Below are positions 1 to 64,000 of a stretch of 64,000 nt of DNA, in pieces; position 1 is the first letter of the stretch, and every line of letters starts with the position of its first letter. Location: contig NZ_BBYK01000059.1 in the NCBI RefSeq assembly GCF_001570365.1, forward strand, positions 1 to 64,000, in the 5' to 3' direction. The position numbers and the translations under genes were made by a program. This DNA comes from Microtetraspora fusca. Lineage in GTDB: Bacteria > Actinomycetota > Actinomycetes > Streptosporangiales > Streptosporangiaceae. A model generated the notes under the pieces. That model saw only the letters and a program-made list of their open reading frames with translations, ran no database searches and was not told the DNA's origin.

Positions 1-528
1 ATCCGGCCCCGCCCTGGGCCGGCCCGGCAGCATGCCCGAACTCCACGCGCCAGGGCCTCACACGCCAGAAGTCAGCGTGGGAAGTCAGCGTGCCGGAACT
101 CCATGTACTGGAGCTTCGCCCGAGACGACGGCGGGAAGCTGATGCCGACCACCGCCCGTCTCAGCGTGGTCGACTGCCCCCAGCAGTCGGACCGGCTTCA
201 TCCGCTTGGCCGGCTCCGCCACCAACCGCCCTGGCACCCGCGCTTCGGCCTCACCGAAAATTTGAGGCCGCATCAGTTCGGGGCCGCATCAGTTCGAGGC
301 CGCGATCAGGAGGCCGCGATCAGGAGGCCGCGATCAGGCGATGTGCCGACCGATCGCGGCGAAGAAACCTGAGGATTGGGGGCCGAGGCAGGCTCAAACG
401 GTCAGGTCGTTGGCTATCGATGAGCGGGCGCACCTCGTCCCGGGCATGTGCACGTCCTTCGGTCGGTCGCGCGAGGACTTTCGCCGCTGCGCCGGTGGCT
501 TTCGGCCTCGCGCGCTGGAGCCCTGCGG
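1..528. other. Region without a convincing gene
   Basis: No frame here has a supported start and a recognisable product. Short open frames exist on both strands but do not look like known families. The stretch carries two 13-base copies of GAAGTCAGCGTGG-like sequence near 71-92 and a tandem repeat block at 266-338. It may be the eroded 3' end of a gene that lies left of the window, but nothing here proves that. Confidence 0.5.
266..338. repeat. Short tandem repeats, GGCCGC...CAG family
   Basis: Two copies of GGCCGCATCAGTTCG (266-280 and 282-296) are followed by three copies of GGCCGCGATCAGGA (298-311, 312-325, 326-338, the last lacking its final base). The two units share the GGCCGC...TCAG core, so the block looks like slippage of one ancestral unit. 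No function is visible. Confidence 0.8.
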
Positions 529-1035
529 TCACTCGCCGGTGGCGCCGTCGATGCGCTCGCGCAGCAGGTCGGCGTGCCCGTTGTGGCGGGCGTACTCCTC
601 GATCATGTGGACGAGGATCCAGCGGTGGGAGCAGTCCTGGCCGTGGCGCTGCCGCTTGCCCACCGCGTCGAGCGGCACGCCGGCCGAGATCTCGCGGGCG
701 CGCTCGATCTCGGCCTGCCATGTGGCGAACGCCTCTTCGGCCGACGCGCCGTCCACGTCGTCGAAATCGGCGTTGGGTGCGACGTCCTTGCCCCACAGCC
801 GGGGGACGTCCTCGCCGTCGAGGATCACGCGGAACCACACCTGCTCCACGTGGGCCATGTGCCGGACCAGTCCGAGCAGCGACATGCTCGACGGCGGCGC
901 CGAGCGCTCGCGGAGCTGCTCCTCGGAGAGCCCGGCGCACTTGACGGCGAGCGTGCCGCGATGCCAGTCGAGCCAGTTGTTCAGCATGGCCCGCTCGTCG
1001 CCGATGAACGGAGGAGGCACGCGATTATCGGTCAT
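529..1035 (-). CDS. DinB-like DUF664 family protein
   Basis: This 168-residue protein fits the mini-DinB/DUF664 group of four-helix-bundle proteins, many of which bind a metal through three histidines and may act as thiol-dependent transferases. Visible features are the early W-L-x-W-H-R-G-T-L motif, SLLGLVRHMAHVEQVWF with a metal-type histidine, and the C-terminal HMIEEYARHNGHADLLRE histidine motif, all typical of DUF664. The ATG at 1035 is chosen because the family begins close to it; a longer upstream reading would add 64 low-complexity residues. It is divergent from the RNA-repair operon. The substrate cannot be predicted. Confidence 0.85.
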   Translation of the reverse strand: MTDNRVPPPFIGDERAMLNNWLDWHRGTLAVKCAGLSEEQLRERSAPPSSMSLLGLVRHMAHVEQVWFRVILDGEDVPRLWGKDVAPNADFDDVDGASAEEAFATWQAEIERAREISAGVPLDAVGKRQRHGQDCSHRWILVHMIEEYARHNGHADLLRERIDGATGE

Positions 1036-1199
1036 GCCCGCACAGTACAGGGCGGCTTTTCGGGCCATGAGCGGATTATCGGCGTAACACCCCTTCCGTT
1101 CCGGCACGCCGGATCCGGATCCCCCACCGGTGGTGCTCCGCTCCCCCGGACGAAGGCACGGATTATTCGATGGCCCCGCCCGTGCCCGCTCTCGTACAG

Positions 1200-1235
1200 T
1201 CACCCGGGCAGTCACCTGGGCGGTCACCCGGGCCG
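1200..1235 (+). repeat. Three tandem 12-bp repeats upstream of the RNA ligase gene
   Basis: Three consecutive 12-base units begin at 1200, 1212 and 1224, of the form TCACC(C/T)GGGC followed by AG, GG or CG. Two units contain the palindrome CCCGGG. They end 27 bases before the ATG of the RNA ligase-kinase gene, inside the 227-bp divergent gap, which is where a regulator site or the leader of the mRNA would lie. A binding role is inference only. Confidence 0.6.
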
Positions 1236-1262
1236 GGACGTCGTCAGCGGGAGAGCGAGAAC

Positions 1263-3017
1263 ATGCGCGTCCACTACCCTCGCACCCCGCACCTGCCCTG
1301 GTCTCCCGGGACGACAGAGGACGACGTACGGGCGGGCGGAGTGTCCGGCCTGGCGGGCCGGGAGGTCGTCGTCACCCAGAAGCTCGACGGCGAGAACACC
1401 ACCATGTACGCCGACGGAGTCCACGCACGGTCGCCGGACTCCGGGCACCACCCGTCCCGTGCCTGGGTCAAGGCCCTGCACGGCAGGGTCGCCCGCTCCA
1501 TCCCGCCGGGGTGGCGAGTGTGCGGCGAGAACCTCTACGCCCGGCACTCGATCGCGTACGCCGACCTGGAGAGCTGGTTCTACGTCTTCTCCGTCTGGGA
1601 CGGCGACCGCTGCCTGGACTGGGACGCGACCGTACGCTTCGCACGACGGCTGGGGCTCCCGGTCCCGCCGGTGCTGTGGCGCGGGGTCTTCGACGAACGC
1701 GCCCTGCGGGCCCTGCGCCTGGACACGGCCCGGTGCGAGGGATACGTGGTGCGGACCGTCGAGGGGTTCCGCCGGGAGGAGTTCCCCCATCGCGTGGCCA
1801 AGTGGGTGCGTCCGAGCCATGTGCGTACGGACGAGCACTGGATGCTCGCGCCCGTCGTCCCCAACGGCCTCGGCCCGGCCTCCGCGCTGTGGGAGGTCCG
1901 TTCGGGGGGCGCTCCCGCCGTGCCGTCGCTCCTCGCCGCGCTGGGGACGGAGCACGCGACGAGTCCCGCCATGCCGGACGAGGCGGCGGTCGCGGAGGTC
2001 ACCGCCCATCTCGACGTGCTGGGCCGTACGGGGGACGCCCGGCTCGTGGGCGTGCTGGCGGCGCTCTTCAACCGCACGCGCCGGGCGTGGCTGGCGCCCC
2101 GGCTGGTGGCCCCGCTCGGCATGGGGCTCGCGCGGCGGGTCGCCGACCTCGTCGGCCTGCACGCCCGCCTGCGTACCCCGTTCCCGGACGACGAGCGCCG
2201 TGCCGGTCTGGCCCGGATGGCGGCGGCGGCCGACCTGGGCGTCCTGCACGCGGTCGCCGCCGCCGCGCTGGCCGGCTGCCGTGACGGCGACGCCGCCGAG
2301 GCGCGGGAGCAGATCGCCTGGTCCGAACTCCACGCCGAGGACGCCGGGCTGCTCAGGGAGGACCCGCTGCGTCCGCTCGCCGAGGGCCTGCGGGAGGCGC
2401 TCGACGGCTGCGACCCGGACGCGGCGGACCGCTGCTGGGGCGAGTCGCGGGACGCGTACGCGCGGGGCCGGATCTCCACGGCCGAGGAGGCCGTGGCGGC
2501 GACCTGGCGGTGGCGGTCGGGCCGGTTTCCCCGGCTCGTCGTCATGGTGGGGCCGTCGGGCAGCGGGAAGAGCACCCTCGCCCGGAAGATCGCGTCCGGT
2601 GGGCGTGACGCCGTGGTGGTCTCGCTCGACGACCTGCGCGAGGCCCGCGGATCGCGGTCGGATCAGCGGGCGAATCCCGCGATCCTCGCTGAGGGCCTGC
2701 GCCGGCTCGACGCGCTGCTGGCCGGCGGAGAGACGATTGTGTGGGACGCCACCTCCCTCACCCGGCGGCAGCGTTCCCTCGTCCACGCGGTGGCCCGCCG
2801 CCGCGACGCGCTGACGACGCACGCGGTCATGCTGGTCGGCGGCGAGGAGCTGGCCCGGCGCAACGCCGTACGAGCGGACGGGGTGCCGCCCGAGGTGCTC
2901 GCGGCGCAGCTCCGGCGCTTCGATCCGCCCTACCCGTGGGAGGCGCACCGCACCTGGTACGCCGGGCCGGACGGCGGCGTCCGGGACACCTCTGGAACTC
3001 TCGACAGCACGTACTGA
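1263..3017 (+). CDS. RNA ligase fused to polynucleotide kinase
   Basis: This 584-residue two-domain RNA repair enzyme is predicted to phosphorylate 5'-OH RNA ends and then seal nicks or breaks. Residues about 1-200 are a nucleotidyltransferase-type RNA ligase: motif I is KLDGEN with the AMP-accepting lysine at K40, motif III-like FYVFSVWDG lies at 106-114, motif IV EGYVV at 159-163 and motif V VAKW at 178-181. A helical, alanine-rich middle (about 230-415) follows. Residues about 424-560 are a P-loop kinase with Walker A GPSGSGKST (430-438), SLDDLRE at 454 and DATSLTRRQR at 495, as in Pnkp-type kinases. The ATG at 1263 follows a GGGAGAG ribosome site. The next gene starts 14 bases after the stop. 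There is no obvious 3'-end phosphatase domain, which the neighbour could supply. Confidence 0.88.
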   Translation: MRVHYPRTPHLPWSPGTTEDDVRAGGVSGLAGREVVVTQKLDGENTTMYADGVHARSPDSGHHPSRAWVKALHGRVARSIPPGWRVCGENLYARHSIAYADLESWFYVFSVWDGDRCLDWDATVRFARRLGLPVPPVLWRGVFDERALRALRLDTARCEGYVVRTVEGFRREEFPHRVAKWVRPSHVRTDEHWMLAPVVPNGLGPASALWEVRSGGAPAVPSLLAALGTEHATSPAMPDEAAVAEVTAHLDVLGRTGDARLVGVLAALFNRTRRAWLAPRLVAPLGMGLARRVADLVGLHARLRTPFPDDERRAGLARMAAAADLGVLHAVAAAALAGCRDGDAAEAREQIAWSELHAEDAGLLREDPLRPLAEGLREALDGCDPDAADRCWGESRDAYARGRISTAEEAVAATWRWRSGRFPRLVVMVGPSGSGKSTLARKIASGGRDAVVVSLDDLREARGSRSDQRANPAILAEGLRRLDALLAGGETIVWDATSLTRRQRSLVHAVARRRDALTTHAVMLVGGEELARRNAVRADGVPPEVLAAQLRRFDPPYPWEAHRTWYAGPDGGVRDTSGTLDSTY

Positions 3018-3031
3018 TACGGACTGAGCCG

Positions 3032-4138
3032 ATGCGAACGAGCGAAGAGATCTATCACCGGGTGCGCTGGGATCCGCGTTTCGATCCGGCGCGCTTCGTG
3101 CTGGGGATCAACGTGCGCGGGGCCGCGCCCGCGCGGGTGCCGCTTCCCGATTTCGTGGCCGGAGGCGACATCCCCTGGCACCGCGTCGTCTTCATCGAGG
3201 CGGACGGCGAGACGGTCTGGGACCGCGCCTCCGGCGTGGACCGGCTGGACGAGACCCGGGCCGGGCGGGTGCGCGAGCCGCGCCGGCTCCGCGAGCCGTC
3301 CTTCACCGCCTGCCCGCCGTACGTCTGGGATCGGGTGGCCGGGTGGCGTCCGGCTCCCCCGGCGCCGAGTGTGGGGACGCGCCCGGGGACGGCGCTGCGC
3401 GTTCTGACCTGGAACACCCTGTGGGACCGCTACGACGGCGACCGCATCCACACGTCCCGGCGCAGGCCGCTGCTGCTGGAGGCGCTCGAACGGGCCGACG
3501 CCGACGTCATCGCGCTGCAGGAGGTGGAGAGCGAGCTGCTCGGCATGCTGCTGCGCGCGCCGTGGGTCCGCTCCGCGTACACACTGGGGTCGGACCCGAC
3601 CGGCCGGGACGTGTACGACACCGGGCTGCTCCTGCTCAGCCGCCTTCCGGTGCGGGAGGCGGGCCACCACGTCCTCGGCCCGCACAAGGCCGTCACCGCC
3701 GTGACCGTGGAGTCGGGCGCGGGCCCGATCGTCGTGGCCGCCACGCACCTCACCAGCGACCACGCGGAGGACGCCGCGTCCCGGCGCGACGCCGAGCTGG
3801 CCACGCTCGCCGGCGCGCTGCGCGGTGTGGAGGGCGATCTCGTCCTGCTGGGCGACTTCAACGACGGCGGAAACGCTCCCGCCGACGCGCTCGGCCTGCG
3901 GGACGCCTGGACCGAGGTGCACGGCATCGACGACCGGACGCCGACCTTCGATCCGCGCGCGAACCCGCTGGCGGCGATCTCCTCGCTGACCGGCCGGGCG
4001 TTGCGGATCGACCGCGTGCTGCTGCGCGGCCACGGGCTGCGCGTCGTCGCGGCGGAGCTGCGCGGCGACTCCCCCGCGACCCCGGACGGCCTGTTCGTGT
4101 CCGACCACTACGGCGTCGCCGTGGATCTCGTCGCCTGA
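3032..4138 (+). CDS. MJ1316 (DUF504) domain fused to EEP phosphodiesterase
   Basis: The protein has 368 residues. Positions 1-75 match the MJ1316/DUF504 domain (VRWDPRFDP at 11-19, DIPWHRVVFI at 46-55, GETVWDR at 59-65), which has been proposed from comparative genomics to recognise cyclic-phosphate RNA ends. Positions about 120-368 form an endonuclease/exonuclease/phosphatase domain with its conserved set intact: TWN (N128), LQE (E164), THL (H239), GDFND (274-278) and SDH (357-359). The gene follows the RNA ligase-kinase by 14 bases, so the two are almost certainly one operon. The inferred job is to open and remove 2',3'-cyclic phosphate, giving the 3'-OH the ligase needs; human ANGEL2 is an EEP precedent. 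Activity is not proven by sequence. Confidence 0.85.
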   Translation: MRTSEEIYHRVRWDPRFDPARFVLGINVRGAAPARVPLPDFVAGGDIPWHRVVFIEADGETVWDRASGVDRLDETRAGRVREPRRLREPSFTACPPYVWDRVAGWRPAPPAPSVGTRPGTALRVLTWNTLWDRYDGDRIHTSRRRPLLLEALERADADVIALQEVESELLGMLLRAPWVRSAYTLGSDPTGRDVYDTGLLLLSRLPVREAGHHVLGPHKAVTAVTVESGAGPIVVAATHLTSDHAEDAASRRDAELATLAGALRGVEGDLVLLGDFNDGGNAPADALGLRDAWTEVHGIDDRTPTFDPRANPLAAISSLTGRALRIDRVLLRGHGLRVVAAELRGDSPATPDGLFVSDHYGVAVDLVA

Positions 4139-4183
4139 GGGGGCGGCTGAGGGGGCGGCTGAGGGGGCGGCTGAGGGGGCGGC
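4136..4183 (+). repeat. Four tandem 12-bp repeats starting at a stop codon
   Basis: The unit TGAGGGGGCGGC occurs four times without interruption (4136, 4148, 4160, 4172), and a fifth TGAG follows. The first TGA is the stop codon of the MJ1316-EEP gene, and because the unit is 12 bases each copy repeats the stop in the same frame. The array lies between two converging genes. Confidence 0.9.
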
Positions 4184-4220
4184 TGAGTCCAGCCTGACCG
4201 GCCGGGGTCACCCGGGGGCC

Positions 4221-5234
4221 TCACCTGCCGAGCAGCTCCACCGAACGGGCGGCGGCGTGGAGGAAGACCGGGTCGCCGGTGAGCGCGTGCTGCCGCAGCG
4301 CCGCCTCGGTCAACTTGATGGCGTGGGCGTCGCCGGTCTCGGCCGCCCGCCCGGCCAGCTCCTCCGGTGCCTGAGGAGCGTCGGTCGGCAGCGGCTCCAC
4401 CGTGCCCTGGTAGGCGTACCCGCTGTACAGCGCGGCCGCCACCTGCCACAGGGCGTCGTACGTGGGACGCCACAGTTCGACGGGCAGGTGATCCAGCACC
4501 GACGACACGGCCACCGGCGCCGTCACCGCGTGGATGAAGTCGATCGGCGCGTGCCTGCCGTGGGTCAGGAACACCCCGGCGAACACCCGGGTCAGCTCGG
4601 TCAGGTCGGCGGCGACGTCCGTCGGCGGCCGCAGGGACGAGACGGCTTCGGGGAACGCCGGCAGGTCCCGCAGGTGTGCGAGGTGCACCACGATCCGCTC
4701 GGTCGGCGCGAGCTCCAGAATGGGCAGGACCGCGACGGCCTGGTCGAGCGTGCGCGCGCCGACGGTCAGCGGCCGTCCCGGCAGCTCGACGTATCCGGCC
4801 GCCCAGTACGCCAGCGCCCGGGCCAGCTCGGCGAGCCTGGGCGGGGTCTCCTGTTCGGCGAGCGCCCGGACGGCGTGCGAGGTGCGGATCACGCCGTGGG
4901 TGGCCCCGGCGGCCAGGCCGGGGGTGAGCCGCGGCCACCACTCGGTCAGCACTTCGCGCCAGGGCGCCTCGGCGAGGCGTTCGGTGAAGTAGGCGGTCCA
5001 GTCGCCGATCCGGCGCCGGTCGCCGAGCGCGGCCCGCCAGTCGGCGATCCGGTCGGCCCGGCTCGGGCCGCCTTCGAGCTTCGGCAGATAGTCGGAGACC
5101 CAGCCGGGGATCTCCTCCGCCGCGCCGAGCCGTACCAGGGCCTCGACGACCATCGGGCCGTGGTTGGACAGGCCGCCGCGGTACTCGGGGCCGGTGGGCG
5201 CCAGCCGGACGAGCGCCTCGTCGAGAAGATCCAT
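4221..5234 (-). CDS. Questin oxidase family protein (DUF4243)
   Basis: This 337-residue protein starts with the family's hallmark, an acidic leader and RGGLSNHGPMVVEALVRLG, then has the conserved W-x-x-Y/Y-L-P-K-L segment. It also carries the later motifs HGVIRTSHAVRAL and FIHAVTAPVA, with histidines that could hold a cofactor. Fungal members oxidise questin or related polyketides in a Baeyer-Villiger-like step; bacterial members are mostly uncharacterised. The start ATG at 5234 has a GGGAAG ribosome site seven bases upstream. It is divergent from an ArsR-type regulator, with only 36 bases between the starts, so it is probably that regulator's target. The substrate is unknown. Confidence 0.82.
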   Translation of the reverse strand: MDLLDEALVRLAPTGPEYRGGLSNHGPMVVEALVRLGAAEEIPGWVSDYLPKLEGGPSRADRIADWRAALGDRRRIGDWTAYFTERLAEAPWREVLTEWWPRLTPGLAAGATHGVIRTSHAVRALAEQETPPRLAELARALAYWAAGYVELPGRPLTVGARTLDQAVAVLPILELAPTERIVVHLAHLRDLPAFPEAVSSLRPPTDVAADLTELTRVFAGVFLTHGRHAPIDFIHAVTAPVAVSSVLDHLPVELWRPTYDALWQVAAALYSGYAYQGTVEPLPTDAPQAPEELAGRAAETGDAHAIKLTEAALRQHALTGDPVFLHAAARSVELLGR

Positions 5235-5244
5235 ATCGCTTCCC

Positions 5245-5270
5245 TTCTATATAGAATGAAGACTATATAG
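5245..5270. promoter_or_regulatory. Paired CTATATAG palindromes between questin oxidase and ArsR genes
   Basis: The 36-base divergent gap holds a perfect 12-base palindrome TTCTATATAGAA (5245-5256) and a second copy of its 8-base core CTATATAG (5263-5270), spaced 16 bases start to start. The second core touches the ATG of the ArsR gene, which leaves no room for a Shine-Dalgarno site and implies a leaderless or near-leaderless message. The A/T-rich cores stand out in this genome and are the obvious ArsR operators. Confidence 0.7.
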
Positions 5271-5582
5271 ATGCTAGGCGATACGCTACCCAATGTGGAC
5301 GTCGAGGTGCTCCGGGCGCTGGCCCATCCGGTTCGGCTCGGGATCGTGCGCATGCTCGCGGCCGAGCCCGACATCTGCGCGTGCGACTTCACCGACGAGT
5401 TCGCGGTGAGCCAGCCGACGATCTCCGCCCATCTCAAGGTGCTGCGCGAGGCCGGTCTGGTGCGTACGCGACGCGAGGGCACCACCATCTGCTATTCGCT
5501 CGTGCCGGAAACGCTGGCCGGGGTCGCGACCGAGCTGCAGCGGCTCGCCGGACCCGCCGCCGTCCTGACCCGGCACGCCTGA
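5271..5582 (+). CDS. ArsR-family transcriptional regulator
   Basis: The protein has 103 residues and one winged-helix domain: LRALAHPVRLGIVRML, then the recognition helix VSQPTISAHLKVLREAGLV and the wing RREGTTICYSL. The ICACDF segment near residue 36 resembles the ELCVCDL metal-binding helix of ArsR/SmtB proteins, with two cysteines, so metal or thiol sensing is possible. It is divergent from the questin oxidase gene and presumably represses both genes through the palindromes at 5245-5270. The ATG at 5271 lies directly against one palindrome; a GTG at 5295 is the only close alternative. Confidence 0.9.
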   Translation: MLGDTLPNVDVEVLRALAHPVRLGIVRMLAAEPDICACDFTDEFAVSQPTISAHLKVLREAGLVRTRREGTTICYSLVPETLAGVATELQRLAGPAAVLTRHA

Positions 5583-5611
5583 CAACCCCGTCCGGCGCGG
5601 GCCGCGGACGG

Positions 5612-5962
5612 TTACGGAACGACGCCGCCGAGATGGGCGGCGGCCACGCTCTTGGGCACGGCCATGCGCCACGCCTCGACGACGATCTCCCGCATCTCGG
5701 CCCGGCCGACGGCGGCCGCGGTGAGCTCGACCCAGTTGAACCGCATGTCGGACGGCCGCGGCAGGTGGAACTTCTCCGGCTCCGCCGCGACGAGCGCCGC
5801 GCGCTCCTCCTTCGGGAAGGCGAACCCCATCGTCGTCTCGTCGGCCGAGAAGGCGACGTAGACGATCCGGCCCACCCGGAACTTGATCCGGTCCCTGATC
5901 AGGTGCTCGGTGGTGCGCGGCAGCGCCAGCGCCACCCGGCGCACGTCGTCCACTGTGATCAT
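5612..5962 (-). CDS. MmcQ/YjbR family protein
   Basis: This 116-residue single-domain protein matches the MmcQ/YjbR fold in full: V-D-D-V-R-R-V-A-L-A-L-P near the N terminus, the basic strand KFRVGRIVYVAFS, then FPKEERAALV and the C-terminal helix AWRMAVPKSVAAAHL. Family members have a CyaY-like, predicted DNA-binding fold, but no defined biochemical function. It lies 34 bases downstream of the MarR gene on the same strand and may be cotranscribed with it. Confidence 0.88.
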   Translation of the reverse strand: MITVDDVRRVALALPRTTEHLIRDRIKFRVGRIVYVAFSADETTMGFAFPKEERAALVAAEPEKFHLPRPSDMRFNWVELTAAAVGRAEMREIVVEAWRMAVPKSVAAAHLGGVVP

Positions 5963-5996
5963 CTGTCGTCCGTCCCCTCCGGTCCGCCCGTGCGGC

Positions 5997-6494
5997 TCAC
6001 TCCGCAGCAGAGTGGCCGGGCGCGGGCGGCAGGTCCAGTCCGGACTCGGCGATGCGGTCCCGGAACGGCTTGCGCCGCAGCGCTCGTACGGCCTCCGCGA
6101 GCAGGTCGGCGAGGGGCATCGGCAGCTCGGCGTCGAGCTCCCGGGCGGCGGCCGCGGTCGCGGCCCACTCCGCCTCGATGACCGGCAGGATCTCGCGGGC
6201 CTGCGGGGTGAGGCTGGCGATTCGCTGACGGGCGTCCGCGCCCGGCTCGAGCGCGACCAGGCCGGAGCGGGCGAGCTGCGCCACAGTCTGACTGGCGGCC
6301 GAGTGCGTCACGCCGACCTTCGCGGCCAGCTCGCGGATGGACGAGGGCCCGTCGGCCACCAGAACCCGGACGTACGGCGAAAAGCGGGGCCGGTAGTCGG
6401 GCAGGCCCAGCTCGTCGTAGACCTTCGCCACGTCGCCGTCGAGCAGCTCCAGCACGTGACGCAGCAGGGTCCCGAGGGCGGCGCGTTCCGGCAT
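5997..6494 (-). CDS. MarR-family transcriptional regulator
   Basis: This is a winged-helix regulator of about 165 residues. The helix-turn-helix is SIRELAAKVGVTHSAASQTVAQLARSGLV and the wing is DARQRIASLTPQARE. It is divergent from the proline iminopeptidase gene. The ATG at 6494 has GGAG only three bases upstream; a GTG at 6503 would give a leaderless message and is an alternative start. An imperfect inverted repeat in the shared promoter (6511-6528) is the likely operator. Downstream, the MmcQ/YjbR gene follows closely. Confidence 0.88.
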   Translation of the reverse strand: MPERAALGTLLRHVLELLDGDVAKVYDELGLPDYRPRFSPYVRVLVADGPSSIRELAAKVGVTHSAASQTVAQLARSGLVALEPGADARQRIASLTPQAREILPVIEAEWAATAAAARELDAELPMPLADLLAEAVRALRRKPFRDRIAESGLDLPPAPGHSAAE

Positions 6495-6510
6495 CGTCTC
6501 CACAGGGCTA

Positions 6511-6528
6511 ATGTAACAGCACTGTCAT
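6511..6528. promoter_or_regulatory. Candidate MarR operator
   Basis: ATGTAACAG and CTGTCAT face each other across two bases, making an imperfect inverted repeat typical in length and A/T content of MarR sites. It lies between the divergent MarR and proline iminopeptidase genes, 17 bases from the regulator start and 25 bases from the enzyme start. Confidence 0.55.
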
Positions 6529-6552
6529 AACTTTCCGAAGAAGGGGCGGCGA

Positions 6553-7512
6553 ATGAGCCTTTATCCCCAAATTGAGCCATACGACGGCGGGATGCTCAAC
6601 GTGGGCGACGGGCATCGCGTCCACTGGGAGACGTACGGCAACCCGGACGGCAAGCCCGCCGTCGTGCTGCACGGCGGGCCCGGATCCGGCTGCACGCCGG
6701 GCTGGCCGCGCTACTTCGATCCGGAGGCGTACCGGGTCGTGCTGTTCGACCAGCGCGGCTGCGGCAGGAGCACGCCGCGCGCCGACGCCCCGGCGGCCGA
6801 CCTGTCCACCAATACAACCCCGCACCTGGTGGCCGACATCGAACGGCTGCGCGAGCACCTGGGAATCGAACGCTGGCTGGTCCTCGGCGCGTCATGGGGA
6901 TCGACGCTGGGGCTGGCCTACGCCGAGACGCACCCCGAGAGGGTCTCGGAGATGGTCCTGTTCAGCGTCGTCATGACCACCCGGCGGGAGGTCGAGTGGG
7001 TGACCCGCGCGATGGGCCGGGTCTTCCCCGAGGAGTGGGAACGCTTCCGGAACGGCGTCCCCGAGGCCGACCGCGACGGTGACCTCGCCGCGGCGTACAG
7101 CAGGCTGCTGCACGATCCCGACCCCGAGGTACGGGACAGGGCGGCCAGGGACTGGTGCGCCTGGGAGGACACCCACGTCGCCACCGCGAGGGATCACCGG
7201 CCCGATCCCCGCTACGAGGACCCCGTCTTCCGCATGGTCTTCGCCCGGCTCGTCACGCACTACTGGAGCCACGCGGCGTGGCTGGAGGACGGCGCGCTCA
7301 TGAAGGGCGCGGAGCGGCTCGCCGGCATCCCCGGGGTCCTGATCCACGGCCGCCTCGACATCAGCGGCCCGCCGGACATCCCCTGGCAGCTCGCCCGCGT
7401 CTGGCCGGACGCGACGCTCGTCCTCGTCGACGACGCGGGGCACGGCGCCCACCCCACCACGAACGAGGCCGTCGTCGCCGCGACCGGCCGCTTCGCCGCC
7501 CTCCCCCGGTAG
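6553..7512 (+). CDS. pip: Proline iminopeptidase (alpha/beta hydrolase, S33)
   Basis: This 319-residue cytoplasmic peptidase removes N-terminal proline from peptides. The oxyanion motif HGGPGSG is at residues 40-46, DQRGCGRS at 66-73 and the nucleophile elbow GASWGS at 112-117 with S114. The C-terminal DDAGHGAH supplies the catalytic histidine, and the acid is the aspartate in IHGRLDI. Length and motif spacing match the family. The start ATG has an AAGGGG ribosome site six bases upstream. It is divergent from a MarR regulator that probably controls it. Confidence 0.92.
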   Translation: MSLYPQIEPYDGGMLNVGDGHRVHWETYGNPDGKPAVVLHGGPGSGCTPGWPRYFDPEAYRVVLFDQRGCGRSTPRADAPAADLSTNTTPHLVADIERLREHLGIERWLVLGASWGSTLGLAYAETHPERVSEMVLFSVVMTTRREVEWVTRAMGRVFPEEWERFRNGVPEADRDGDLAAAYSRLLHDPDPEVRDRAARDWCAWEDTHVATARDHRPDPRYEDPVFRMVFARLVTHYWSHAAWLEDGALMKGAERLAGIPGVLIHGRLDISGPPDIPWQLARVWPDATLVLVDDAGHGAHPTTNEAVVAATGRFAALPR

Positions 7513-7564
7513 CCCAGGTCCTCGGCCTGCCCCTGGAGAAAACGCCCCGCGCAAGGGCGGCGGG

Positions 7565-7750
7565 TCAGCAGCACCGGGCGCCGGGGTCGGCGTCCCGCCG
7601 GTCGATCCGCAGCCGTTCGTACTCCCGCCGGGAGAGCGGCGGGGTGGGCGAGTGAGCGCGGTGCCGTTCGAGGTACCGGTCGTACTCCGCCTCCCCGGTG
7701 ATCTCCCGGACGTACCACCGGACGAAGCTCAGCAGGGAACGCGGGGTCAC
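7565..7750 (-). CDS. YbdD/YjiX family small protein
   Basis: This 61-residue protein matches the short YbdD/YjiX family encoded next to CstA-type transporters. It shows W-Y-x-R-E-I-T-G-E-A-E-Y-D-R-Y near the start, the S-R-R-E-Y/F-E-R-x-R segment, and the conserved terminal Arg-Cys-Cys. Its start overlaps the stop of the cstA gene by four bases (ATGA), so the two are translationally coupled. The biochemical role of the family is not established; a transporter accessory role is inferred from constant linkage. Confidence 0.88.
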   Translation of the reverse strand: MTPRSLLSFVRWYVREITGEAEYDRYLERHRAHSPTPPLSRREYERLRIDRRDADPGARCC

Positions 7751-9954
7751 GGGGCCTGCGCCTCCTCGCCGTCACGCCCGGCGGCGGCGCCGGTGCCCGT
7801 GCCCTCGGCCGCGCCCGCGTACGCCGGCGCGCGCCGCTCGACGGCGGTGGAGAACAGCCCGGACGGCGCGACGATGCGCGACTCGACGTACGGCGCCTCG
7901 GCCGTCGGCAGCGGCTCCCGGGCGCGTACGGCCCGCACGCAGACGACGAGGGCGTTGCCGATGACCAGGAGGACGAGCAGCGCGAACATCGCGGCGAGCA
8001 CGCCGTCGATGGTGGAGTTCACGACGACCGTGTGCATCTGGTCGAGGTTCTTCGCCGGTGGGAGGACCTTGCCCGCCGCCAGCGCGTCCGCGTACTTCGC
8101 CCGCTGGGCGAAGAAGCCGATCTTGGGGTCGTCGTGGAAGACCTTCTGCCAGCTCGCGGTCAGCGTCACCGCCGCGTCCCACAGGAGCGGGATAGCGGTG
8201 ACCCACGCCCACCGCAGCTTGCCCGACTTGATCAGAAGCGTGGTGCAGAGGGTCAGCGCGATGGCGGCGAGGAGCTGGTTCGCGATGCCGAACAGCGGGA
8301 AGAGCTGGTTGATCCCGCCCAGCGGGTCACTGACCCCGGCGTAGAGGAAGTAGCCCCAGGCGAGCACGACCAGCGCGCTGGTGCCCCACAAGCCGGGCTT
8401 CCAGCTCACCCGCCCGATCGGCTTCCAGATGTTGCCGAGCGTGTCCTGCAACATGAACCGGCCGACGCGGGTGCCCGCGTCCACGGTGGTCAGGATGAAC
8501 AGCGCCTCGAACATGATCGCGAAGTGGTACCAGAACGCCTTGAACCCCGTCCCGCCGAAGATGCCGGACAGGATCTCCGAGATCCCGACGGCGAGCGTGG
8601 GGGCGCCTCCGGCGCGCGCGATCACGGTCTGCTCCTCGACCGCCGCCGCGGCCGCCCGCAGGTCCTCCGGGGTGATGACGAACCCCAGCTTGCCCACCGC
8701 GGCCGCCGCGCTCTCGGCGGTGGTGCCGAGCAGCCCCGCGGGCGCGTTCATCGCGTAGTACAGGCCGGGTTCGAGGGCGGAGGCGGCGATCAGCGCCATG
8801 ATGGCGACGAACGACTCCATCAGCATCGCGCCGTACCCGATCAGCCGGACCTGCGACTCCTTCTGGATCATCTTCGGCGTGGTGCCCGAGGCGATGAGCG
8901 CGTGGAAGCCCGACAGCGCGCCACAGGCGATCGTGATGAACACGAACGGGAAGAGGGAGCCGGCGAAGACGGGCCCGTTGCCGTCGAGCGCGAAGGACGT
9001 GATCGCCTCGTTCCGCAGGTGCGGGGCCGCGACGAGCACGCCGACGGCGAGCAGCCCGATCGTCCCGACCTTCATGAACGTCGAGAGGTAGTCGCGGGGG
9101 GCGAGCAGCAGCCAGACGGGGAGCACCGACGCGAAGAATCCGTAGACCACCAGGCAGACGACGAGGGTCTGCGGGCTGAGCGTGAACGCGCCGGCCAGCG
9201 GCGAGCCCTCGATCCAGCCGCCGCCCGCGATGGCCAGCAGGAGCAGCGCCACCCCGATCACCGTGGCCTCCATGACCCGGCCGGGACGCAGGACACGCAG
9301 GTAGAGCCCCATGAAAAGCGCGATCGGGATGGTCATCGCGATGGAGAACGTGCCCCAGGGAGACGAGGCGAGGGCGTTCACCACGACCAGGGCGAGCACA
9401 CCGAGCAGGATGATCATGATGGAGAAGACCGCGAGCAGCGCGGCGGCGCCGCCGACCGGGCCCATCTCCTCCCGGACCATCTGGCCGAGGCTCTTGCCGT
9501 CCCGGCGCATCGAGAAGAACAGGGTCACCATGTCCTGGACCGCGCCGGCCAGGATGACACCGACGATGATCCAGATGGTCCCGGGCAGGTAGCCCATCTG
9601 CGCGGCGAGCACCGGGCCGACCAGCGGGCCGGCGCCCGCGATGGCGGCGAAATGGTGGCCGAGCAGCACGCGGCGGTCGGTCGGGTGGAAGTCGACGCCG
9701 TTGTCGAGCCGCTCGGCGGGGGTGGCCCGGCGGTCGTCCACGCCGAGCACCCGGCGGGCGATGAAGCGGGAGTAGAAGCGATACGCGATCGCGTACGAGC
9801 CGAGGGCGGCGGCCACCAGCCAGATGGCCGAGATCTTCTCGCCTCGGGACAGGGCGAGGACGCCCCAGGCCACCGCGCCCACCACCGCGACGGCGGTCCA
9901 CACGAGGACGGATTTGGGCCTGGCTTTCGCGCCACCGGGGCCGATTCTGGACAT
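7747..9954 (-). CDS. cstA: Carbon starvation CstA-family transporter
   Basis: This 735-residue polytopic membrane protein belongs to the CstA/BtsT family, which takes up peptides or pyruvate, often during carbon limitation. Visible family features include AYRFYSRFIARRVLGVDD, the P-T-D-R-R-V-L-L-G-H-H-F-A-A-I-A-G-A-G-P-L-V-G-P block, GTIWIIVGVILAGAVQDM and the late FPLFGIANQLLAAIAL. About 15-18 hydrophobic segments can be seen. The ATG at 9954 is preferred because AGGAGG lies seven bases upstream; a longer frame to 9993 reads through that ribosome site. YbdD is coupled downstream. The actual solute cannot be told from sequence. Confidence 0.92.
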   Translation of the reverse strand: MSRIGPGGAKARPKSVLVWTAVAVVGAVAWGVLALSRGEKISAIWLVAAALGSYAIAYRFYSRFIARRVLGVDDRRATPAERLDNGVDFHPTDRRVLLGHHFAAIAGAGPLVGPVLAAQMGYLPGTIWIIVGVILAGAVQDMVTLFFSMRRDGKSLGQMVREEMGPVGGAAALLAVFSIMIILLGVLALVVVNALASSPWGTFSIAMTIPIALFMGLYLRVLRPGRVMEATVIGVALLLLAIAGGGWIEGSPLAGAFTLSPQTLVVCLVVYGFFASVLPVWLLLAPRDYLSTFMKVGTIGLLAVGVLVAAPHLRNEAITSFALDGNGPVFAGSLFPFVFITIACGALSGFHALIASGTTPKMIQKESQVRLIGYGAMLMESFVAIMALIAASALEPGLYYAMNAPAGLLGTTAESAAAAVGKLGFVITPEDLRAAAAAVEEQTVIARAGGAPTLAVGISEILSGIFGGTGFKAFWYHFAIMFEALFILTTVDAGTRVGRFMLQDTLGNIWKPIGRVSWKPGLWGTSALVVLAWGYFLYAGVSDPLGGINQLFPLFGIANQLLAAIALTLCTTLLIKSGKLRWAWVTAIPLLWDAAVTLTASWQKVFHDDPKIGFFAQRAKYADALAAGKVLPPAKNLDQMHTVVVNSTIDGVLAAMFALLVLLVIGNALVVCVRAVRAREPLPTAEAPYVESRIVAPSGLFSTAVERRAPAYAGAAEGTGTGAAAGRDGEEAQAP

Positions 9955-10174
9955 GGATGATCCTCCTGAAATCAGGGCAGGACTAAACGCCACGGGGATC
10001 GCCGGAAAAGATCGGCTCAGCCTCCCGGGGGTTGAGACGGAGCCGCTTTACCGTGCCGCAGGCCCCCGCAATTGCGGCATTACGGGCGGCGCGCGGCACG
10101 TTCACGATCAGCGCGCATTCTCGCCATACCCGTACCGCGGGGGCAGGGCATGGCCGATCGCGCTGATCGCGTAA
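9955..10174. promoter_or_regulatory. Leader of cstA with a 12-bp palindrome
   Basis: This 220-base gap lies upstream of cstA. It holds CCGCAATTGCGG, a perfect 12-base palindrome at 10066-10077, about 112 bases before the cstA start, plus G/C-rich inverted segments near 10015-10050. The palindrome is a candidate operator. No coding region or known riboswitch is recognisable. Confidence 0.45.
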
Positions 10175-10456
10175 TTAGGGGATGCCGTCGTCGAGCCCGT
10201 CGCGATCAGCCCGGCCGTCACGACCGCCGTGATCACGGCGGGCTTCGGCAGGCCGATCACGTCGCAGCGCGTACGCGGCGGCCATGAACACGACGCTCCC
10301 CGGCACCCAGGCAAGCTGATACCAGAAGAAAAACCGCATTCCGGCCAAATGCGGCGCATCGTGGGGATACCACGGTACCCAGAGGAGCGCCATCACGGGA
10401 AACGCGAGGCAGACGCCGGCGGCGACCCGCCGTGCCGTCCAATGCGGCTTCACCAT
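10175..10456 (-). CDS. DUF3311 family small membrane protein
   Basis: This 93-residue protein has two hydrophobic segments. Its core, F-P-V-M-A-L-L-W-V-P-W-Y and then FFFWYQLAWVPGSVVFMAAAYALRR, is the DUF3311 signature. The family is normally encoded just upstream of, and in the same direction as, a sodium:solute symporter and probably forms a small subunit of it. Here it is divergent from the symporter gene at 10606 instead. The ATG at 10456 has GGAGGG four bases upstream. The hydrophilic tail after residue 70 is rich in Arg/Asp/Gly and unlike the family. Confidence 0.82.
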   Translation of the reverse strand: MVKPHWTARRVAAGVCLAFPVMALLWVPWYPHDAPHLAGMRFFFWYQLAWVPGSVVFMAAAYALRRDRPAEARRDHGGRDGRADRDGLDDGIP

Positions 10457-10605
10457 CGTGCCCTCCGGAATGTTCCGCGGTCTGATGCAGGGTTGCGGAC
10501 ACGGGCGTTCTGGTTTACCCCGTTTTTCGGGGAAATTTCGTGTCAACCAACCGAGGGCTCCGCGCAACTTGAGGGTAATTGCCGGGCTTCTGTGGACGGT
10601 GGCCG

Positions 10606-12168
10606 ATGATCGAGCCGTTGAGTGCGACGACGTTCCTCGCGGTGCTCGGCGGCACCTCACTGCTCGCGGTCGCCGCCCGGAGGTTCCGTCCCCCTCCGGA
10701 GCTGCCCACCCTGGAGAGCTGGGCGCTCGCGGACCGCCGGTTCGGCACGCCGACGACCTGGTTCCTGCTCGGCGGGACGATCTACACGGCCTACACCTTC
10801 GCCGCCGTACCCGGCCTCGTGTACGGCGCCGGCGCGATCGGGTTCTTCGCCCTGCCGTACACGGTGATCGTGTGCCCGCTCGCGTTCGTGCTGCTGCCGC
10901 GGCTCTGGTCGGAGGCCCGCCGCCACGGCCACCTCACCGCCGCCGACGTGGTCCGGCAACGGTACGGATCCCCGGCCCTCGCGCTGGTCGTGGCGGTGAC
11001 CGGGGTGCTGGCCACGATGCCGTACATCGCGCTGCAGCTCGTCGGCATCCGCGCCGTGCTGTCGGCGGGCGGGCTCTACCCGCGCGGCCTGATCGGCGAC
11101 CTCGCGCTGGTCGCCGTGTTCGCGGTGCTCGCCGTGGCCACGTACCGGCACGGCCTGCGCGCCCCGGCGGTGATCTCGCTGATGAAGGGGGTGGCGATCT
11201 TCTGCGCCGCGCTCGCGGTCTCCTTCCTCGTGCTCGACCGGTTCGGCGGGCCGGGCCCGATGTTCGACGGCGCCGAGCGGGCGCCGGCCTCGGGCGCGCT
11301 CCCCCAGGCGTCCCTCAGCCTCGACCCGAGCCTGTTCGCGGTGTACGCCACCCTCGCCCTGGGCTCGGCGCTCGCGCTGCTGCTCTACCCGCACGTGCTG
11401 ACCCCCACGTTCGCCGCGGCGAGCGCCGACACGCTGCGCCGCGCGTCCATCGCGCTGCCCGCCTGGACGGCGGTGCTCGCGGTGTTCGCCCTGCTCGGCG
11501 TCGCCGCGCTGGCGTCCGGCGTGCAGGTCCCACCCGGCAGCGCGGAGGCGGCCGTCCCGCTGCTGGTCAAGGAGCTGATGCCGGCGGCCCTGACCGGCCT
11601 CGTCTTCGGCGCGCTCGCGGTGGGCGCGCTGGTCCCCGCCGCGGTCATGTCGGTCGCCGTGGCGACCACGTTCGTCCGCAACATCTACGTCGAGTGTTTC
11701 CATCCGACCGCCACTCCGAAGCACCAGAGGCGGGTCGCGCAACTCGTCTCGCTCACCGCGAAGATCGGCGCGGCCGTCTTCGTGTTCGGGCTGCGCGATC
11801 AGGACGCCATCAACCTGCAACTGCTCGGCGGGGTCTGGATCCTGCAGACCTTCCCCGCCGTCGCCCTCGGCCTGTTCACCCGGCGGTTCCACCGGCGGGC
11901 GCTGCTGGCCGGATGGGGCGCCGGCATGGCGGCGGGCACGCTCATGGTCGTCTACAGCGGCTTCTCGTCGCTGGTGCCCGTCGGCCTGGGCGGCCAGGGG
12001 GTGCAGGCGTACGCGGCGGTGGTGGCGCTGGCGCTGAACCTCGCCGTCGTGGTGACCCTGACGCCGCTGCTCAACCGGACGTGCGCGGCCGGACCGCCTC
12101 CGGGACGCGGCGCGCAGGCCCCCGTACCGCCCGTCTCCGTTCCGCCCTCCTCGGGGCCGGCCCGGTGA
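10606..12168 (+). CDS. Sodium:solute symporter family transporter
   Basis: The protein has 520 residues and about 12-13 membrane segments and belongs to the SSS (SLC5-like) family. Matching segments include W-A-L-A-D-R-R-F-G-T-P-T-T-W-F-L-L-G-G-T near residue 40, PYIALQLVGIRAVLSAGG, and ALLLYPHVLTPTFAAASADTLRRA. It resembles MctP-type monocarboxylate permeases, and the divergent DUF3311 gene supports that. Substrate is likely a small carboxylate, by family only. No strong ribosome site precedes the ATG at 10606. The sigma-factor gene begins inside its stop codon (GTGA). Confidence 0.85.
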   Translation: MIEPLSATTFLAVLGGTSLLAVAARRFRPPPELPTLESWALADRRFGTPTTWFLLGGTIYTAYTFAAVPGLVYGAGAIGFFALPYTVIVCPLAFVLLPRLWSEARRHGHLTAADVVRQRYGSPALALVVAVTGVLATMPYIALQLVGIRAVLSAGGLYPRGLIGDLALVAVFAVLAVATYRHGLRAPAVISLMKGVAIFCAALAVSFLVLDRFGGPGPMFDGAERAPASGALPQASLSLDPSLFAVYATLALGSALALLLYPHVLTPTFAAASADTLRRASIALPAWTAVLAVFALLGVAALASGVQVPPGSAEAAVPLLVKELMPAALTGLVFGALAVGALVPAAVMSVAVATTFVRNIYVECFHPTATPKHQRRVAQLVSLTAKIGAAVFVFGLRDQDAINLQLLGGVWILQTFPAVALGLFTRRFHRRALLAGWGAGMAAGTLMVVYSGFSSLVPVGLGGQGVQAYAAVVALALNLAVVVTLTPLLNRTCAAGPPPGRGAQAPVPPVSVPPSSGPAR

Positions 12169-12809
12169 GCGGGACAGGGCCGGCGACCCGGCCGCGTACG
12201 CCCCTGGACCTCGACACCGCGCGCAGCGGTGAGGACCCTGCGGCCGCGCCGCCCGGAACGGCCGGGGACGCCGCACCGGTCTCACCGGGTGTGGACGGCG
12301 CGACCCCCGGCGCGCCGTACGGGTCGGACCGCGAGACGGCCGTGACGCGGCTGTTCGAGTCGCACTACACCGGCCTGCTGCGCCTCGCCGTGCTCCTCGG
12401 CGCCGACGACGCCGAGGACATCGTCGCCGAGGCGTTCTGCGAGCTGCACCGCCGCTGGAACCGGCTGCGCACCGCCGACGCCGCCCTGCCGTACCTGCGG
12501 TCCGTGGTCTGCAACCTCACCCGGATGCGACTGCGTCATCTCCAGGTCGTCCGCAGACACACGGAATGGAGCACCGACCTGGAGCGGTCGGCCGAGAGCG
12601 TCGCCCTGCTGCGCGACGACCAGAAGGCGCTCATCGACGCCCTGATGCGGCTTTCGGCCCGGCAGCGCGAGGCGCTGGTCCTGCGCTACTGGCTCGGCCT
12701 GCGGGAGAGCGACATCGCGGCGGCAATGAGCATCTCCTGCGGCGCGGTCAAGGCGCACACGAACCGCGGCATGTCCGCACTCACCAAGATCCTGGAGGAA
12801 CGACGATGA
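12165..12809 (+). CDS. ECF-type RNA polymerase sigma factor
   Basis: This 214-residue protein has region 2 at about 63-125 (LFESHYTGLLRLAVLLGA, then DAEDIVAEAFCELHRRW) and region 4 at about 152-210 (LSARQREALVLRYWLGL and the helix-turn-helix around SCGAVKAHTNRGMSAL). A 55-residue Pro/Ala/Gly-rich stretch precedes region 2, so the true start may be later; the GTG at 12165 is favoured because it overlaps the transporter stop. The following gene encodes a one-pass membrane protein and is coupled by ATGA, the usual sigma/anti-sigma layout. Its regulon cannot be read from here. Confidence 0.88.
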   Translation: MSGTGPATRPRTPLDLDTARSGEDPAAAPPGTAGDAAPVSPGVDGATPGAPYGSDRETAVTRLFESHYTGLLRLAVLLGADDAEDIVAEAFCELHRRWNRLRTADAALPYLRSVVCNLTRMRLRHLQVVRRHTEWSTDLERSAESVALLRDDQKALIDALMRLSARQREALVLRYWLGLRESDIAAAMSISCGAVKAHTNRGMSALTKILEERR

Positions 12810-13066
12810 GCACCGGCCCGGCCGGCACCGAGGACCAGTTGCGCGAGGTCCTCGAAACGCTCGCCACCGGGGTGCGGCCGGCCCCGGACGCCTACCGGCG
12901 GGTCCAGCGCGAGTGGCGGCGCCGCGAGCGCAGGCGCCGCCTCGTGCTGGCCGTCCTGGTGGTGCTGGTGTTCACGCTCGCCGACGCCGCGGGGCTGTGG
13001 GCGCTCAACCAGGCCCGCAACCAGCCGCACATCGTCTTCAACACCCCGGCCTCCCCCCACCCGTGA
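12806..13066 (+). CDS. Small membrane protein, possible anti-sigma partner
   Basis: This 86-residue protein has a charged cytoplasmic N-terminal half (QLREVLETLATGVRPAPDAYRRVQREWRRRERRRR), one membrane helix at about 46-66 and a short outer tail. Its start overlaps the sigma-factor stop (ATGA) and has GGAGG seven bases upstream, so the two proteins are made together. The position and topology suggest it holds or modulates the sigma factor, but the usual zinc anti-sigma HxxxCxxC motif is absent, so this is inference. No close family is recognised. Confidence 0.75.
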   Translation: MSTGPAGTEDQLREVLETLATGVRPAPDAYRRVQREWRRRERRRRLVLAVLVVLVFTLADAAGLWALNQARNQPHIVFNTPASPHP

Positions 13067-13078
13067 ACGCCGGGGTGA

Positions 13079-13849
13079 TCACGGCGCGTCGAGGAACTCC
13101 TCGATCATCGAGGTCAGCCACTCGGCGCGATGGACGAGCGTCACGTGCGTGGTGCCGGGCAGCACGGCCAGCCGGGAGCTCGGCAGGCCGGCCATGTCGC
13201 CCACCACGCCGCCGCCGAGCAGCCGGAACATCTCGACGGTGTGCTCGGGGCGGACGATGTCGGAGTCGCCGATGATCAGGAAGGTCGGCTTGCCGAGGTC
13301 CCTGACCGTCTCGGCCGGCCACTCGGGCAGGTCGCAATCCATGTTCTTGATCTTCTTGATCAGCGTCGGCCAGTCCTCGGGCCGGGGGGCGACCCTGGCG
13401 TACGCCTCCTCGAACGGCGAGCCCGCGAGGTGCTCGGGCCGCAGGCCCTCGATTCCGCCGAGGACGCCGGGGTGGAGGCCGTCCCGGTTGTGGGCGATCG
13501 ACGCGAGGACCAGCTTGCGCACCAGTTCGGGGTGGTCGACGGCCATCTGGAACGCGACCGCCGAGCCGCTGCTGTAGCCGAAGACGTCCGCGTCCGCGAC
13601 GCCGATGTGCTTCAGCAGCGCGGCGGTGTCGTCGGCCCAGTTCCGGACGCTCAGCGGGCGGTCGATGTCGGCGGTGTGCCCGTGCGCCTGCTGCTCGACC
13701 GCGATCACCTGCCGGGACTTCGCCAGCGTCGGGATGATCCGCCCGAAGTCGACGTCGACGGTGGACAGGTTGCCGTGCAACAGGACCAGCGGCCTGCCCT
13801 CGCCGTGGACCTCGTAGTACATGTCGAGACCGTTGATCGGTGCGTACAT
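13079..13849 (-). CDS. Alpha/beta fold hydrolase
   Basis: This 256-residue single-domain hydrolase starts with [18 protein letters not shown], typical of the epoxide-hydrolase/haloperoxidase-like branch. The oxyanion motif is LLHGNLS at about 24-29, the nucleophile elbow is G-Y-S-S-G with S93, the acid is in [12 protein letters not shown], and the histidine is in PGTTHVTL. All three catalytic positions are present. The natural substrate is unknown. It converges with the sigma/membrane-protein pair and lies alone. Confidence 0.87.
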
Positions 13850-14051
13850 CCGTGGATCTCCTGCTCTGGACGGGAGTGGCGTGGCCGGGGAGCGGTCCCC
13901 CGGCCTCCGGACGGGTCGGTTCCCAGCTCGATCCCTTCACCGTTTCGGTGAAACCCAGTCTGCTGAAACCACGCCGTCCGCGCACCCGTCTTCCACCCCC
14001 GAACGGCCCCCGGGCGCGGACGGCGCGCGGCCCTCCGCGCCTGGGCGTCCG

Positions 14052-15272
14052 TCAGCGCCAGAACCTCACCTCGGGATAGCGCCGGGACGGGCGGTCGAGC
14101 AGCGGCTGCGGCCGCCCGCGAAGGTGCTGGTCGAAGAAGGCGGCGACATACTGACGGGTGATCTCCACCGCACGGGCGCCCTTCAACGGGGTTCCGAGGT
14201 CGACGCCTCCCTGCTCCAGGAGAAGGGGATAGTCGGTGAAGGACGCGTGGTCCGCGCCCTCGAAGGTGAGCCAGCGCTTCCAGCCCGTCATGCGCTCGAA
14301 GTCGCGGTCCCACGTCGGGTCCTCGCCGGGCGAGGTCTCACTCGCGCCCAGCACGAGGAACGGCCGGGAGAGCCCCTTCTCCGGGATCGGGACGAAGAAC
14401 GTGCCGTCCATGTTGATCCCCGCGCGTACGCGGGAGTCGTTGACCATGGTCCAGGACGTACTGGCGCCGCCCATCGAGTGCCCCGCCATGCCGATCCGGG
14501 AGCGGTCGATCAGCTCGCTCCCCTTCCAGACGGGATGGCGTCCGGTCAGCCGGTCGAGCACGAAGGAGACGTCCGCCTGCCGGCTCTTGGCGGTCTTCGC
14601 ACCGGACCCCAGGGGGTCCGCGGACGCGCCGGGGCAGGCCACGCAGGTCGCGGTACGGCCGTCCGGAAGGCTCGTGCCGTACGACTCGTAGGTGTGGTCG
14701 ATCCCCGCGACGACGTACCCCCGGCTGGCCAGGTCCTCGGCCAGGATCGTGAGCGACGAGCGGGGCATGGTGAACCCGGGTGACAACACCACGAGGGGAA
14801 GGCCGTTCCTGCGGCCGGTGGGCGCGGCGTCGGCGATCGCGTTCGTGCGGGTACGGCTCAGCACGTCGCCGGGCATGCCGGTGACCCCCTGCTCCTTCAG
14901 CAGCAGCCTCGACTCCTCGGCGGTCATGTACGGCGCCCGCTGCCCGCCGGACGGCTTCGCCGGGTACCACAGCGAGACCATGAGCTCGCGCTTCTTCACC
15001 GACGGCACCCACGGGTCCGGGCGGGAGCCGTCCACCAGGTGCAGTGTTGTCGTGCCGACCCGGTGCGGGCCGGTCGGCCGGGGCAGGACCGGGTCCTGGG
15101 CGGCGGGCGGGGTCGGGGACGGGCTCGGCCCGGGGGTGGACGCCGGGGTCGCGGAGGGCACGGAGGGGGCCGGCTCGGCGGCGCCGGCCGCCGTCGCGGA
15201 CATCGCGAGCGCGAACGACGCGACGCCGGCGGCGAGCGCGCCACGGATGATCGTCTTTGACATGACCATCAT
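14052..15272 (-). CDS. Secreted alpha/beta hydrolase, PAF-acetylhydrolase/lipase-like
   Basis: This 406-residue protein begins with a signal peptide (IIRGALAAGVASFALAMSATAAGAA) followed by a Pro/Ser/Thr-rich linker, so it is exported. The catalytic core resembles platelet-activating-factor acetylhydrolase and dienelactone-hydrolase-like esterases. It shows LVVLSPGF with the oxyanion region, GIDHTYES, the elbow AGHSMGGAS with the serine, LVLGASE, and the histidine in EGADHASFTD. Length is close to the actinomycete secreted lipase group. Three in-frame ATGs lie within four codons, so the exact start is uncertain by three residues. It is likely an extracellular esterase. Confidence 0.85.
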   Translation of the reverse strand: MMVMSKTIIRGALAAGVASFALAMSATAAGAAEPAPSVPSATPASTPGPSPSPTPPAAQDPVLPRPTGPHRVGTTTLHLVDGSRPDPWVPSVKKRELMVSLWYPAKPSGGQRAPYMTAEESRLLLKEQGVTGMPGDVLSRTRTNAIADAAPTGRRNGLPLVVLSPGFTMPRSSLTILAEDLASRGYVVAGIDHTYESYGTSLPDGRTATCVACPGASADPLGSGAKTAKSRQADVSFVLDRLTGRHPVWKGSELIDRSRIGMAGHSMGGASTSWTMVNDSRVRAGINMDGTFFVPIPEKGLSRPFLVLGASETSPGEDPTWDRDFERMTGWKRWLTFEGADHASFTDYPLLLEQGGVDLGTPLKGARAVEITRQYVAAFFDQHLRGRPQPLLDRPSRRYPEVRFWR

Positions 15273-15447
15273 GCTTCCGGCATCCGGACGCGATCACCTC
15301 GGCACCAGGATCCATTCGCGGGTCCGACTTTCGGATCAGGCCGCAGGTCGTGACTACGCCCGGAATCGGACCGGCGACGCGTCCGAAGACCACAGTGCGC
15401 GGTCCGCTCGTCGCCGCGGTCCGCTCGTCGCCGCGGGCCGGAAGGCG

Positions 15448-16332
15448 TCAGCGGCGACCGGCTCCGTCGGTCCTGGCCTCGATCGCGTGAAGCACGGCCA
15501 CCATGTCGGAGCCGCCGTACCCAAGGGCCACGGTCTCGCCGAAGAGCGCGTGGCAGACGTCCAGGAGCGGCGAGGCCAGCTCGCGCTCGCGCGCCGCCTC
15601 GGCGATCAGCCGGTTGTTCTTCAGCACGTCCAGGGCGGCGGCCTGGACGGCGAAGTCGCGATCCATCAGCTTGGGGGCCTTCATCCGGGACACGCCGCTC
15701 GCCATCGGTCCGGCGTCGAGCACGTCCAGGAACTGCCGCCGGTCCAGGCCGTGCCGGTCGGCGAAGTGGAACGCCTCGGTGAGGCCGGTGACCATGGTGA
15801 TCAGGAACAGGTTCACCGAGAGCTTCATCACGAGGGCGTTCGGGACCGGTCCGCAGACGAACGACTCATGGCACATCGGCCCGAGCAGCGGGCGCACCTC
15901 CTCCACGGCCGCCTGTTCCCCGGCCAGCATCGCCACCAGCCGTCCGGTCTCCGCGGGCTGCCGGGAGCCGGAGACGGGGGCTTCGACGTAGCCGCCGCCC
16001 GCCGCGCGGATGTCGGCGTCGAGGTCGCGCGAGTAGCCGGGAGACGTCGTCCCCATGTGGACGATCGTGCGCCCGGCGACGTTCGCCGCGAAGCCGGGCG
16101 TGCCGCGGCCGAGGACGGCGTCCATGGCGGCGCCGTCGGCCAGCATGAGGAACACGACGCGGGCCCGCGCGAAGACCTCGGCGGGGCTCGCCGCCACCGC
16201 CGCGCCCGCGGCCCGCAGTGGCTCGGCCCGTGCGGCGGTGCGGTTCCAGACCACGATCTTCGTATCGGACCGGGCGAGATTGAGCGCCATCGGCAGTCCC
16301 ATGACGCCGAGGCCGATGAAACCCACGTCCAC
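15448..16332 (-). CDS. NAD(P)-dependent oxidoreductase, 3-hydroxyisobutyrate dehydrogenase-like
   Basis: This 294-residue protein has the complete beta-hydroxyacid dehydrogenase pattern: the nucleotide-binding [18 protein letters not shown] at the N terminus, the substrate motif [14 protein letters not shown], the catalytic-lysine region [13 protein letters not shown], and a C-terminal helical domain. The GTG at 16332 is chosen so the Rossmann strand starts the protein; upstream codons would run across the TetR operators. It is divergent from a TetR-family regulator, with two strong palindromes between them. The oxidised substrate is unknown. Confidence 0.88.
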
Positions 16333-16384
16333 ACCACACCGCCTTCTCGCCGGCGAGCCCGGGATCGGCGTCGCCGTCCCACGA

Positions 16385-16427
16385 CTATGACAGTCGTCAT
16401 AGTACGGCGTGTATGACAATCGTCATA
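16385..16427. promoter_or_regulatory. Tandem TetR operators
   Basis: Two matching dyads lie between the dehydrogenase and TetR genes: CTATGAC-AGTC-GTCATAG (16385-16402) and TATGAC-AATC-GTCATA (16412-16427). Arms are perfect at 7 and 6 bases with 4-base spacers, and the centres are 26 bases apart. This is the classic arrangement for autoregulation by a TetR dimer that also represses its divergent neighbour. Confidence 0.82.
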
Positions 16428-16496
16428 GTGGGTTCGTGTCGTCATACGGAGTCGTACGGCGAGCGGACGGGTCGGCGCGTGGAGCGGAGGTCGGGA

Positions 16497-17123
16497 ATGG
16501 CGGTTTCCGAGCGGGATGGGCGGGACGAGCGGGGCGAGCGCGGGCCGCGCGAGCGGATGGTCTTCAGCGCGGCCCAGCTCATCCGGCGCGGCGGGGTCGC
16601 CGCGGCCGGGATGCGCGACGTCGCCGCGCACGCGAGCGCACCCCGGGGGTCACTCCAGCACTACTTCCCCGGAGGCAAGGAGCAGCTCGTCAACGAGGCC
16701 GTGGACTGGGCCGGACGCTACGCCGGCGACCGCGTCGGGAGGTTCCTGGCGGCGATGCCCGAGCCGTCGCCGAGCGGGCTGTTCGCCGCGATGGCGCAGC
16801 AGTGGATCGACGAGTACGAGACCGCCGGGTTCGCCGGGGGCTGCCCGGTCGCCGCGGCGATGGTGGACTGCGCGGAGAGCGCCGAGTCCACCAGGAGCGC
16901 GGCCGCCGCCGCGTTCGACCGCTGGGCCGGCTCGGTGGCCGAAGCGCTGCGCGGGATGGGTGTGCCCCCGGAGCGGGCCGCCTCGCTCGCGACACTCATG
17001 ATCAGTGCGCTGGAGGGAGCGATCCTGATCGCCCGCTCCGAGCGGGACGTACGCGCCCTCACCACCGTGGTACGCGAGCTCGCCCCGCTCCTGGACGGCT
17101 CCGCCGCCCCACCACCCGCGTGA
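16497..17123 (+). CDS. TetR-family regulator, LmrA/YxaF type
   Basis: This 208-residue repressor has the DNA-binding helices near the N terminus: FSAAQLIRRGGVAAAGMRDVAAHASAPRGSLQHYFPGGKEQL. The PRGSLxHxFPGGKEQL form and the C-terminal YETAGFAGGCPVAAAMVD segment point to the LmrA/YxaF subgroup, which senses flavonoid- or drug-like ligands. The ATG at 16497 has GCGGAGG upstream; an earlier in-frame ATG at 16413 lies within the operator and lacks a ribosome site. It most likely represses itself and the dehydrogenase at 15448-16332 through the dyads at 16385-16427. Confidence 0.88.
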   Translation: MAVSERDGRDERGERGPRERMVFSAAQLIRRGGVAAAGMRDVAAHASAPRGSLQHYFPGGKEQLVNEAVDWAGRYAGDRVGRFLAAMPEPSPSGLFAAMAQQWIDEYETAGFAGGCPVAAAMVDCAESAESTRSAAAAAFDRWAGSVAEALRGMGVPPERAASLATLMISALEGAILIARSERDVRALTTVVRELAPLLDGSAAPPPA

Positions 17124-17284
17124 CGGCCCGTGCCGCGCGAGAGACCCACGCCGTCCGCCAGGGCTCCCGCCTCCGTGGCCGATGCGTGCGCCGATCGCGC
17201 GCGCGGCCGGAGAGACGCTGGGGGCGGCGGTCGCGCAGCGGGTCGACCTCCCCTTCGGCGTGGTGCCGCGCCCGCTGCACCGGG

Positions 17285-18454
17285 TCAGTCCCCCACGTTG
17301 TGGCAGGCGAGGTAGTGGCCGTCGCCGACCTGGCGCAGCAGCGGCTCCTCGTCGGCGCAACGAGCGGTGGCCAGCGGGCAGCGGGTACGGAACCGGCACC
17401 CGCTGGGCGGGTTGAGCGGCGACGGCAGCTCGATCGCCCCGTCCCCGACGCCATCGGCGCTCCGGCCGCCCGTCCGCGCGCGCCCCACGGCCGGACCCGC
17501 GTCGCCCGGCCAGGCCGGAGCGGTCCCGCCGGACAGAACCGGAACCACATCGGGCAGACCCCCAGGCGTACCACCGGGCAGGGCCAAGGCCGCGTCGCCG
17601 GGCGCCTCCCGGCCCGCCTCGCCGGTCGTGAGCTCGATACCGCCGCCGGGCCCGAGATCGGCCTCGGGGACGGAGGCGAGCAGCAGCCGCGTGTACGGGT
17701 GGAGCGCCGACTCGGACATCCGCGCCGACGGCGTGACCTCGCACACCTTGCCGAGGTACATGACCATGATGCGATCGCTGATGTTCTTCACCACGGCGAG
17801 GTCGTGCGCGATGAACACCATGCTCAGGCCGTAGCGCGTCTTGGTCTCTTCAAGCAGGTTGAGGATCTGGGCCTGCACCGAGACGTCGAGGCTGGAGACG
17901 GGCTCGTCGCAGATCAGCGCCCGGGGGTCGAGCATGAGCGCGCGGGCGATGCAGATCCGCTGACACTGCCCGCCGGACAGCTCGTGCGGCCGCCGGTCCC
18001 ACACGACGGCCGGGTCCAGCCCGACCGACGAGATCATCGACTCGATCCGCTCCCTGGCCGGCCTGGTACCCCAGATCGACGGGCCCTCGGCGACGAGGTC
18101 CCGCACCCTGCGGCGCGGGTTCAGCGAGGAGACCGGGTCCTGCAGGATCATCTGCATCTTCCTGCGCCGCGTACGCAGCGCCCGGGGCGCGAGGCCGGTC
18201 AGCTCGGCCCCGTCCAGCCGCACGGAGCCAGACGTCGGCGGCGGGAGCTGCATCACGGCGCGTCCCGCGCTGGACTTGCCGCAGCCGGACTCGCCCAGGA
18301 TGCCCAGCGTCTCACCGTCGAGGAGGTCGAAGCTCACGCCGGAGACCGCGTGGACCTTCTGCCCGCGCCCGGCGGGGTACTCCACGACCAGGTTGTCCAC
18401 GACCAGGACCCGGTCCTGACCGGAACGCATGTGGGCGCTGCCGGTACCGGCCAT
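17285..18454 (-). CDS. Oligopeptide ABC transporter ATP-binding protein, OppF type
   Basis: This 389-residue ATPase has Walker A GESGCGKSS (54-62), the Q-loop ILQDPVSSLNPRR, signature LSGGQ (159-163), Walker B ICDEP (181-185) and the switch histidine H217. The C-terminal oligopeptide/dipeptide domain ends with the cysteine-rich CRFRTRCPLATARC. An unusual Pro/Gly/Ala-rich insertion of about 70 residues (about 268-340) separates the ATPase from that tail. It is the last gene of the five-gene operon; its ATG overlaps the OppD stop by one base. Confidence 0.9.
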   Translation of the reverse strand: MAGTGSAHMRSGQDRVLVVDNLVVEYPAGRGQKVHAVSGVSFDLLDGETLGILGESGCGKSSAGRAVMQLPPPTSGSVRLDGAELTGLAPRALRTRRRKMQMILQDPVSSLNPRRRVRDLVAEGPSIWGTRPARERIESMISSVGLDPAVVWDRRPHELSGGQCQRICIARALMLDPRALICDEPVSSLDVSVQAQILNLLEETKTRYGLSMVFIAHDLAVVKNISDRIMVMYLGKVCEVTPSARMSESALHPYTRLLLASVPEADLGPGGGIELTTGEAGREAPGDAALALPGGTPGGLPDVVPVLSGGTAPAWPGDAGPAVGRARTGGRSADGVGDGAIELPSPLNPPSGCRFRTRCPLATARCADEEPLLRQVGDGHYLACHNVGD

Positions 18455-19497
18455 CAGGAGCCTCCTGCGACGACGGGACGGACGGGGTGGTGGCAGGCGA
18501 ACGCGCGCGCCCGCCCGCCCGCGGCCTCGGGGGCGAGCACCGGCGGGACCCGGTGGCAGTCCTCCCGGGCGTACCGGCAGCGCGGTGCGAAGCGGCAACC
18601 CTCCGTGGGCGCGACCATGTCCGGCGGCGCGCCGTCGATCGCCTCCAGCCGGGAGTGCGGCGGCCGGCCCAGGCGTGGAACCGACGCCAGCAGCGCCTCG
18701 GTGTACGGATGGCGGGGTGCGGCGAACAGGACGTCCGCACCGGCGAGCTCCACGATCCGGCCCGCGTACATCACGGCGACCCGGTCGGCGCGCCCGGCGA
18801 CGACCTGGAGGTTGTGGCTGATCAGGGTAATCGCCATGCCGAGCTCGTCCTGGAGCCGGCCGAGCAGATCGAGGATCTGCTTCTGCACGGTCACGTCGAG
18901 CGCGGTGGTCGGCTCGTCGGCGATGAGCAGTTTCGGTTCGTTGGCCAGCGCCATGGCGATGACCACCCGCTGGCGCATTCCGCCGGACAGCTCGTGCGGG
19001 TACTGGCCCAGCCGCCGCGCGGGCTCGGGGATGCCCACCAGCCGCAGCAGCTCCTCGGCGCGGGCGCGGGCGGCGGCCCGGGAGAGCCCGCCGTGCCTGC
19101 GCAGGCTCTCGGTCAGGTGGACGCCGACCTTCTTGACCGGGTTGAGCGCGGTCATCGGGTCCTGGAAGACCATGCCCACGCCGGCGCCCCACAGCTCGCG
19201 CCGCCCGGCGTCGCCAAGCGCGTGGACGTCGGCGCCGTCGATGAGCACGCGGCCGGAGACCGTCATCGCCGGACCCGTGGTGTAGAGGCCCATGACAGTA
19301 CGGCCGAGCACGGACTTGCCCGATCCCGACTCGCCGACCAGGCCGAGTGTCTCCCCCGCGTCCAGGGTGAGGGAGACGCCGTCCACCGCCTTGAGGTTCC
19401 CGCGCGGGGTGCGGATCTCGGTACGCAGGTCCTCGACGACCAACAGCGGGGCCGAGCCGCCCGGGGGCCGGGCGGGGGCGTGGGGGCGCTGACTCAT
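18454..19497 (-). CDS. Oligopeptide ABC transporter ATP-binding protein, OppD type
   Basis: This 347-residue ATPase pairs with the OppF-type subunit. Walker A is GESGSGKS (55-62), the Q-loop is FQDPMTALNPVKK, the signature is ELSGGMRQR, Walker B is LLIADEPTTALD, and the switch histidine is in LISHNLQV. The C-terminal motif RFAPRCRYAREDC is the oligopeptide-specific cysteine tail. It starts 7 bases after the OppC-type permease stop and couples to OppF by overlap. Confidence 0.92.
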   Translation of the reverse strand: MSQRPHAPARPPGGSAPLLVVEDLRTEIRTPRGNLKAVDGVSLTLDAGETLGLVGESGSGKSVLGRTVMGLYTTGPAMTVSGRVLIDGADVHALGDAGRRELWGAGVGMVFQDPMTALNPVKKVGVHLTESLRRHGGLSRAAARARAEELLRLVGIPEPARRLGQYPHELSGGMRQRVVIAMALANEPKLLIADEPTTALDVTVQKQILDLLGRLQDELGMAITLISHNLQVVAGRADRVAVMYAGRIVELAGADVLFAAPRHPYTEALLASVPRLGRPPHSRLEAIDGAPPDMVAPTEGCRFAPRCRYAREDCHRVPPVLAPEAAGGRARAFACHHPVRPVVAGGS

Positions 19498-19504
19498 GGC
19501 ACTC

Positions 19505-20554
19505 CTAGAGCTTCGCCTGACGGGGATCCCACCGCTTCCTCGCCTTCTCCCCGATGAGGTTGAACGCGAAGACGGTCAGGAAGAGCGTCACGCCGGGGAC
19601 CAGCACGATGTGCGGATGGTCCTGGAAGGCGTTGCCCTCGCCCTCGGCGATCATGTTCCCCCAGGACGGGTCGGGCGCCTGGATGCCGAGGCCGAGGAAG
19701 CTGAGCGACGCCTCGGCCACGATCAGCACCGACACGATGACCATGCCGTACGACGCGAGGGGCAACAGCACGTTGGGCAGCAGCTCGCGGCCCATGACCC
19801 GCCACCGCGAGGCGCCCATCGCCGTGGCCGCGAGCACGAACTCGCGCTGGGCGAAGGTCAGCGTGGCGGCGCGGGCCATCCGGATCATGCTGGGCAGGGC
19901 GAGCAGCGACAGGGCGATGGCGATGTTGCGCAGGTTCGGCTCCAGCACGGTGCCGAGCGCGATCAGCAGGATCAGCGGTGGCACGGCGAGCAGCGAGTTG
20001 GTGGCGACGCCGACCGCTGTGTCGGTGAGCCGCCGGAAATATCCAGCGAGGATGCCGATCGCGCCACCGACCGCCATGCCGATCGCCACCGCGCCGATCG
20101 AGACCAGCAGCGAGGCCCGGGCGCCGTAGAGGACACGCGCCAGCAGGTCGAGCCCGAAGTTGTTCGTCCCGAGGGGGTGCTCGGAGAACAGCGCGGGCGG
20201 CGCCATCGCGGGCGCGTCGATCGTCTTCGCGATGTCGTGGTACTCGCCGAGCGGCAGCATCGGCGCGAGGACCGCGGCCGACACCAGGACGACCAGCCAC
20301 GCCAGGCAGAGCCAGAACATGAGGTCGAAGGACCCGCCGAAGACGCCCCGGCCGAGCCGGACGAGCCCCGCGTACGCGAGCCCGAGTCCGACGGCGAACG
20401 CCAGGAGGGACAGCCAGCCGGGACCGGGGAGCGCGGCCGGCGCGAGTGCGGCCAGGGCGAGGCCGGGCACGGCGAGGCCGAGCCCCGGCCAGGATAGGTA
20501 CCGTCCCCGACCTCTGCTTCCCGCCGGGCCGGTGAACTCAACGAAGTCAGACAT
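19505..20554 (-). CDS. Oligopeptide ABC transporter permease, OppC/DppC type
   Basis: This 349-residue inner-membrane permease has the DppC pattern: HPLGTNNFGLDLLARVLYGARASLLV, about six to nine hydrophobic spans, the coupling-helix EAA motif FVLAATAMGASRWRVMGRELLPNVL, and the late SFLGLGIQAPDPSWGNMI. The N terminus carries extra membrane segments before the LGTNNFG motif. Its start overlaps the OppB-type permease stop by 8 bases. Confidence 0.92.
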   Translation of the reverse strand: MSDFVEFTGPAGSRGRGRYLSWPGLGLAVPGLALAALAPAALPGPGWLSLLAFAVGLGLAYAGLVRLGRGVFGGSFDLMFWLCLAWLVVLVSAAVLAPMLPLGEYHDIAKTIDAPAMAPPALFSEHPLGTNNFGLDLLARVLYGARASLLVSIGAVAIGMAVGGAIGILAGYFRRLTDTAVGVATNSLLAVPPLILLIALGTVLEPNLRNIAIALSLLALPSMIRMARAATLTFAQREFVLAATAMGASRWRVMGRELLPNVLLPLASYGMVIVSVLIVAEASLSFLGLGIQAPDPSWGNMIAEGEGNAFQDHPHIVLVPGVTLFLTVFAFNLIGEKARKRWDPRQAKL

Positions 20555-21500
20555 GCGCCCGCCTGATCCGTGGGTCGAGATAGCCGTACGACAGGTCGAT
20601 CAACGCGTTGGCCAGGACGTAGATGAGCGCGACGACCAGCACGGCGCCCTGCACCATGGGGAAGTCGCCCTTGTCCGCCGAACCGATGATCAGCGTGCCC
20701 ATGCCGGGGAGGGCGAACAGGTACTCCACGATCACCGTGCTGCCGATCAGCCGGCCGAGGCTGATGCCGAGCAGCGTGATCAGCGAAAAGGACGAGGGCC
20801 GCAGCGCGTCGCTGAACAGCACGCGCACCGGCGACATCCCCTTGGCCTTGGCCGCGAGGATGAAGTCCTCCTGGAGCGTGGTGATCAGGTCGCCGCGCAG
20901 GATCCGGGTGAACATCGCGGTCTCGGCCAGCGCGATCGTCAGCGCGGGCAGGAACGCGTGGTAAAGGTTGCCGCCGAGCCCCTCGCCCAGCCGTACCCAC
21001 TCGGCTCTGGGGAACCAGCCGAGCTGGTTGGAGAAGACCATGATGATCAGCAACCCGGCGAGGAAGCTCGGCACGGACAGGACGCCGAAGGTCCCCGCGC
21101 TGACGACGCGGTCCACCCGTCCGTCGGCGTGGTAGGCCGACCACATCGCCAGCGGGATCGAGACGACGAGGGCCATGACGAGCCCGAGGACGGCCACCTC
21201 CGCGCTGACCGGGAGGGCCGCGGCGATGCGCTCGGCCACGTCGCTGTTGGGCGGGATGAGCGAGGTGCCCAGATCGCCGTGGAGCGCCGCGCCGAGCCAG
21301 CGCCCGTACCTGACCAGGAACGGGTCGCCCAGCCCCATCTCGTCGCGCAGCGCCGCGTACTCCTCGGGCGGGTGCCCCTCGCCGAGAACGGCGATCGCGG
21401 GATCTCCGGGGGTCAGGTCCACCAGCGCGAAGGTGCCCACGCTGACGACGACCAGGACCACCGCGATCTCGGCCAGCCGTCTCAGCACGCCGCGTGCCAT
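20547..21500 (-). CDS. Oligopeptide ABC transporter permease, OppB/DppB type
   Basis: This 317-residue permease begins with a membrane helix and F-A-L-V-D-L-T-P-G-D-P, the DppB/OppB hallmark. It follows with MGLGDPFLVRYGRWLGAALHGDLGTS, the EAA motif ILAAKAKGMSPVRVLFSDALR and the late VEYLFALPGMGTLII. About six spans are visible. It is the first permease gene after the substrate-binding lipoprotein, 58 bases downstream. Confidence 0.92.
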   Translation of the reverse strand: MARGVLRRLAEIAVVLVVVSVGTFALVDLTPGDPAIAVLGEGHPPEEYAALRDEMGLGDPFLVRYGRWLGAALHGDLGTSLIPPNSDVAERIAAALPVSAEVAVLGLVMALVVSIPLAMWSAYHADGRVDRVVSAGTFGVLSVPSFLAGLLIIMVFSNQLGWFPRAEWVRLGEGLGGNLYHAFLPALTIALAETAMFTRILRGDLITTLQEDFILAAKAKGMSPVRVLFSDALRPSSFSLITLLGISLGRLIGSTVIVEYLFALPGMGTLIIGSADKGDFPMVQGAVLVVALIYVLANALIDLSYGYLDPRIRRAHV

Positions 21501-21558
21501 GCCGGTCGCCCTCCTCTCCTCGTCACGTCCACGTCACCGGATGCCGTCGCGGACCCGC

Positions 21559-23187
21559 TCAGCCGGTCGGGGCGATCCAGGCGTCGTCGAGGAGGACCAT
21601 GCTGTTCACGGTGCCCTCCACGCCGTGGACGTTCTTCCGCCAGGTGAGGAACTCGGGGGTGGGGCCGTAGACGAGGGCGGGGACGTCCTTGTTCCACTGC
21701 TCCTGGATCCGGCCCATGACCGCGCGCTGCTCACCCTCGGTCTCGGCGACCTGGAACTCATCGATCAGCGCGTCCATCTCGGGGCCGGTGTGCATGCCGA
21801 CGCTGAGGTTGCCCTTGCTGTGCAGGGTCGCGAACATCCGCCCGTACGGCCCCGCCTCGCGCCAGCTGATGCCCCACCCGGCGACGTCGTAGTCCTTGTT
21901 GACCGACACCTTGGTGATCTGGTCGGCGACGGAGCGGACCAGGTCGAGCTCCACCTGGAAGCCGACGCTCTCCAGCATCGACTTGATCGCCAGGGCGGTG
22001 GCGCGCGCGGCGGGGTCCTGGCGGCCGAGGTAGGTGACCTTCCCGTCGAACCCGTCGGCCTTCGCCTGCTTGAGCAGTTCCCTGGCCTTGTCCGGGTCGT
22101 ATGGCAGCGACGTGGCGTCGGTGTGCCAACGCGAGAAGCTCGGGAAGACCTGGGTGCTCGCCACACCGGCGCCGTTGTAGGAGCGCTGGTAGATCACCTC
22201 GGGCTTGATGGCCTGGAACATCGCCTGCCGTACGCGCGGGTCGGCCCCAGGGCGGCCTTCGGAGGCGTTGATCACGCCGACGTTGCCGAGCGCGACCATG
22301 TTCATGTATCCGGGGAACCCGGCGGCCAGCGCCTTGTCGATGAGCTGCGGGTCGCGGAGGAAGGCGGCCTGCGCGCCGCCCGACGTGAAGGTGTCCAGCA
22401 GCGCGTTCGGATCGGTCACGTAGATGATCCGGATCTTGTCCAGGTTCGGGCGGCCGTCCCAGTAGTCCTCGCGGGCGTTGAGCACCGTCTCCTCGTGCTC
22501 GGCGTAGCTGCCGAAGGTGAACGCGCCGGCCCCGACCGGCTTGAACGCGCCGCCCTCGTCCGCCGACCTGGCGACGATCATGCCTGGCCCGGTGGTCAGC
22601 ATGTACGGGAACGTGGGCCACTTCCTGCCCAGCTTGAGGACGACCGTCGAGTCGTCGGGGGTCGTGATGGAGGTGACGTTGTCCTTCCAGAGCCGCGCCT
22701 CGTCCGCGCCCTTCTCGACGTACCGGTCGAGGCTCCATTTGACGGCCTTGGCGTCCAGCGGCGTGCCGTCGCTGAACATGACGCCGTCGCGCAGGGTGAG
22801 GGTCCACGTCGTGTAGCCGTCGCTCGCCTCCAGGCCCTTGGCGAGCTGCGGTCGGACCTCGCCGGTCGCGCTGTCCCAGCGCATGAGCACGTCGTAGATC
22901 GCGGCCATCTCCAGGCCGCCGGTGGAACCGGCCACGATGGTCCGGGCGGGGTCGAGCACGGCGGCCTCGGCGTAAGCGCCGAACGTCAGCGTGCCGCCCT
23001 TCACCGGCTCGCCGCCGTCGCCGCCGCCGATCACCCCCACCTGGTACGTGGACGGGGTCGCCGCGCCGCGTGGTCCGGCCGCGGCCGAGCCCGTGTTCCC
23101 CGGGGACGACGAGCAGGCCGCGACGAGGGCCGCGACGAGGAACAGTCCGGCAACCGGGCGCAACCGCGTCGTGGTACGAGGCTTCAT
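21559..23187 (-). CDS. Peptide/solute ABC transporter substrate-binding lipoprotein (SBP family 5)
   Basis: This 542-residue protein starts with a lipoprotein signal (LFLVAALVAAC, modified cysteine C25). The mature part is SBP family 5: KGGTLTFGAYAEAAVLDPA at the start of the domain, WTLTLRDGVMFSDGTPLDAKAVKWSLDRY, FKPVGAGAFTF and the C-terminal lobe with YDPDKARELLKQA. The ATG at 23187 has GGAGG six bases upstream. The family binds di- or oligopeptides, nickel or sugars; this member's ligand cannot be named. It heads the leftward opp-type operon. Confidence 0.92.
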   Translation of the reverse strand: MKPRTTTRLRPVAGLFLVAALVAACSSSPGNTGSAAAGPRGAATPSTYQVGVIGGGDGGEPVKGGTLTFGAYAEAAVLDPARTIVAGSTGGLEMAAIYDVLMRWDSATGEVRPQLAKGLEASDGYTTWTLTLRDGVMFSDGTPLDAKAVKWSLDRYVEKGADEARLWKDNVTSITTPDDSTVVLKLGRKWPTFPYMLTTGPGMIVARSADEGGAFKPVGAGAFTFGSYAEHEETVLNAREDYWDGRPNLDKIRIIYVTDPNALLDTFTSGGAQAAFLRDPQLIDKALAAGFPGYMNMVALGNVGVINASEGRPGADPRVRQAMFQAIKPEVIYQRSYNGAGVASTQVFPSFSRWHTDATSLPYDPDKARELLKQAKADGFDGKVTYLGRQDPAARATALAIKSMLESVGFQVELDLVRSVADQITKVSVNKDYDVAGWGISWREAGPYGRMFATLHSKGNLSVGMHTGPEMDALIDEFQVAETEGEQRAVMGRIQEQWNKDVPALVYGPTPEFLTWRKNVHGVEGTVNSMVLLDDAWIAPTG

Positions 23188-23270
23188 TCGCTTCCTCCAA
23201 TTGGCCACCCGGAAAGCGCACATACGGGCGGACAGGAAGCGAGAGAATCAGGACGGATCATCATTGGATT

Positions 23271-23299
23271 CCCGATGTCCCACTGAGCGGGACATCGGG
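23271..23299. promoter_or_regulatory. 11-bp perfect inverted repeat in the divergent promoter
   Basis: CCCGATGTCCC (23271-23281) and GGGACATCGGG (23289-23299) pair perfectly across a 7-base centre. The repeat lies 84 bases upstream of the substrate-binding protein gene and 126 bases upstream of the acyl-CoA synthetase gene. Both genes point away, so it cannot be a terminator for either; an operator shared by the two units is more likely. Confidence 0.65.
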
Positions 23300-23424
23300 C
23301 TCACAAGATCACATATGGGCTGGTAATCGACTTAACGACCACCGAACCGGCCGACCGCACCAGCACGATCCCCACGATCCACTCGGCTGGGTATAGATCG
23401 CGATAATCCGCCAAGGAGACGCCA

Positions 23425-25071
23425 GTGCCCGATGACGCCGGCCAGCCCCTCCTCACCGACGACCGTCCCGACCGCCCGGCCACGTTCGCCGAGCTGGTCG
23501 CGGCGCGGGCGGACGACGACCGGCCGGGGTTGAGGTTCGAGGACCGGAGCTGGAGCTGGCGGGAGGTCGTCGCCGAGGCCCGGCTGCGCGCCGGGCTCGC
23601 CCGCGACCTGCGACGGCCCGGCCCCTGGCACATCGGCCTGTTCCTGGAGAACACCCCCGAGCACCTGTTCTGGCTGCTCGGCGCCGCCCTGGCCGGGGCG
23701 ACCGTGGTCGGGGTCAACCCGACCCGCCGCGGCGCCGAACTGGCCCGCGACATCGACTTCACCGACTGCGGGCTCCTGGTCACCGAGACCGGGCGGCGCG
23801 GCCTGCTCGACGGCCTCGCGTTGAACTGCGGGGACCGGGTCCTGACCGTCGACTCGGCCGAATACGCCGAGGCCCTGGCCGCGACCGCTCCCCTGGCCCC
23901 CGACGGGGACGGGATCGCCCCCGGGACGTACTTCTCGCTTATCTTCACCTCGGGGACCACGTCCGCGCCGAAGGCGGTGATCTGCAGCCAGGGCCGGCTC
24001 GGGCGGATCGCCCTCCAGCAGCGACAGCGGCGGGGGCTCGGCCCCGGCGACGTGTTCTACGTCGTGATGCCGATGTTCCACTCGAACGCCATCATGGCGG
24101 GCATCGCGCCGGCCGTCGCCTCCGGCGGGTGCGTCGTGCTGCGGCGCAGGTTCTCCGCGTCCGCGTTCCTGCCCGACGTGCGCAAGTACGGCGTGACCTT
24201 CTTCAACTACGTCGGCAAGCCGCTCAACTACATCCTCGCGGTGCCCGAGAAGCCCGACGACGCCGACAACCCGCTGCGCATCGCCTTCGGGAACGAGGCG
24301 GCCGACCGCGACATCGAGGAGTTCGCCCGGCGGTTCGGCTGCACCGTCATCGACTCGTACGGCTCAAGCGAGGGCGAGGTGCGGCTGAACCGCGTGCCCG
24401 GGACCCCGCCCGGCTCCCTGGGGGTGGCCGAGGCGGGCACCATCGTCGTCGATCCGGAGACGCTGCGGGAGTGCCCGCGCGCGGAGTTCGACGAGGCGGG
24501 CGCCCTCCTCAACGCCGACGAAGCGATCGGAGAGATCGTCAACACGGTCGGCGCCGCCGCCTTCGAGGGCTACTACAAGAACCCGGAGGCCACCGCGGCC
24601 CGGGTGCGGAACGGCTGGGTGTGGTCGGGCGACCTCGCCTACCGCGACGCCGCGGGCTTCTGGTACTTCGCCGGGCGGAACAGCGACTGGCTCCGCGTGG
24701 ACGGGGAGAACTTCGCGGCCGCCCCGGTCGAGCGGCTGCTCGCCCGATTCGAGGCGTTCGCCGACGTCGCCGTCTACGCCGTGCCGGACCCCACGGTCGG
24801 CGACCAGGTGATGGCCGCGGTCGTGCCCGCCGACGGCCACGCCTTCGCCCCGGAGAGCTTCGCCGCCTTTCTCGCCCGCCAGCCGGACCTCGGCACCAAG
24901 TGGGTGCCCCGGTACGTCCGGATCACCGCCGAACTGCCGCGCACCGCCACCAGCAAGGTGGTCAAGCGGCCGCTCCGCGACGAGGGGTGGCACACCGCCG
25001 ACCCCGTGTTCGTACGGCAGGGCACGAGCCTGTCCTACCGCCTCCTCGAATCCGATCCCTCGGAGGAGTGA
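23425..25071 (+). CDS. Acyl-CoA synthetase (AMP-dependent, FadD17/FadD1-like)
   Basis: This 548-residue ANL-superfamily enzyme activates a carboxylic acid as its acyl-AMP and then the CoA thioester. The P-loop motif is SLIFTSGTTSAPKAV, the substrate-region motif is MPMFHSNAIMAG, YGSSEGE is the A5-like motif, and W-S-G-D-L-A-Y-R-D-A-A-G-F-W-Y-F-A-G-R-N is the A7/A8 hinge. The catalytic lysine is in TATSKVVKRPL. The GTG at 23425 has AAGGAG six bases upstream. LLM and SnoaL-like genes follow in the same direction, so it probably feeds a small ring or steroid-type acid into catabolism; the substrate is not predictable. Confidence 0.9.
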   Translation: MPDDAGQPLLTDDRPDRPATFAELVAARADDDRPGLRFEDRSWSWREVVAEARLRAGLARDLRRPGPWHIGLFLENTPEHLFWLLGAALAGATVVGVNPTRRGAELARDIDFTDCGLLVTETGRRGLLDGLALNCGDRVLTVDSAEYAEALAATAPLAPDGDGIAPGTYFSLIFTSGTTSAPKAVICSQGRLGRIALQQRQRRGLGPGDVFYVVMPMFHSNAIMAGIAPAVASGGCVVLRRRFSASAFLPDVRKYGVTFFNYVGKPLNYILAVPEKPDDADNPLRIAFGNEAADRDIEEFARRFGCTVIDSYGSSEGEVRLNRVPGTPPGSLGVAEAGTIVVDPETLRECPRAEFDEAGALLNADEAIGEIVNTVGAAAFEGYYKNPEATAARVRNGWVWSGDLAYRDAAGFWYFAGRNSDWLRVDGENFAAAPVERLLARFEAFADVAVYAVPDPTVGDQVMAAVVPADGHAFAPESFAAFLARQPDLGTKWVPRYVRITAELPRTATSKVVKRPLRDEGWHTADPVFVRQGTSLSYRLLESDPSEE

Positions 25072-25146
25072 CCGGTTGACCCGCGGCGTCCCGGTCAACG
25101 GGAGAAATCCCGGTGAACGAGTGATCGACGCCATACCGTGCCGCCT

Positions 25147-26034
25147 ATGAAGTACGCCGTCATCGCCCCCGTCGCCGCGAACACCACCGCCGACCCCGAG
25201 TGGATCGGCGCGTACGCCCGGCACGCCGAAGCCTGCGGGTTCGAGTCGATCGTGGTGGTCGAGCACACGGTGGTGATCGCCGGGTACTCCAGCGTCTACC
25301 CGTATGACAGCTCCGGGAAGATGGGGCTGCCCGACGACTGCGCCATCCCCGACCCGCTGGACCTGCTGGCCTTCCTCGCCGCCCGCACCAGCAGGATCGG
25401 GCTCGCCACCGGCGTGCTGGTGCTCCCCAACCACCACCCCGTGGTGCTCGCCAAGCGGCTCGCCACCGTCGACGCGCTCTCGGGCGGACGGCTGCGCCTG
25501 TGCGTGGGCATGGGCTGGATGCGCGAGGAGATCGAGGCGTGCGGCGCCCCCTTCGAGGCCCGGGGGCGGCGGGCCGACGAGCAGATCGACGTAATGCGCA
25601 AGCTGTGGGCCGGCACCTCGCCCGAGGGCGTCGAGCATCACGGCGAGTTCTTCGACTTCCGCGGCGCGATGAGCTACCCGAAGCCGGTACGCCCCGGCGG
25701 CGTGCCGATCCACATCGGCGGGCACAGCGTGGCCGCCGCCCGGCGGGCGGGGCGGCGCGGCGACGGGCTCCAGCCGCTCGGCGTGGCCGGCGACGAGCTG
25801 CGCACCCTCGTGGGCGTCATGCGCGAGGAGGCCGAGAAGTGCGGTCGCGACCCGGACGCCCTTGAGCTCAGCCTCGGCCACCTCGTCGGCCGGATCACGG
25901 CGGAGCGGGCCGAGTCCCTCGCCGCGCTGGGCGCCGGCCGCGTCGTGCTCGCCGCCTCCCCGACCTCCGACCTCGCCGAGGCCCAGGACGAGCTGTCCGC
26001 CTGCGCGGACCGCCTCGGGCTGGCCGGCGCGTGA
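25147..26034 (+). CDS. LLM-class F420-dependent oxidoreductase
   Basis: This protein of about 295 residues has the luciferase-like TIM-barrel pattern: MKYAVIAPVAAN, F-E-S-I-V-V-V-E-H in place of the usual D-H, TSRIGLATGVLVLPNHHPVVLAKRLATVDALSGGRLRLCVGMGW, then KPVRPGGVPIHIGGHS. Actinomycete members of this type use reduced F420. It lies 75 bases after the acyl-CoA synthetase and overlaps the next gene (GTGA). A GTG three codons earlier (25138) is an alternative start; neither has a clear ribosome site. Confidence 0.88.
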   Translation: MKYAVIAPVAANTTADPEWIGAYARHAEACGFESIVVVEHTVVIAGYSSVYPYDSSGKMGLPDDCAIPDPLDLLAFLAARTSRIGLATGVLVLPNHHPVVLAKRLATVDALSGGRLRLCVGMGWMREEIEACGAPFEARGRRADEQIDVMRKLWAGTSPEGVEHHGEFFDFRGAMSYPKPVRPGGVPIHIGGHSVAAARRAGRRGDGLQPLGVAGDELRTLVGVMREEAEKCGRDPDALELSLGHLVGRITAERAESLAALGAGRVVLAASPTSDLAEAQDELSACADRLGLAGA

Positions 26035-26519
26035 CGCTCGCTCCGGCCGACCGCGCCGACCTCGCCGATCTGGTCGCGCGGTACGCCCTCCACGTCGACC
26101 GGCGGGACCTGGACGCCCTGGTGGGCCTTTTCACGGAGGACGCGGTGCTCGCCCTCCCGGACCCGCCGCGCGACCTCGGCCCCGTCCGGTCGCACACCGG
26201 GCGGGCCGAGATCCGCGACGCCATGGCGCGGCTCGCCGCGATCCCGGTGACCTTCCACGCCCTGGCCGGGCACGTCTTCGACGCCGGCCCCGACCCCCAT
26301 ACGGCCACGGGAAGCGTCGCCTGCGTCGCCCACCACCTCACGGAGCGCTCCCCCGGTGAGGTGACCGACCTGGTGTGGCACCTGCGCTACGCGGACTCCT
26401 ACCTGCGGGACGACGACGGCGTCTGGCGCATCCGCGGCCGCGCGCTCCAGATCGACTGGATCGAGACCCGGCCGGTACGCCGCCACCGGGCCGAGGCGGA
26501 ACCACGAGGCGACCGATGA
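26031..26519 (+). CDS. SnoaL-like/NTF2-fold protein
   Basis: This 162-residue protein shows the SnoaL-like pattern: LADLVARYALHVDRRDLDALVGLFTEDAVL, TGRAEIRDAMARL, and the late WHLRYADSYLRDDDGVWRIRGRALQIDW. Family members act as isomerases, dehydratases or accessory subunits of ring hydroxylases. The GTG start overlaps the LLM oxidoreductase stop by four bases, so the two are coupled and probably act in the same pathway. Catalytic residues cannot be assigned with confidence. Confidence 0.85.
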   Translation: MTLAPADRADLADLVARYALHVDRRDLDALVGLFTEDAVLALPDPPRDLGPVRSHTGRAEIRDAMARLAAIPVTFHALAGHVFDAGPDPHTATGSVACVAHHLTERSPGEVTDLVWHLRYADSYLRDDDGVWRIRGRALQIDWIETRPVRRHRAEAEPRGDR

Positions 26520-26552
26520 ACGGCACTGCCCGCCTCTGATCGAGCGCCGTGC

Positions 26553-27035
26553 TCAGGTGACCGGGACGATCCTGGCCTCGACGAGCGCCCCGTCGTCGAT
26601 CCGGAGCACGCCCACGGTCCCGTGCGGCTGGCGGCGGCGGTCCGTCGGCGAGCCGGGATTGAAGACGCGCACTCCCTCGTCCGCCTCGTCCAGGGGGATG
26701 TGGGAGTGCCCGAAAACCACGAGATCGGCCGTCGGAAACCGGCGGCGCATCCGCTCGATCCGCCCGCGCGCCGGGCCGCTGTCGTGGATCATCGCCGTCT
26801 TCACGCCGCCGAGATCCAGCTCCAGGGTCTCCGGAGCGATCAGCTCGGGGACGTCGTTGTTGCCCTTGACGACGTGGACGGGGGCGTACGCCCGCAGCTC
26901 GTCGAGCACGGAGGGCACGCACACGTCGCCCGCGTGCAGGATCACATCGGCGCCGCGAAGCTCCTCCGCCACCCGAGCGGGGCACGACTTCCACCGGCGC
27001 GGCGCATGGGTGTCGGCCAGAACGACGACCTTCAT
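26553..27035 (-). CDS. YfcE/MJ0936-type metallophosphoesterase
   Basis: This 160-residue phosphodiesterase has all five metal motifs: MKVVVLADTHAP, GDVC as the G-D-x-x form, K-G-N-N-D, the glycine/histidine pair FGHSH, and N-P-G-S-P. The HDSG segment corresponds to the family's central histidine. Length and order match YfcE/MJ0936 phosphodiesterases, which cut model phosphodiesters with Mn or Ni; the cell substrate is unknown. The ATG at 27035 follows GGGAGAG. It is divergent from the secreted-type protein gene. Confidence 0.9.
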   Translation of the reverse strand: MKVVVLADTHAPRRWKSCPARVAEELRGADVILHAGDVCVPSVLDELRAYAPVHVVKGNNDVPELIAPETLELDLGGVKTAMIHDSGPARGRIERMRRRFPTADLVVFGHSHIPLDEADEGVRVFNPGSPTDRRRQPHGTVGVLRIDDGALVEARIVPVT

Positions 27036-27238
27036 CTCTCTCCCTTCCGCGTCCCTCTCTACCCGGCTTCCCTGCCGGCCACCTCGGTCTCTCCTCGCAA
27101 CAGGCCCGGAGATAAAGCGGATGGACAGGGACGAACACGGAACGGCCACAGAGGTCCCCGCGGCGGCGTTGCGACTCTCGGCCACCCGTGGACCTGGCTA
27201 GGCTGACCGGAACATCCACGCGGGGGAGGAGGGGAGCC

Positions 27239-27691
27239 GTGCGCCAGCGGTCGTCGCTCCTCGCCGTGCCCGCGAGATGGCTGATCTGCCTGATCTTCCC
27301 GCTCCTGGTCAGCGGCGTCCCGGCGGCGGGCGTGCTCGGCGCGCTCCCCAAGGCCGCCGTCGCGGCCAAGTCCGCGCCCTCCGTCCTCTCCCCCGCGAAG
27401 CCGCACACCGCCGCACTGCTCGCCGCCGAGCCGGACGGCCACGCCTCGGCCTCTCCCCACTCGAACGACCACGCCCCGGCCCCGCATGATCTCTCCGGCC
27501 GTCCGCGTGAGGCGGTCATCGGAGCGAACCGCGGCATCACGGGAGCGGGCCAGGCGGCCGTGCTCGCGGACCGGCGCCGTCCCACGACGGTGCCCGCGCG
27601 CATCGCCGCCGCGCCGTCGTCCGACGGCAGAGCGGATCCGCTGGCCGCTCCCGGTGTCTCTCCCGGGCGCGCGCCACCCGTCACAGGCTGA
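27239..27691 (+). CDS. Hypothetical secreted or membrane-anchored protein
   Basis: This 150-residue protein has one hydrophobic helix near the start (VPARWLICLIFPLLVSGVPAAGVLG) followed by an Ala/Pro/His/Ser-rich, unordered tail. It resembles small actinomycete membrane proteins with a GTG start and a GGAGGAGGGG ribosome site six bases or so upstream, which here favours 27239. No domain is recognised. Topology, whether cleaved or anchored, is uncertain. It stands alone. Confidence 0.6.
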   Translation: MRQRSSLLAVPARWLICLIFPLLVSGVPAAGVLGALPKAAVAAKSAPSVLSPAKPHTAALLAAEPDGHASASPHSNDHAPAPHDLSGRPREAVIGANRGITGAGQAAVLADRRRPTTVPARIAAAPSSDGRADPLAAPGVSPGRAPPVTG

Positions 27692-28060
27692 GAGCGACCA
27701 CAGCCCGCTCTCGATCCCGGTATGCCCTCGCGCCCCTGTCGCGCGACGCTCTCCGATCGGTGAACGCCGACGCTCCGGCTCTCCGCGCCCTCCACGACGC
27801 GGGCGGCCGTCACGCCGGTCCGCCATGCGCCGGTCCGTCACTCCCTGGCCCCGCGCGCGGCCGTTCGCGGCCGTCACCCGCGCGTGCCCGTCCGTACGCG
27901 GACCGTCCATGAGCGCGCTCGCCACCCGCCGATGACCGCACACGGGCCGGCCGCTTTCGGCCGTCCGGCCGACGGCGTCCGGCGCGGCGTGTCCCGATCC
28001 CCGGTATGCCTTCACGCGCCCTACGCGGCGCGTCATCCCACTCCGCCTGTGGAGGCTCTC
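27692..28060. other. 369-bp gap upstream of secDF
   Basis: No supported gene. The stretch is very G/C-rich with several CGTCCG/GCGCGG-type short repeats but no clear inverted repeat. It should hold the secDF promoter, yet no consensus -35/-10 pair stands out. The GGAGG ribosome site of secDF lies at its right end. Confidence 0.5.
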
Positions 28061-30331
28061 ATGTCGCGTGCCCCCGTGGTACGCGCGCTGGCGGCGCTCG
28101 CCGTCATCGCGACATCGCTCGTCCTCGCTCTCACCATGTCGCCGCGTCTCGGTCTCGACCTGCGCGGCGGCACCCAGCTCGTCTTCGAAACCAGGGACTC
28201 GCCCACGACCAAGGCCGACGCCGAGGCGACGGACCGGGCCCTGGAGGTGCTCCGCCGCCGCGCGGACGCGCTCGGGGTCGCCGAACCCACGCTCGCCCGC
28301 TCCGGCGAGCGCCGCATCATCGTCGAGCTGCCCGGCGTGCTCGACCCGCGCAAGGCCGCCGAGACCATCGGCACGACCGCGCAGCTCACCTTCCATCCTG
28401 TGCTCGACTATCCGGACGACTCGGCCAAGCCCAAGGAAGGCGAGCGGATCCTTCCCGACGAGGACGGCCGCAAGCTGCTCCTCGGCCCGGCCGGGCTGAC
28501 CGGCGACGCGGTCAAGGACGCCGCGGCCGGGATCGACCCCGAACGCGCCAGCGGATGGTTCGTCTCGCTCGACTTCCGCGACAACCGCCCCTGGGAGAAG
28601 CTGACCGGCCAGGCCGCCTGCGCTCCGGCGGGCGACCCCAAGCGGCGGATCGCCATCGTCCTCGACGAGGAGGTCATCTCCTCGCCCCAGGTGAACGACA
28701 GCGTGCCGTGCAACGTCGGCATCACCGGCGGGAAGACCGAGATCAGCGGATCCTTCACCACCGAAGAGGCGCAGAACCTCGCCATGCTCGTCAAGGGCGG
28801 CGCCCTGCCGGTGCCGGTGGAGATCGTCGAGCAGCGGACGGTCGGCCCGACCCTCGGCGCCGCCGCCATCGAGGCGAGCGCCAAGGCCGCGATCATCGGC
28901 GTGGCGCTCACGGCGGTCTTCCTCATGGTGGCGTACCGGCTGGTCGGGCTCCTGTCCACGATCGCCCTGGGATGCTACGCGCTGATCTCCTACGCCGCCC
29001 TGGTCGCGGTCGGCGCCACGCTCACCCTGCCCGGCCTCGCCGGCTTCGTGCTCGCCATCGGCATGGCCGTGGACGCCAACGTGCTGGTCTTCGAACGCGC
29101 CAGGGAGGAGTACACGGCGGCGCCGGACAAGGGGCTGCGGCCCGCGCTGCTGAAGGGGTTCCACCACGCGTGGAGCGCGATCGCCGACTCCAACATCACC
29201 ACCCTGCTCGCGGCCGGACTGCTGTTCTTCCTCGCCTCCGGTCCCGTGCGCGGCTTCGGCGTGACGCTCTCCCTCGGTGTGCTGGCCTCGCTCGTGTCCG
29301 CGATGCTGATCACCCGGGTGCTGGCCCAGTGGGCGGTCGGGCGGCGCGTCGTCAGCGCACGTCCCCTCCTGTCCGGGCTCGGCACAGTGGGCCGCCTCCG
29401 GACCTGGCTGACGAAGAAGAACCCCGACCTCATGCGGCGCGGCCGGCTCTGGCTCGCCATCGGCGGCACGGTCACCGCCGTCGCGCTCGCCGGGCTGTTC
29501 GTACGCGGGCTCGAGTTCGGGGTGGAGTTCACCGGCGGCCGGATCGCCGACTACTCCACGTCCGCTCCGGTGAACGTGGACACCGCGCGGCAGGCCGTCT
29601 CGGACGCCGGCTTCCCGAGCGCGGTCGTCCAGCGATCGGACGACGGCCTCACCGTCAGGACCGGCCAGATCACCGTGGACGAGGCGGCGAAGATCGAGTC
29701 GGCGCTGGAGAGCGTGACCGGGCCGGTCACCAAGCTGCGTGACGAGTTGGTCGGCCCGAGCCTCGGAGACGAGCTGCGGCGCAACGCCCTCATCGCGCTC
29801 GGCGTGGCCCTTGCCGCGCAGCTCGCGTACCTGGCGTTCCGCTTCCGCTGGTCCTTCGGCACGGCGGCGGTGCTCGCGCTGGCGGTGGACGTGTCGGCCG
29901 TGATCGGCGCGTTCGCCTGGATGGGCAAGCAGGTGGACGGCGTCTTCCTGGCCTCGGTGCTCACGATCATCGGATACTCCGTGAACGACAAGGTCGTGGT
30001 CTTCGACCGGGTACGCGAGATGTGGGGCGCCTCGCCCAAGACGCCCTTCGCGCGGATCGTCGGCACCGCCGTGGTGCAGACGGTGCCCCGTACGGTGAAC
30101 ACGGGCCTCGGCGCGCTGTTCATCCTGGCCGCGCTCGCACTGCTCGGCGGCGACTCGCTCACGGACTTCGCGGTCGCGTTGCTGATCGGCGTCGTGGTGG
30201 GCACGCTCTCGTCGGCCTTCGTGGCGGCTCCGCTCTCCGTCGAGTTCGAGCGGCGCAGCTCGGCGCCTCCGCCGCAGCCGGTGAAGAAGCGCACGTCCCC
30301 CTCGCGTCAGGGCTCGGGCGCGGTCGTCTGA
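28061..30331 (+). CDS. secDF: SecDF-type fused protein-export membrane protein
   Basis: This 756-residue protein carries SecD-like and SecF-like RND halves in one chain. The SecD half has LGLDLRGGTQLVFE (D33-LRGG), P1-head sequences and the helix-4 AIGMAVDANVLVFERAREE. The SecF half begins near RGLEFGVEFTGGRI and has IIGYSVNDKVVVFDRVRE. The functionally important acidic/arginine residues in the membrane motifs are present. Streptomycetes often have a second SecDF besides separate SecD and SecF, so this may be an extra copy; it is not beside yajC or ruv genes. The ATG has GGAGG five bases upstream. Confidence 0.9.
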   Translation: MSRAPVVRALAALAVIATSLVLALTMSPRLGLDLRGGTQLVFETRDSPTTKADAEATDRALEVLRRRADALGVAEPTLARSGERRIIVELPGVLDPRKAAETIGTTAQLTFHPVLDYPDDSAKPKEGERILPDEDGRKLLLGPAGLTGDAVKDAAAGIDPERASGWFVSLDFRDNRPWEKLTGQAACAPAGDPKRRIAIVLDEEVISSPQVNDSVPCNVGITGGKTEISGSFTTEEAQNLAMLVKGGALPVPVEIVEQRTVGPTLGAAAIEASAKAAIIGVALTAVFLMVAYRLVGLLSTIALGCYALISYAALVAVGATLTLPGLAGFVLAIGMAVDANVLVFERAREEYTAAPDKGLRPALLKGFHHAWSAIADSNITTLLAAGLLFFLASGPVRGFGVTLSLGVLASLVSAMLITRVLAQWAVGRRVVSARPLLSGLGTVGRLRTWLTKKNPDLMRRGRLWLAIGGTVTAVALAGLFVRGLEFGVEFTGGRIADYSTSAPVNVDTARQAVSDAGFPSAVVQRSDDGLTVRTGQITVDEAAKIESALESVTGPVTKLRDELVGPSLGDELRRNALIALGVALAAQLAYLAFRFRWSFGTAAVLALAVDVSAVIGAFAWMGKQVDGVFLASVLTIIGYSVNDKVVVFDRVREMWGASPKTPFARIVGTAVVQTVPRTVNTGLGALFILAALALLGGDSLTDFAVALLIGVVVGTLSSAFVAAPLSVEFERRSSAPPPQPVKKRTSPSRQGSGAVV

Positions 30332-30429
30332 GCCGGCGACGCCCGGGGCGGCGGGACGCCCTCCCGCCGCCCCGGGCGCTCCTCCCGCGTCGGCACATCG
30401 GTGAGACTGGGGCGGGGAGGATGGACACC

Positions 30430-31356
30430 ATGGCAGATCCGGACATCGACCGCCCGACGGCCGAGTTCGTCAGGAGGCGTCCCGCGCCGCCGTTGCGCGG
30501 CTACGTCGACGACTACATCGGTTATCGCGAGGCGGGCGTTCCCCCGGCCCGGCACCGGGGACTGCCCTCGCCGTACCTCACGCTGATCGTCACGCTCGAC
30601 GACCCGCTGGTGGTGGACGCGCATCCCGACCCGCTGGCGGCGCCGGGCACGTACGACACCCTCGTCGGCGGCCTGCACACCTCGCCCGCGCTGATCAGTC
30701 ACGACGGCCGCCAGTCGGGCGTCCAGCTCGCCCTCACGCCGCTGGGCGCGCGGGTGCTGCTCGGCGTGCCCGCCGGCGAGCTGTCCGGCGCCGACCTCGA
30801 CGGGACGGACGTCCTCGGCGGCGTCGCGGACGAACTGCGCGAGCGCCTGCTGGAGGCGACCGGGTGGCCCGAGCGCTTCGCCGTTCTCGACACGATGCTC
30901 AGCACGCTGACCGGCTCGGAACCGGGAGCGGGAGCGGGCCCAGGTCGCGGCCTGCGGCCGGGAAGCGGCACAAAGGCCGCCGTACCCGCCGAAGTCGCCT
31001 GGGCGTGGCGTCGGCTGCTGGAGACCGGAGGCGGGCTCGCCGTGTCCGACCTGGCCCGCGAGGTCGGGTGGAGCACGCGCTACCTGGGACGGCGCTTCCG
31101 TGAGGAGGTCGGCCTCGGGCCCAAGGAGGCGGCCCGGGTGGTGCGGTTCGACCGTGCCCGCCGTACGCTGCAGCACCAGGCCGCGGCAGGCGCCCCGCCC
31201 ACCCTCGCCGCGCTCGCGGCGTCCTTCGGCTACTACGACCAGGCCCATCTCGCCCGCGAGTTCGGCGCTCTCGCCGGATGCTCCCCGAGCCGCTGGCTCG
31301 CCGAGGAGTCCCCGACCTTCACAGCCGCCTCCCCCACCACCGATCACCCCGCCTGA
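30430..31356 (+). CDS. AraC-family transcriptional regulator
   Basis: This is a regulator of 308 residues. The N-terminal sensor resembles the AraC-type DUF6597-like domain (RGYVDDYIGYREAG, LPSPYLTLIVTLDDPL, LGARVLLGVPAGEL). The C-terminal double helix-turn-helix includes LAVSDLAREVGWSTRYLGRRFREEVGLGPKEAARVVRFDRA and the second helix LAASFGYYDQAHLAREFGALAGCSPSRW. The ATG at 30430 is preferred because GGGGAGG lies nine bases upstream, whereas the ATG at 30421 abuts it. A VOC-fold protein follows, a common pairing for this subgroup and a probable target. Confidence 0.9.
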   Translation: MADPDIDRPTAEFVRRRPAPPLRGYVDDYIGYREAGVPPARHRGLPSPYLTLIVTLDDPLVVDAHPDPLAAPGTYDTLVGGLHTSPALISHDGRQSGVQLALTPLGARVLLGVPAGELSGADLDGTDVLGGVADELRERLLEATGWPERFAVLDTMLSTLTGSEPGAGAGPGRGLRPGSGTKAAVPAEVAWAWRRLLETGGGLAVSDLAREVGWSTRYLGRRFREEVGLGPKEAARVVRFDRARRTLQHQAAAGAPPTLAALAASFGYYDQAHLAREFGALAGCSPSRWLAEESPTFTAASPTTDHPA

Positions 31357-31528
31357 CGGCGCAGCGGGGGGGCTCCCGGCCGCGTGAGCGTGAAAACCCT
31401 CACCCCTCTCCGGCTCTTCCTCGACCGCAGCACGCAGGGCCGACGCTTCACCGATGCCGTACGGCGGCTCGCTGAGGAGTTCCGAAACGTCCAAGCCTCG
31501 GGCGGGGGTGCGGCGCGAGACTGGCGGT

Positions 31529-31939
31529 ATGACGGACAACACACCAGCACCCCAGGTTTGGCCCACGCTGCGCGCGCGTGACGCGCGCGGCCTCATCCGC
31601 TTCCTCGTCGAGGCGTTCGGCTTCGAGGAGACCGCCGTGTACGGCGAGGGCGAGCGGGTCGATCACGCCCAGCTCTCGTGGCCTCTCGGCGGCGGCATCA
31701 TGCTGGGCTCGGTCCGGGACACGCCGGACGACAAGTGGTCGCTGCAGCCCGGCTCCTTCGGGGCGTACGTCGTCACGGACGAGCCGGACGCGCTCTACGC
31801 GCGGGCGACGGCGGCGGGCGCGCGGGTCCTCCAGGAGCCGCACGACACGGACTACAGCTCGCGCGACTTCGCCGTCCGCGATCCGGAGGGCAACCTCTGG
31901 TCGTTCGGCACCTACCGCGGAGAGCCGCGCAAGGGTTGA
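31529..31939 (+). CDS. VOC-superfamily (glyoxalase-like) protein
   Basis: This 136-residue protein has the two beta-alpha-beta-beta-beta repeats of the VOC fold: ARDARGLIRFLVEAFGFEETAVY in the first and GAYVVTDEPDALYARATAAGARVLQEPHDTDYSSRDFAVRDPEGNLWSFGTY in the second. The second metal-type glutamate region D-P-E-G-N-L-W is conserved, but metal binding is not certain. It resembles the PhnB-like group. It follows the AraC regulator by about 170 bases and probably is regulated by it. Confidence 0.87.
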   Translation: MTDNTPAPQVWPTLRARDARGLIRFLVEAFGFEETAVYGEGERVDHAQLSWPLGGGIMLGSVRDTPDDKWSLQPGSFGAYVVTDEPDALYARATAAGARVLQEPHDTDYSSRDFAVRDPEGNLWSFGTYRGEPRKG

Positions 31940-32124
31940 GCGCGCGGGATCCGAGCCGGCAGGCGGCGGCCATCGGGGCGGCGGTGCGTGACACGTCGAC
32001 GGCACGCACCGCTTCCCCGCTGAGCACAAAACTCACGAAGCTCCCAGGAACGACATATGTCCCAAGAGTGGGCATTTGAGTAGCGTGTACTGGTCACGCA
32101 GTACCGGCCGTCCTGGAGGAGATC

Positions 32125-32631
32125 GTGACGACGTCCGCCCGTCCCCTGGTGCTGCTCGACGTGGACGGGGTGCTCAACCCGTTCCACCGCCCCTCCTCCC
32201 GGTTCGACCGGCACGAGTGCGTCGTCGACGGCTGCATGTACCAGGTGCTGCTCGACGAACGGCACGGCGCGGAGCTGCGCGAGCTGGCCGAGGACACCGG
32301 CGCCGAGCTGGTCTGGGCCACCACCTGGGAGGAGAACGCGAACACCGAGATCGGTCCGCGTCTCGGCCTGCCCCCGCTGCCCGTGATCAAGGTGACCGCC
32401 GGGGCGGGCGTGGCGGACGGCCCGCTCTTCAAGACGGGGCCGGTCGCCGAGTACGTCCGGGGCCGCCCGTTCGTGTGGTTCGACGACGAACTCACGTCCG
32501 CCGACTGGGAGTACCTGACCGGCCACCCGGACGTCGGCGAGTTCCTGCTGGTCGAGGTCGATCCCCGGAGCGGGCTGTCCGGATGCGACATCGACCGCGC
32601 CCGGGACTGGCTGGCCACCCCTCGCGCCTGA
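32125..32631 (+). CDS. HAD-like domain protein
   Basis: This 168-residue protein has HAD motif I LLDVDGVLNP, the motif II-like WATTWEENAN segment and the late FVWFDDELTSADWEYL with the D-D acidic pair. It belongs to the small secreted-type-lacking HAD group common in actinomycetes. The nucleophilic aspartate and its partner (DVDGV) are intact, so phosphatase activity is likely but the substrate is unknown. The GTG at 32125 has GGAGG five bases upstream. Confidence 0.83.
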   Translation: MTTSARPLVLLDVDGVLNPFHRPSSRFDRHECVVDGCMYQVLLDERHGAELRELAEDTGAELVWATTWEENANTEIGPRLGLPPLPVIKVTAGAGVADGPLFKTGPVAEYVRGRPFVWFDDELTSADWEYLTGHPDVGEFLLVEVDPRSGLSGCDIDRARDWLATPRA

Positions 32632-32649
32632 GCCGCCTCAGCCCCGCCC

Positions 32650-32683
32650 GAGCCGAAGACCCGAACGAGCCGAAGACCCGAAC
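32650..32683 (+). repeat. Two tandem 17-bp repeats
   Basis: GAGCCGAAGACCCGAAC occurs twice head to tail (32650-32666, 32667-32683), followed by a partial third GAGCCG. It lies 19 bases after the HAD gene stop, in the gap between converging genes. No function is seen. Confidence 0.85.
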
Positions 32684-32774
32684 GAGCCGGAGGCACACCG
32701 GCCAAAGGCTCGACCGGGACCCCATCGGCACCACCGTCGAGGCCGTCCACACGTAGGCTCGTAACCCGGGCCCC

Positions 32775-33551
32775 TCAGATCGGCGTGTTCTCCAGCCAGC
32801 GGGCGAGCAGGGCCTCGTCGCCGAAGATCTCGAACCTGCCGCCGTCCGGCCGCAGCCGCCCGTACATGAGCAGCAGCAGGTCGCTCGCCGTTCCGCGCAC
32901 CGCGACCGTGCCCTTGCCGTGCCCGCGCGCCCACGTGAACCCCTCCGGCCCGAGGGTGATCATCCACTCGCCCTCGGCGTCCGTCGCGTGCAGGTGCAGC
33001 GTCTCGCCGTCGCCCCGCAGCTTCGCGAGGCGCTCCGCGATCCACTCGGCGTACGGCAGGATGCCGAGGTACTCGTCCACGCCGTCGATCGCGGTCGCCG
33101 CGTCGATCTCCGGCTCGCGCCCCAGCGCGAGCTCGACGTCGGCGAGGTGGATCAGCAGCTCGTGCAGCATCCGCCGCGACCAGAAGCGGGCGTGGTGGTC
33201 GCCGGCCCAGGACCAGACCGGCGTGTCGGCCGGGGTTGCGCGCAGCGTGGCGAGGAGCCGCTCGGCCCCGGCCGCGAGCCACGCCGCGGGATCGTCGCCC
33301 TCGCGCAGCCGGTCCATCGGCACGTCGCGGGACGTGACCCGCTCGGGGGCGCGGGTGCGCACCAGGTGCTCCGCCCAGCGCTGGGTGACCCCCACGTGCT
33401 TGGCCAGCTTGGCGATCGTCCAGCCGGGGCAGGTGGGCACCGGAGCGGCCGGGTCGGCCTCAGCGACCAGCGCCACCATCCGGGCCGCGCCCGCCTCGAT
33501 CGCGGCGCAGTACTCCTCATGGGTCCGGTCGCCGTAGATCAACTCAGTCAT
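32775..33551 (-). CDS. Maleylpyruvate isomerase-fold (mycothiol-dependent DinB-like) protein
   Basis: This 258-residue protein has the MDMPI N-terminal helix-bundle domain: PTCPGWTIAKLAKHVGVTQRWAEHLV, with the metal-type histidine in the KLAKHVG segment, and HHARFWSRRMLHELLIHLADVELAL carrying later histidines. The C-terminal part (DAEGEWMITLGPEGFTWARGHGKGTVAVRGTASDLLLLMYGRL) is the MDMPI C-terminal, SCP2-like domain. Relatives depend on mycothiol, which actinomycetes make. Its specific substrate is unknown. It follows the ACC-deaminase-like gene by 50 bases on the same strand. Confidence 0.87.
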   Translation of the reverse strand: MTELIYGDRTHEEYCAAIEAGAARMVALVAEADPAAPVPTCPGWTIAKLAKHVGVTQRWAEHLVRTRAPERVTSRDVPMDRLREGDDPAAWLAAGAERLLATLRATPADTPVWSWAGDHHARFWSRRMLHELLIHLADVELALGREPEIDAATAIDGVDEYLGILPYAEWIAERLAKLRGDGETLHLHATDAEGEWMITLGPEGFTWARGHGKGTVAVRGTASDLLLLMYGRLRPDGGRFEIFGDEALLARWLENTPI

Positions 33552-33601
33552 GTCGCCGACCGTACCCCTCCCCTCCCGGAAGCGGTACGTCCCCGCCCCG
33601 G

Positions 33602-34483
33602 TCAGCCGGTGATCAGAGCGACGACGACCGTGCCGGGCGCGAGCTCGCGCGCCAGCGCGTAGATCCCGTACATCATCTTGGCGACGTAGACGAGGTCGAG
33701 GCGGAGGCCGTGCCGCGCCGCGAAGTCCTCGGCGAACGCCCGCAGTTCCGGCGTGGTGCGCGCGTAGCCGCCGAAGTGGAAGCCGCACTCGATCCGCCAG
33801 TTGTCCGTCACCCGGCCGAGCGCCTCGTGCTGGAGCCGGGCGACCTCGTCGCCCAGGAACTCGCCGCCCTTCAGCACCGCGAAGCCGACCGCCCTCCGGC
33901 CGGGGGCGAGCCCGGCCGCGACGCCGGCGAGGGTGCCGCCGGTGCCGACCGGACAGCAGACCAGGTCGTACCGCCCGCCGAGCTGCGCGTCCAGCTCCGG
34001 CGCGATCTCGGCGCACCCGCGTACGGCGGCCGCGTCGCTGCCGCCCTCGGGCAGGAGGCGGAACTCGCCGAACTCGGCGCGCAGCGCGTCGATCACCTCG
34101 GGTGTGTACTTGCGCCGGTACGCCGACCGGTCCAGGTAGGTCAGCCGCATCCCCCGCGCCGCCGCGTACGCCAGGGAGGGGTTGAGGGGCAGGTGCTCCT
34201 CGCCGCGGATCACGCCGATGGTCGGGAACCCGTAGATCGCCCCGGCCGCCGCGACGGCCCTGATGTGGTTGGAGTACGCCCCGCCGAACGTGAGCACCGG
34301 GCCGGGGCCCAGGTTGTACTTCAGCTTGCGCCACTTGTTGCCGGGGATGTCGGGATGGATCAGGTCGTCGCGCTTGAGCAGCAGCCGGACCCCTCCGAGG
34401 CGCTCGTCGCGCACCTCCTCGATCGGCGAGGGGATCCGCGCCGCCATTCCCGCCGGCGCCTCCAGCCCTGCCGCGACTTCCAT
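33602..34483 (-). CDS. PLP-dependent ACC deaminase/D-cysteine desulfhydrase-like enzyme
   Basis: This 293-residue fold-type II PLP enzyme has L-L-L-K-R-D-D-L-I-H-P-D-I-P-G-N-K-W-R-K-L-K-Y-N, where the lysine in GNKWRK is the PLP lysine. LTFGGAYSNH follows, and CPVGTGGTLAGVAAGL binds the phosphate. Members deaminate 1-aminocyclopropane-1-carboxylate or cleave D-cysteine; the two cannot be told apart here. A later ATG (34447) is a possible start. The start lies about 120 bases from the broken tnpB gene. Confidence 0.88.
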   Translation of the reverse strand: MEVAAGLEAPAGMAARIPSPIEEVRDERLGGVRLLLKRDDLIHPDIPGNKWRKLKYNLGPGPVLTFGGAYSNHIRAVAAAGAIYGFPTIGVIRGEEHLPLNPSLAYAAARGMRLTYLDRSAYRRKYTPEVIDALRAEFGEFRLLPEGGSDAAAVRGCAEIAPELDAQLGGRYDLVCCPVGTGGTLAGVAAGLAPGRRAVGFAVLKGGEFLGDEVARLQHEALGRVTDNWRIECGFHFGGYARTTPELRAFAEDFAARHGLRLDLVYVAKMMYGIYALARELAPGTVVVALITG

Positions 34484-34605
34484 CAGATCCGCGCGGAGGA
34501 GACCAACTGCTTTAGCCGGCGGGGGAATCCGCGCTCCCTCCCTTCGGGTTTTGTCGGTGCCTGCCGATAGCGTGACGATCTCGTTACTGAGCGTGGGAGG
34601 TGGGG

Positions 34606-35790
34606 GTGCGCAGGTCGTACACGTTCTTGCTGCGCCCCACCGGCAAGCAGGCCGCCACGCTCGCGCAGTGCCTGGAAGATCACCGGGTGTTGTACAACGC
34701 GGCGTTGGAGCACCGCCGTACCGCCTACCGCAAGGCGGGCGTGAGCATCCGGTACGGCGACCAGTCCGGCGAGTTGAAGTACATCCGTGCCGATGACCCC
34801 GCCGGTCAGGGCCGGTGGTCGTTCTCCTCCCAGCAGGCCACGCTCCGCCGCCTGGACAAGGCGTTCGCCGCGTTCTTCCGCCGCGTCAAGGCCGGGCAGA
34901 AGCCGGGGTTCCCCCGATTCAAAGGACGTGGCTGGTTCGACACCGTCGAGTGGCCCAAGGACGGCGACGGCTGCCGGTGGGACTCCCAACCGGAGCACCC
35001 CACCGCCACGTTCGTCCGCCTTCAAGGGGTCGGACATGTCCGCGTCCACCAGCACCGCTCGATACGCGGCCGGGTGAAGACGATCAGTATCAAGCGGGAA
35101 GGCTCCCGCTGGTATGTGGTCCTGTCCTGCGATGACGTGCCCGCGCACACCCTGCCTGGGACCGGCGTGGTCGTCGGCCTGGACATGGGCGTGGCCTCGC
35201 TGGTCACGACCAGCGACGGGAAACACCTGGCCAACCCGCGCCACCTGTAGGCGTCCGCTGATCGTCTCGCGGCGGCACAGCGGGATCTCGCCCGCAAGAA
35301 GCGCGGGTCCAAGCGGCGACGCAAGGCCGCCGCCCGTGTCGCCGCCCTGCACGCCAGAGTCCGCCGCCGGCGTCTGGATGGCGCGCACAAGGCCGCGCTC
35401 GCGTTGGTCCGCGACTACGACGTGATCGTGCATGAGGACCTGCGGATCGCGAACATGACCCGCAGCGCGTCCGGCACGATCGAAGCCCCTGGCCGGAACG
35501 TCGCACAGAAGTCCGGGTTGAACCGGAGCATCGTGGACGCGGGTTGGGGGGCGTTCCTGACGGTCCTCGCGCACAAGGCTGAAAGCGCCGGTCGAGAGCT
35601 GATCGCGGTGAACCCCGCCAACACTTCTCGCACGTGTGCCCGCTGTGGGCACTGCGCGAAGGAGAACCGTGTCACCCAAGTCGAGTTCGTCTGTACGGCG
35701 TGCGGGCATACCGCACACGCCGACGTGAACGCGGCGATCAACATTCTCGGGGCAGGGCTTGCCCTTCGCGACGCTGCGGAAGCGGCTTAG
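34606..35790 (+). pseudogene. tnpB: TnpB (IS605 OrfB), split by an in-frame amber codon
   Basis: The frame reads 394 sense codons with a single TAG at 35248-35250 (codon 215). Before it lie the wedge/recognition part and RuvC motif I GLDMG (D193). After it, still in the same frame, come the RuvC motif II segment VIVHEDLRIANM (E277), the zinc finger with C-x2-C...C-x2-C around TCARCGHC and FVCTACG, and RuvC III HADVNAAIN. The catalytic D and E are therefore on different products unless the amber is read through. The start GTG at 34606 has GGGAGG five bases upstream. Loss by C-to-T change of a Gln codon is the simplest cause. Confidence 0.88.
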
Positions 35791-35826
35791 CGAGAAGCCG
35801 CTCCCTTCAGGGAGCGGAGGAGTCAC
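35782..35826 (+). ncRNA. TnpB guide RNA (omega/reRNA) scaffold end
   Basis: The sequence across the tnpB stop forms GCGGCTT-AGCGAG-AAGCCGC (35782-35801) and, alternatively, a perfect CCGCTCCC-TTCA-GGGAGCGG hairpin (35798-35817), then ends GGAGTCAC at 35826. This is the usual 3' end of actinomycete IS605 guide RNAs; sequence from 35827 would be the guide. The full RNA should start further up inside tnpB. With TnpB broken, function in this copy is doubtful. Confidence 0.68.
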
Positions 35827-35898
35827 AAGGTCAAGGCTGGCACAGGTACGGGGAGTCGCTACCCTACGTCCAGGCCGTTTGTTGAGGAGTGTTCGATT

Positions 35899-37020
35899 AT
35901 GCGGGTTCTTGAGGCTTTCCGTGCGGCGTACGGCGACGAGCCCACAGGGGTCTGGCACGCGCCGGGGCGGGTCAACCTGATCGGGGAGCACACCGACTAC
36001 AACGACGGCCTCGTGCTGCCCTTCGCCGTCCCGTGGGGCGTGAACGCCGCGGTGAGCCCCCGCGCGGACGGCGTCGTACGCCTCGCGTCGCTCCAGGCGC
36101 CCGGCGAGGAGCAGACGGTCGAGGACCTCGACCGGGCGCGCGGCTGGGCCCGCTACCCGGCGGGCGTCGTGTGGGCGCTGCGCGAGGCGGGCCACCGGGT
36201 CGGCGGCGCGGACATCATGATCGACGGGGACGTGCCCCGAGGAGCCGGGCTCTCGTCGAGCGCCGCGCTGGAGGTCGCCGTCGCGGTCGCCCTCGACGAC
36301 CTGTACGGCCTGGCCCTGCCGAGGATCGAGCTGGCGAAGATCGCGCAGCGGGCCGAGAACGCCTTCGTCGGGATGCCGTGCGGGATCATGGACCAGGCGG
36401 CGTCGGCGCTCGGCGAGGAGGGGCGCGCGCTGTTCCTCGACTGCTGCACACTGGGCAGCCGGACCGTGCCACTCGACCTGGCCGCGAACGGCCTGCGGCT
36501 CCTGATCGTCAACACGGGCGTCCACCACGAACTGGCCGACGGGCAGTACGCGAAGCGCCGCCAGGACTGCGAGAACGCCGCCAAGCGGCTCGGCGTGCCC
36601 GCGCTCAGGGACGTCACCGACCTGGCCGGGGCGCTGGCGCGGCTGAGCGGCGACGAGCGCAGGCGCACCCAGCACGTGGTCACCGAGAACCACCGGGTCG
36701 AGGCGCTGGTCGGCCTGCTGCGGGCGGGCGCCGTACGTGAGATCGGCGCGCTCCTGAACGCCTCGCACCTGTCGCTGCGCGACCAGTTCGAGGTGTCGTG
36801 CCCCGAGCTGGACACGGCCGTCGAGGCGGCGGTCAGAGGCGGCGCGCGCGGGGCCAGGATGACCGGCGGCGGCTTCGGCGGCTCCGCCATCGCGCTCGTC
36901 CCCGAAGAGCGCCTCGCGAGCGTCCGCGACGAGGTGCTGCGGGCCTACCAGGCGCGTGGCTGGGCCGCCCCCACGTTCCTGGAGGCCGTCCCCGCGCCCG
37001 GCGCCCGCCGCCTCCGCTGA
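35899..37020 (+). CDS. galK: Galactokinase
   Basis: This 373-residue GHMP kinase phosphorylates galactose to galactose-1-phosphate for the Leloir pathway. The galactokinase signature GRVNLIGEHTDY lies at 23-34, the ATP-binding GDVPRGAGLSSSAAL at 110-124, the acidic catalytic segment in MPCGIMDQAAS, and the third motif MTGGGFGGSAI near the C terminus. All motifs are intact. galT and galE are not adjacent. It begins 72 bases after the right end of the TnpB element, so its original upstream region may have been displaced. Confidence 0.95.
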   Translation: MRVLEAFRAAYGDEPTGVWHAPGRVNLIGEHTDYNDGLVLPFAVPWGVNAAVSPRADGVVRLASLQAPGEEQTVEDLDRARGWARYPAGVVWALREAGHRVGGADIMIDGDVPRGAGLSSSAALEVAVAVALDDLYGLALPRIELAKIAQRAENAFVGMPCGIMDQAASALGEEGRALFLDCCTLGSRTVPLDLAANGLRLLIVNTGVHHELADGQYAKRRQDCENAAKRLGVPALRDVTDLAGALARLSGDERRRTQHVVTENHRVEALVGLLRAGAVREIGALLNASHLSLRDQFEVSCPELDTAVEAAVRGGARGARMTGGGFGGSAIALVPEERLASVRDEVLRAYQARGWAAPTFLEAVPAPGARRLR

Positions 37021-37158
37021 GGACCCGCCGGGGCCGCGCGGGCGGACCTCACAACGGCCGGAAAACGCGGCGGGCGGGTCACAGCGGCCGAAAGTCCCGG
37101 CGAGCGGTCAGAGCGGTCAGAGCGGCCGGAAGGCAGGCGGTCAGAGCGGCCGGAAGTC
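37021..37158 (-). repeat. Tandem copies of the enoyl-CoA hydratase 3' end
   Basis: On the minus strand TTCCGGCCGCTCTGACCG, which is the coding end Phe-Arg-Pro-Leu plus stop, is present at the gene end and again just beyond. More diverged copies follow, with TTTCGGCCGCTGTGACC and TTTTCCGGCCGTTGTGA. An extra CTCTGACCG lies between. The array fills the gap between galK and the hydratase and repeats a TGA in each unit. Confidence 0.8.
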
Positions 37159-37944
37159 CGGTCGGCGGCGCTCCAGGAAGCTGGCCACGCCCTCGGTGAA
37201 ATCGGGCTGCCCGAACGACTCCCGCATCAGCATGACCGCCCGGTCCCGCGACTCGTCGAGCCCGCGCTCCCAGTCGTCCCACACCTGACGCTTGATGACC
37301 GCCATCGACGCGGGCGAGCTGTGCGCCGCCAGGTCCTCCGCGTACGCCAGGGCCTCGTCGAGCATCCGCTCCCCCGGTACGGCACGGCACGCCAGCCCCA
37401 GCGCGTACGCCTCCGAGCCGGGGAACGTGCGGCCGGAGAGCAGGAGCTCCATCGCCCGGGCCTGCCCGGCGAGCTTGGGCAGGACCCAGGCCAGGCCGTA
37501 CTCGGCGATGAGGCCACGCCGGGAGAACGCGGTGGTCCATTTGGCGTCCTCGGCGGTGAACACGAGGTCGCAGACGAGGGCGTAGACCATGCCGAGCCCG
37601 GCGCAGGCGCCGTTCACCGCGGCGATGACCGGCTTGCGGAGGGTGATCGGAAAAGTGGTGGGCCGGGGGTCGATCTCGAACCCGGGCCCGTCCGGCACCC
37701 CGCCCGCACCGATGGCGGCGAGCGCCTCGAAGTCGGCCCCGGCGCAGAACCCCTTCCCCGCGCCGGTGACCACGACGACCCGTACAGAAGGGTCGCGGTC
37801 GGCCTCTTCAAGGAGGTCGAAATAGCGCCGTCCCAGATCGGGAGTCCAGGCGTTCAACCGTTCCGGCCGGTTGAACGTCAGAATCCGCACGGCGCCACGG
37901 CTTTCGGACAGCACCAGGTCGTGGTTCTCGGACAGCATCGACAT
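37141..37944 (-). CDS. Enoyl-CoA hydratase/isomerase family protein
   Basis: This 267-residue crotonase-fold enzyme has FNRPERLNAWT, the oxyanion-hole region GKGFCAGADF, and AAVNGACAGLGMVYALVCDLVF, then SRRGLIAEYGLAWVLPKLAGQARAMELLLSGRTFPGSEAYALGL. One of the two usual catalytic glutamates appears in AEYGLAW; the upstream glutamate position is not obvious, so isomerase or other crotonase chemistry is possible. It follows a tRNA by about 130 bases but is unrelated to it. Confidence 0.9.
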   Translation of the reverse strand: MSMLSENHDLVLSESRGAVRILTFNRPERLNAWTPDLGRRYFDLLEEADRDPSVRVVVVTGAGKGFCAGADFEALAAIGAGGVPDGPGFEIDPRPTTFPITLRKPVIAAVNGACAGLGMVYALVCDLVFTAEDAKWTTAFSRRGLIAEYGLAWVLPKLAGQARAMELLLSGRTFPGSEAYALGLACRAVPGERMLDEALAYAEDLAAHSSPASMAVIKRQVWDDWERGLDESRDRAVMLMRESFGQPDFTEGVASFLERRRPDFRPL

Positions 37945-38034
37945 GTCGACCTCCCTGCGCAGAACTATGTTCTACACCAGTGTGGGGCGGTCGATCGACC
38001 TCCGGGACGCCGGATCAGGCCGGAAAACGCCGCG

Positions 38035-38064
38035 AGGCCGGGTGATCTTTCGATCACCCGGCCT
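38035..38064 (-). terminator. Terminator of tRNA-Asn
   Basis: A perfect 13-base stem AGGCCGGGTGATC/GATCACCCGGCCT with the loop TTTC (plus-strand sense) lies 10 bases past the tRNA 3' end on the minus strand. A short run of T follows in the minus direction after a G/C-rich stretch. Its position and strength make it the terminator of the tRNA transcript. Confidence 0.82.
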
Positions 38065-38074
38065 CGGCCGATGG

Positions 38075-38147
38075 CTCCCGCGATAGGACTCGAACCTATA
38101 ACCTGCCGGTTAACAGCCGGCTGCTCTGCCGATTGAGCTACACGGGA
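38075..38147 (-). tRNA. tRNA-Asn (anticodon GTT)
   Basis: The minus-strand sequence folds as a full cloverleaf of 73 bases. The acceptor arm TCCCGTG pairs with CGCGGGA with one G-U pair. The anticodon arm CCGGC-TGTTAAC-CGG-type loop holds GTT, and the T-arm has GGTTCGAGTCC. The discriminator base is G at 38075; CCA is not encoded. The gene stands alone between the hydratase and YtxH-like genes. Confidence 0.95.
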
Positions 38148-38201
38148 TTGCAGCTTTGCTCCGCCTTTCGGGCCTTGCGGCTTTCCTTGCGGCGCGGAAC
38201 T

Positions 38202-38231
38202 AGATTAGCGCACTCCGAGGGGTTCTTGTCA
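38202..38231 (-). promoter_or_regulatory. Candidate tRNA-Asn promoter
   Basis: On the minus strand TGACAA (38231-38226) and TAATCT (38207-38202) are separated by 18 bases, close to a sigma-70 type -35/-10 pair. The -10 lies about 55 bases upstream of the mature tRNA 5' end. It is the best A/T-rich candidate in the gap. Confidence 0.5.
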
Positions 38232-38303
38232 CATCGGTTGCGCTTGGATAGAGCGTGGCCTCCAGGGTAGGAGGCCGGAGACATTTGAGTGGGGAGGTGG
38301 AAG

Positions 38304-38618
38304 ATGCGCTACAAGGCGATGTTCGCCGCCGGACTGGCCATCGGTTACGTCCTTGGCACTCGGGCCGGGCGGGAGCGATACGAGGAGATCAAGCGCCTGG
38401 CACAGCGGGTGGCGGACAGCCCGACAATCCAGGAGGCGGCGGGTCTGGTGGGCGCCCAGGCGGCCCGGGTCGCGGACAGGGCCAAGAGCGTGATGGGCGA
38501 CAAGTTCGGCGGCAAGGTCCCGTTCATGCGCAGGCCCGAGCACGAGCACGAGACCAAGGAGTGGACGGCGGAGCGAGTGCCCAGCGCGGCCGGTTGGCCC
38601 GACCCCGGAACGACCTGA
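38304..38618 (+). CDS. YtxH-like small protein
   Basis: This 104-residue protein starts MRYKAMFAAGLAIGYVLGTRAGRERYEEIKRLAQRVADS, the hallmark of the YtxH-like actinomycete family: one short membrane helix with the Gly-x-Leu-Gly-Thr-Arg-Ala-Gly-Arg-Glu-Arg-Tyr motif, then a helical tail. The ATG at 38304 has GGGGAGG six bases upstream. Its function is unknown; related proteins are widespread and single-copy. Confidence 0.85.
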   Translation: MRYKAMFAAGLAIGYVLGTRAGRERYEEIKRLAQRVADSPTIQEAAGLVGAQAARVADRAKSVMGDKFGGKVPFMRRPEHEHETKEWTAERVPSAAGWPDPGTT

Positions 38619-38674
38619 CCCGGCCGTCCCGTCCGCGTGTCGCGCGCCGGCAGTTCTCCCCAACCGCCGGCGCC

Positions 38675-39235
38675 TCAGACGCCGAGGCTGCGGCGCACCT
38701 CCTCGAGCGCCTGCTCGGCGAGGGCACGCAGTCCCGGGTCGCTCGCGTCGAGGCCGGGATCGAAGACGAAGTCCCAGCGCGGCTGATCGGAGCCGGGCAC
38801 CCGCCGGGCGACCAGCCGCACTCCCCCTCGCGCGTCGAGCGACACGTGCCTGCTCGCCACGATCGACGAGGTGACCCGCTCGCGGATCGTCTCCGGCAGC
38901 AGGCCGGGTTCGGGCAGCGCCACCGCGTGGATCTCGCCGTCCGTCATGACGACGGTGAGGCCGTTCTCGTCCCATGTGGCCTTGTCCACCAGATGCCAGG
39001 GCAGCCGCTGACCGCCGGGCAGGTGCAGCGCCAGCGTCGTCGCGACCGCGTATCCCCCGCCGTCCCCCGCGTCGCCCTCCGGGGCGCGCGCGTGGCTCAG
39101 CAGTCGCTCACCCGGTTCGAGATCCAGGGCCGTACGCACCTCTGAGGGCAGGCGTGCGCCCCGGAGGGCCCCGGCGAGACCGGAGAGCGCGCGGGAGAAC
39201 GAGGATCCAGCCAAGGGGCACCGCCAGACATACAC
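38675..39235 (-). CDS. Conserved hypothetical protein
   Basis: This is a soluble-looking protein of about 186 residues without signal peptide or membrane helix. It has a strand-rich middle (YAVATTLALHLPG, TWDENGLTVVMTDGEIHAVALPEP) and a C-terminal helix ALRALAEQALEEVRRSLGV. It resembles actinomycete conserved proteins of unknown role, but no family is named with confidence. The GTG at 39235 is used; a TTG at 39214 would also fit and removes seven residues. It faces away from the YtxH-like gene and lies 21 bases after the glycoside hydrolase gene. Confidence 0.7.
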   Translation of the reverse strand: MYVWRCPLAGSSFSRALSGLAGALRGARLPSEVRTALDLEPGERLLSHARAPEGDAGDGGGYAVATTLALHLPGGQRLPWHLVDKATWDENGLTVVMTDGEIHAVALPEPGLLPETIRERVTSSIVASRHVSLDARGGVRLVARRVPGSDQPRWDFVFDPGLDASDPGLRALAEQALEEVRRSLGV

Positions 39236-39256
39236 GACGATCGGTACAGCGGCAGG

Positions 39257-40501
39257 CTATCTCCCGAGCAGATCGAGGGTGAGCGCGGCCGACCAGGAGA
39301 AGTCCCGGCACCCGTGCCCCGTGCCGTCGAAGGGGTCGAAGCACTCGCGGAACCCGCCCTGCCGGACCAGCCGCAGCGTGCTCGCGACGAGGATCTCGCT
39401 CAGCCGGTCCAGGCCGTGCGTGGCGGCCGCCCGGGAGAGCAGCCAGTTCGTGCTGATCCAGGACGGGCCGCGCCAGTACTGGCCACGGTCGAACTCGGGT
39501 GCCCTGATGTCGCAGCTCGGCACGGGATATCCGGTCGCGCCCATGAACCTGGTCGACTCCAGGAGTGAGGTCAGCGCCTCGACGACGTGCCGGGGCAGCC
39601 CGGGGTCGAGCATGGGACCGAAGCCCCCGATGGTGCAGACCGGGACCAGCCGCCCGGTGCGGACGTCCCGGGCGTAGAAGGCGTCGTCCCACAGCCGGTC
39701 GAGCAGCGCGACCCTGATCCGCGCGGCGGCCTCCAGGAAGGGCTCGGGGTCGGCGCCGACGACCTCGGACGCCAGCCGGGCCATCGCGTCGCAGGAGAGC
39801 AGCCAGACGCCGTTGAACAGCGGGTCCTCGACCGCGAACGGGTGCTCGTCCCGGTAGTAGGACGACGCGTAGCCGTGGTCCCGGCAGAGCACCGCGAGCC
39901 GGAAGTACCGGTCGTGGTAGCCGTCCCCGCACCGGCCCGCCTCCGACGTCGCCAGCGGCTCGTCCCAGGCGGGACTGTCGTCCATGCCGGACTCCCAGGG
40001 GTGGACGATCGCGGCCAGCCCCGCGCCTCCGACGTCCCTGGTCTCCAGGTACGCCTGCTGGGCCACGAGGGACGGCCAGGCCAGCCGGACGAACCGGGCG
40101 GCGAGCTCACGGTCGGCCGCCTGCTGCCAGACCCGCCAGACGGCGTACGCGTGCAGGGGTGGCTGGGTGAGGCCCGAGGTCTGCGTGCCGCCTGGGGCGT
40201 CCGGGGCCTCCGCCGAGCGCCACATGGACGGCCCGGGAAAGTAGCCGCCGGCGTGGTGGAAGACGATGTGCGGGACCATCCCGGTACGCCACTGGCCGGC
40301 GAGCAGCGAGAGCAGCTCCTGCCCGGCCCGCGCGGTGTCGTGCCGGGCGAGGCCGATCGCCACGAACGCCGAGTCCAGGCTCCATTGGTGGGGATAGACG
40401 CCGGGCGCGGGCATGGTGGAGACGCCTGTCCAGTTCGCGTCGAGGACGGCCAGGGCGGCCCGCCCGAGCGCGGCGTCGTCAACAGCGGGACGCCCCTCCA
40501 T
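39257..40501 (-). CDS. GH63/MGH1-type glycoside hydrolase
   Basis: This 414-residue (alpha/alpha)6-barrel protein resembles MGH1/GH63 mannosylglycerate- and glucosylglycerate-type hydrolases. Key segments are YPHQWSLDSAFVAIGLA, IVHPWESGMDDSPAWDEP with the likely catalytic aspartate, and the late GRGQYWRGPSWISTNWLL-like block QYWRGPSWISTNWLL. There is no signal peptide, so it is cytoplasmic and could act on compatible solutes or on small glucosides. The exact substrate is not certain. It precedes no operon partner except the hypothetical gene 21 bases downstream. Confidence 0.85.
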   Translation of the reverse strand: MEGRPAVDDAALGRAALAVLDANWTGVSTMPAPGVYPHQWSLDSAFVAIGLARHDTARAGQELLSLLAGQWRTGMVPHIVFHHAGGYFPGPSMWRSAEAPDAPGGTQTSGLTQPPLHAYAVWRVWQQAADRELAARFVRLAWPSLVAQQAYLETRDVGGAGLAAIVHPWESGMDDSPAWDEPLATSEAGRCGDGYHDRYFRLAVLCRDHGYASSYYRDEHPFAVEDPLFNGVWLLSCDAMARLASEVVGADPEPFLEAAARIRVALLDRLWDDAFYARDVRTGRLVPVCTIGGFGPMLDPGLPRHVVEALTSLLESTRFMGATGYPVPSCDIRAPEFDRGQYWRGPSWISTNWLLSRAAATHGLDRLSEILVASTLRLVRQGGFRECFDPFDGTGHGCRDFSWSAALTLDLLGR

Positions 40502-40559
40502 CGGTCCAGATTAATCCCATGAAGCCGAGAAATCACTGGATATGGTGCGGCCGGATTCG

Positions 40560-42023
40560 TCAGCCGCTCACATGAGCCACGGCCGGCGGCCGGGCGGCCG
40601 CCGGGCTCCGCACCCCTCCCCCGGTCCGGCCGAGCGCCACGAGGGCGAGCGCCAGGCAGAGAAGCGGGACGGCTGGCAGCCAATACCTGCTGTCGTACGC
40701 CGCCACGACGACCGGAGCGACGACGAGGGCGAGCCCGGCGGCCAGCGGAAGTGCCGCGGGCACGGCCGCCGCCCTGCGCGCCCGCACCGCCACCGCGGCC
40801 CCGTACGCGACCATGGCGGCCACGACGAGCACGCCGAAGACCGTCCCCGGCAGGAAGACATAGGTCTGGTAGGCGCGCACCAGCGGGGCCGCCGGATCGG
40901 TGAACCGGGTGGCCGCCCTCCCGCGCTCGTAGGCCCACAGATCCTCGTGAATGCTGCCGCCGGGGATCCGGACATCGTCCGGCAGGGGCCGGGTGACGTT
41001 GGGGAACGCGTAGCGGTTGTAGGCGATCGGGACGGTGCCGGGGCTCGGGCCTCTGCGCCAGCCCGTCGTCCGGCCGAGATCGACGGCGACGAGCCCGAGA
41101 TAGTCCAGCGGCTGCGCGGCGACGGCGCGCCGCGCGAACCTCCCCGCCAGATCGTCGATCCCGGGCTGGAACAGGTCCTCGCGGGTGACCACCGGACGGC
41201 CCGGGACCTTCCGCAGCGGCGACCAGTCCGACCAGATGTAATGCGGCGAGCCTCGGCGGCTGCCGAGGGGCTGCTCCGGGCACAGCACCGCCTCGTCCGC
41301 CGGCGGCCTGATCCGCGCGCAGTCCGCGAACGGCATCGTCCGGGCCCAGAGCCACACCCCGCTGCCCCCGTTGAGCCCCGGCGAGCCGTGCCACGACGCG
41401 TACCACGCGGCGTAGCCGCCGAGCGGGACGGCCAGGGCGACCGCGGCCACAAGGAGGGCCCGGCGGCCCGAACGGGTGAGCAGCAGATGACCGGCGAGCA
41501 GGGGAAGCAGCATGAGGCCGATCGAGCGGGTGAGCGTCGCCGCCGCGAGGAGCGCCGCGGCCGCCGCCGCGCGGCCCGGGGAGACGCGCGGCGACCAGAG
41601 GACGACCGTCACCGACGCCGTCACCAGGAACGCGAAGAGGACGTCGCTGAGAACGGCGTGCTCGAAGAAGATCTGGTACGCGTCGAACAGGACGGGCGCG
41701 GCCGCGAGCACGGCCCACACCGGCCGCGCCCCGCTCAGCCTCCGGCGGAGCAGCGCGTAGACCATGGCCCCGGTGGCCAGCCCCATCAGATGCTGGACGG
41801 CGACGACGGCGCCGAAACTGTGCAGCGGCCGCATCAGCCAAAGCAGCAGCGAATAGCCGCTCGGGCGCACGGGATAGGGCTGCATCCGCTCGGCGACCCC
41901 GACATATTCGAAGGAGTCGTCGAACCAGACGGCCGGCGAGAAAGCGACCATCGCGAGCACGCGTAATGCCAGCGCGAGGACGAAGAGCACGACGAAAAGC
42001 CGATGGCGCAGCAATGACCGCAT
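40560..42023 (-). CDS. Polytopic membrane glycosyltransferase-like protein (GT-C)
   Basis: This protein of about 487 residues has ten or more membrane spans. The first luminal loop has an acidic pair FDDSFEYVGVAERM followed by YPVRPSGYSLLLWLMRPL, as in GT-C enzymes that use polyprenyl-phosphate sugars. The long C-terminal loop and last helices (YDSRYWLPAVPLLCLALAL) also match. It may glycosylate a cell-wall polymer, lipid or protein; that is inference from fold. The ATG at 42023 is chosen; a TTG 16 codons upstream is an alternative. Confidence 0.8.
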   Translation of the reverse strand: MRSLLRHRLFVVLFVLALALRVLAMVAFSPAVWFDDSFEYVGVAERMQPYPVRPSGYSLLLWLMRPLHSFGAVVAVQHLMGLATGAMVYALLRRRLSGARPVWAVLAAAPVLFDAYQIFFEHAVLSDVLFAFLVTASVTVVLWSPRVSPGRAAAAAALLAAATLTRSIGLMLLPLLAGHLLLTRSGRRALLVAAVALAVPLGGYAAWYASWHGSPGLNGGSGVWLWARTMPFADCARIRPPADEAVLCPEQPLGSRRGSPHYIWSDWSPLRKVPGRPVVTREDLFQPGIDDLAGRFARRAVAAQPLDYLGLVAVDLGRTTGWRRGPSPGTVPIAYNRYAFPNVTRPLPDDVRIPGGSIHEDLWAYERGRAATRFTDPAAPLVRAYQTYVFLPGTVFGVLVVAAMVAYGAAVAVRARRAAAVPAALPLAAGLALVVAPVVVAAYDSRYWLPAVPLLCLALALVALGRTGGGVRSPAAARPPAVAHVSG

Positions 42024-42071
42024 CCGCGGAACGTTCCTTCCCCCAGCGTCCACGGCCCGGCCGTTCGGCAA

Positions 42072-42698
42072 TGCCGACGGTCCCCCCGAACCGTTTCCTC
42101 AGCCACGACGGCGGCGCGCCCGGCCCCACGGGTCCGCGCCCCCTGGCGATGCCCTGAGTGGCGGCGAAGGCCGTGGCCGATCCTTCGCCGCCACCCCGGA
42201 AGGGGGCAGGTCACACCGCCGGAACCGGTGCCCGCCAAGAAGCCCGGAAGCGGCATGGAATGCCCCCTGCATCAAGCATGAGGGATATTAACCGACTTTC
42301 TTGACACATATCCACACCGGATTGATGAGCTATATAACTCCCACAAGGCGAATGCGACATTTGATGCTGAATGTCGGTATAGTCCGTATCGCGGATGCGC
42401 CGTCCACAAGCCGGACATCCGGCGTCCGCCTGCCGGGATTCGACACGGGGCCGCAGGAACTCAACGCCGAAACACTCGGCATTCGGGGATCCGACCTCGC
42501 ATATGGGCGCGAGGCCGTTGACGACCGGAAAGCGGGGCGCCGGCCACAGCCGCTCGGCCTTCTCTTCGGGGCGGGCCGGTCTCCCGACGTGCCGGAGACC
42601 GGCCCCGCATGCGACTCATCGAGCCGGACAACGGATCCGGCTGCCGGACGGCCGGGGGTCAGGCCGGCGGCCCCGGTCCGAGGTGCGCCCGTACGACG
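42072..42698. other. 627-bp intergenic region with an A/T-rich island
   Basis: No supported gene is seen. Positions 42280-42400 are markedly A/T-rich for this genome, with TTGACA at 42301 and TATAAC at 42333 that are too far apart (26 bases) to form a normal promoter pair. The left part is the promoter side of the glycosyltransferase-like gene and contains a GCCGGAACCGG-type repeat. The right end, just after the sigma-factor stop, has a weak CCGGGG...CCCCGG dyad that could end its transcript. Confidence 0.5.
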
Positions 42699-43847
42699 CT
42701 ATTCGAGGTAGTCGCGGAGCATCTGGGCCCGGGTCGGGTGGCGCAGCTTGGCCAGCGTCTTGGACTCGATCTGGCGGATCCGCTCGCGGGTCACGCCGAA
42801 CTCGCGGCCGACCTCCTCCAGTGTGCGGGGGTGGCCGTCGGACAGCCCGAACCGGAGCTGGATGATCCGCTGCTCGCGCTCGGAGAGAGTCGCGAGGATG
42901 CCGTCGAGCTGGTCCTGCAACATGATGAACGCGGCGGCCTCGATCGGCACCACCGCGTCCCCGTCCTCGATGAAGTCGCCGAGGTCGGAGTCCTCCTCAC
43001 CGATGGGCGACTGCAGCGACACCGGCTCCTGCGCGATCCGCTGGATCTCCACCACCCGGTCGATCGGCAGGTCCATCTCGGCCGCGATCTCCTCGGGCGC
43101 CGGCTCGCGGCCCAGGTCCTGGTGGAGCTGCCGCTGCACCCGGACCAATTTGTTGATCGTCTCGACCATGTGGACCGGAATTCTGATCGTCCTGGCCTGG
43201 TCCGCGATGGCCCGGGTGATCGCCTGGCGAATCCACCACGTGGCGTAGGTCGAGAACTTGTACCCCTTGGTGTAATCGAATTTCTCGACCGCGCGGATCA
43301 GCCCGAGATTGCCTTCCTGGATGAGGTCGAGAAAGAGCATTCCACGACCGACATAACGCTTGGCGATCGAGACCACGAGCCGCAGGTTCGCCTCGATCAG
43401 GCGCTGCTTGGCGCGCACGCCCTCCCAGACCAGATCCTCGAGATCGAAGCGGCCGAGCCGCACCGCCGAGTTGTCGCACAGCTTGTCCTCGGCGAACAGG
43501 CCGGCCTCGATCGCCTTGGCGAGTTCGACCTCCTCCTCGGCCGTCAACAGCGGAACCCGGCCGATCTCCCGCAGGTAGATGCGGACAAGATCGCTGGTCG
43601 GAGCACGCCGGCCGTCGTCTTCCTCTCCCCTGCTCGGTTCGTCGTCACCCTGGGGTTCGAGGACCTCGACCCCGTTCTCAGCGAGCATCCGCACGACGCG
43701 CTCCAGGGCGTCGGACGGAAGCTCGGACCTGTCGAGCGCGGCGGCCACGTCGTCGACCGTGACGCTGCCGCGTTCCCTTCCCTTCGCGACAAGGTCCGCC
43801 ACCTGGTCTACCGATGGCGGCCCACTTGGTAGCACCGATGCACCCAC
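42699..43847 (-). CDS. rpoD: Primary-type RNA polymerase sigma factor (RpoD/SigA-like)
   Basis: This 382-residue sigma-70 has a short region 1.1-like leader (residues 11-65), region 1.2 [26 protein letters not shown], region 2 with [61 protein letters not shown], region 3 and region 4.2 [31 protein letters not shown]. All core-binding and -10/-35 recognition segments are intact. It lies just downstream of dnaG, as in the classic macromolecular synthesis locus. Whether it is the principal or an alternative HrdB-like factor cannot be told; the region 1.1 is short. Confidence 0.92.
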
Positions 43848-43892
43848 GCATCACAGTCTGCGGTATGAGCACCACAAAGCGGCAGGCCTATT

Positions 43893-43921
43893 TTTGTCAC
43901 CCAAGGTAAGGCAGAAGTCAA
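43893..43921 (-). promoter_or_regulatory. Candidate promoter of the sigma factor gene
   Basis: On the minus strand TTGACT (43921-43916) is followed 17 bases later by GACAAA (43898-43893), a fair -35 with a weak -10, in the A/T-richer gap between dnaG and the sigma-factor gene. The start codon is about 45 bases downstream. A separate promoter inside a dnaG-sigma locus would be usual. Confidence 0.35.
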
Positions 43922-43980
43922 TACCCGATCGCAATCTAAATCGGCGTTTGCCGCTTGTTGAGATTGGAAAGGAAAGTAAT

Positions 43981-46014
43981 TCATGCCCCGGCGGCGCGCT
44001 CACGCAACACGCGCCGCTGCTGTTCCAGCGCGACCAGTTCACCGAAGAGGCGGTTGTACTCCTGCTGCTCCTCCACCGGGTTGAGCCGCTGGAGCCGCGA
44101 CTTGATCTGCGCGACCGACCGGCCCACCGCCGTCTCCAGCAACCGGGCCAGCACGGCGGCGGCGTACCGCTCCTCGCCGCCCGCCTCGACGCGCGGCTCC
44201 TCGACCGCGAACCGGGTGAACGCGGGCCGCAACTCGTCGCCGGCCGCCGCGAGCAGGCGCTCGACCCACTCCTGCCCGCCGGAGCCGCCGGCGACCGTGC
44301 CGCCCACCACCACGATGACGCCGTACAGCGCGGCGTGCTCGGGGCGGGTGAACGCCTCGCCGCCGAGGGCGTCGAACTCGGGGCCGAGCAGGGCGGGCCG
44401 CTGGACGGCGAGCTTCAGGGCCTCCGCCTCCAGCATCGCGACCGGGTCGGCCTGCTCCCGCGCCTCCCGCGCCTCCCTCGGCTCGTGCGCGCGTCCCTGG
44501 GCGGGGCCGCCGTAGCGCCCCTGGTCCGGCCCGCCGTACGGGCGGCCCTGCCGCCGGCCGTACTGCTGGGGCCCCTGCTGGCGGCCGTACGGGCCGGGCT
44601 GGTCATGGTGCCCGTACCGGCCGGGGTCGCCGCCCTGTCTCCCCTGGCCGCCCTGCCCCCCTTGGCCGCCCTGGCCCAGCGCCTGCTGCACCCGCTGGAT
44701 CACGAACCCCTCGTCCATGAAGCCGAGCCAGCGGTCCAGGTCCACGACGTACGTCCTGCGCAGCCCGGGGTCCTTGATCGAGGCGACGACGGGGGCGGCG
44801 GCGTCGAGCGCGCCGAGCCGTCCCTCGTTGGTCGTCAGGTCGTAACGGGAGATGACGCTGCGGATGGCGAAGGCGAACAGCGGCTCGCGGCTCGCGATCA
44901 GGTCGCGGATGGCCGCGTCGCCGTGCTTCAGCCGCAGATCGCACGGGTCGAGCCCGTCGGGCTGCACGGCGACGAACGTCTGCGTGACGAACTTCTGCTC
45001 GTCCTGGAACGCCCGGAGCGCGGCCTTCTGCCCGGCGGAGTCGCCGTCGAAAGTGAAGATCACCTCGCCGCGGAACTCGGCCTGGTCGAGCAGCAGCCGC
45101 CGCAGGACCTTGATGTGCTCCTCGCCGAACGACGTGCCGCAGGTCGCCACCGCGGTCGGCACCCCAGCCAGGTGGCAGGCCATGACGTCGGTGTAGCCCT
45201 CGACGATGACCGCCTGCGAGCGGCGGGCGATCTCCCGCTTGGCGAGGTCCACGCCGTACAGCACCGAGCTCTTGTGGTAGATCGGGCTCTCAGGCGTGTT
45301 GAGGTATTTCGGACCGTCGTCGGAGTCGAGCAGCTTGCGCGCGCCGAAGCCGATGACGTCGCCGGTGATGTCCCTGATCGGCCAGACCAGCCGGCCGCGG
45401 AACCGGTCGATCGGTCCCCGGCGGCCCTCCCGGGCCAGGCCGCCCTTGAGCAGCTCCTGGGACGTGAAACCGCGGGCCATCAGGTGCCGGGACAGCGCCT
45501 CCCACCCGGCGGGGGCGTAGCCGACGCCGAACCGCTCGGCGTCCACCCGCTCGAACCCGCGCTCGGACAGGAACCGCCGGCCCGGCGCGGCATCCGGCGT
45601 GCCGAGCTGCTCGGCGTAGAACTCGGCCGCGGCGCGGTGCGCCTCGATCAGCCGCACCCGCTCGCCCTGCTCGCGTCCGGGGACGTAGCCGCCCTGCTCG
45701 TACCGGAGCTGGATCCCGGCGCGCTGCGCGAGGCGCTCGACGGCCTCGGCGAAGGACAGATTCTCGATCTTCCGGACGAACGTGATGACGTCGCCGCCCT
45801 CGGCGCAGCCGAAGCAGTAGTAGTAGCCGCGCGCGGGCGTCACGTTGAACGACGGGGACTTCTCGTCGTGGAAGGGGCACAGCCCCTTCAGGTTGCCGCC
45901 GCCCGCGTTCCGGAGCTGGATGTGCTCCCCCACCACGTCGGCGATCGGCGAGCGCTCCCGCACGAGCGCGATGTCTTCGTCGCTGATCCGCCCTGCACCG
46001 CTACGCCCTGCCAC
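43981..46014 (-). CDS. dnaG: DNA primase
   Basis: This 677-residue primase makes RNA primers for replication. The CHC2 zinc finger uses C46, H49, C67 and C70 (CPFHDEKSPSF...YYYCFGC). The catalytic core has the RNA-polymerase basic motif and TOPRIM motifs VIVEGYTDVMA and FDGDSAG. A Gly/Gln/Arg-rich linker of about 80 residues (starting near GQGGQGGQGGQG) separates the core from the DnaB-binding C-terminal helical domain. The GTG at 46014 is chosen because the family begins near GRISDED. It is followed downstream by the sigma-factor gene and faces a LytM-like lipoprotein. Confidence 0.95.
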   Translation of the reverse strand: MAGRSGAGRISDEDIALVRERSPIADVVGEHIQLRNAGGGNLKGLCPFHDEKSPSFNVTPARGYYYCFGCAEGGDVITFVRKIENLSFAEAVERLAQRAGIQLRYEQGGYVPGREQGERVRLIEAHRAAAEFYAEQLGTPDAAPGRRFLSERGFERVDAERFGVGYAPAGWEALSRHLMARGFTSQELLKGGLAREGRRGPIDRFRGRLVWPIRDITGDVIGFGARKLLDSDDGPKYLNTPESPIYHKSSVLYGVDLAKREIARRSQAVIVEGYTDVMACHLAGVPTAVATCGTSFGEEHIKVLRRLLLDQAEFRGEVIFTFDGDSAGQKAALRAFQDEQKFVTQTFVAVQPDGLDPCDLRLKHGDAAIRDLIASREPLFAFAIRSVISRYDLTTNEGRLGALDAAAPVVASIKDPGLRRTYVVDLDRWLGFMDEGFVIQRVQQALGQGGQGGQGGQGRQGGDPGRYGHHDQPGPYGRQQGPQQYGRRQGRPYGGPDQGRYGGPAQGRAHEPREAREAREQADPVAMLEAEALKLAVQRPALLGPEFDALGGEAFTRPEHAALYGVIVVVGGTVAGGSGGQEWVERLLAAAGDELRPAFTRFAVEEPRVEAGGEERYAAAVLARLLETAVGRSVAQIKSRLQRLNPVEEQQEYNRLFGELVALEQQRRVLRERAAGA

Positions 46015-46113
46015 GCTCGCGAGTTTAGGCCCTGGAAGGGAGGTCTTGGGCGGGGGCGTCCCAGGACCGAATCTCGGTAACGGGTCGTGACCGAAATCCC
46101 CGTCAGTTACAAA

Positions 46114-46138
46114 GGAACGGTCGGATCTCGCTAACGTC
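46114..46138 (+). promoter_or_regulatory. ECF-type promoter of the LytM-like lipoprotein gene
   Basis: GGAAC (46114-46118) and CGTC (46135-46138) are separated by 16 bases, the classical ECF sigma spacing and consensus used by SigE/SigR-type factors. It lies 16 bases upstream of the start codon, so the transcript leader would be very short. It suggests envelope-stress or other ECF control of this gene. Confidence 0.6.
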
Positions 46139-46153
46139 AAGCGGGTGGAGATC

Positions 46154-47065
46154 ATGCGATCGGGCAGACTGGCCGCCGTCGCGGCCGCCGCCATGGCCGT
46201 CGCCGGGCTGACCGCCGCCTGCGGAGCGCCGGCCGGGGTCGCCGGGGTGAGCTCGCTGCCGCCCGTGCCCCGCACCGAGGAGCCGACCCCCGACACGTCG
46301 GACGGCGCCGTCCCCGCATCGGGGGGAGGGAGCGTCGCCGGCGACAGCAGCCGCATGCGCTCCGTCCTCCCGCCCCCCGCCCCCGACCCGGTACGGCTCC
46401 CGCCACCCAAGGTGTCGGCCTACACATACGCGTTCCCGGTCAAGGGGTGCCGGGTGTCGTACGCACGGCAGCTTCTCGTGCTGCCCAAGAGCACGATCTG
46501 GGCGGGCAAGGGCTGCGCGTTCGTCTCGCCGGTGAACGGCGTGGTGCGCGAGGTCAACGTGCAGAACCGGTGGGTCCCGTCCACCGACCGCGGCCAGGAC
46601 CGCGAGGGCCGGTTCGTGACGGTCCTCGGCGAGGACGGCGTGGTCTATCTGGGCGGCCACCTCGACTCGGTCGAGCCAGAGGTACGGCCGGGCGTCACGG
46701 TGAAGGCGGGCCAGCGGCTCGGCCGCCTGGGCAACTCCGGCAACGCCCGCGACACCGCCAGCAACCTCTATTTCGCGATCTCCTGGCCGGTCCCGCCGGA
46801 GTACTGGTGGATCAGGCGCGGCGTGATCGAGCCGTGGGACTACCTCGACGCCTGGTACGACGGCAACCGGACGTTGTCCCCCAAGAAGGCCGTGTTCGCG
46901 CTGCGCAAGCGGGTCGGCACACTGCCCGCCTGCGATCTGCTGTGCGCCTCGAAGACGCCGCCCTCGGCGAAGGGCGGCGCGACCGAGAAGACCGAGAAGG
47001 CGCGGACCGTCGTCAGGCGGCAGGACCGCACCGAGGAGGAGCCGACCATGGTCACCCCCGGTTAG
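46154..47065 (+). CDS. Lipoprotein with a degenerate LytM/M23 domain
   Basis: This is a protein of about 303 residues. It begins with a lipoprotein-type signal (AMAVAGLTAAC, C23), then a Pro/Ser-rich linker. Residues about 105-220 match the beta-strand scaffold of M23 peptidases: SPVNGVVREV, GRFVTVLGEDGVVYLGGHL, KAGQRLGRLGNSGNARDTASNLYFAIS. The zinc ligands are lost, however. The H-x3-D motif is absent from the YARQLLVL region, and the last H-x-H is replaced by N-L-Y. It is therefore probably a non-catalytic, EnvC-like activator or scaffold at the cell surface. An ECF-type promoter precedes it. A GTG at 46145 is an alternative start. Confidence 0.8.
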   Translation: MRSGRLAAVAAAAMAVAGLTAACGAPAGVAGVSSLPPVPRTEEPTPDTSDGAVPASGGGSVAGDSSRMRSVLPPPAPDPVRLPPPKVSAYTYAFPVKGCRVSYARQLLVLPKSTIWAGKGCAFVSPVNGVVREVNVQNRWVPSTDRGQDREGRFVTVLGEDGVVYLGGHLDSVEPEVRPGVTVKAGQRLGRLGNSGNARDTASNLYFAISWPVPPEYWWIRRGVIEPWDYLDAWYDGNRTLSPKKAVFALRKRVGTLPACDLLCASKTPPSAKGGATEKTEKARTVVRRQDRTEEEPTMVTPG

Positions 47066-47132
47066 GTCGCCGGTCACCTCCGGGGTAGATCCGCGACCCG
47101 GACGGCGCCCGGCCGCGTGGAAGGCGGGCGGG

Positions 47133-48359
47133 TCAGCTCGGCAGGAGGTCGCCGAGCGGGACGCCGGGGTCGGCGAGCCGGGCCGGGTCCACGGCGGCGC
47201 CCCGCTGCCCGGCCCGTACGAGCGCCTGGATGTCGCCGGTCATGTCCCAGACGTTGACGTTCATCCCGGCGAGGACGCGGTCCTCCCGCAGCCAGAAGGC
47301 GATGAACTCCAGGCTCTCCGCGGACCCCCGGTAGACCACCCGGTCGTGGCCGGCGATGTCGCCGGAGAACTCCATCCCCAGCTCGAACTGGTCGGTGAAG
47401 AAGTACGGGACGCGGTCGTACACCACGTCCTGGCCGAGCATGGCCCGGGCGGCGGCCGGGCCGCCGTTCAGCGCGTTGGCCCAGTGCTCGACCCGTACGC
47501 GGCGGCCGAGCAGGGGGTTCATCGCCTCGGCGACGTCGCCGGCGGCGTAGATGTCGGGGTGCGAGGTGCGCAGGGAGGCGTCCACGACGATGCCGTCGGC
47601 CACCTCCAGCCCCGCACTGCGGGCCAGCTCGTGGTTCGGGGCGACGCCGATGCCGACGACCACGTCATCGGCGGGCAGCGAGCGGCCGTCCGAGGTGACC
47701 ACCGTGCGGACGTGCCCGGTGCCCTCCAGGCGGGCGACGGAGACGCCGAGCAGCACGTCGACGCCGTGCCGCCGGTGCAGCGCGGCGAAGATCTCCCCGA
47801 CCTCGGGGCCGAAGGTCCGGTAGAGCGGCGTCGGGCCGGGCTGGACGATCGTCACCGCGCATCCCGCCTGGCGGGCCGCCGCGGCGGTCTCCAGCCCGAT
47901 CCAGCCGCCGCCGATGACGACGACGTTCCCCTGGTGGGCGAACGCGGCGCGCAGCGCCTGGCTGTCGGCGAGCGTGCGCAGGTAGTGGACGCCCTCCAGG
48001 TCCGCGCCCTCGACCGGGAGCGGGCGCGGCGTCGCCCCGGTGGTGAGCAGCAGCTTGTCGTACGGCTGGCGCCGCCCGTTGGCGAGGTGGACCTCGTGCG
48101 CCACGGGGTCGACGGCGGTGGCGGCCACGCCCAGCAGCAGCCGCACGTCGTGCTCGGCGTACCAGCCCGGCTCGTGGACGTAGACCTTCGCCACCTCGGT
48201 GGCCCCCTGCAGGTAGCCCTTGGAGAGCGGGGGCCGCTCGTAGGGGCGCTCCTGCTCGGCCCCGATCAGCACGATCTCGCCGGTGAAGCCCTCTTCGCGG
48301 AGCGTCTGGGCCGCCTTCGCCCCCGCCAGGCCCGCCCCCACTATCGCGTACGTCGACAT
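47133..48359 (-). CDS. FAD/NAD(P)-dependent ferredoxin reductase-type oxidoreductase
   Basis: This 408-residue two-dinucleotide-fold flavoprotein begins YAIVGAGLAGAKAAQTLREEGF. It has ERPPLSKGYL, the central NAD motif VVVIGGGWIGLETAAAARQAG, the FAD-binding end motif IYAAGDVAEA, and a C-terminal dimer domain (VEHWANALNGG, YFFTDQF). The pattern is of BphA4/rubredoxin-reductase-like enzymes that reduce ferredoxin for P450s or oxygenases. The ATG at 48359 has AGAGG five bases upstream. No obvious ferredoxin gene is nearby, so its partner is unknown. Confidence 0.9.
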   Translation of the reverse strand: MSTYAIVGAGLAGAKAAQTLREEGFTGEIVLIGAEQERPYERPPLSKGYLQGATEVAKVYVHEPGWYAEHDVRLLLGVAATAVDPVAHEVHLANGRRQPYDKLLLTTGATPRPLPVEGADLEGVHYLRTLADSQALRAAFAHQGNVVVIGGGWIGLETAAAARQAGCAVTIVQPGPTPLYRTFGPEVGEIFAALHRRHGVDVLLGVSVARLEGTGHVRTVVTSDGRSLPADDVVVGIGVAPNHELARSAGLEVADGIVVDASLRTSHPDIYAAGDVAEAMNPLLGRRVRVEHWANALNGGPAAARAMLGQDVVYDRVPYFFTDQFELGMEFSGDIAGHDRVVYRGSAESLEFIAFWLREDRVLAGMNVNVWDMTGDIQALVRAGQRGAAVDPARLADPGVPLGDLLPS

Positions 48360-48470
48360 CTGCACCTCTCACTCCCGGCTTTCGCGCAGTATCCGCCCGC
48401 GCTCCGCGCGAGTCGACCGGAACGCGCCGGACGGGTACCAGGTGCCCCGGAACGGCGTCCGGATTCCTCC

Positions 48471-49742
48471 TCAGGACAGGCGCCGGTGCCAGGCGACGGC
48501 GGAGGCGTCGGTCAGCGACGCGATCTGGTCGACCACGGCGCGCAGCCGTCCGGCGTCGTCGGCGGCGCGCTCGAAGGCGGGGCGCAGCGCCGGTTCGAGT
48601 GTGGCGGGCGCGCCCGCCCAGATCAGCGCGGCCAGCTCGGCGATCAGCTCCCGCTGCCGCGCCTGGGTCGCGTGGTGCGCCTCGCGGGACATCACGTAGT
48701 GCGCGGTGACGCCCTTGAGCAGGGCGCACTCCAGCCGCGTGGTCCGGGGGACGACGAGGTCGGCGGCGTGCCGCCCGGCGGGCGGCTCCGCGTACGCGTA
48801 CGCCTCGCGGGTGGCGTCCTGGGCCGACCTGCAGAAGCGGCCGATGAGCGAGCTGGTGAGGCGCTTGAGCGCGGCGAGGTCGTCGATGCCGCCGACGAAC
48901 GGCCCGGCGAAGCCGGCGGGCCAGATCGGGTCGGCGACCAGCCGGGCGAACGTCTCGGCCAGCTCGGCGACGTCGGCGTCCGGGGCGTACCACTGCCGGG
49001 TCAGGCGGCAGACCTCCAGCCGCTCCTCGGGGTCGCGCAGCGCCTCGGGGGTGACGTGGCCGCAGTGCAGCGCGTCCTCCAGGTCGTGGACGGAGTAGGC
49101 GACGTCGTCGGCCCAGTCCATGATCTGCGCCTCGAAGCTGACCCGGTAGTCGGGGCTGCCCTCCCTCACCCAGGCGAAGACCTCCGCCTCCTCGGGATAG
49201 ACGCAGTACGGCCCGTCGTCGCGGGCGTGGGGGACGCCGGGGACGCGGAGCGAGCCGCTCGTCCAGGGGTACTTGCAGACGGCGTCGAGCGTGGCCCTGG
49301 TGAGGTTGAGGCCGGCGCTGCGGCCGTCCTCGGTGAGGACCTTGGCCTCCAGCCGGGTGAGCAGCCGCAGGTTCTGCGCGTTGCCCTGGAATCCGCCGCA
49401 GGGGGCGGCCACCTCGTTCAGCGCGGCCTCGCCGTTGTGGCCGAACGGCGGGTGCCCGAGATCGTGGGCGAGGCAGGCGGTCTCGACGAGGTCGGGGTCG
49501 CGGCCGAGGAGCTTGCCCATCTCCCTGCCGATCTGGGCGCATTCGAGAGAGTGGGTGAGCCGGGTGCGATTGCTGTGCAGGCTGTGATCGGACGGCGTCA
49601 CCACCTGGGTCTTGGCGGCGAGCCTGCGGAGGGAGGCGCTGTGCATGACCCTGGCCCGGTCGCGCTCGAAAGCGCCACGTTCGGGGTTGCCCGCGGGTTC
49701 GGGCACCCATCGTGCCTGGTCGTGCTCGTCGTAGCGGATCAT
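48471..49742 (-). CDS. dgt: Deoxyguanosinetriphosphate triphosphohydrolase-like protein
   Basis: This 423-residue HD-domain enzyme splits dNTPs to nucleoside and triphosphate. The HD motifs are HSLECAQIGREMG, then CLAHDLGHPPFGHNGE (the H-D pair) and the later MDWADDVAYSVHDLEDAL. Length and order fit the actinomycete Dgt group, normally near dnaG as here. The start codon follows directly a perfect 17-bp hairpin whose 3' arm holds the ribosome site GGAAGGAGG, so translation is probably gated. It lies 81 bases downstream of hutI on the same strand, and its message may extend from the hut operon. Confidence 0.93.
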   Translation of the reverse strand: MIRYDEHDQARWVPEPAGNPERGAFERDRARVMHSASLRRLAAKTQVVTPSDHSLHSNRTRLTHSLECAQIGREMGKLLGRDPDLVETACLAHDLGHPPFGHNGEAALNEVAAPCGGFQGNAQNLRLLTRLEAKVLTEDGRSAGLNLTRATLDAVCKYPWTSGSLRVPGVPHARDDGPYCVYPEEAEVFAWVREGSPDYRVSFEAQIMDWADDVAYSVHDLEDALHCGHVTPEALRDPEERLEVCRLTRQWYAPDADVAELAETFARLVADPIWPAGFAGPFVGGIDDLAALKRLTSSLIGRFCRSAQDATREAYAYAEPPAGRHAADLVVPRTTRLECALLKGVTAHYVMSREAHHATQARQRELIAELAALIWAGAPATLEPALRPAFERAADDAGRLRAVVDQIASLTDASAVAWHRRLS

Positions 49743-49780
49743 CTGTCCTCCTTCCCCGACGTATCGGGGAAGGAGGACAG
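49743..49780 (-). promoter_or_regulatory. 17-bp perfect hairpin sequestering the dgt ribosome-binding site
   Basis: CTGTCCTCCTTCCCCGA and its exact complement TCGGGGAAGGAGGACAG pair across the loop CGTA (plus sense). In the dgt mRNA the 5' arm reads CTGTCCTCCTTCCCCGA and the 3' arm ends GGAAGGAGGACAG just before the ATG. The ribosome site AAGGAGG is therefore wholly inside the stem, facing a perfect anti-Shine-Dalgarno CCTCCTT. No T-run follows, so a plain intrinsic terminator is less likely than translational gating; termination of the hut transcript remains possible. Confidence 0.8.
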
Positions 49781-49823
49781 TACCCCTTTGGGCCTCATTT
49801 CACGACAAACACCCCCGAAACTC

Positions 49824-50993
49824 TCAATGACTGTCGGTCCAATCGAGAGCCCGCGCGATCGGAACCCCGGGCCGATAGGCGAGATGCACGTGGCTGGGGG
49901 CGTCGAGGACGGTGAGATCGGCCCGCCGGCCGGGGGCGAGGACGCCGACGTCCTCGCGGCGCAGCGCCTGCGCGCCGCCCGCGGTCGCCGACCACAGCGC
50001 CTCGGCCGGGGTCATCCGCATCTCGCGTACCGCGAGGGCGACGACCAGCGGCATCGACGAGGTGAAGCACGATCCGGGATTGCAGTCGGTCGCGAGCGCG
50101 ACCGTCACCCCGGCGTCGAGCAGCCGCCGCGCGTCGGGGTAGGGCGAGCGCGTCGAGAACTCCACGCCGGGCAGCAGCGTCGCCACCGTGCCGCCCCCGG
50201 CCAGGGCGTCCACGTCGGCTCGGGTGAGGTGCGTGCAGTGGTCGACGCTCGCCGCGCCCAGCTCGACGGCGAGCGCCACGCCCGGCCCGGCGGAGAGCTG
50301 GTTTCCGTGGACGCGCAGCCCGAGCCCCGCCGCCCGCCCGGCCGTCAGCACCTCGCGGGCCTCGTCGCCGTCGAAGGCGTGCCCGCCGGACGGCTCGCAG
50401 AAGACGTCGATCCACCGGGCGTGCGGGGCGCAGGCGGCGAGCATCTCCCCCGTCACGAGCCGCACGTACGCGTCGCGACCGGTCCCGGGGGGCACCACGT
50501 GCGCGCCGAGGAAGGTCGTCTCCTCCGTGACCTCGCGGGCCAACCGCAGCGCGCGCTCCTCGTCGGCGACGGTCAGGCCGTAACCGCTCTTGATCTCGAC
50601 GGTGGTGGTCCCCTGGGCGCGCATCTCGGCGATCCGGGCGCGCAGAAGGGCGCGCAGGTCCACCTCGCCCGCCGCGCGCGTGGCGGCGACCGTGGTGACG
50701 ATCCCGCCCCCGTCGTACGGCACGCCCTCCATTCGGGCGGCGAACTCGGCCGCGCGGTCCCCGGCGAAGACGAGGTGGGCGTGGGAGTCGACGAAGCCGG
50801 GGATCACCGCCCGGCCCCCGAGGTCCCTCCGAAGGTCGGCCTCCGGCGCCCGGGCGGCGGGGCCGATCCAGGCGACCCGGCCTCCCTCCACGACCACCGC
50901 GGCGTCGTGGAGCACGCCGAGGGGCGAGCCGTCCCCGGCGGACGGGTCGTTGGTGACGAGCTCGGCGATTCCTGTCAGCAGCGTCGTGGTCAC
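49824..50993 (-). CDS. hutI: Imidazolonepropionase
   Basis: This 389-residue amidohydrolase opens imidazolone-5-propionate to N-formimidoylglutamate. It has [10 protein letters not shown] for the metal histidines, [16 protein letters not shown] with the next metal histidine, DHCTHL and ATDCNPGSC with the catalytic aspartate. All are intact. The GTG at 50993 overlaps the hutF stop (GTGA), so the two are coupled. It is the last hut gene of the operon before dgt. Confidence 0.95.
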
Positions 50994-52312
50994 ATGTCCT
51001 CCCACAGCGGGTCGATCGCCGCGGACAGCAGGGCGGCCACGTCGCCGAGGACGTGCCGCCCGCGGGTCACGACCGTGCGGCCGTCCACGACGACGGTGTC
51101 GACGTCGGCGGCGGTGGCGGCCAGGAGCACCTGCTCCGGCGCGACGCCCGCCGTGCGCGGGGTGTCGAGGCGGACCGCGACGAGGTCGGCGCGGGCCCCC
51201 GGCTCCAGCCGCCCGGCGTCCGGCCAGCCGAGGCCGTCGTGCGCGGTGGCCGCGGTCAGCAGTTCCTCCGGCCGGAAGCGCCCCCGCCGCAGTCCGCGCA
51301 GCCGCTCGTGCATCTCCAGGGCGCGTGCCTCTTCGAGCAGGTCGATGACCGCGTGCTGGTCCGAGCCCAGGGAGAGCGGCGCTCCGGCGTCCCGCAGGGC
51401 GCGGGCGGGGCCGATCCCGTCGGCGAGGTCCCGCTCGGTCGTGGGGCAGAAGCACGCCGTCGTACGGGTGCGGCCGAGTGCGGCGACGTCCTGTCCGGTG
51501 AGGTGCGTGGCGTGCACGGCGCTGGTCATCGGTCCGAGCACGCCCTCCTCCTCCAGCAGGCGGGCAGGGGTGACGCCGTAGAAGGCCGCGCACGCCTCGT
51601 TCTCCGCCGGCTGCTCCGACAGGTGGACGTGCAGCGGCCGGCCCGCCGCCGCGGCCGCCACCGTCGCGAGCGCCGCGCGCGACACCGCGCGGACGGAGTG
51701 CGCGGCCACCCCGACGCGCATGCCGTCCGAGGGGCGAAGCGCCGCGACCCGCGCGGCCCAGCGCTCCGCGTCGCCGTCGCCGTACCGGAGCTGGGCGCCG
51801 TCGAGCGGCGCGTGACCCGCGCCGGTGAGGCCGCCCGCGAGATAGCAGGTGTCCAGGAGCGTCAGCCGGACGCCCGCGTCATCGGCCGCCTGCCGCAGCG
51901 CCTCGGCCATCGCGTTCGGGTCGTCGTACGGCGTGCCGTCCGGCCCGTGGTGCAGGTAGTGGAACTCCCCCACGCAGGTCACCCCGGCGAGCGCCATCTC
52001 GGCGTACGTGGCCCTGGCGAGGGCGAGGTAGCGGTCGGGGTCGAGCCGCCGGGCGACGGCGTACATCCGCTCCCGCCACGTCCAGAAGGTGCCGCCGCCG
52101 TCGTGGGTACGTCCACGCAGGGCGCGGTGGAACGCGTGGCTGTGGGCGTTGGCGAGGCCGGGCAGCACGACGCCGGGCAGCCGGACGGCGGATCCCGGCT
52201 CCGTGCCCGGCGTGACGGAGGTGAGGCGGCCGTGCTCGGCGGTGAAGGTCACGTCCCTGGCCGGGCCGCCGGGCAGCCAGGCGTGCGCGGCGTGCCACCG
52301 CGCCGGGCTCAT
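50990..52312 (-). CDS. hutF: Formimidoylglutamate deiminase
   Basis: This 440-residue amidohydrolase converts N-formimidoylglutamate to N-formylglutamate and ammonia. It has [43 protein letters not shown] and [19 protein letters not shown]. These cover the zinc histidines, the substrate glutamate and the catalytic aspartate. Its start overlaps the amidohydrolase stop by four bases. Its presence means histidine is degraded through N-formylglutamate, which requires a deformylase downstream. Confidence 0.93.
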
Positions 52313-53538
52313 CGGTCTTCTCCCCGGGGTCGCGGAACCACGCCGTCGGGCCCGGCGAGGTCCGCGACCGTCAGGGCGAGCGCGTCCACGCCGGCGAGGC
52401 AGTCGGCCCGCTCGGCGTGCTCCGCCGGGGAGTGCGAGACGCCGGTCGGGTTGCGCACGAACAGCATCGCCGCGGGGATACCCGCGGCGGCCAGGATCCC
52501 CGCGTCGTGGCCCGCTCCGGTGCCGAGCACGGGCGCGTCGCCGAGGAGGGCCGCGAGGCGGTCGCGCAGCGGCGCGGAAAAGGCCGTCTCGGCGGTGAAG
52601 GACTCCTCGACCGCGAGCGTCCCGCCCCGGGCCGCGACCTCCTCGGCCACGGCCCGCACGTCCGGCTCGTCCGGCCCGCGCGCGTCCAACCAGGCGCGCA
52701 CGGCCGACGGGATCGCGTTGACGCCGTTCGGCTCGACCAGCACCTTGCCGACGGTGGCCACGCAACCGCGGGCCGAGGCGGCCTCCCTGGCGGCGGTGAT
52801 GACGGCCGCGAGCGCGAGCATCGGGTCGCGCCGGTCCTCCAGCCGTGTGGTGCCCGCGTGGTTGGCCTCGCCCAGCAGATCCAGACGCCAGCGGCCGTGC
52901 GGCCAGATGGACGAGCCGACGGCGACCGGCCGGTCGAGGTCGGCGAGGGCGCGTCCCTGCTCGACGTGCAGCTCCACGAACACGCCGATCCGCCGCAGCG
53001 CCTCAGGGTCCGGGCCGAGGTGTGCCGGATCGCGCCCGGCCCGCGCCACGGCCTCGGCCAGGGTCGTCCCGTCGGCGTCACGCAGCCCGCGGGCGCGCTC
53101 CCCGTCCAGCGCGCCCGTGATGATCCGCGAACCGCCGCAGGCCACCCCGAACCTGGCGCCCTCCTCGTCCGCGAAGTTCACCACGCCGACCGGCCGGGAC
53201 GGGATGAATCCCCGGGCGCGCAACGCGTCGAGCGCGGCGAAGGCCGAGACCACGCCCAGCGGTCCGTCGTACGCGCCGCCGTCCGGCACCGAGTCGAGGT
53301 GCGAGCCCATGACCACGCCGGGCCGTCCCGCCGAGGCGGCGGCGTCGGGGTCGCCCCACCAGGCCCACTGGTTGCCGGCGCGGTCGAGGGTGAGGGAGAG
53401 GCCGCGCACCGCCGCCTCTCCGGCGAACCACTCGCGGAGCGTCGCGTCCTCCCGGGTCCAGGCGAAGCGCCGGTAGCCGCCGGAGCGGAGGTCCCGCCCG
53501 ACCGGCTCGATCGCCGCCCACAGCGCGTCGAAGGTCAC
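52309..53538 (-). CDS. M20-family amidohydrolase, allantoate-amidohydrolase-like
   Basis: This 409-residue metal-dependent amidohydrolase has GSHLDSVPDGGAYDGPLGV, ADEEGARFGVACGGSRIITG and HVEQGRALADLD for metal binding, G-E-A-N-H-A-G-T-T, and the end VRNPTGVSHSPAEHAE. The family includes allantoate amidohydrolases and N-carbamoyl amino-acid hydrolases. No ureide genes are nearby; it is embedded between hutU and hutF with a four-base overlap. Since no HutG is seen, its probable role is to hydrolyse N-formylglutamate to glutamate and formate; this is inference from context. Confidence 0.88.
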   Translation of the reverse strand: MTFDALWAAIEPVGRDLRSGGYRRFAWTREDATLREWFAGEAAVRGLSLTLDRAGNQWAWWGDPDAAASAGRPGVVMGSHLDSVPDGGAYDGPLGVVSAFAALDALRARGFIPSRPVGVVNFADEEGARFGVACGGSRIITGALDGERARGLRDADGTTLAEAVARAGRDPAHLGPDPEALRRIGVFVELHVEQGRALADLDRPVAVGSSIWPHGRWRLDLLGEANHAGTTRLEDRRDPMLALAAVITAAREAASARGCVATVGKVLVEPNGVNAIPSAVRAWLDARGPDEPDVRAVAEEVAARGGTLAVEESFTAETAFSAPLRDRLAALLGDAPVLGTGAGHDAGILAAAGIPAAMLFVRNPTGVSHSPAEHAERADCLAGVDALALTVADLAGPDGVVPRPRGEDR

Positions 53539-53541
53539 GGA

Positions 53542-55197
<1,656 letters not shown>

Positions 55198-55224
55198 CGG
55201 CGGTGTTCCTTTCCTTGCTGGAGA

Positions 55225-55245
55225 GAGCCGCGGAGGCCGCGGCTC
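55225..55245 (-). other. Hairpin between the UbiD-type gene and hutU
   Basis: GAGCCGCGG (55225-55233) and CCGCGGCTC (55237-55245) form a perfect 9-bp stem with the loop AGG. It lies in the 54-base gap between two genes of the same operon and has no T-run. It may mark processing, mRNA stability or differential expression inside the operon. Confidence 0.6.
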
Positions 55246-55251
55246 CCGCTG

Positions 55252-56697
55252 TCACTCCGCGGCGGCCGTCGTCACCCGGGCGAAGGAGCGGATCCGGGCC
55301 ATCGTCGCCGGGTCCACGTACTCGGTCAGGTCGACGGCGTCGAAGCCGGGCGGCGGCAGGTCGGCGCGCTCGGGGAAGGCCGTGCGCACCGGCCGGGTGG
55401 CGTCGAAGCCGAGCTTCGCGGTGACGACGTCGGGCCGGTCGACGGAGCCGAGCCGGGTGGCGCTGGGGTCCATCTTGATCCCCTTCGCGTGATCGAGCCG
55501 GATGAGGTCCCGGTCGGCCTGGAAGCGCACGTTGAGCGCCCACAGGACCTCGCGGTCGTCGAAGACGTCCACGTCGGGATCGACGACGATCACGTGCTTG
55601 AGGAAGTGGTCGCGGGCGAAGGCCGCGAGGATCGCCTGCCGTCCGTCGGCCTCGTGCCGCTTCTCCAGCGCGATGTACGCGCTGAGCGACCCGCCGTGGA
55701 AGGGGATGCGTACGGCGCGCACGGTCGGGACCGAGGCCCGGACCGCCTCAAGCAGCCGAGCCTCCCTGCCGGGGAACAGCCACAGGCAGCGGTGCTCGGC
55801 GTGGGTGGGGTGCAGGTCGTTGAAGATCGCGTCCGCGCGCCGGGTGACCGCCGTGATCGTGCAGCGGGGCGCCCGGGCCGCGCCGTAGTAGTAGGTGAAC
55901 TCGCCGAAGGGGCCCTCCCCCACGAGATCGCGGGTGTGGATGACGCCCTCCAGGACGATCTCCGCGTACGCGGGCACCTCCAGGTCCACGCCGACGCCGG
56001 GGACGACGTCGAGCGGGCGGCCGAGCAGCGCGCCGGTCACCTCGTGGGAGTCCACGTCGGTGCCGTGCTTGAGCTGCGACGTGATGGCGTAGGCCGGGTG
56101 GTGGCCGATGACGATCGCGATGGGCAGGTCCCGGCCCGCCTCGGCCGCGGCGTGGATCGCCCGGCCCAGGTCGTGGTCGGGCGCGGCGTTGACGGTGATG
56201 TGGTTCCGGTCGAGCACCATCATCCGGTACATGCCGGTGTTGAGCTTCCCCGTCGCCGGGTCGCGGACGAGGGTGACGCCGGAGGTGATGTAGCGGCCCG
56301 CGTCGTCCCGCGAGTGGACGCCGAAGGGCAGCGCGGACAGGTCCACCTCCTCCCCCCGCTCCACCACCTCGTGGACCGGCGCCCGCTCGGCGTGCCGTAC
56401 GGGGAGCGGGTGGCGCATGCGGTCGAGGACGTGGGCGACGGCCGCGTCGACGTCCACGCCGAGGGCGAGCGCGATGCGCCGCCGCGTGCCGTACAGGCCG
56501 GCGACCACCGGCATCCCGGCGCCCTTGACGCGCTCGAAGCGGACGGCGGGGGCGCCGTGCGGCTCCAGTGCCTTGACCACGGCGGACAACTCGTACGCCG
56601 GATCGACCTCGCCGGCGACGGTGACCAGCGCGTCGGGGTCGGCCGCGACCAGGTCGCACAGGAAGCTCCGCAGGTCCGCCGGAGCGGCGGAGCTCAC
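55252..56697 (-). CDS. UbiD-family prFMN-dependent decarboxylase
   Basis: This 481-residue enzyme belongs to the UbiD family, which uses prenylated FMN to remove or add CO2 on aromatic, heteroaromatic or acrylic acids. It has D-L-R-S-F-L at the start, the conserved N-T-G-M-Y-R-M-M-V-L-D-R-N-H segment near the prFMN/Mn/K site, IGHHPAYAITSQ, and the catalytic E-G-P-F-G-E-F. The GTG start overlaps the hutH stop (GTGA). Its UbiX partner lies just upstream of hutH. Such a pairing inside a hut operon implies an imidazole-type substrate; the real one is unknown. Confidence 0.9.
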   Translation of the reverse strand: MSSAAPADLRSFLCDLVAADPDALVTVAGEVDPAYELSAVVKALEPHGAPAVRFERVKGAGMPVVAGLYGTRRRIALALGVDVDAAVAHVLDRMRHPLPVRHAERAPVHEVVERGEEVDLSALPFGVHSRDDAGRYITSGVTLVRDPATGKLNTGMYRMMVLDRNHITVNAAPDHDLGRAIHAAAEAGRDLPIAIVIGHHPAYAITSQLKHGTDVDSHEVTGALLGRPLDVVPGVGVDLEVPAYAEIVLEGVIHTRDLVGEGPFGEFTYYYGAARAPRCTITAVTRRADAIFNDLHPTHAEHRCLWLFPGREARLLEAVRASVPTVRAVRIPFHGGSLSAYIALEKRHEADGRQAILAAFARDHFLKHVIVVDPDVDVFDDREVLWALNVRFQADRDLIRLDHAKGIKMDPSATRLGSVDRPDVVTAKLGFDATRPVRTAFPERADLPPPGFDAVDLTEYVDPATMARIRSFARVTTAAAE

Positions 56698-58244
56698 CGG
56701 CCGTCCTCCGTCCCGGCCTCGTCGGCGTACCGGACGTCGCCGTGCGTGAGGAAGGCCCCGCCGAGGACCAGGCTCTGCACCGCCTCCATCTCGGGGGCCA
56801 GCACCCGGTCGGCGTCGAGATAGGGCGCCTCGGCGCGGACGAGGTCGTAGACCGGCCGGGTCCCGGGCGCGGTCCGGCCCTCGGCGCGCAGGTCCACCCC
56901 CTGGGCCGCGCACAGCAACTCGACGGCGACCACGTACGCCGCGTTGACCGCCATCCGGTGGACCCGGCGGGAGGCGTGCGTCGCCATGCTGACGTGGTCC
57001 TCCTGCCCGGCGGAGGTCGGGATGCTGTCCACGCTGTTCGGCGCGGCCAGCGCCCGGTTCTCGGCGACGAGCGCCGCGGAGGTCACCTGGGCGAGCTGGT
57101 ACCCGCAGTTGAGCCCCGCGTCCTTGACGAGGAACGGCGGCAGCCCGCTCATGCCCGTGTCGTTGAGCATCGCCGTACGGCGTTCCGAGAGGGAGCCGAT
57201 CTCACAGAGCGCGAGCGCGATGATGTCGGCGGCGTAGGCGACCGGCTGGCCGTGGAAGTTGCCGCCAGAAAGGATCTCGGCCTCGTCCGGGAAGATCAAC
57301 GGGTTGTCCGAGACCGAGTTGGCCTCGCGGAGCAGGATGTCCGCGGCGAACTGCATGAGGTCGAACGCGGCGCCCATCACCTGCGGCTGGCAGCGCATGC
57401 AGTACGGGTCCTGCAGCCGGCGGCCGGGGAACTCCTCGGCGAGGATGGGGCTGTCCTCGACCAGCCGGCGGAGCGCGGCGGCCACCCGGATCTGGCCGTG
57501 CTGCCGGCGGATCCGCTGGATGCGCGGGTCGAGCGCGGCGGGACGGCCGGCGACGGCCTCCAGGCTGAGCGCCCCGGCGGCGACGGCCGCGTTGAACACG
57601 GCCTCGGCGGCGAAGAGGGCGCGCAGCGCGAGGGCGGTGGACGCCTGGGTCCCGTTGATGAGGGCGACGCCCTCCTTGGGGCCGAGCACGAGGGGGCTCA
57701 CCCCGGCGATCTCCAGCCCGCTGAGGGCGTCCGTCTCCTCGCCGCGCACCCGGACCCGGCCCTGGCCGGTCAGTACGGCGGCCATGTGCGACAGCGGGGC
57801 GAGGTCGCCGGAGGCGCCCACCGAGCCCTGGGACGGCACGACGGGCAGCACGTCGGCGTTGATCAGGGCCTGGAGCGCCAGCACCACGTCCCTCCGCACG
57901 CCGGAGTGGCCCTGGACGAGGCAGGCGAGCTTCACCAGCAGCATCGCCCGCACGACGTCGTCGGGCAGCGGCTCGCCGACGCCGGTCATGTGCGACACGA
58001 TCAGCCGCCGCTGGAGCTCCAGGAGGTCGTCCGGCGAGATCCTGCGGTCGGCCAGCTTGCCGAAGCCGGTGTTCACGCCGTAGATGGTGTCGCCGCGGGC
58101 GATGGCGGCGTCGATCACCTCGCGGCCGCGGTCCACCCGCGCCAGGACCTCGTCCGCCAGCCGGACCTGAACGGGCCCCTCGAACGGCCGGCGGAGCATG
58201 TCGAGGTCGACGCCCCGCGCCGAGATGTGCAAGGTCGTGCTCAT
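56694..58244 (-). CDS. hutH: Histidine ammonia-lyase
   Basis: This 516-residue enzyme deaminates histidine to urocanate. The MIO-forming triad ASG is at 144-146 in GSVGASGDLAPLSH, the catalytic tyrosine is in TIYGVNTGFG (Y55), and the substrate-binding QDPYCMRCQPQV and P-T-S-A-G-Q-E-D-H-V-S blocks are intact. Its stop overlaps the UbiD-type gene start by four bases, and the UbiX gene is 40 bases upstream. It is thus physically inside a prFMN decarboxylase pair. Confidence 0.93.
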   Translation of the reverse strand: MSTTLHISARGVDLDMLRRPFEGPVQVRLADEVLARVDRGREVIDAAIARGDTIYGVNTGFGKLADRRISPDDLLELQRRLIVSHMTGVGEPLPDDVVRAMLLVKLACLVQGHSGVRRDVVLALQALINADVLPVVPSQGSVGASGDLAPLSHMAAVLTGQGRVRVRGEETDALSGLEIAGVSPLVLGPKEGVALINGTQASTALALRALFAAEAVFNAAVAAGALSLEAVAGRPAALDPRIQRIRRQHGQIRVAAALRRLVEDSPILAEEFPGRRLQDPYCMRCQPQVMGAAFDLMQFAADILLREANSVSDNPLIFPDEAEILSGGNFHGQPVAYAADIIALALCEIGSLSERRTAMLNDTGMSGLPPFLVKDAGLNCGYQLAQVTSAALVAENRALAAPNSVDSIPTSAGQEDHVSMATHASRRVHRMAVNAAYVVAVELLCAAQGVDLRAEGRTAPGTRPVYDLVRAEAPYLDADRVLAPEMEAVQSLVLGGAFLTHGDVRYADEAGTEDGR

Positions 58245-58258
58245 GGTGGGTCCTTTCG

Positions 58259-58297
58259 TCAGTACGGCTGGTCAGTACGGCTCATCAGTACGGCGTG
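58259..58297 (-). repeat. Three tandem 13-bp repeats over the UbiX stop codon
   Basis: TCAGTACGGCTGG, TCAGTACGGCTCA and TCAGTACGGCGTG lie head to tail (58259, 58272, 58285). The third unit contains the UbiX stop (TGA on the minus strand) and the last codons; the other two extend into the gap before hutH, repeating a TAC-TGA pair each time. Confidence 0.9.
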
Positions 58298-58950
58298 GCC
58301 GGGATCGGCACGGCGGCGTCGGTGCGGGCCCCGGAGCCGGGGTCGTCCGCCCGGGGAGCCCGGGGAGACGGAGCGCCCTCCCAGCGGTGGACCAGCCCGG
58401 AGTCGATGCCGAAGAGGTCGAGGACGCGGCCGACGGTCTCGTCGACGATGTCGTCCAGCGTGGACGGCATCGTGTAGAAGCTCGGAGTCGGCAGCGCGAT
58501 GATGCCGCCCATCTCGGTGACCGTCGCCATGTTGCGGATGTGGGTGAGCGTCAGCGGGGTCTCCCGCAGCAGGAGGACCAGGCGGCGGCGCTCCTTGAGC
58601 GCCACGTCGGCGGCGCGGGTCAGCAGCGTGGTGGTGACGCCGGTGGCGATCTCGGCGAGCGTGCGCACCGAGCACGGCGCGATGAGCATCCCCATGTTCT
58701 GGAAGGACCCGCTGGACACCGGCGCGGCCACGTTGTTGATCGCGTGCGCGTGGTCGGCCAGCCCGCGGACCTCGCGCACGGTCATCGGGGTCTCCATGGC
58801 GATGGTCAGCGCCGCCGCCTTGGACACCACCAGGTGGGTCTCCACGTTCTGCCGGGCCAGCACCTGGAGCGCGCGGATGCCGTAGATCGCCCCGCTCGCC
58901 CCGGACATCCCGACGACCAGCCTGCGGGGCGGCCCCTCCTGCGCGCTCAT
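58285..58950 (-). CDS. UbiX-family flavin prenyltransferase
   Basis: This 221-residue protein makes prenylated FMN for UbiD enzymes. It has the N-terminal FMN-binding LVVGMSGASGAIYGIRALQVL, APCSVRTLAEIATGV, and K-E-R-R-R-L-V-L-L-L-R-E-T-P-L-T-L-T-H-I-R-N-M as the prenyl-phosphate-binding segment. The C-terminal 25 residues are a Pro/Asp-rich tail beyond the family norm. Its start overlaps the aldehyde dehydrogenase stop (ATGA). It lies directly upstream of hutH and obviously serves the UbiD-type enzyme just after hutH. Confidence 0.93.
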   Translation of the reverse strand: MSAQEGPPRRLVVGMSGASGAIYGIRALQVLARQNVETHLVVSKAAALTIAMETPMTVREVRGLADHAHAINNVAAPVSSGSFQNMGMLIAPCSVRTLAEIATGVTTTLLTRAADVALKERRRLVLLLRETPLTLTHIRNMATVTEMGGIIALPTPSFYTMPSTLDDIVDETVGRVLDLFGIDSGLVHRWEGAPSPRAPRADDPGSGARTDAAVPIPATPY

Positions 58951-60455
58951 CGGCCTCCCTCCCCGGTGGAGGCGGACGGGCGGGGGACGCGCACGTTGAC
59001 GGCCTTGGTCTCGTAGTAGCTCAGCAGCTCGTCGAAGCACTCCTCACGGCCGACCCCGCTGTTCTTCACCCCGCCGAAGGGCGCGCCCAGGAAGTGGCGG
59101 TTGGCGTCGTTGACCCAGACGTAGCCCGCCTCGACGTCGTGCGCCGCGCGCAGGGCGAGGTCGATGTCGCGGCACCACACCGCCGCGCTCAGCCCCAGAT
59201 CGACGTCGTTGGCGAGCCGGACCATCTCGTCGTAGTCGGACCACTCCATCGCGGCGACCACCGGGCCGAAGATCTCCTCGGTGGCGATGCGCATCCGCGG
59301 GGTCACCTCGGCGAAGAGGGTCGGCTCCAGGTAGTAGCCCCCCTCCGGCACGCCGAACGGCACGCCGCCGCCCGTGACCAGGGCGGCCCCCTCCTCGTGC
59401 CCGGAAGCCACGTACGCGCGGACCCGCGCCAGGTGCTCCCGCGAGACGAGCGGGCCCATGTCCACGGACTCGTCGTACGCGACCCCGACCCGGATCCGCC
59501 GCAGCCGCTCCGCGAGCCTGGCCACGAACGCGTCGTGGATCGACGCGTGCAGCAGCAGCCGGGACGTGGACTGGCAGGACTGCCCCTGGCTGATCGTGAA
59601 GCTCATCCCGGCCACGGCGGCGTCCACGGCCGCGTCGAGATCGACGTCGGGGAAGACGACCATCGCGTTCTTGCCGCCGAGCTCCGTGGTGAGGTGCTTG
59701 ATCCGGCCGCGCGCGCCGAGCCGGGACTGGATGGCCAGCGCGGACGGCAGGCTGCCGGTGAAGGCGATCCGCTTGACCGCCGGGTGCGTCACCAGCGCGT
59801 CACCCGCCTCGGCCCCGCCCGCCACGATGTTGACCACGCCCGGCGGGAGGACCCCCTCCAGGATCCGGCCGAGCGCCAGCGTGGCGAGCGGGGTCTGCGG
59901 CGCCGCCTTGATGACCACGGTGTTCCCGGCCAGCAGCGGGAAGATCATGCCCCCGAGCGCGAACAGCGTCGGATGGTTGAAGGCGATGATCTTCCCGACC
60001 ACTCCGTAGGGCATGCGCAGCGTGTACGACAGCGCGTCGCCGGCCGGCGTGGTGGCCCGGCCGGCCAGCGCGAAGGCGTACGACGGCCACCGTTTGAGGT
60101 AGCGCAGCGCGAGCGCGACGTCCCTGCGGGTGGAGGGCAGCGGGTTCCCGCTGTCGGCGGAGTCGAGGAGCGCGAGCGCCTCCCCGTGCTCGCGCAGCCG
60201 GGCCGCCACGCCTTCGAGCGCGTCGGCGCGCGCCTCCAGGCCGGCCGCCGACCAGGCGGGCTGGGCCAGGCGCGCCGCCTCGACGGCGGCGTCCACCTCG
60301 GCCGCGGACGCCACGGGCGCCTCGGCGAGGACCTCCCCCGTCGAGGGGTCGTACGAGGGCGCGGCGTCGGCCGAGGCGGCCCATTCCCCCGCCACGAACG
60401 ATCTGGGCCGCGCGTCGGGCCAGAAGCGGGTGAGCGCCTCTGCGGCACCGGACAT
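58947..60455 (-). CDS. Aldehyde dehydrogenase
   Basis: This 502-residue NAD(P)-dependent enzyme oxidises an aldehyde to a carboxylate. It has GKIIAFNHPTLFALGG, the nucleotide-binding GFTGSLPSALAIQ-like F-T-G-S, ELGGKNAMVVF with the general-base glutamate, G-Q-S-C with the catalytic cysteine, and EEIFGPVVA. It resembles betaine-aldehyde-type dehydrogenases but no substrate is sure. It is coupled to UbiX downstream and follows a FAD amine oxidase gene by 26 bases. Confidence 0.92.
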   Translation of the reverse strand: MSGAAEALTRFWPDARPRSFVAGEWAASADAAPSYDPSTGEVLAEAPVASAAEVDAAVEAARLAQPAWSAAGLEARADALEGVAARLREHGEALALLDSADSGNPLPSTRRDVALALRYLKRWPSYAFALAGRATTPAGDALSYTLRMPYGVVGKIIAFNHPTLFALGGMIFPLLAGNTVVIKAAPQTPLATLALGRILEGVLPPGVVNIVAGGAEAGDALVTHPAVKRIAFTGSLPSALAIQSRLGARGRIKHLTTELGGKNAMVVFPDVDLDAAVDAAVAGMSFTISQGQSCQSTSRLLLHASIHDAFVARLAERLRRIRVGVAYDESVDMGPLVSREHLARVRAYVASGHEEGAALVTGGGVPFGVPEGGYYLEPTLFAEVTPRMRIATEEIFGPVVAAMEWSDYDEMVRLANDVDLGLSAAVWCRDIDLALRAAHDVEAGYVWVNDANRHFLGAPFGGVKNSGVGREECFDELLSYYETKAVNVRVPRPSASTGEGGR

Positions 60456-60481
60456 ACCGGGCTCCTTCCTGGGGGTCGTGG

Positions 60482-61816
60482 TCAGCCGTTGACCGTGGTC
60501 ACGAGGCCGCGGTCGGGGCTGCGCAGGCGTGAGTAGGCGGACAGGTGGATCTCGCGGCCGGTGTGCGTCCCGGTGACGGTCAGCGGCTCCGCGTCCACGT
60601 CGCGGCCGGACTCGACCGCGTCGATGAGTGTCGACATCAGCGCGCCCACGAGCGGCGCGGTCTTGAACTGGTTTCCGCTGGTGCCTATGGCGACGTAGAA
60701 CCCGTCCAGGTCCGTACGGTCGTAGATCGGCGCCCAGTCGTCGGTGATGTCGTACAGGCCGGCCACCCCCGAGGGGCGGGAGGGGATCCGCAGCGTGGGC
60801 AGGCGCTGGGCGAGCCGCAGCACGTGCCGGTCCCAGACCTCCAGGCTGACGGCCGGGTCGTGGGCGTCGGGGTCGGCCACCTCGACGGTCGGGTCACACG
60901 GGGCGCCGTTGCCCCCGACGAGGATCGCGTTGCCCAGCTCGGGCCGGAAGTTGATGCCGAGGTCGCCGTCGACGACGTGCAGCCCCTGGGTCAGGTAGTC
61001 GATCTCGGGCGGCGCGGTGACCTGGTGGAGCTCCTGCCGGATCGCCCGGGTGCGCACCCGCATGCCCTCCTCGACCCCGGCCATCCGGTTGAGCAGGGAG
61101 GAGTGGGGGCCGGCCGCGTTGACGACCACCGGGCAGTCGACGCGCGTGCCGTCCGCCAGGGTCACCCCGGCCACGCGGCCACCCGCGCGGCGGATCTCGA
61201 CGACCCTGGCCCGCAGGGCGCAGTCGGCGCCTTCGAGGCGCGCCGCGGCCATGAGGTTCTGCGCGGCCAGCGCCGGGTCGCCGACGAATCCGGACGACGG
61301 CGTGTACAGCGCCCCGGTGATGACGTCCTCCGGCTCGCGCCCGAAATCCTCGTCGTCCGGCAGGCACGGCGGCCCGAAGGCGCGCAGGTCGAAGTAGGGC
61401 AGGTGCTCGGCGAGCCGCTCGGCGCTCCACCGCTCGTGTGGCTCGCCGAGACCGGCCAGCGTCTCCTCCGCCCGCGCGCCGTACCCGGAGCCGTCGTCGA
61501 AGATGACCGAGCCGCACCGCTGGAACTCGGCGAGCCGCTCTCCCGGCGGCAGCCGCACGAAGTCGGCCCAGCCCTCCCAGTACGGCAGTGCCTCGGCGGC
61601 GAGGACGACCGCGTCCCGCGACGTGGCGTGGACCCGCAGGATCCCGGCCGACGCGCTGGTGGATCCATGGCCGGGCATGCCCTCGCGATCGACGTTGAGC
61701 GTCCGCCAGCCGGCGCGCGTGAGCGCGAGTGCGACGGACGCGCCGATCACGCCGGCGCCGACGATCACCGCGTCGTACGTCCGCCGCGGCGAGGTCGCGT
61801 CGTTTGCCAGGACCAT
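60482..61816 (-). CDS. FAD-dependent amine/D-amino-acid oxidase-like enzyme (DAO family)
   Basis: This 444-residue flavoprotein starts YDAVIVGAGVIGASVALALTRAGWRTLNVDRE, the FAD fingerprint, then GSTSASAGILRVHAT. It has VVNAAGPHSSLLN and IYDRTDLDGFYVAIGTSGNQFKTAP, typical of DadA, sarcosine- and dimethylglycine-oxidase-like proteins. Products would be an imine/aldehyde, consistent with the aldehyde dehydrogenase downstream. The ATG at 61816 has GAGGAG five bases upstream. It is the first gene of the leftward operon that continues through hut. Confidence 0.9.
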   Translation of the reverse strand: MVLANDATSPRRTYDAVIVGAGVIGASVALALTRAGWRTLNVDREGMPGHGSTSASAGILRVHATSRDAVVLAAEALPYWEGWADFVRLPPGERLAEFQRCGSVIFDDGSGYGARAEETLAGLGEPHERWSAERLAEHLPYFDLRAFGPPCLPDDEDFGREPEDVITGALYTPSSGFVGDPALAAQNLMAAARLEGADCALRARVVEIRRAGGRVAGVTLADGTRVDCPVVVNAAGPHSSLLNRMAGVEEGMRVRTRAIRQELHQVTAPPEIDYLTQGLHVVDGDLGINFRPELGNAILVGGNGAPCDPTVEVADPDAHDPAVSLEVWDRHVLRLAQRLPTLRIPSRPSGVAGLYDITDDWAPIYDRTDLDGFYVAIGTSGNQFKTAPLVGALMSTLIDAVESGRDVDAEPLTVTGTHTGREIHLSAYSRLRSPDRGLVTTVNG

Positions 61817-62125
61817 GCGGGCTCCTCGTGAGCGTGCCGTCCCCTCCGAATGAGGAAACGACGGCAATCTTCCATCAGGCAGCAGAGTATGCCACCAGAC
61901 GGTAGACACTCCGCAAGAGACGAGCGCCCGGAGAATCAGGACATAGGAGCGATGAGGCGAGGTAGGGGCGTCGCATCAGGGCATAGCTGCTGAACATCAC
62001 GGCAACCGCTGCACAGTTGTTAGTTCCGCTCTGGGGTAGACACTCCCTCGCCGTGATGGCAATATCACGCCCCAAGTGGTGCGTCGCGCCACCTCGTGCC
62101 TGCACCCCTCACCACGAGGAGAACC
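61817..62125. promoter_or_regulatory. Divergent control region of the hut-type operon and amino-acid transporter
   Basis: The 309-base gap holds two exact copies of GGTAGACACTCC in the same orientation (61901-61912 and 62035-62046), each about 80-85 bases from its nearest gene start. It also has an 18-base dyad CGTGAT-GGCAAT-ATCACG (62052-62069). A minus-strand CATACT at 61891-61886 could be the -10 of the oxidase gene. These are candidate sites of a regulator that is not encoded here. Confidence 0.5.
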
Positions 62126-63091
62126 ATGACCGTGCGACTCCAACCCCTTCGGCCCCGTACCGCCGCGCTCCTGGCGGCGAGCCTGGTCTCCGCGGTCGCG
62201 CTGGCCGGCTGCGGCTCGGGCGGCGACCCGGCCGCCGACGACGTCACGTCCCCCGCCGCCGGCGGTCCGGCCGCGAGCGCCGCCGGGACCGAGATCCCGG
62301 CCCAGGAACAGGACCCGGCCGTCGCCGCGCTGGTCCCCAAGGAGTTCCGGGACAAGGGCACCGTGACGATCGCCAGCGACGCGAGCTACCCCCCGATGGA
62401 GTTCATGGCCTCCGACGGCCAGACGGTCGTCGGCCTCGACCCCGACCTGGGCAAGGCCCTCGGCGAGGTGATGGGCCTCAAGATCACGATCGTCAACTCG
62501 CAGTTCGATGCCATCATCCCCGGCCTGAGCGCGGGCAAGTTCGACATCGGCATGTCCGGCTTCAACGACACCGAGGAGCGGCGCAAGATCCTCGACTTCG
62601 TCGACTACTACAAGGGCGGGTCGTCGTTCTTCGCCAAGTCGGGCGGCGTCGTGGTCAAGACACTGGACGACCTGTGCGGTCACCGCGTCGCCGTCCAGAA
62701 GGGCACCGTCCAGCAGGACGATGTGACCGCTCAGGACGCGAAGTGCAAGAGCGCCGGCCAGAAGAGCGTCGACCTGCAGGTCTATCCCGACCAGGCGGCG
62801 GCGAACCTGGCCCTGGTCAGCGGCCGGGCCGACGTCAGCATCGCCGACACCCCCATCGCGGCCTACCAGGTCGCCCAGTCGGGCGGCCAGTTCGCGCTGA
62901 CCGGCGACGAGTACGGCGTGGTCATGCACGGCATCGCGGCGCCCAAGGGCAGCGGCCTGGTCAAGCCGCTCACCGCCGCGCTCGACACGCTCATGAAGAA
63001 CGGCGCCTACCAGAAGATCCTCGACAAGTGGGGCATCGGACACACCAAGCTCGACGCGCCTCTGGTCAACGGCGCCGAGCCGCAGCAGTGA
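62126..63091 (+). CDS. Amino-acid ABC transporter substrate-binding lipoprotein
   Basis: This 321-residue lipoprotein has the signal LVSAVALAGC (C29). The SBP family 3 domain shows VTIASDASYPPMEFMASDG, GLDPDLGKALGEVMGLKITIVNSQFDAIIPGLSAGKFDIGMSGFNDTEERRKILDFVDYYK and the C-terminal lobe ending YQKILDKWGI. The family binds polar or cationic amino acids. The ATG at 62126 has GAGGAG four bases upstream. Divergent from the hut-type operon, it probably brings in histidine or a related imidazole compound; this is inferred from position. Confidence 0.93.
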   Translation: MTVRLQPLRPRTAALLAASLVSAVALAGCGSGGDPAADDVTSPAAGGPAASAAGTEIPAQEQDPAVAALVPKEFRDKGTVTIASDASYPPMEFMASDGQTVVGLDPDLGKALGEVMGLKITIVNSQFDAIIPGLSAGKFDIGMSGFNDTEERRKILDFVDYYKGGSSFFAKSGGVVVKTLDDLCGHRVAVQKGTVQQDDVTAQDAKCKSAGQKSVDLQVYPDQAAANLALVSGRADVSIADTPIAAYQVAQSGGQFALTGDEYGVVMHGIAAPKGSGLVKPLTAALDTLMKNGAYQKILDKWGIGHTKLDAPLVNGAEPQQ

Positions 63092-63107
63092 ACAGCGGGG
63101 CCATTCC

Positions 63108-64000
63108 ATGCAGGTACAGCACATGACCCAGGCCGCCGAGTCCGTGGAGTCGATGCCGACCGTACGCCGCCGGCAGCCGGGCCGCTGGGTCGCCGCCGCG
63201 GTCGTCTGCGTGCTGCTGGCGATGCTGGTCAACACGTTCGTCACGAACGAGCGGTTCCAGTGGGACGTCGTCTTCGACTGGTTCACCTCGGACCGGATCC
63301 TCGCCGGGCTCGGGCGCACCATCCAGCTCACCGTGATCTCGATGCTGATCGGCATCGTGCTGGGGCTGGTTCTGGCCGTCATGCGGCTGTCCGACAACCC
63401 GCTGCTCTCCGGGGTCGCCTGGGCCTACATCTGGCTGTTCCGCGGGACGCCGGTCTTCGTGCAGCTCCTGTTCTGGGGGTTCATCTCCGCCCTGTACCCG
63501 CGGCTGTCCCTCGGCGTGCCGTTCGGCCCGGAGTTCACCAGCTTCTCGGCCAACGAGCTGATCAGCCCGTTCGTGGCCGCGATCCTCGGCCTCGGGCTGA
63601 ACGAGGCCGCGTACATGGCGGAGATCGCCCGCGCGGGCATCCTCTCGGTCGACCGCGGCCAGGCCGAGGCGGCGCAGGCGCTCGGCATGACCCGGGGCCT
63701 GGCCCTGAGGCGGATCGTGCTGCCGCAGGCCATGCGGGTCATCGTCCCGCCCACCGGCAACCAGGCCATCGGCATGCTCAAGACCACGTCGCTGGTGGCG
63801 GTCCTGGCCTACCCCGAGCTGCTCTACTCCGCGCAGCTCATCTACTCCGCCAACTACCAGACCATTCCCCTGCTGATCACGGCATCGCTGTGGTACCTGC
63901 TGATCACCTCGGTGCTCAGCGTCGGCCAGTTCTTCGTGGAACGGCACTTCGCCCGGGGATCCGTCATCTCGGCGGGCGCCACCGACCGCCGGGGAAGCCT
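63108..64000 (+). CDS. Amino-acid ABC transporter permease (cut at window end)
   Basis: The frame is open from the ATG at 63108 to the last base, 297 codons, without a stop. It shows the His/Glu/Gln permease pattern: IQLTVISMLIGIVLGLVLAVMRLSD, YIWLFRGTPVFVQLLFWGF, and the coupling EAA motif EAAQALGMTRGLALRRIVLPQAMRVIVPPTGNQ. Five or so membrane spans are visible. An ATG at 63123 is an alternative start. It is 16 bases after the binding-protein stop, so they share an operon; an ATPase gene should follow. Confidence 0.92.
   Translation, partial: MQVQHMTQAAESVESMPTVRRRQPGRWVAAAVVCVLLAMLVNTFVTNERFQWDVVFDWFTSDRILAGLGRTIQLTVISMLIGIVLGLVLAVMRLSDNPLLSGVAWAYIWLFRGTPVFVQLLFWGFISALYPRLSLGVPFGPEFTSFSANELISPFVAAILGLGLNEAAYMAEIARAGILSVDRGQAEAAQALGMTRGLALRRIVLPQAMRVIVPPTGNQAIGMLKTTSLVAVLAYPELLYSAQLIYSANYQTIPLLITASLWYLLITSVLSVGQFFVERHFARGSVISAGATDRRGS

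Follow-up and report, generated by a model that had tools for sequence, protein, structure and literature searches.

A linked ligase-kinase and MJ1316-EEP gene pair in Microtetraspora fusca as a predicted RNA break-repair operon

The locus

The window, the whole stretch of 64,000 nucleotides analysed here from one contig of Microtetraspora fusca, carries near its beginning two adjacent genes, referred to below as A and B, together with a promoter-like element and two short tandem repeats:

1162 to 1200, forward strand: promoter-like element ATTATT-CGA-TGGCCC-N18-TACAGT, recovered by motif search from 81 upstream regions; fits the layout of WblC/WhiB7-activated promoters
1197 to 1233, unstranded: 12-bp tandem repeat, 3.1 copies, CAGTCACCCGGG, between the -10 element and the start codon (repeat search)
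1263 to 3017, forward strand: gene A, RNA ligase, helical domain and 5'-kinase, 584 aa (open reading frame, Pfam, alignment, AlphaFold2)
1263 to 1871, forward strand: gene A residues 1-203, ATP-dependent RNA ligase (nucleotidyltransferase) domain, K40 in KLDGEN (Pfam, alignment)
1872 to 2507, forward strand: gene A residues 204-415, all-helical middle domain (AlphaFold2 model, some invariant residues)
2508 to 3014, forward strand: gene A residues 416-584, Pnkp-like polynucleotide 5'-kinase, GPSGSGKST at 430-438, D456, R459 (profile, fold)
3032 to 4138, forward strand: gene B, MJ1316-EEP protein, 368 aa, a shortened form of a protein of roughly 900-1080 aa in relatives (open reading frame, Pfam, relatives)
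3032 to 3226, forward strand: MJ1316 domain (PF04457), proposed binder of cyclic RNA ends (Pfam)
3380 to 4135, forward strand: EEP nuclease/phosphatase domain, active site complete, fold nearest TDP2 (Pfam, alignment, fold)
4135 to 4187, unstranded: 12-bp tandem repeat, 4.4 perfect copies, CTGAGGGGGCGG, containing the gene B stop codon (repeat search)

The conserved protein of gene A opens MRVHYPRTPHLPW at 1263. An in-frame ATG further upstream, at 1170, was considered as the start and rejected, as the conserved protein begins at 1263 and the promoter-like element occupies 1162-1200. A first-pass annotation of the operon had given its span as 1200-4138, which is exact at the end and places the start some 60 bp too far upstream; its 14-bp gap between the genes holds, with the gene A stop ending at 3017 and the gene B ATG at 3032. 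No known RNA families were found in positions 1-12000.

Gene A: an RNA ligase joined to a 5'-kinase

The Pfam RNA_ligase family matches residues 33-182 of gene A (E 1e-34; PF09414, 120.2 bits against a cut-off of 27) and the AAA_33 kinase family matches residues 425-556 (E 3e-23). Across an alignment of 33 proteins with 57-95% identity to the window protein, the ligase residues K40, D42, G43, E159 and K180 are invariant, as are nearly all P-loop residues (430-437), D456, R459, R533 and N534 of the kinase. The ligase domain is related to the stand-alone phage ligases phrog_34045 and phrog_24030, and a profile search of this domain against solved RNA ligases returned no significant match. The kinase lies nearest to Pnkp of C. 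thermocellum, both by profile (E 1e-11) and by fold (VIA Z 17.2, rmsd 2.5 over 154 residues), and also matches T4 Pnkp.

The AlphaFold2 model of gene A (mean pLDDT 82.8) resolves into ligase, helical domain and kinase, and is poor at the first 25 residues and at 184-201. In the middle domain (about 204-415) the model is all helices, with blocks mostly at pLDDT 88-96 from about residue 240, and a few of its positions are invariant in the alignment. The Foldseek matches of gene A include the ligase-kinase portion of fungal Trl1 (Trl1-LIG-KIN, solved structure 9r3w).

Gene B: a shortened form of a four-domain protein

Gene B begins with an MJ1316 domain at residues 1-65 (E 2e-17; PF04457, 63.9 bits against a cut-off of 26.3, over the full profile, 1-75), the sole match to this family in the 9.0 Mb genome, followed by an Exo_endo_phos domain at residues 125-359 (E 2e-18; PF03372, 67.4 bits against a cut-off of 24.5). 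N128, E164, H239, D275, N277, D327, D358 and H359 of the latter are invariant in 31 aligned proteins, and the catalytic set of the EEP superfamily (N, E, H, D, N, D, H) is complete; the model of the protein has a pLDDT of 90.6. Pfam and the alignments place the motifs where the first-pass annotation had read them, namely the ligase K40 in KLDGEN, the Pnkp-like kinase at 430-438 and MJ1316 followed by an intact EEP domain, and the three residues that it had named, K40, H239 and D275, are invariant in the 33 A and 31 B proteins aligned.

In relatives gene B is a larger protein. Among 80 actinobacterial loci collected with gene A as query, 64 encode a full form of roughly 900-1080 aa in the order MJ1316, EEP, 2H phosphoesterase and poly(A)-polymerase-like (PAP-like) domain. 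The added domains match 2_5_RNA_ligase2 (2H, E about 1e-32) and PAP_central, with the motifs HxN/T...HxT/S and GS...DLDL, respectively, conserved. The architecture also varies in other ways: the 2H part is missing from B in ten Streptomyces loci; MJ1316-2H proteins without EEP are carried by Streptomyces plasmids, and one genome (G459) has such a protein as an additional copy; and the four-domain protein is present, standing alone, on a plasmid of the cyanobacterium Calothrix. In the window and in M. malaysiensis (locus L002; also genome G436) B consists of MJ1316-EEP by itself, the other three sampled members of Microtetraspora having full-length B.

The point at which the relatives' proteins run on into the 2H and PAP-like domains is the tandem repeat at 4135-4187. 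A degenerate repeat occupies the same place in M. malaysiensis, and the corresponding linker of another relative (L010) contains a GGVL repeat. The stop codon inside the 12-bp repeat and the GGVL repeat in the linker make a repeat-mediated deletion the likely cause of the loss of the 2H and PAP-like domains in the window lineage. No trace of a 2H-PAP remnant was found in the window; the same search picks up at least one of the two parts in 75 relatives. A search for a stand-alone 2H-PAP copy in the same genome, run without a positive control, gave nothing at E <= 1. The first-pass annotation had described a full kinase-phosphatase-ligase pathway; domains, active sites and gene pairing fit end healing and sealing, and it is the word 'full' that is not supported, gene B being a lineage-specific truncation.

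Such a history raises the question of whether the remainder still works. Comparison of the window with M. malaysiensis gives a dN/dS of 0.19 for gene A and 0.43 for gene B; two loci with full-length B (L003 and L004) give 0.24 for A and, over the matching part of B, 0.33. Constraint on gene B thus persists but may be relaxed, for which reason decay is kept as a rival explanation: with the 2H and PAP-like parts absent and dN/dS of B above that of A, the pathway may be incomplete or decaying. On this explanation the repeat-mediated deletion took both domains and left a remnant that no longer forms a working pathway. The full-length proteins elsewhere in the genus and the position of the cut within the repeat accord with it, as do broken copies in other genomes, one with several frame breaks (G508), one with only the end of A (G398) and one in which the PAP-like part lies beyond a stop (L024). 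However, the catalytic positions of EEP and the invariant ones of MJ1316 are all intact, M. malaysiensis has the same short form, about 95% identical and free of stops and frame breaks, dN/dS of B is still below 1, and MJ1316-EEP retains both its partner gene and its promoter. A decaying remnant is for these reasons considered unlikely.

The EEP domain and its likely substrate

The closest match to the EEP domain is TDP2, both by profile (E 5e-8) and, among the fifty matches listed, by fold (VIA Z 26.0, rmsd 2.6 over 235 residues); behind TDP2 in the same fifty come sphingomyelinases, nocturnin (Z 23.0) and CNOT6L (Z 21.8). The first-pass annotation had instead likened the domain to ANGEL2, to our knowledge never found fused to MJ1316. 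The analogy is not supported by rank among the matches listed, as the CCR4/ANGEL branch is represented by a weak match to CNOT6L whereas TDP2 comes first on both measures. ANGEL2, a CCR4-family EEP protein, converts 2',3'-cyclic phosphate to 2',3'-OH via a 2'-phosphate (PMC13247085); gene B shares with it the EEP fold and a complete set of metal and catalytic residues, and differs in its proximity to TDP2 in sequence and fold. Removal of cyclic phosphate by the gene B domain is a putative activity.

Taken at face value, the TDP2 ranking would suggest that the domain is a phosphodiesterase removing a 5' or 3' adduct, or a nuclease that trims ends, and that the operon mends a different lesion. 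The substrate of an EEP domain cannot, however, be deduced from fold proximity, and the fusion to MJ1316, together with the 2H cyclic phosphodiesterase in relatives, points to cyclic-phosphate ends. Little probability is therefore given to an adduct-removing or trimming enzyme, and a cyclic-end phosphatase is preferred as the predicted role of the domain.

Pairing, distribution and genomic context

Gene B lies directly behind gene A on the same strand, with gaps of no more than about 120 bp, in 78 of the 80 actinobacterial loci. The exceptions are a locus of Actinospica (L070), which has no B, and one at which the contig ends (L075). In Nonomuraea montanisoli the two genes form one open frame of 1585 aa. 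Within the family, B is present in 26 of 151 genomes, and in 25 of these gene A, or no less than its kinase end, lies upstream; of 396 genomes sampled across the phylum, three have a full MJ1316-EEP match, the window and two others. The operon is widespread in Streptomycetaceae and Streptosporangiaceae. Homologues of the two genes are thus usually linked; the first-pass annotation had named usual separation of the two as a finding that would refute its reading, and on this count the reading stands.

No third gene is conserved beside A and B: what recurs at these loci is open reading frames that overlap A or B, or a gene common to close Streptomyces relatives. The pair is therefore best described as a linked two-gene unit of patchy distribution without fixed neighbours. 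An earlier suggestion, that the operon mends RNA cut by toxins, such as cleaved tRNA anticodons, finds no echo in this context, as no toxin linked to the operon was found in the neighbourhoods of related loci or by PADLOC, which matched only the P-loop of gene A and nothing in gene B. No viral copies of gene B were confirmed.

The same annotation had the operon acting without Pnkp/Hen1 or RtcB. The genome contradicts this, encoding a complete Hen1-Pnkp-RlaP cluster elsewhere, on C42 (Hen1 at E 2e-116; Pnkp of 860 aa with all three domains), two RtcB genes, one of them adjoined by a second RNA_ligase gene, KptA and stand-alone 2H genes. Given these genes, the operon is an addition to the repair repertoire and not a substitute for it. 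That A and B serve housekeeping RNA maturation (e.g. circularisation, or rRNA or tRNA processing) and not damage repair would agree with the lack of a conserved toxin or defence gene nearby and with the spread through two families, but is very unlikely, as the low counts in family and phylum and the decay in other genomes fit an essential role poorly and RtcB and Hen1-Pnkp are already at hand.

A WblC-type element upstream of the operon

The motif search on 81 upstream regions returned one strong block, with a score of 2105 against 611-622 on shuffled sequence. The WblC-activated promoter of S. coelicolor consists of GAAAWY, 3 bp, TKGMNN (-35), 16-19 bp and TANNNT (PMC7157823). A loose form of this consensus, with an AT-rich hexamer in place of GAAAWY and loosened after the block had been seen, is present in 41 of the 81 loci and in 18 of 35 representatives; in controls it occurs in 0.135% of random windows, 0.02% of GC-matched windows, 0.12% of ORF-free windows (9/7292) and none of 3240 shuffles. 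The strict consensus is present in 3 of the 81 loci only, and the hexamer in the window does not match GAAAWY. The repeat at 1197-1233 is partly kept in M. malaysiensis and not evident in other relatives.

The genome also encodes a WhiB protein ending KRPRGRPRK (C41, L248), an AT-hook of the type that marks WhiB7/WblC (PMC6282962). On the pattern, the operon appears to be under WhiB7/WblC control, and the conserved element together with a WhiB7 bearing its AT-hook predicts induction by stress that targets the ribosome. The pattern is missing in Catenulispora, in one Kitasatospora locus (L036) and in some Streptomyces, so control may differ in these. No WblC-like site was found ahead of the Hen1 and RtcB genes of the same genome, and no WhiB7 link to the A-B operon was found in the literature.

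Comparison with known repair systems

Gene A resembles fungal Trl1 in carrying a ligase and a Pnkp-like kinase in one chain and in the same order, with the same logic of healing and then sealing. Unlike Trl1, it has no CPD/2H domain, 2H being found instead on the B protein of relatives, and the 3'-end enzymes of the operon are carried by a separate protein, whose MJ1316 and EEP domains Trl1 lacks. The Hen1-Pnkp-RlaP system likewise combines a Pnkp-type kinase and an adenylyltransferase ligase in an RNA-repair operon joined by a nucleotidyltransferase, RlaP in that system and the PAP-like domain in relatives of A-B; in contrast, the A-B operon has no Hen1 and gene A has no metallophosphoesterase (Metallophos) domain. 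Against the model for bacterial Pnkp (TIGR04075), gene A scores 37.3-39.3 bits, over the kinase region only, where the NCBIfam cut-off is 750.

The proposal that MJ1316 recognises RNA ends reportedly comes from the catalogue of RNA-repair systems by Burroughs and Aravind in 2016 (NAR 44:8525), which may already include the components described here. According to a later paper, MJ1316 recognises 2',3'-cyclic ends and is fused to repair domains (PMC6514570). To the extent covered there, the systems of that catalogue resemble the present operon in being centred on an RNA ligase and in the fusion of MJ1316 to repair domains.

Proposed mechanism and implications

Taken together, A and B probably form an RNA break-repair operon, with 5'-kinase, 3'-end healing and ATP-dependent sealing as predicted activities. 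Judged from sequence, this is the best reading of the domain content, the invariant catalytic residues, the pairing of the genes and the 2H and PAP-like domains of relatives, both of them RNA-end enzymes. Breaks made by metal-independent ribonucleases have a 5'-OH and a 2',3'-cyclic phosphate. At such a break A would add a phosphate to the 5' end through its kinase domain and the MJ1316 domain of B would grip the cyclic end; the EEP domain would then take off the 3' phosphate, acting directly through a 2'-phosphate in the manner of ANGEL2 or following ring opening by another enzyme, of the 2H type; and the ligase domain of A would join 5'-P to 3'-OH using ATP.

Relatives whose B protein has its own 2H domain and PAP-like nucleotidyltransferase would possess a fuller end-processing set. 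Where 2H is present the work may be split, with 2H yielding the 2'-phosphate that EEP removes, and the PAP-like part could refill lost 3' nucleotides. The window lineage would either do without these domains or draw on the free-standing 2H proteins that the genome encodes, which could supply the ring-opening step missing from the short B. WhiB7/WblC, acting with the housekeeping sigma factor, is the predicted driver of transcription, so that blocked ribosomes would turn the operon on, and damage around the translating ribosome would suit such a promoter as the source of substrate.

A more ambitious reading, which is offered tentatively and regarded as rather doubtful, is that this is a WhiB7/WblC-controlled repair operon, unrecognised in that regulon, which couples the sensing of ribosome stress to a Trl1-like ligase-kinase and an MJ1316-EEP-2H-PAP end processor, the window lineage being evidence that MJ1316-EEP is enough to heal 3' ends. 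Were the proposed repair role and regulation of the operon correct, actinomycetes would gain a separate pathway for mending RNA beside RtcB and Hen1-Pnkp, and RNA repair would be tied to WhiB7/WblC, the master regulator of intrinsic antibiotic tolerance. The naturally occurring variants lacking 2H, lacking the PAP-like domain or lacking both would then help to assign the job of each end-processing enzyme.

Relatives of the ligase domain and of gene B

Stand-alone ligases encoded by many phage contigs, 320 viral stretches in all (L203 4001-4609; L120-L199), share ~45-59% identity with residues 1-203 of A, the ligase domain of the ligase-kinase. The family phrog_34045, annotated as of 'unknown function', is probably an RNA ligase; among the phage proteins resembling these residues, XacN1 ORF260 carries the label '2'-5' RNA ligase'. 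Within the window's own genome, two ligase types are paired: on contig C54 (L204 5589-8806), an RtcB gene stands tail to tail with the gene for a second ATP-dependent RNA ligase.

The conjugative cyanobacterial plasmid AP018209 of Calothrix brevissima encodes a four-domain MJ1316-EEP-2H-PAP protein (L200 5995-8970), with no adjoining ligase-kinase and with a dynamin-like GTPase gene nearby on the opposite strand. Direct MJ1316-2H fusions without EEP are found on Streptomyces plasmids, where the copies are in part unannotated or broken; genome G459 has one on its chromosome, too, as a second copy:

L202 4280-5158, MJ1316-2H fusion without EEP
L201 4818-5510, MJ1316-2H fusion without EEP
L235 4163-5050, MJ1316-2H fusion without EEP

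Surroundings and loss of the operon

An element matching the WblC/WhiB7-type promoter pattern is conserved ahead of gene A, at 1162-1200 of the window and in relatives' upstream regions (L002-L081), and the operon is bracketed by two differing tandem repeats:

1197-1233, 12-bp tandem repeat, leader
4135-4187, 12-bp tandem repeat, stop codon of B

Positions 1-9000 of the window are 92-96% identical to the M. malaysiensis locus L002; despite this, genome G436, which apparently contains the same contig as L002, differs from the window's genome in the genus assigned by the search tool. Copies of A and/or B are broken in three loci, L234 (genome G508), L236 (genome G398) and L024, which shows that loss of the A-B operon is frequent.
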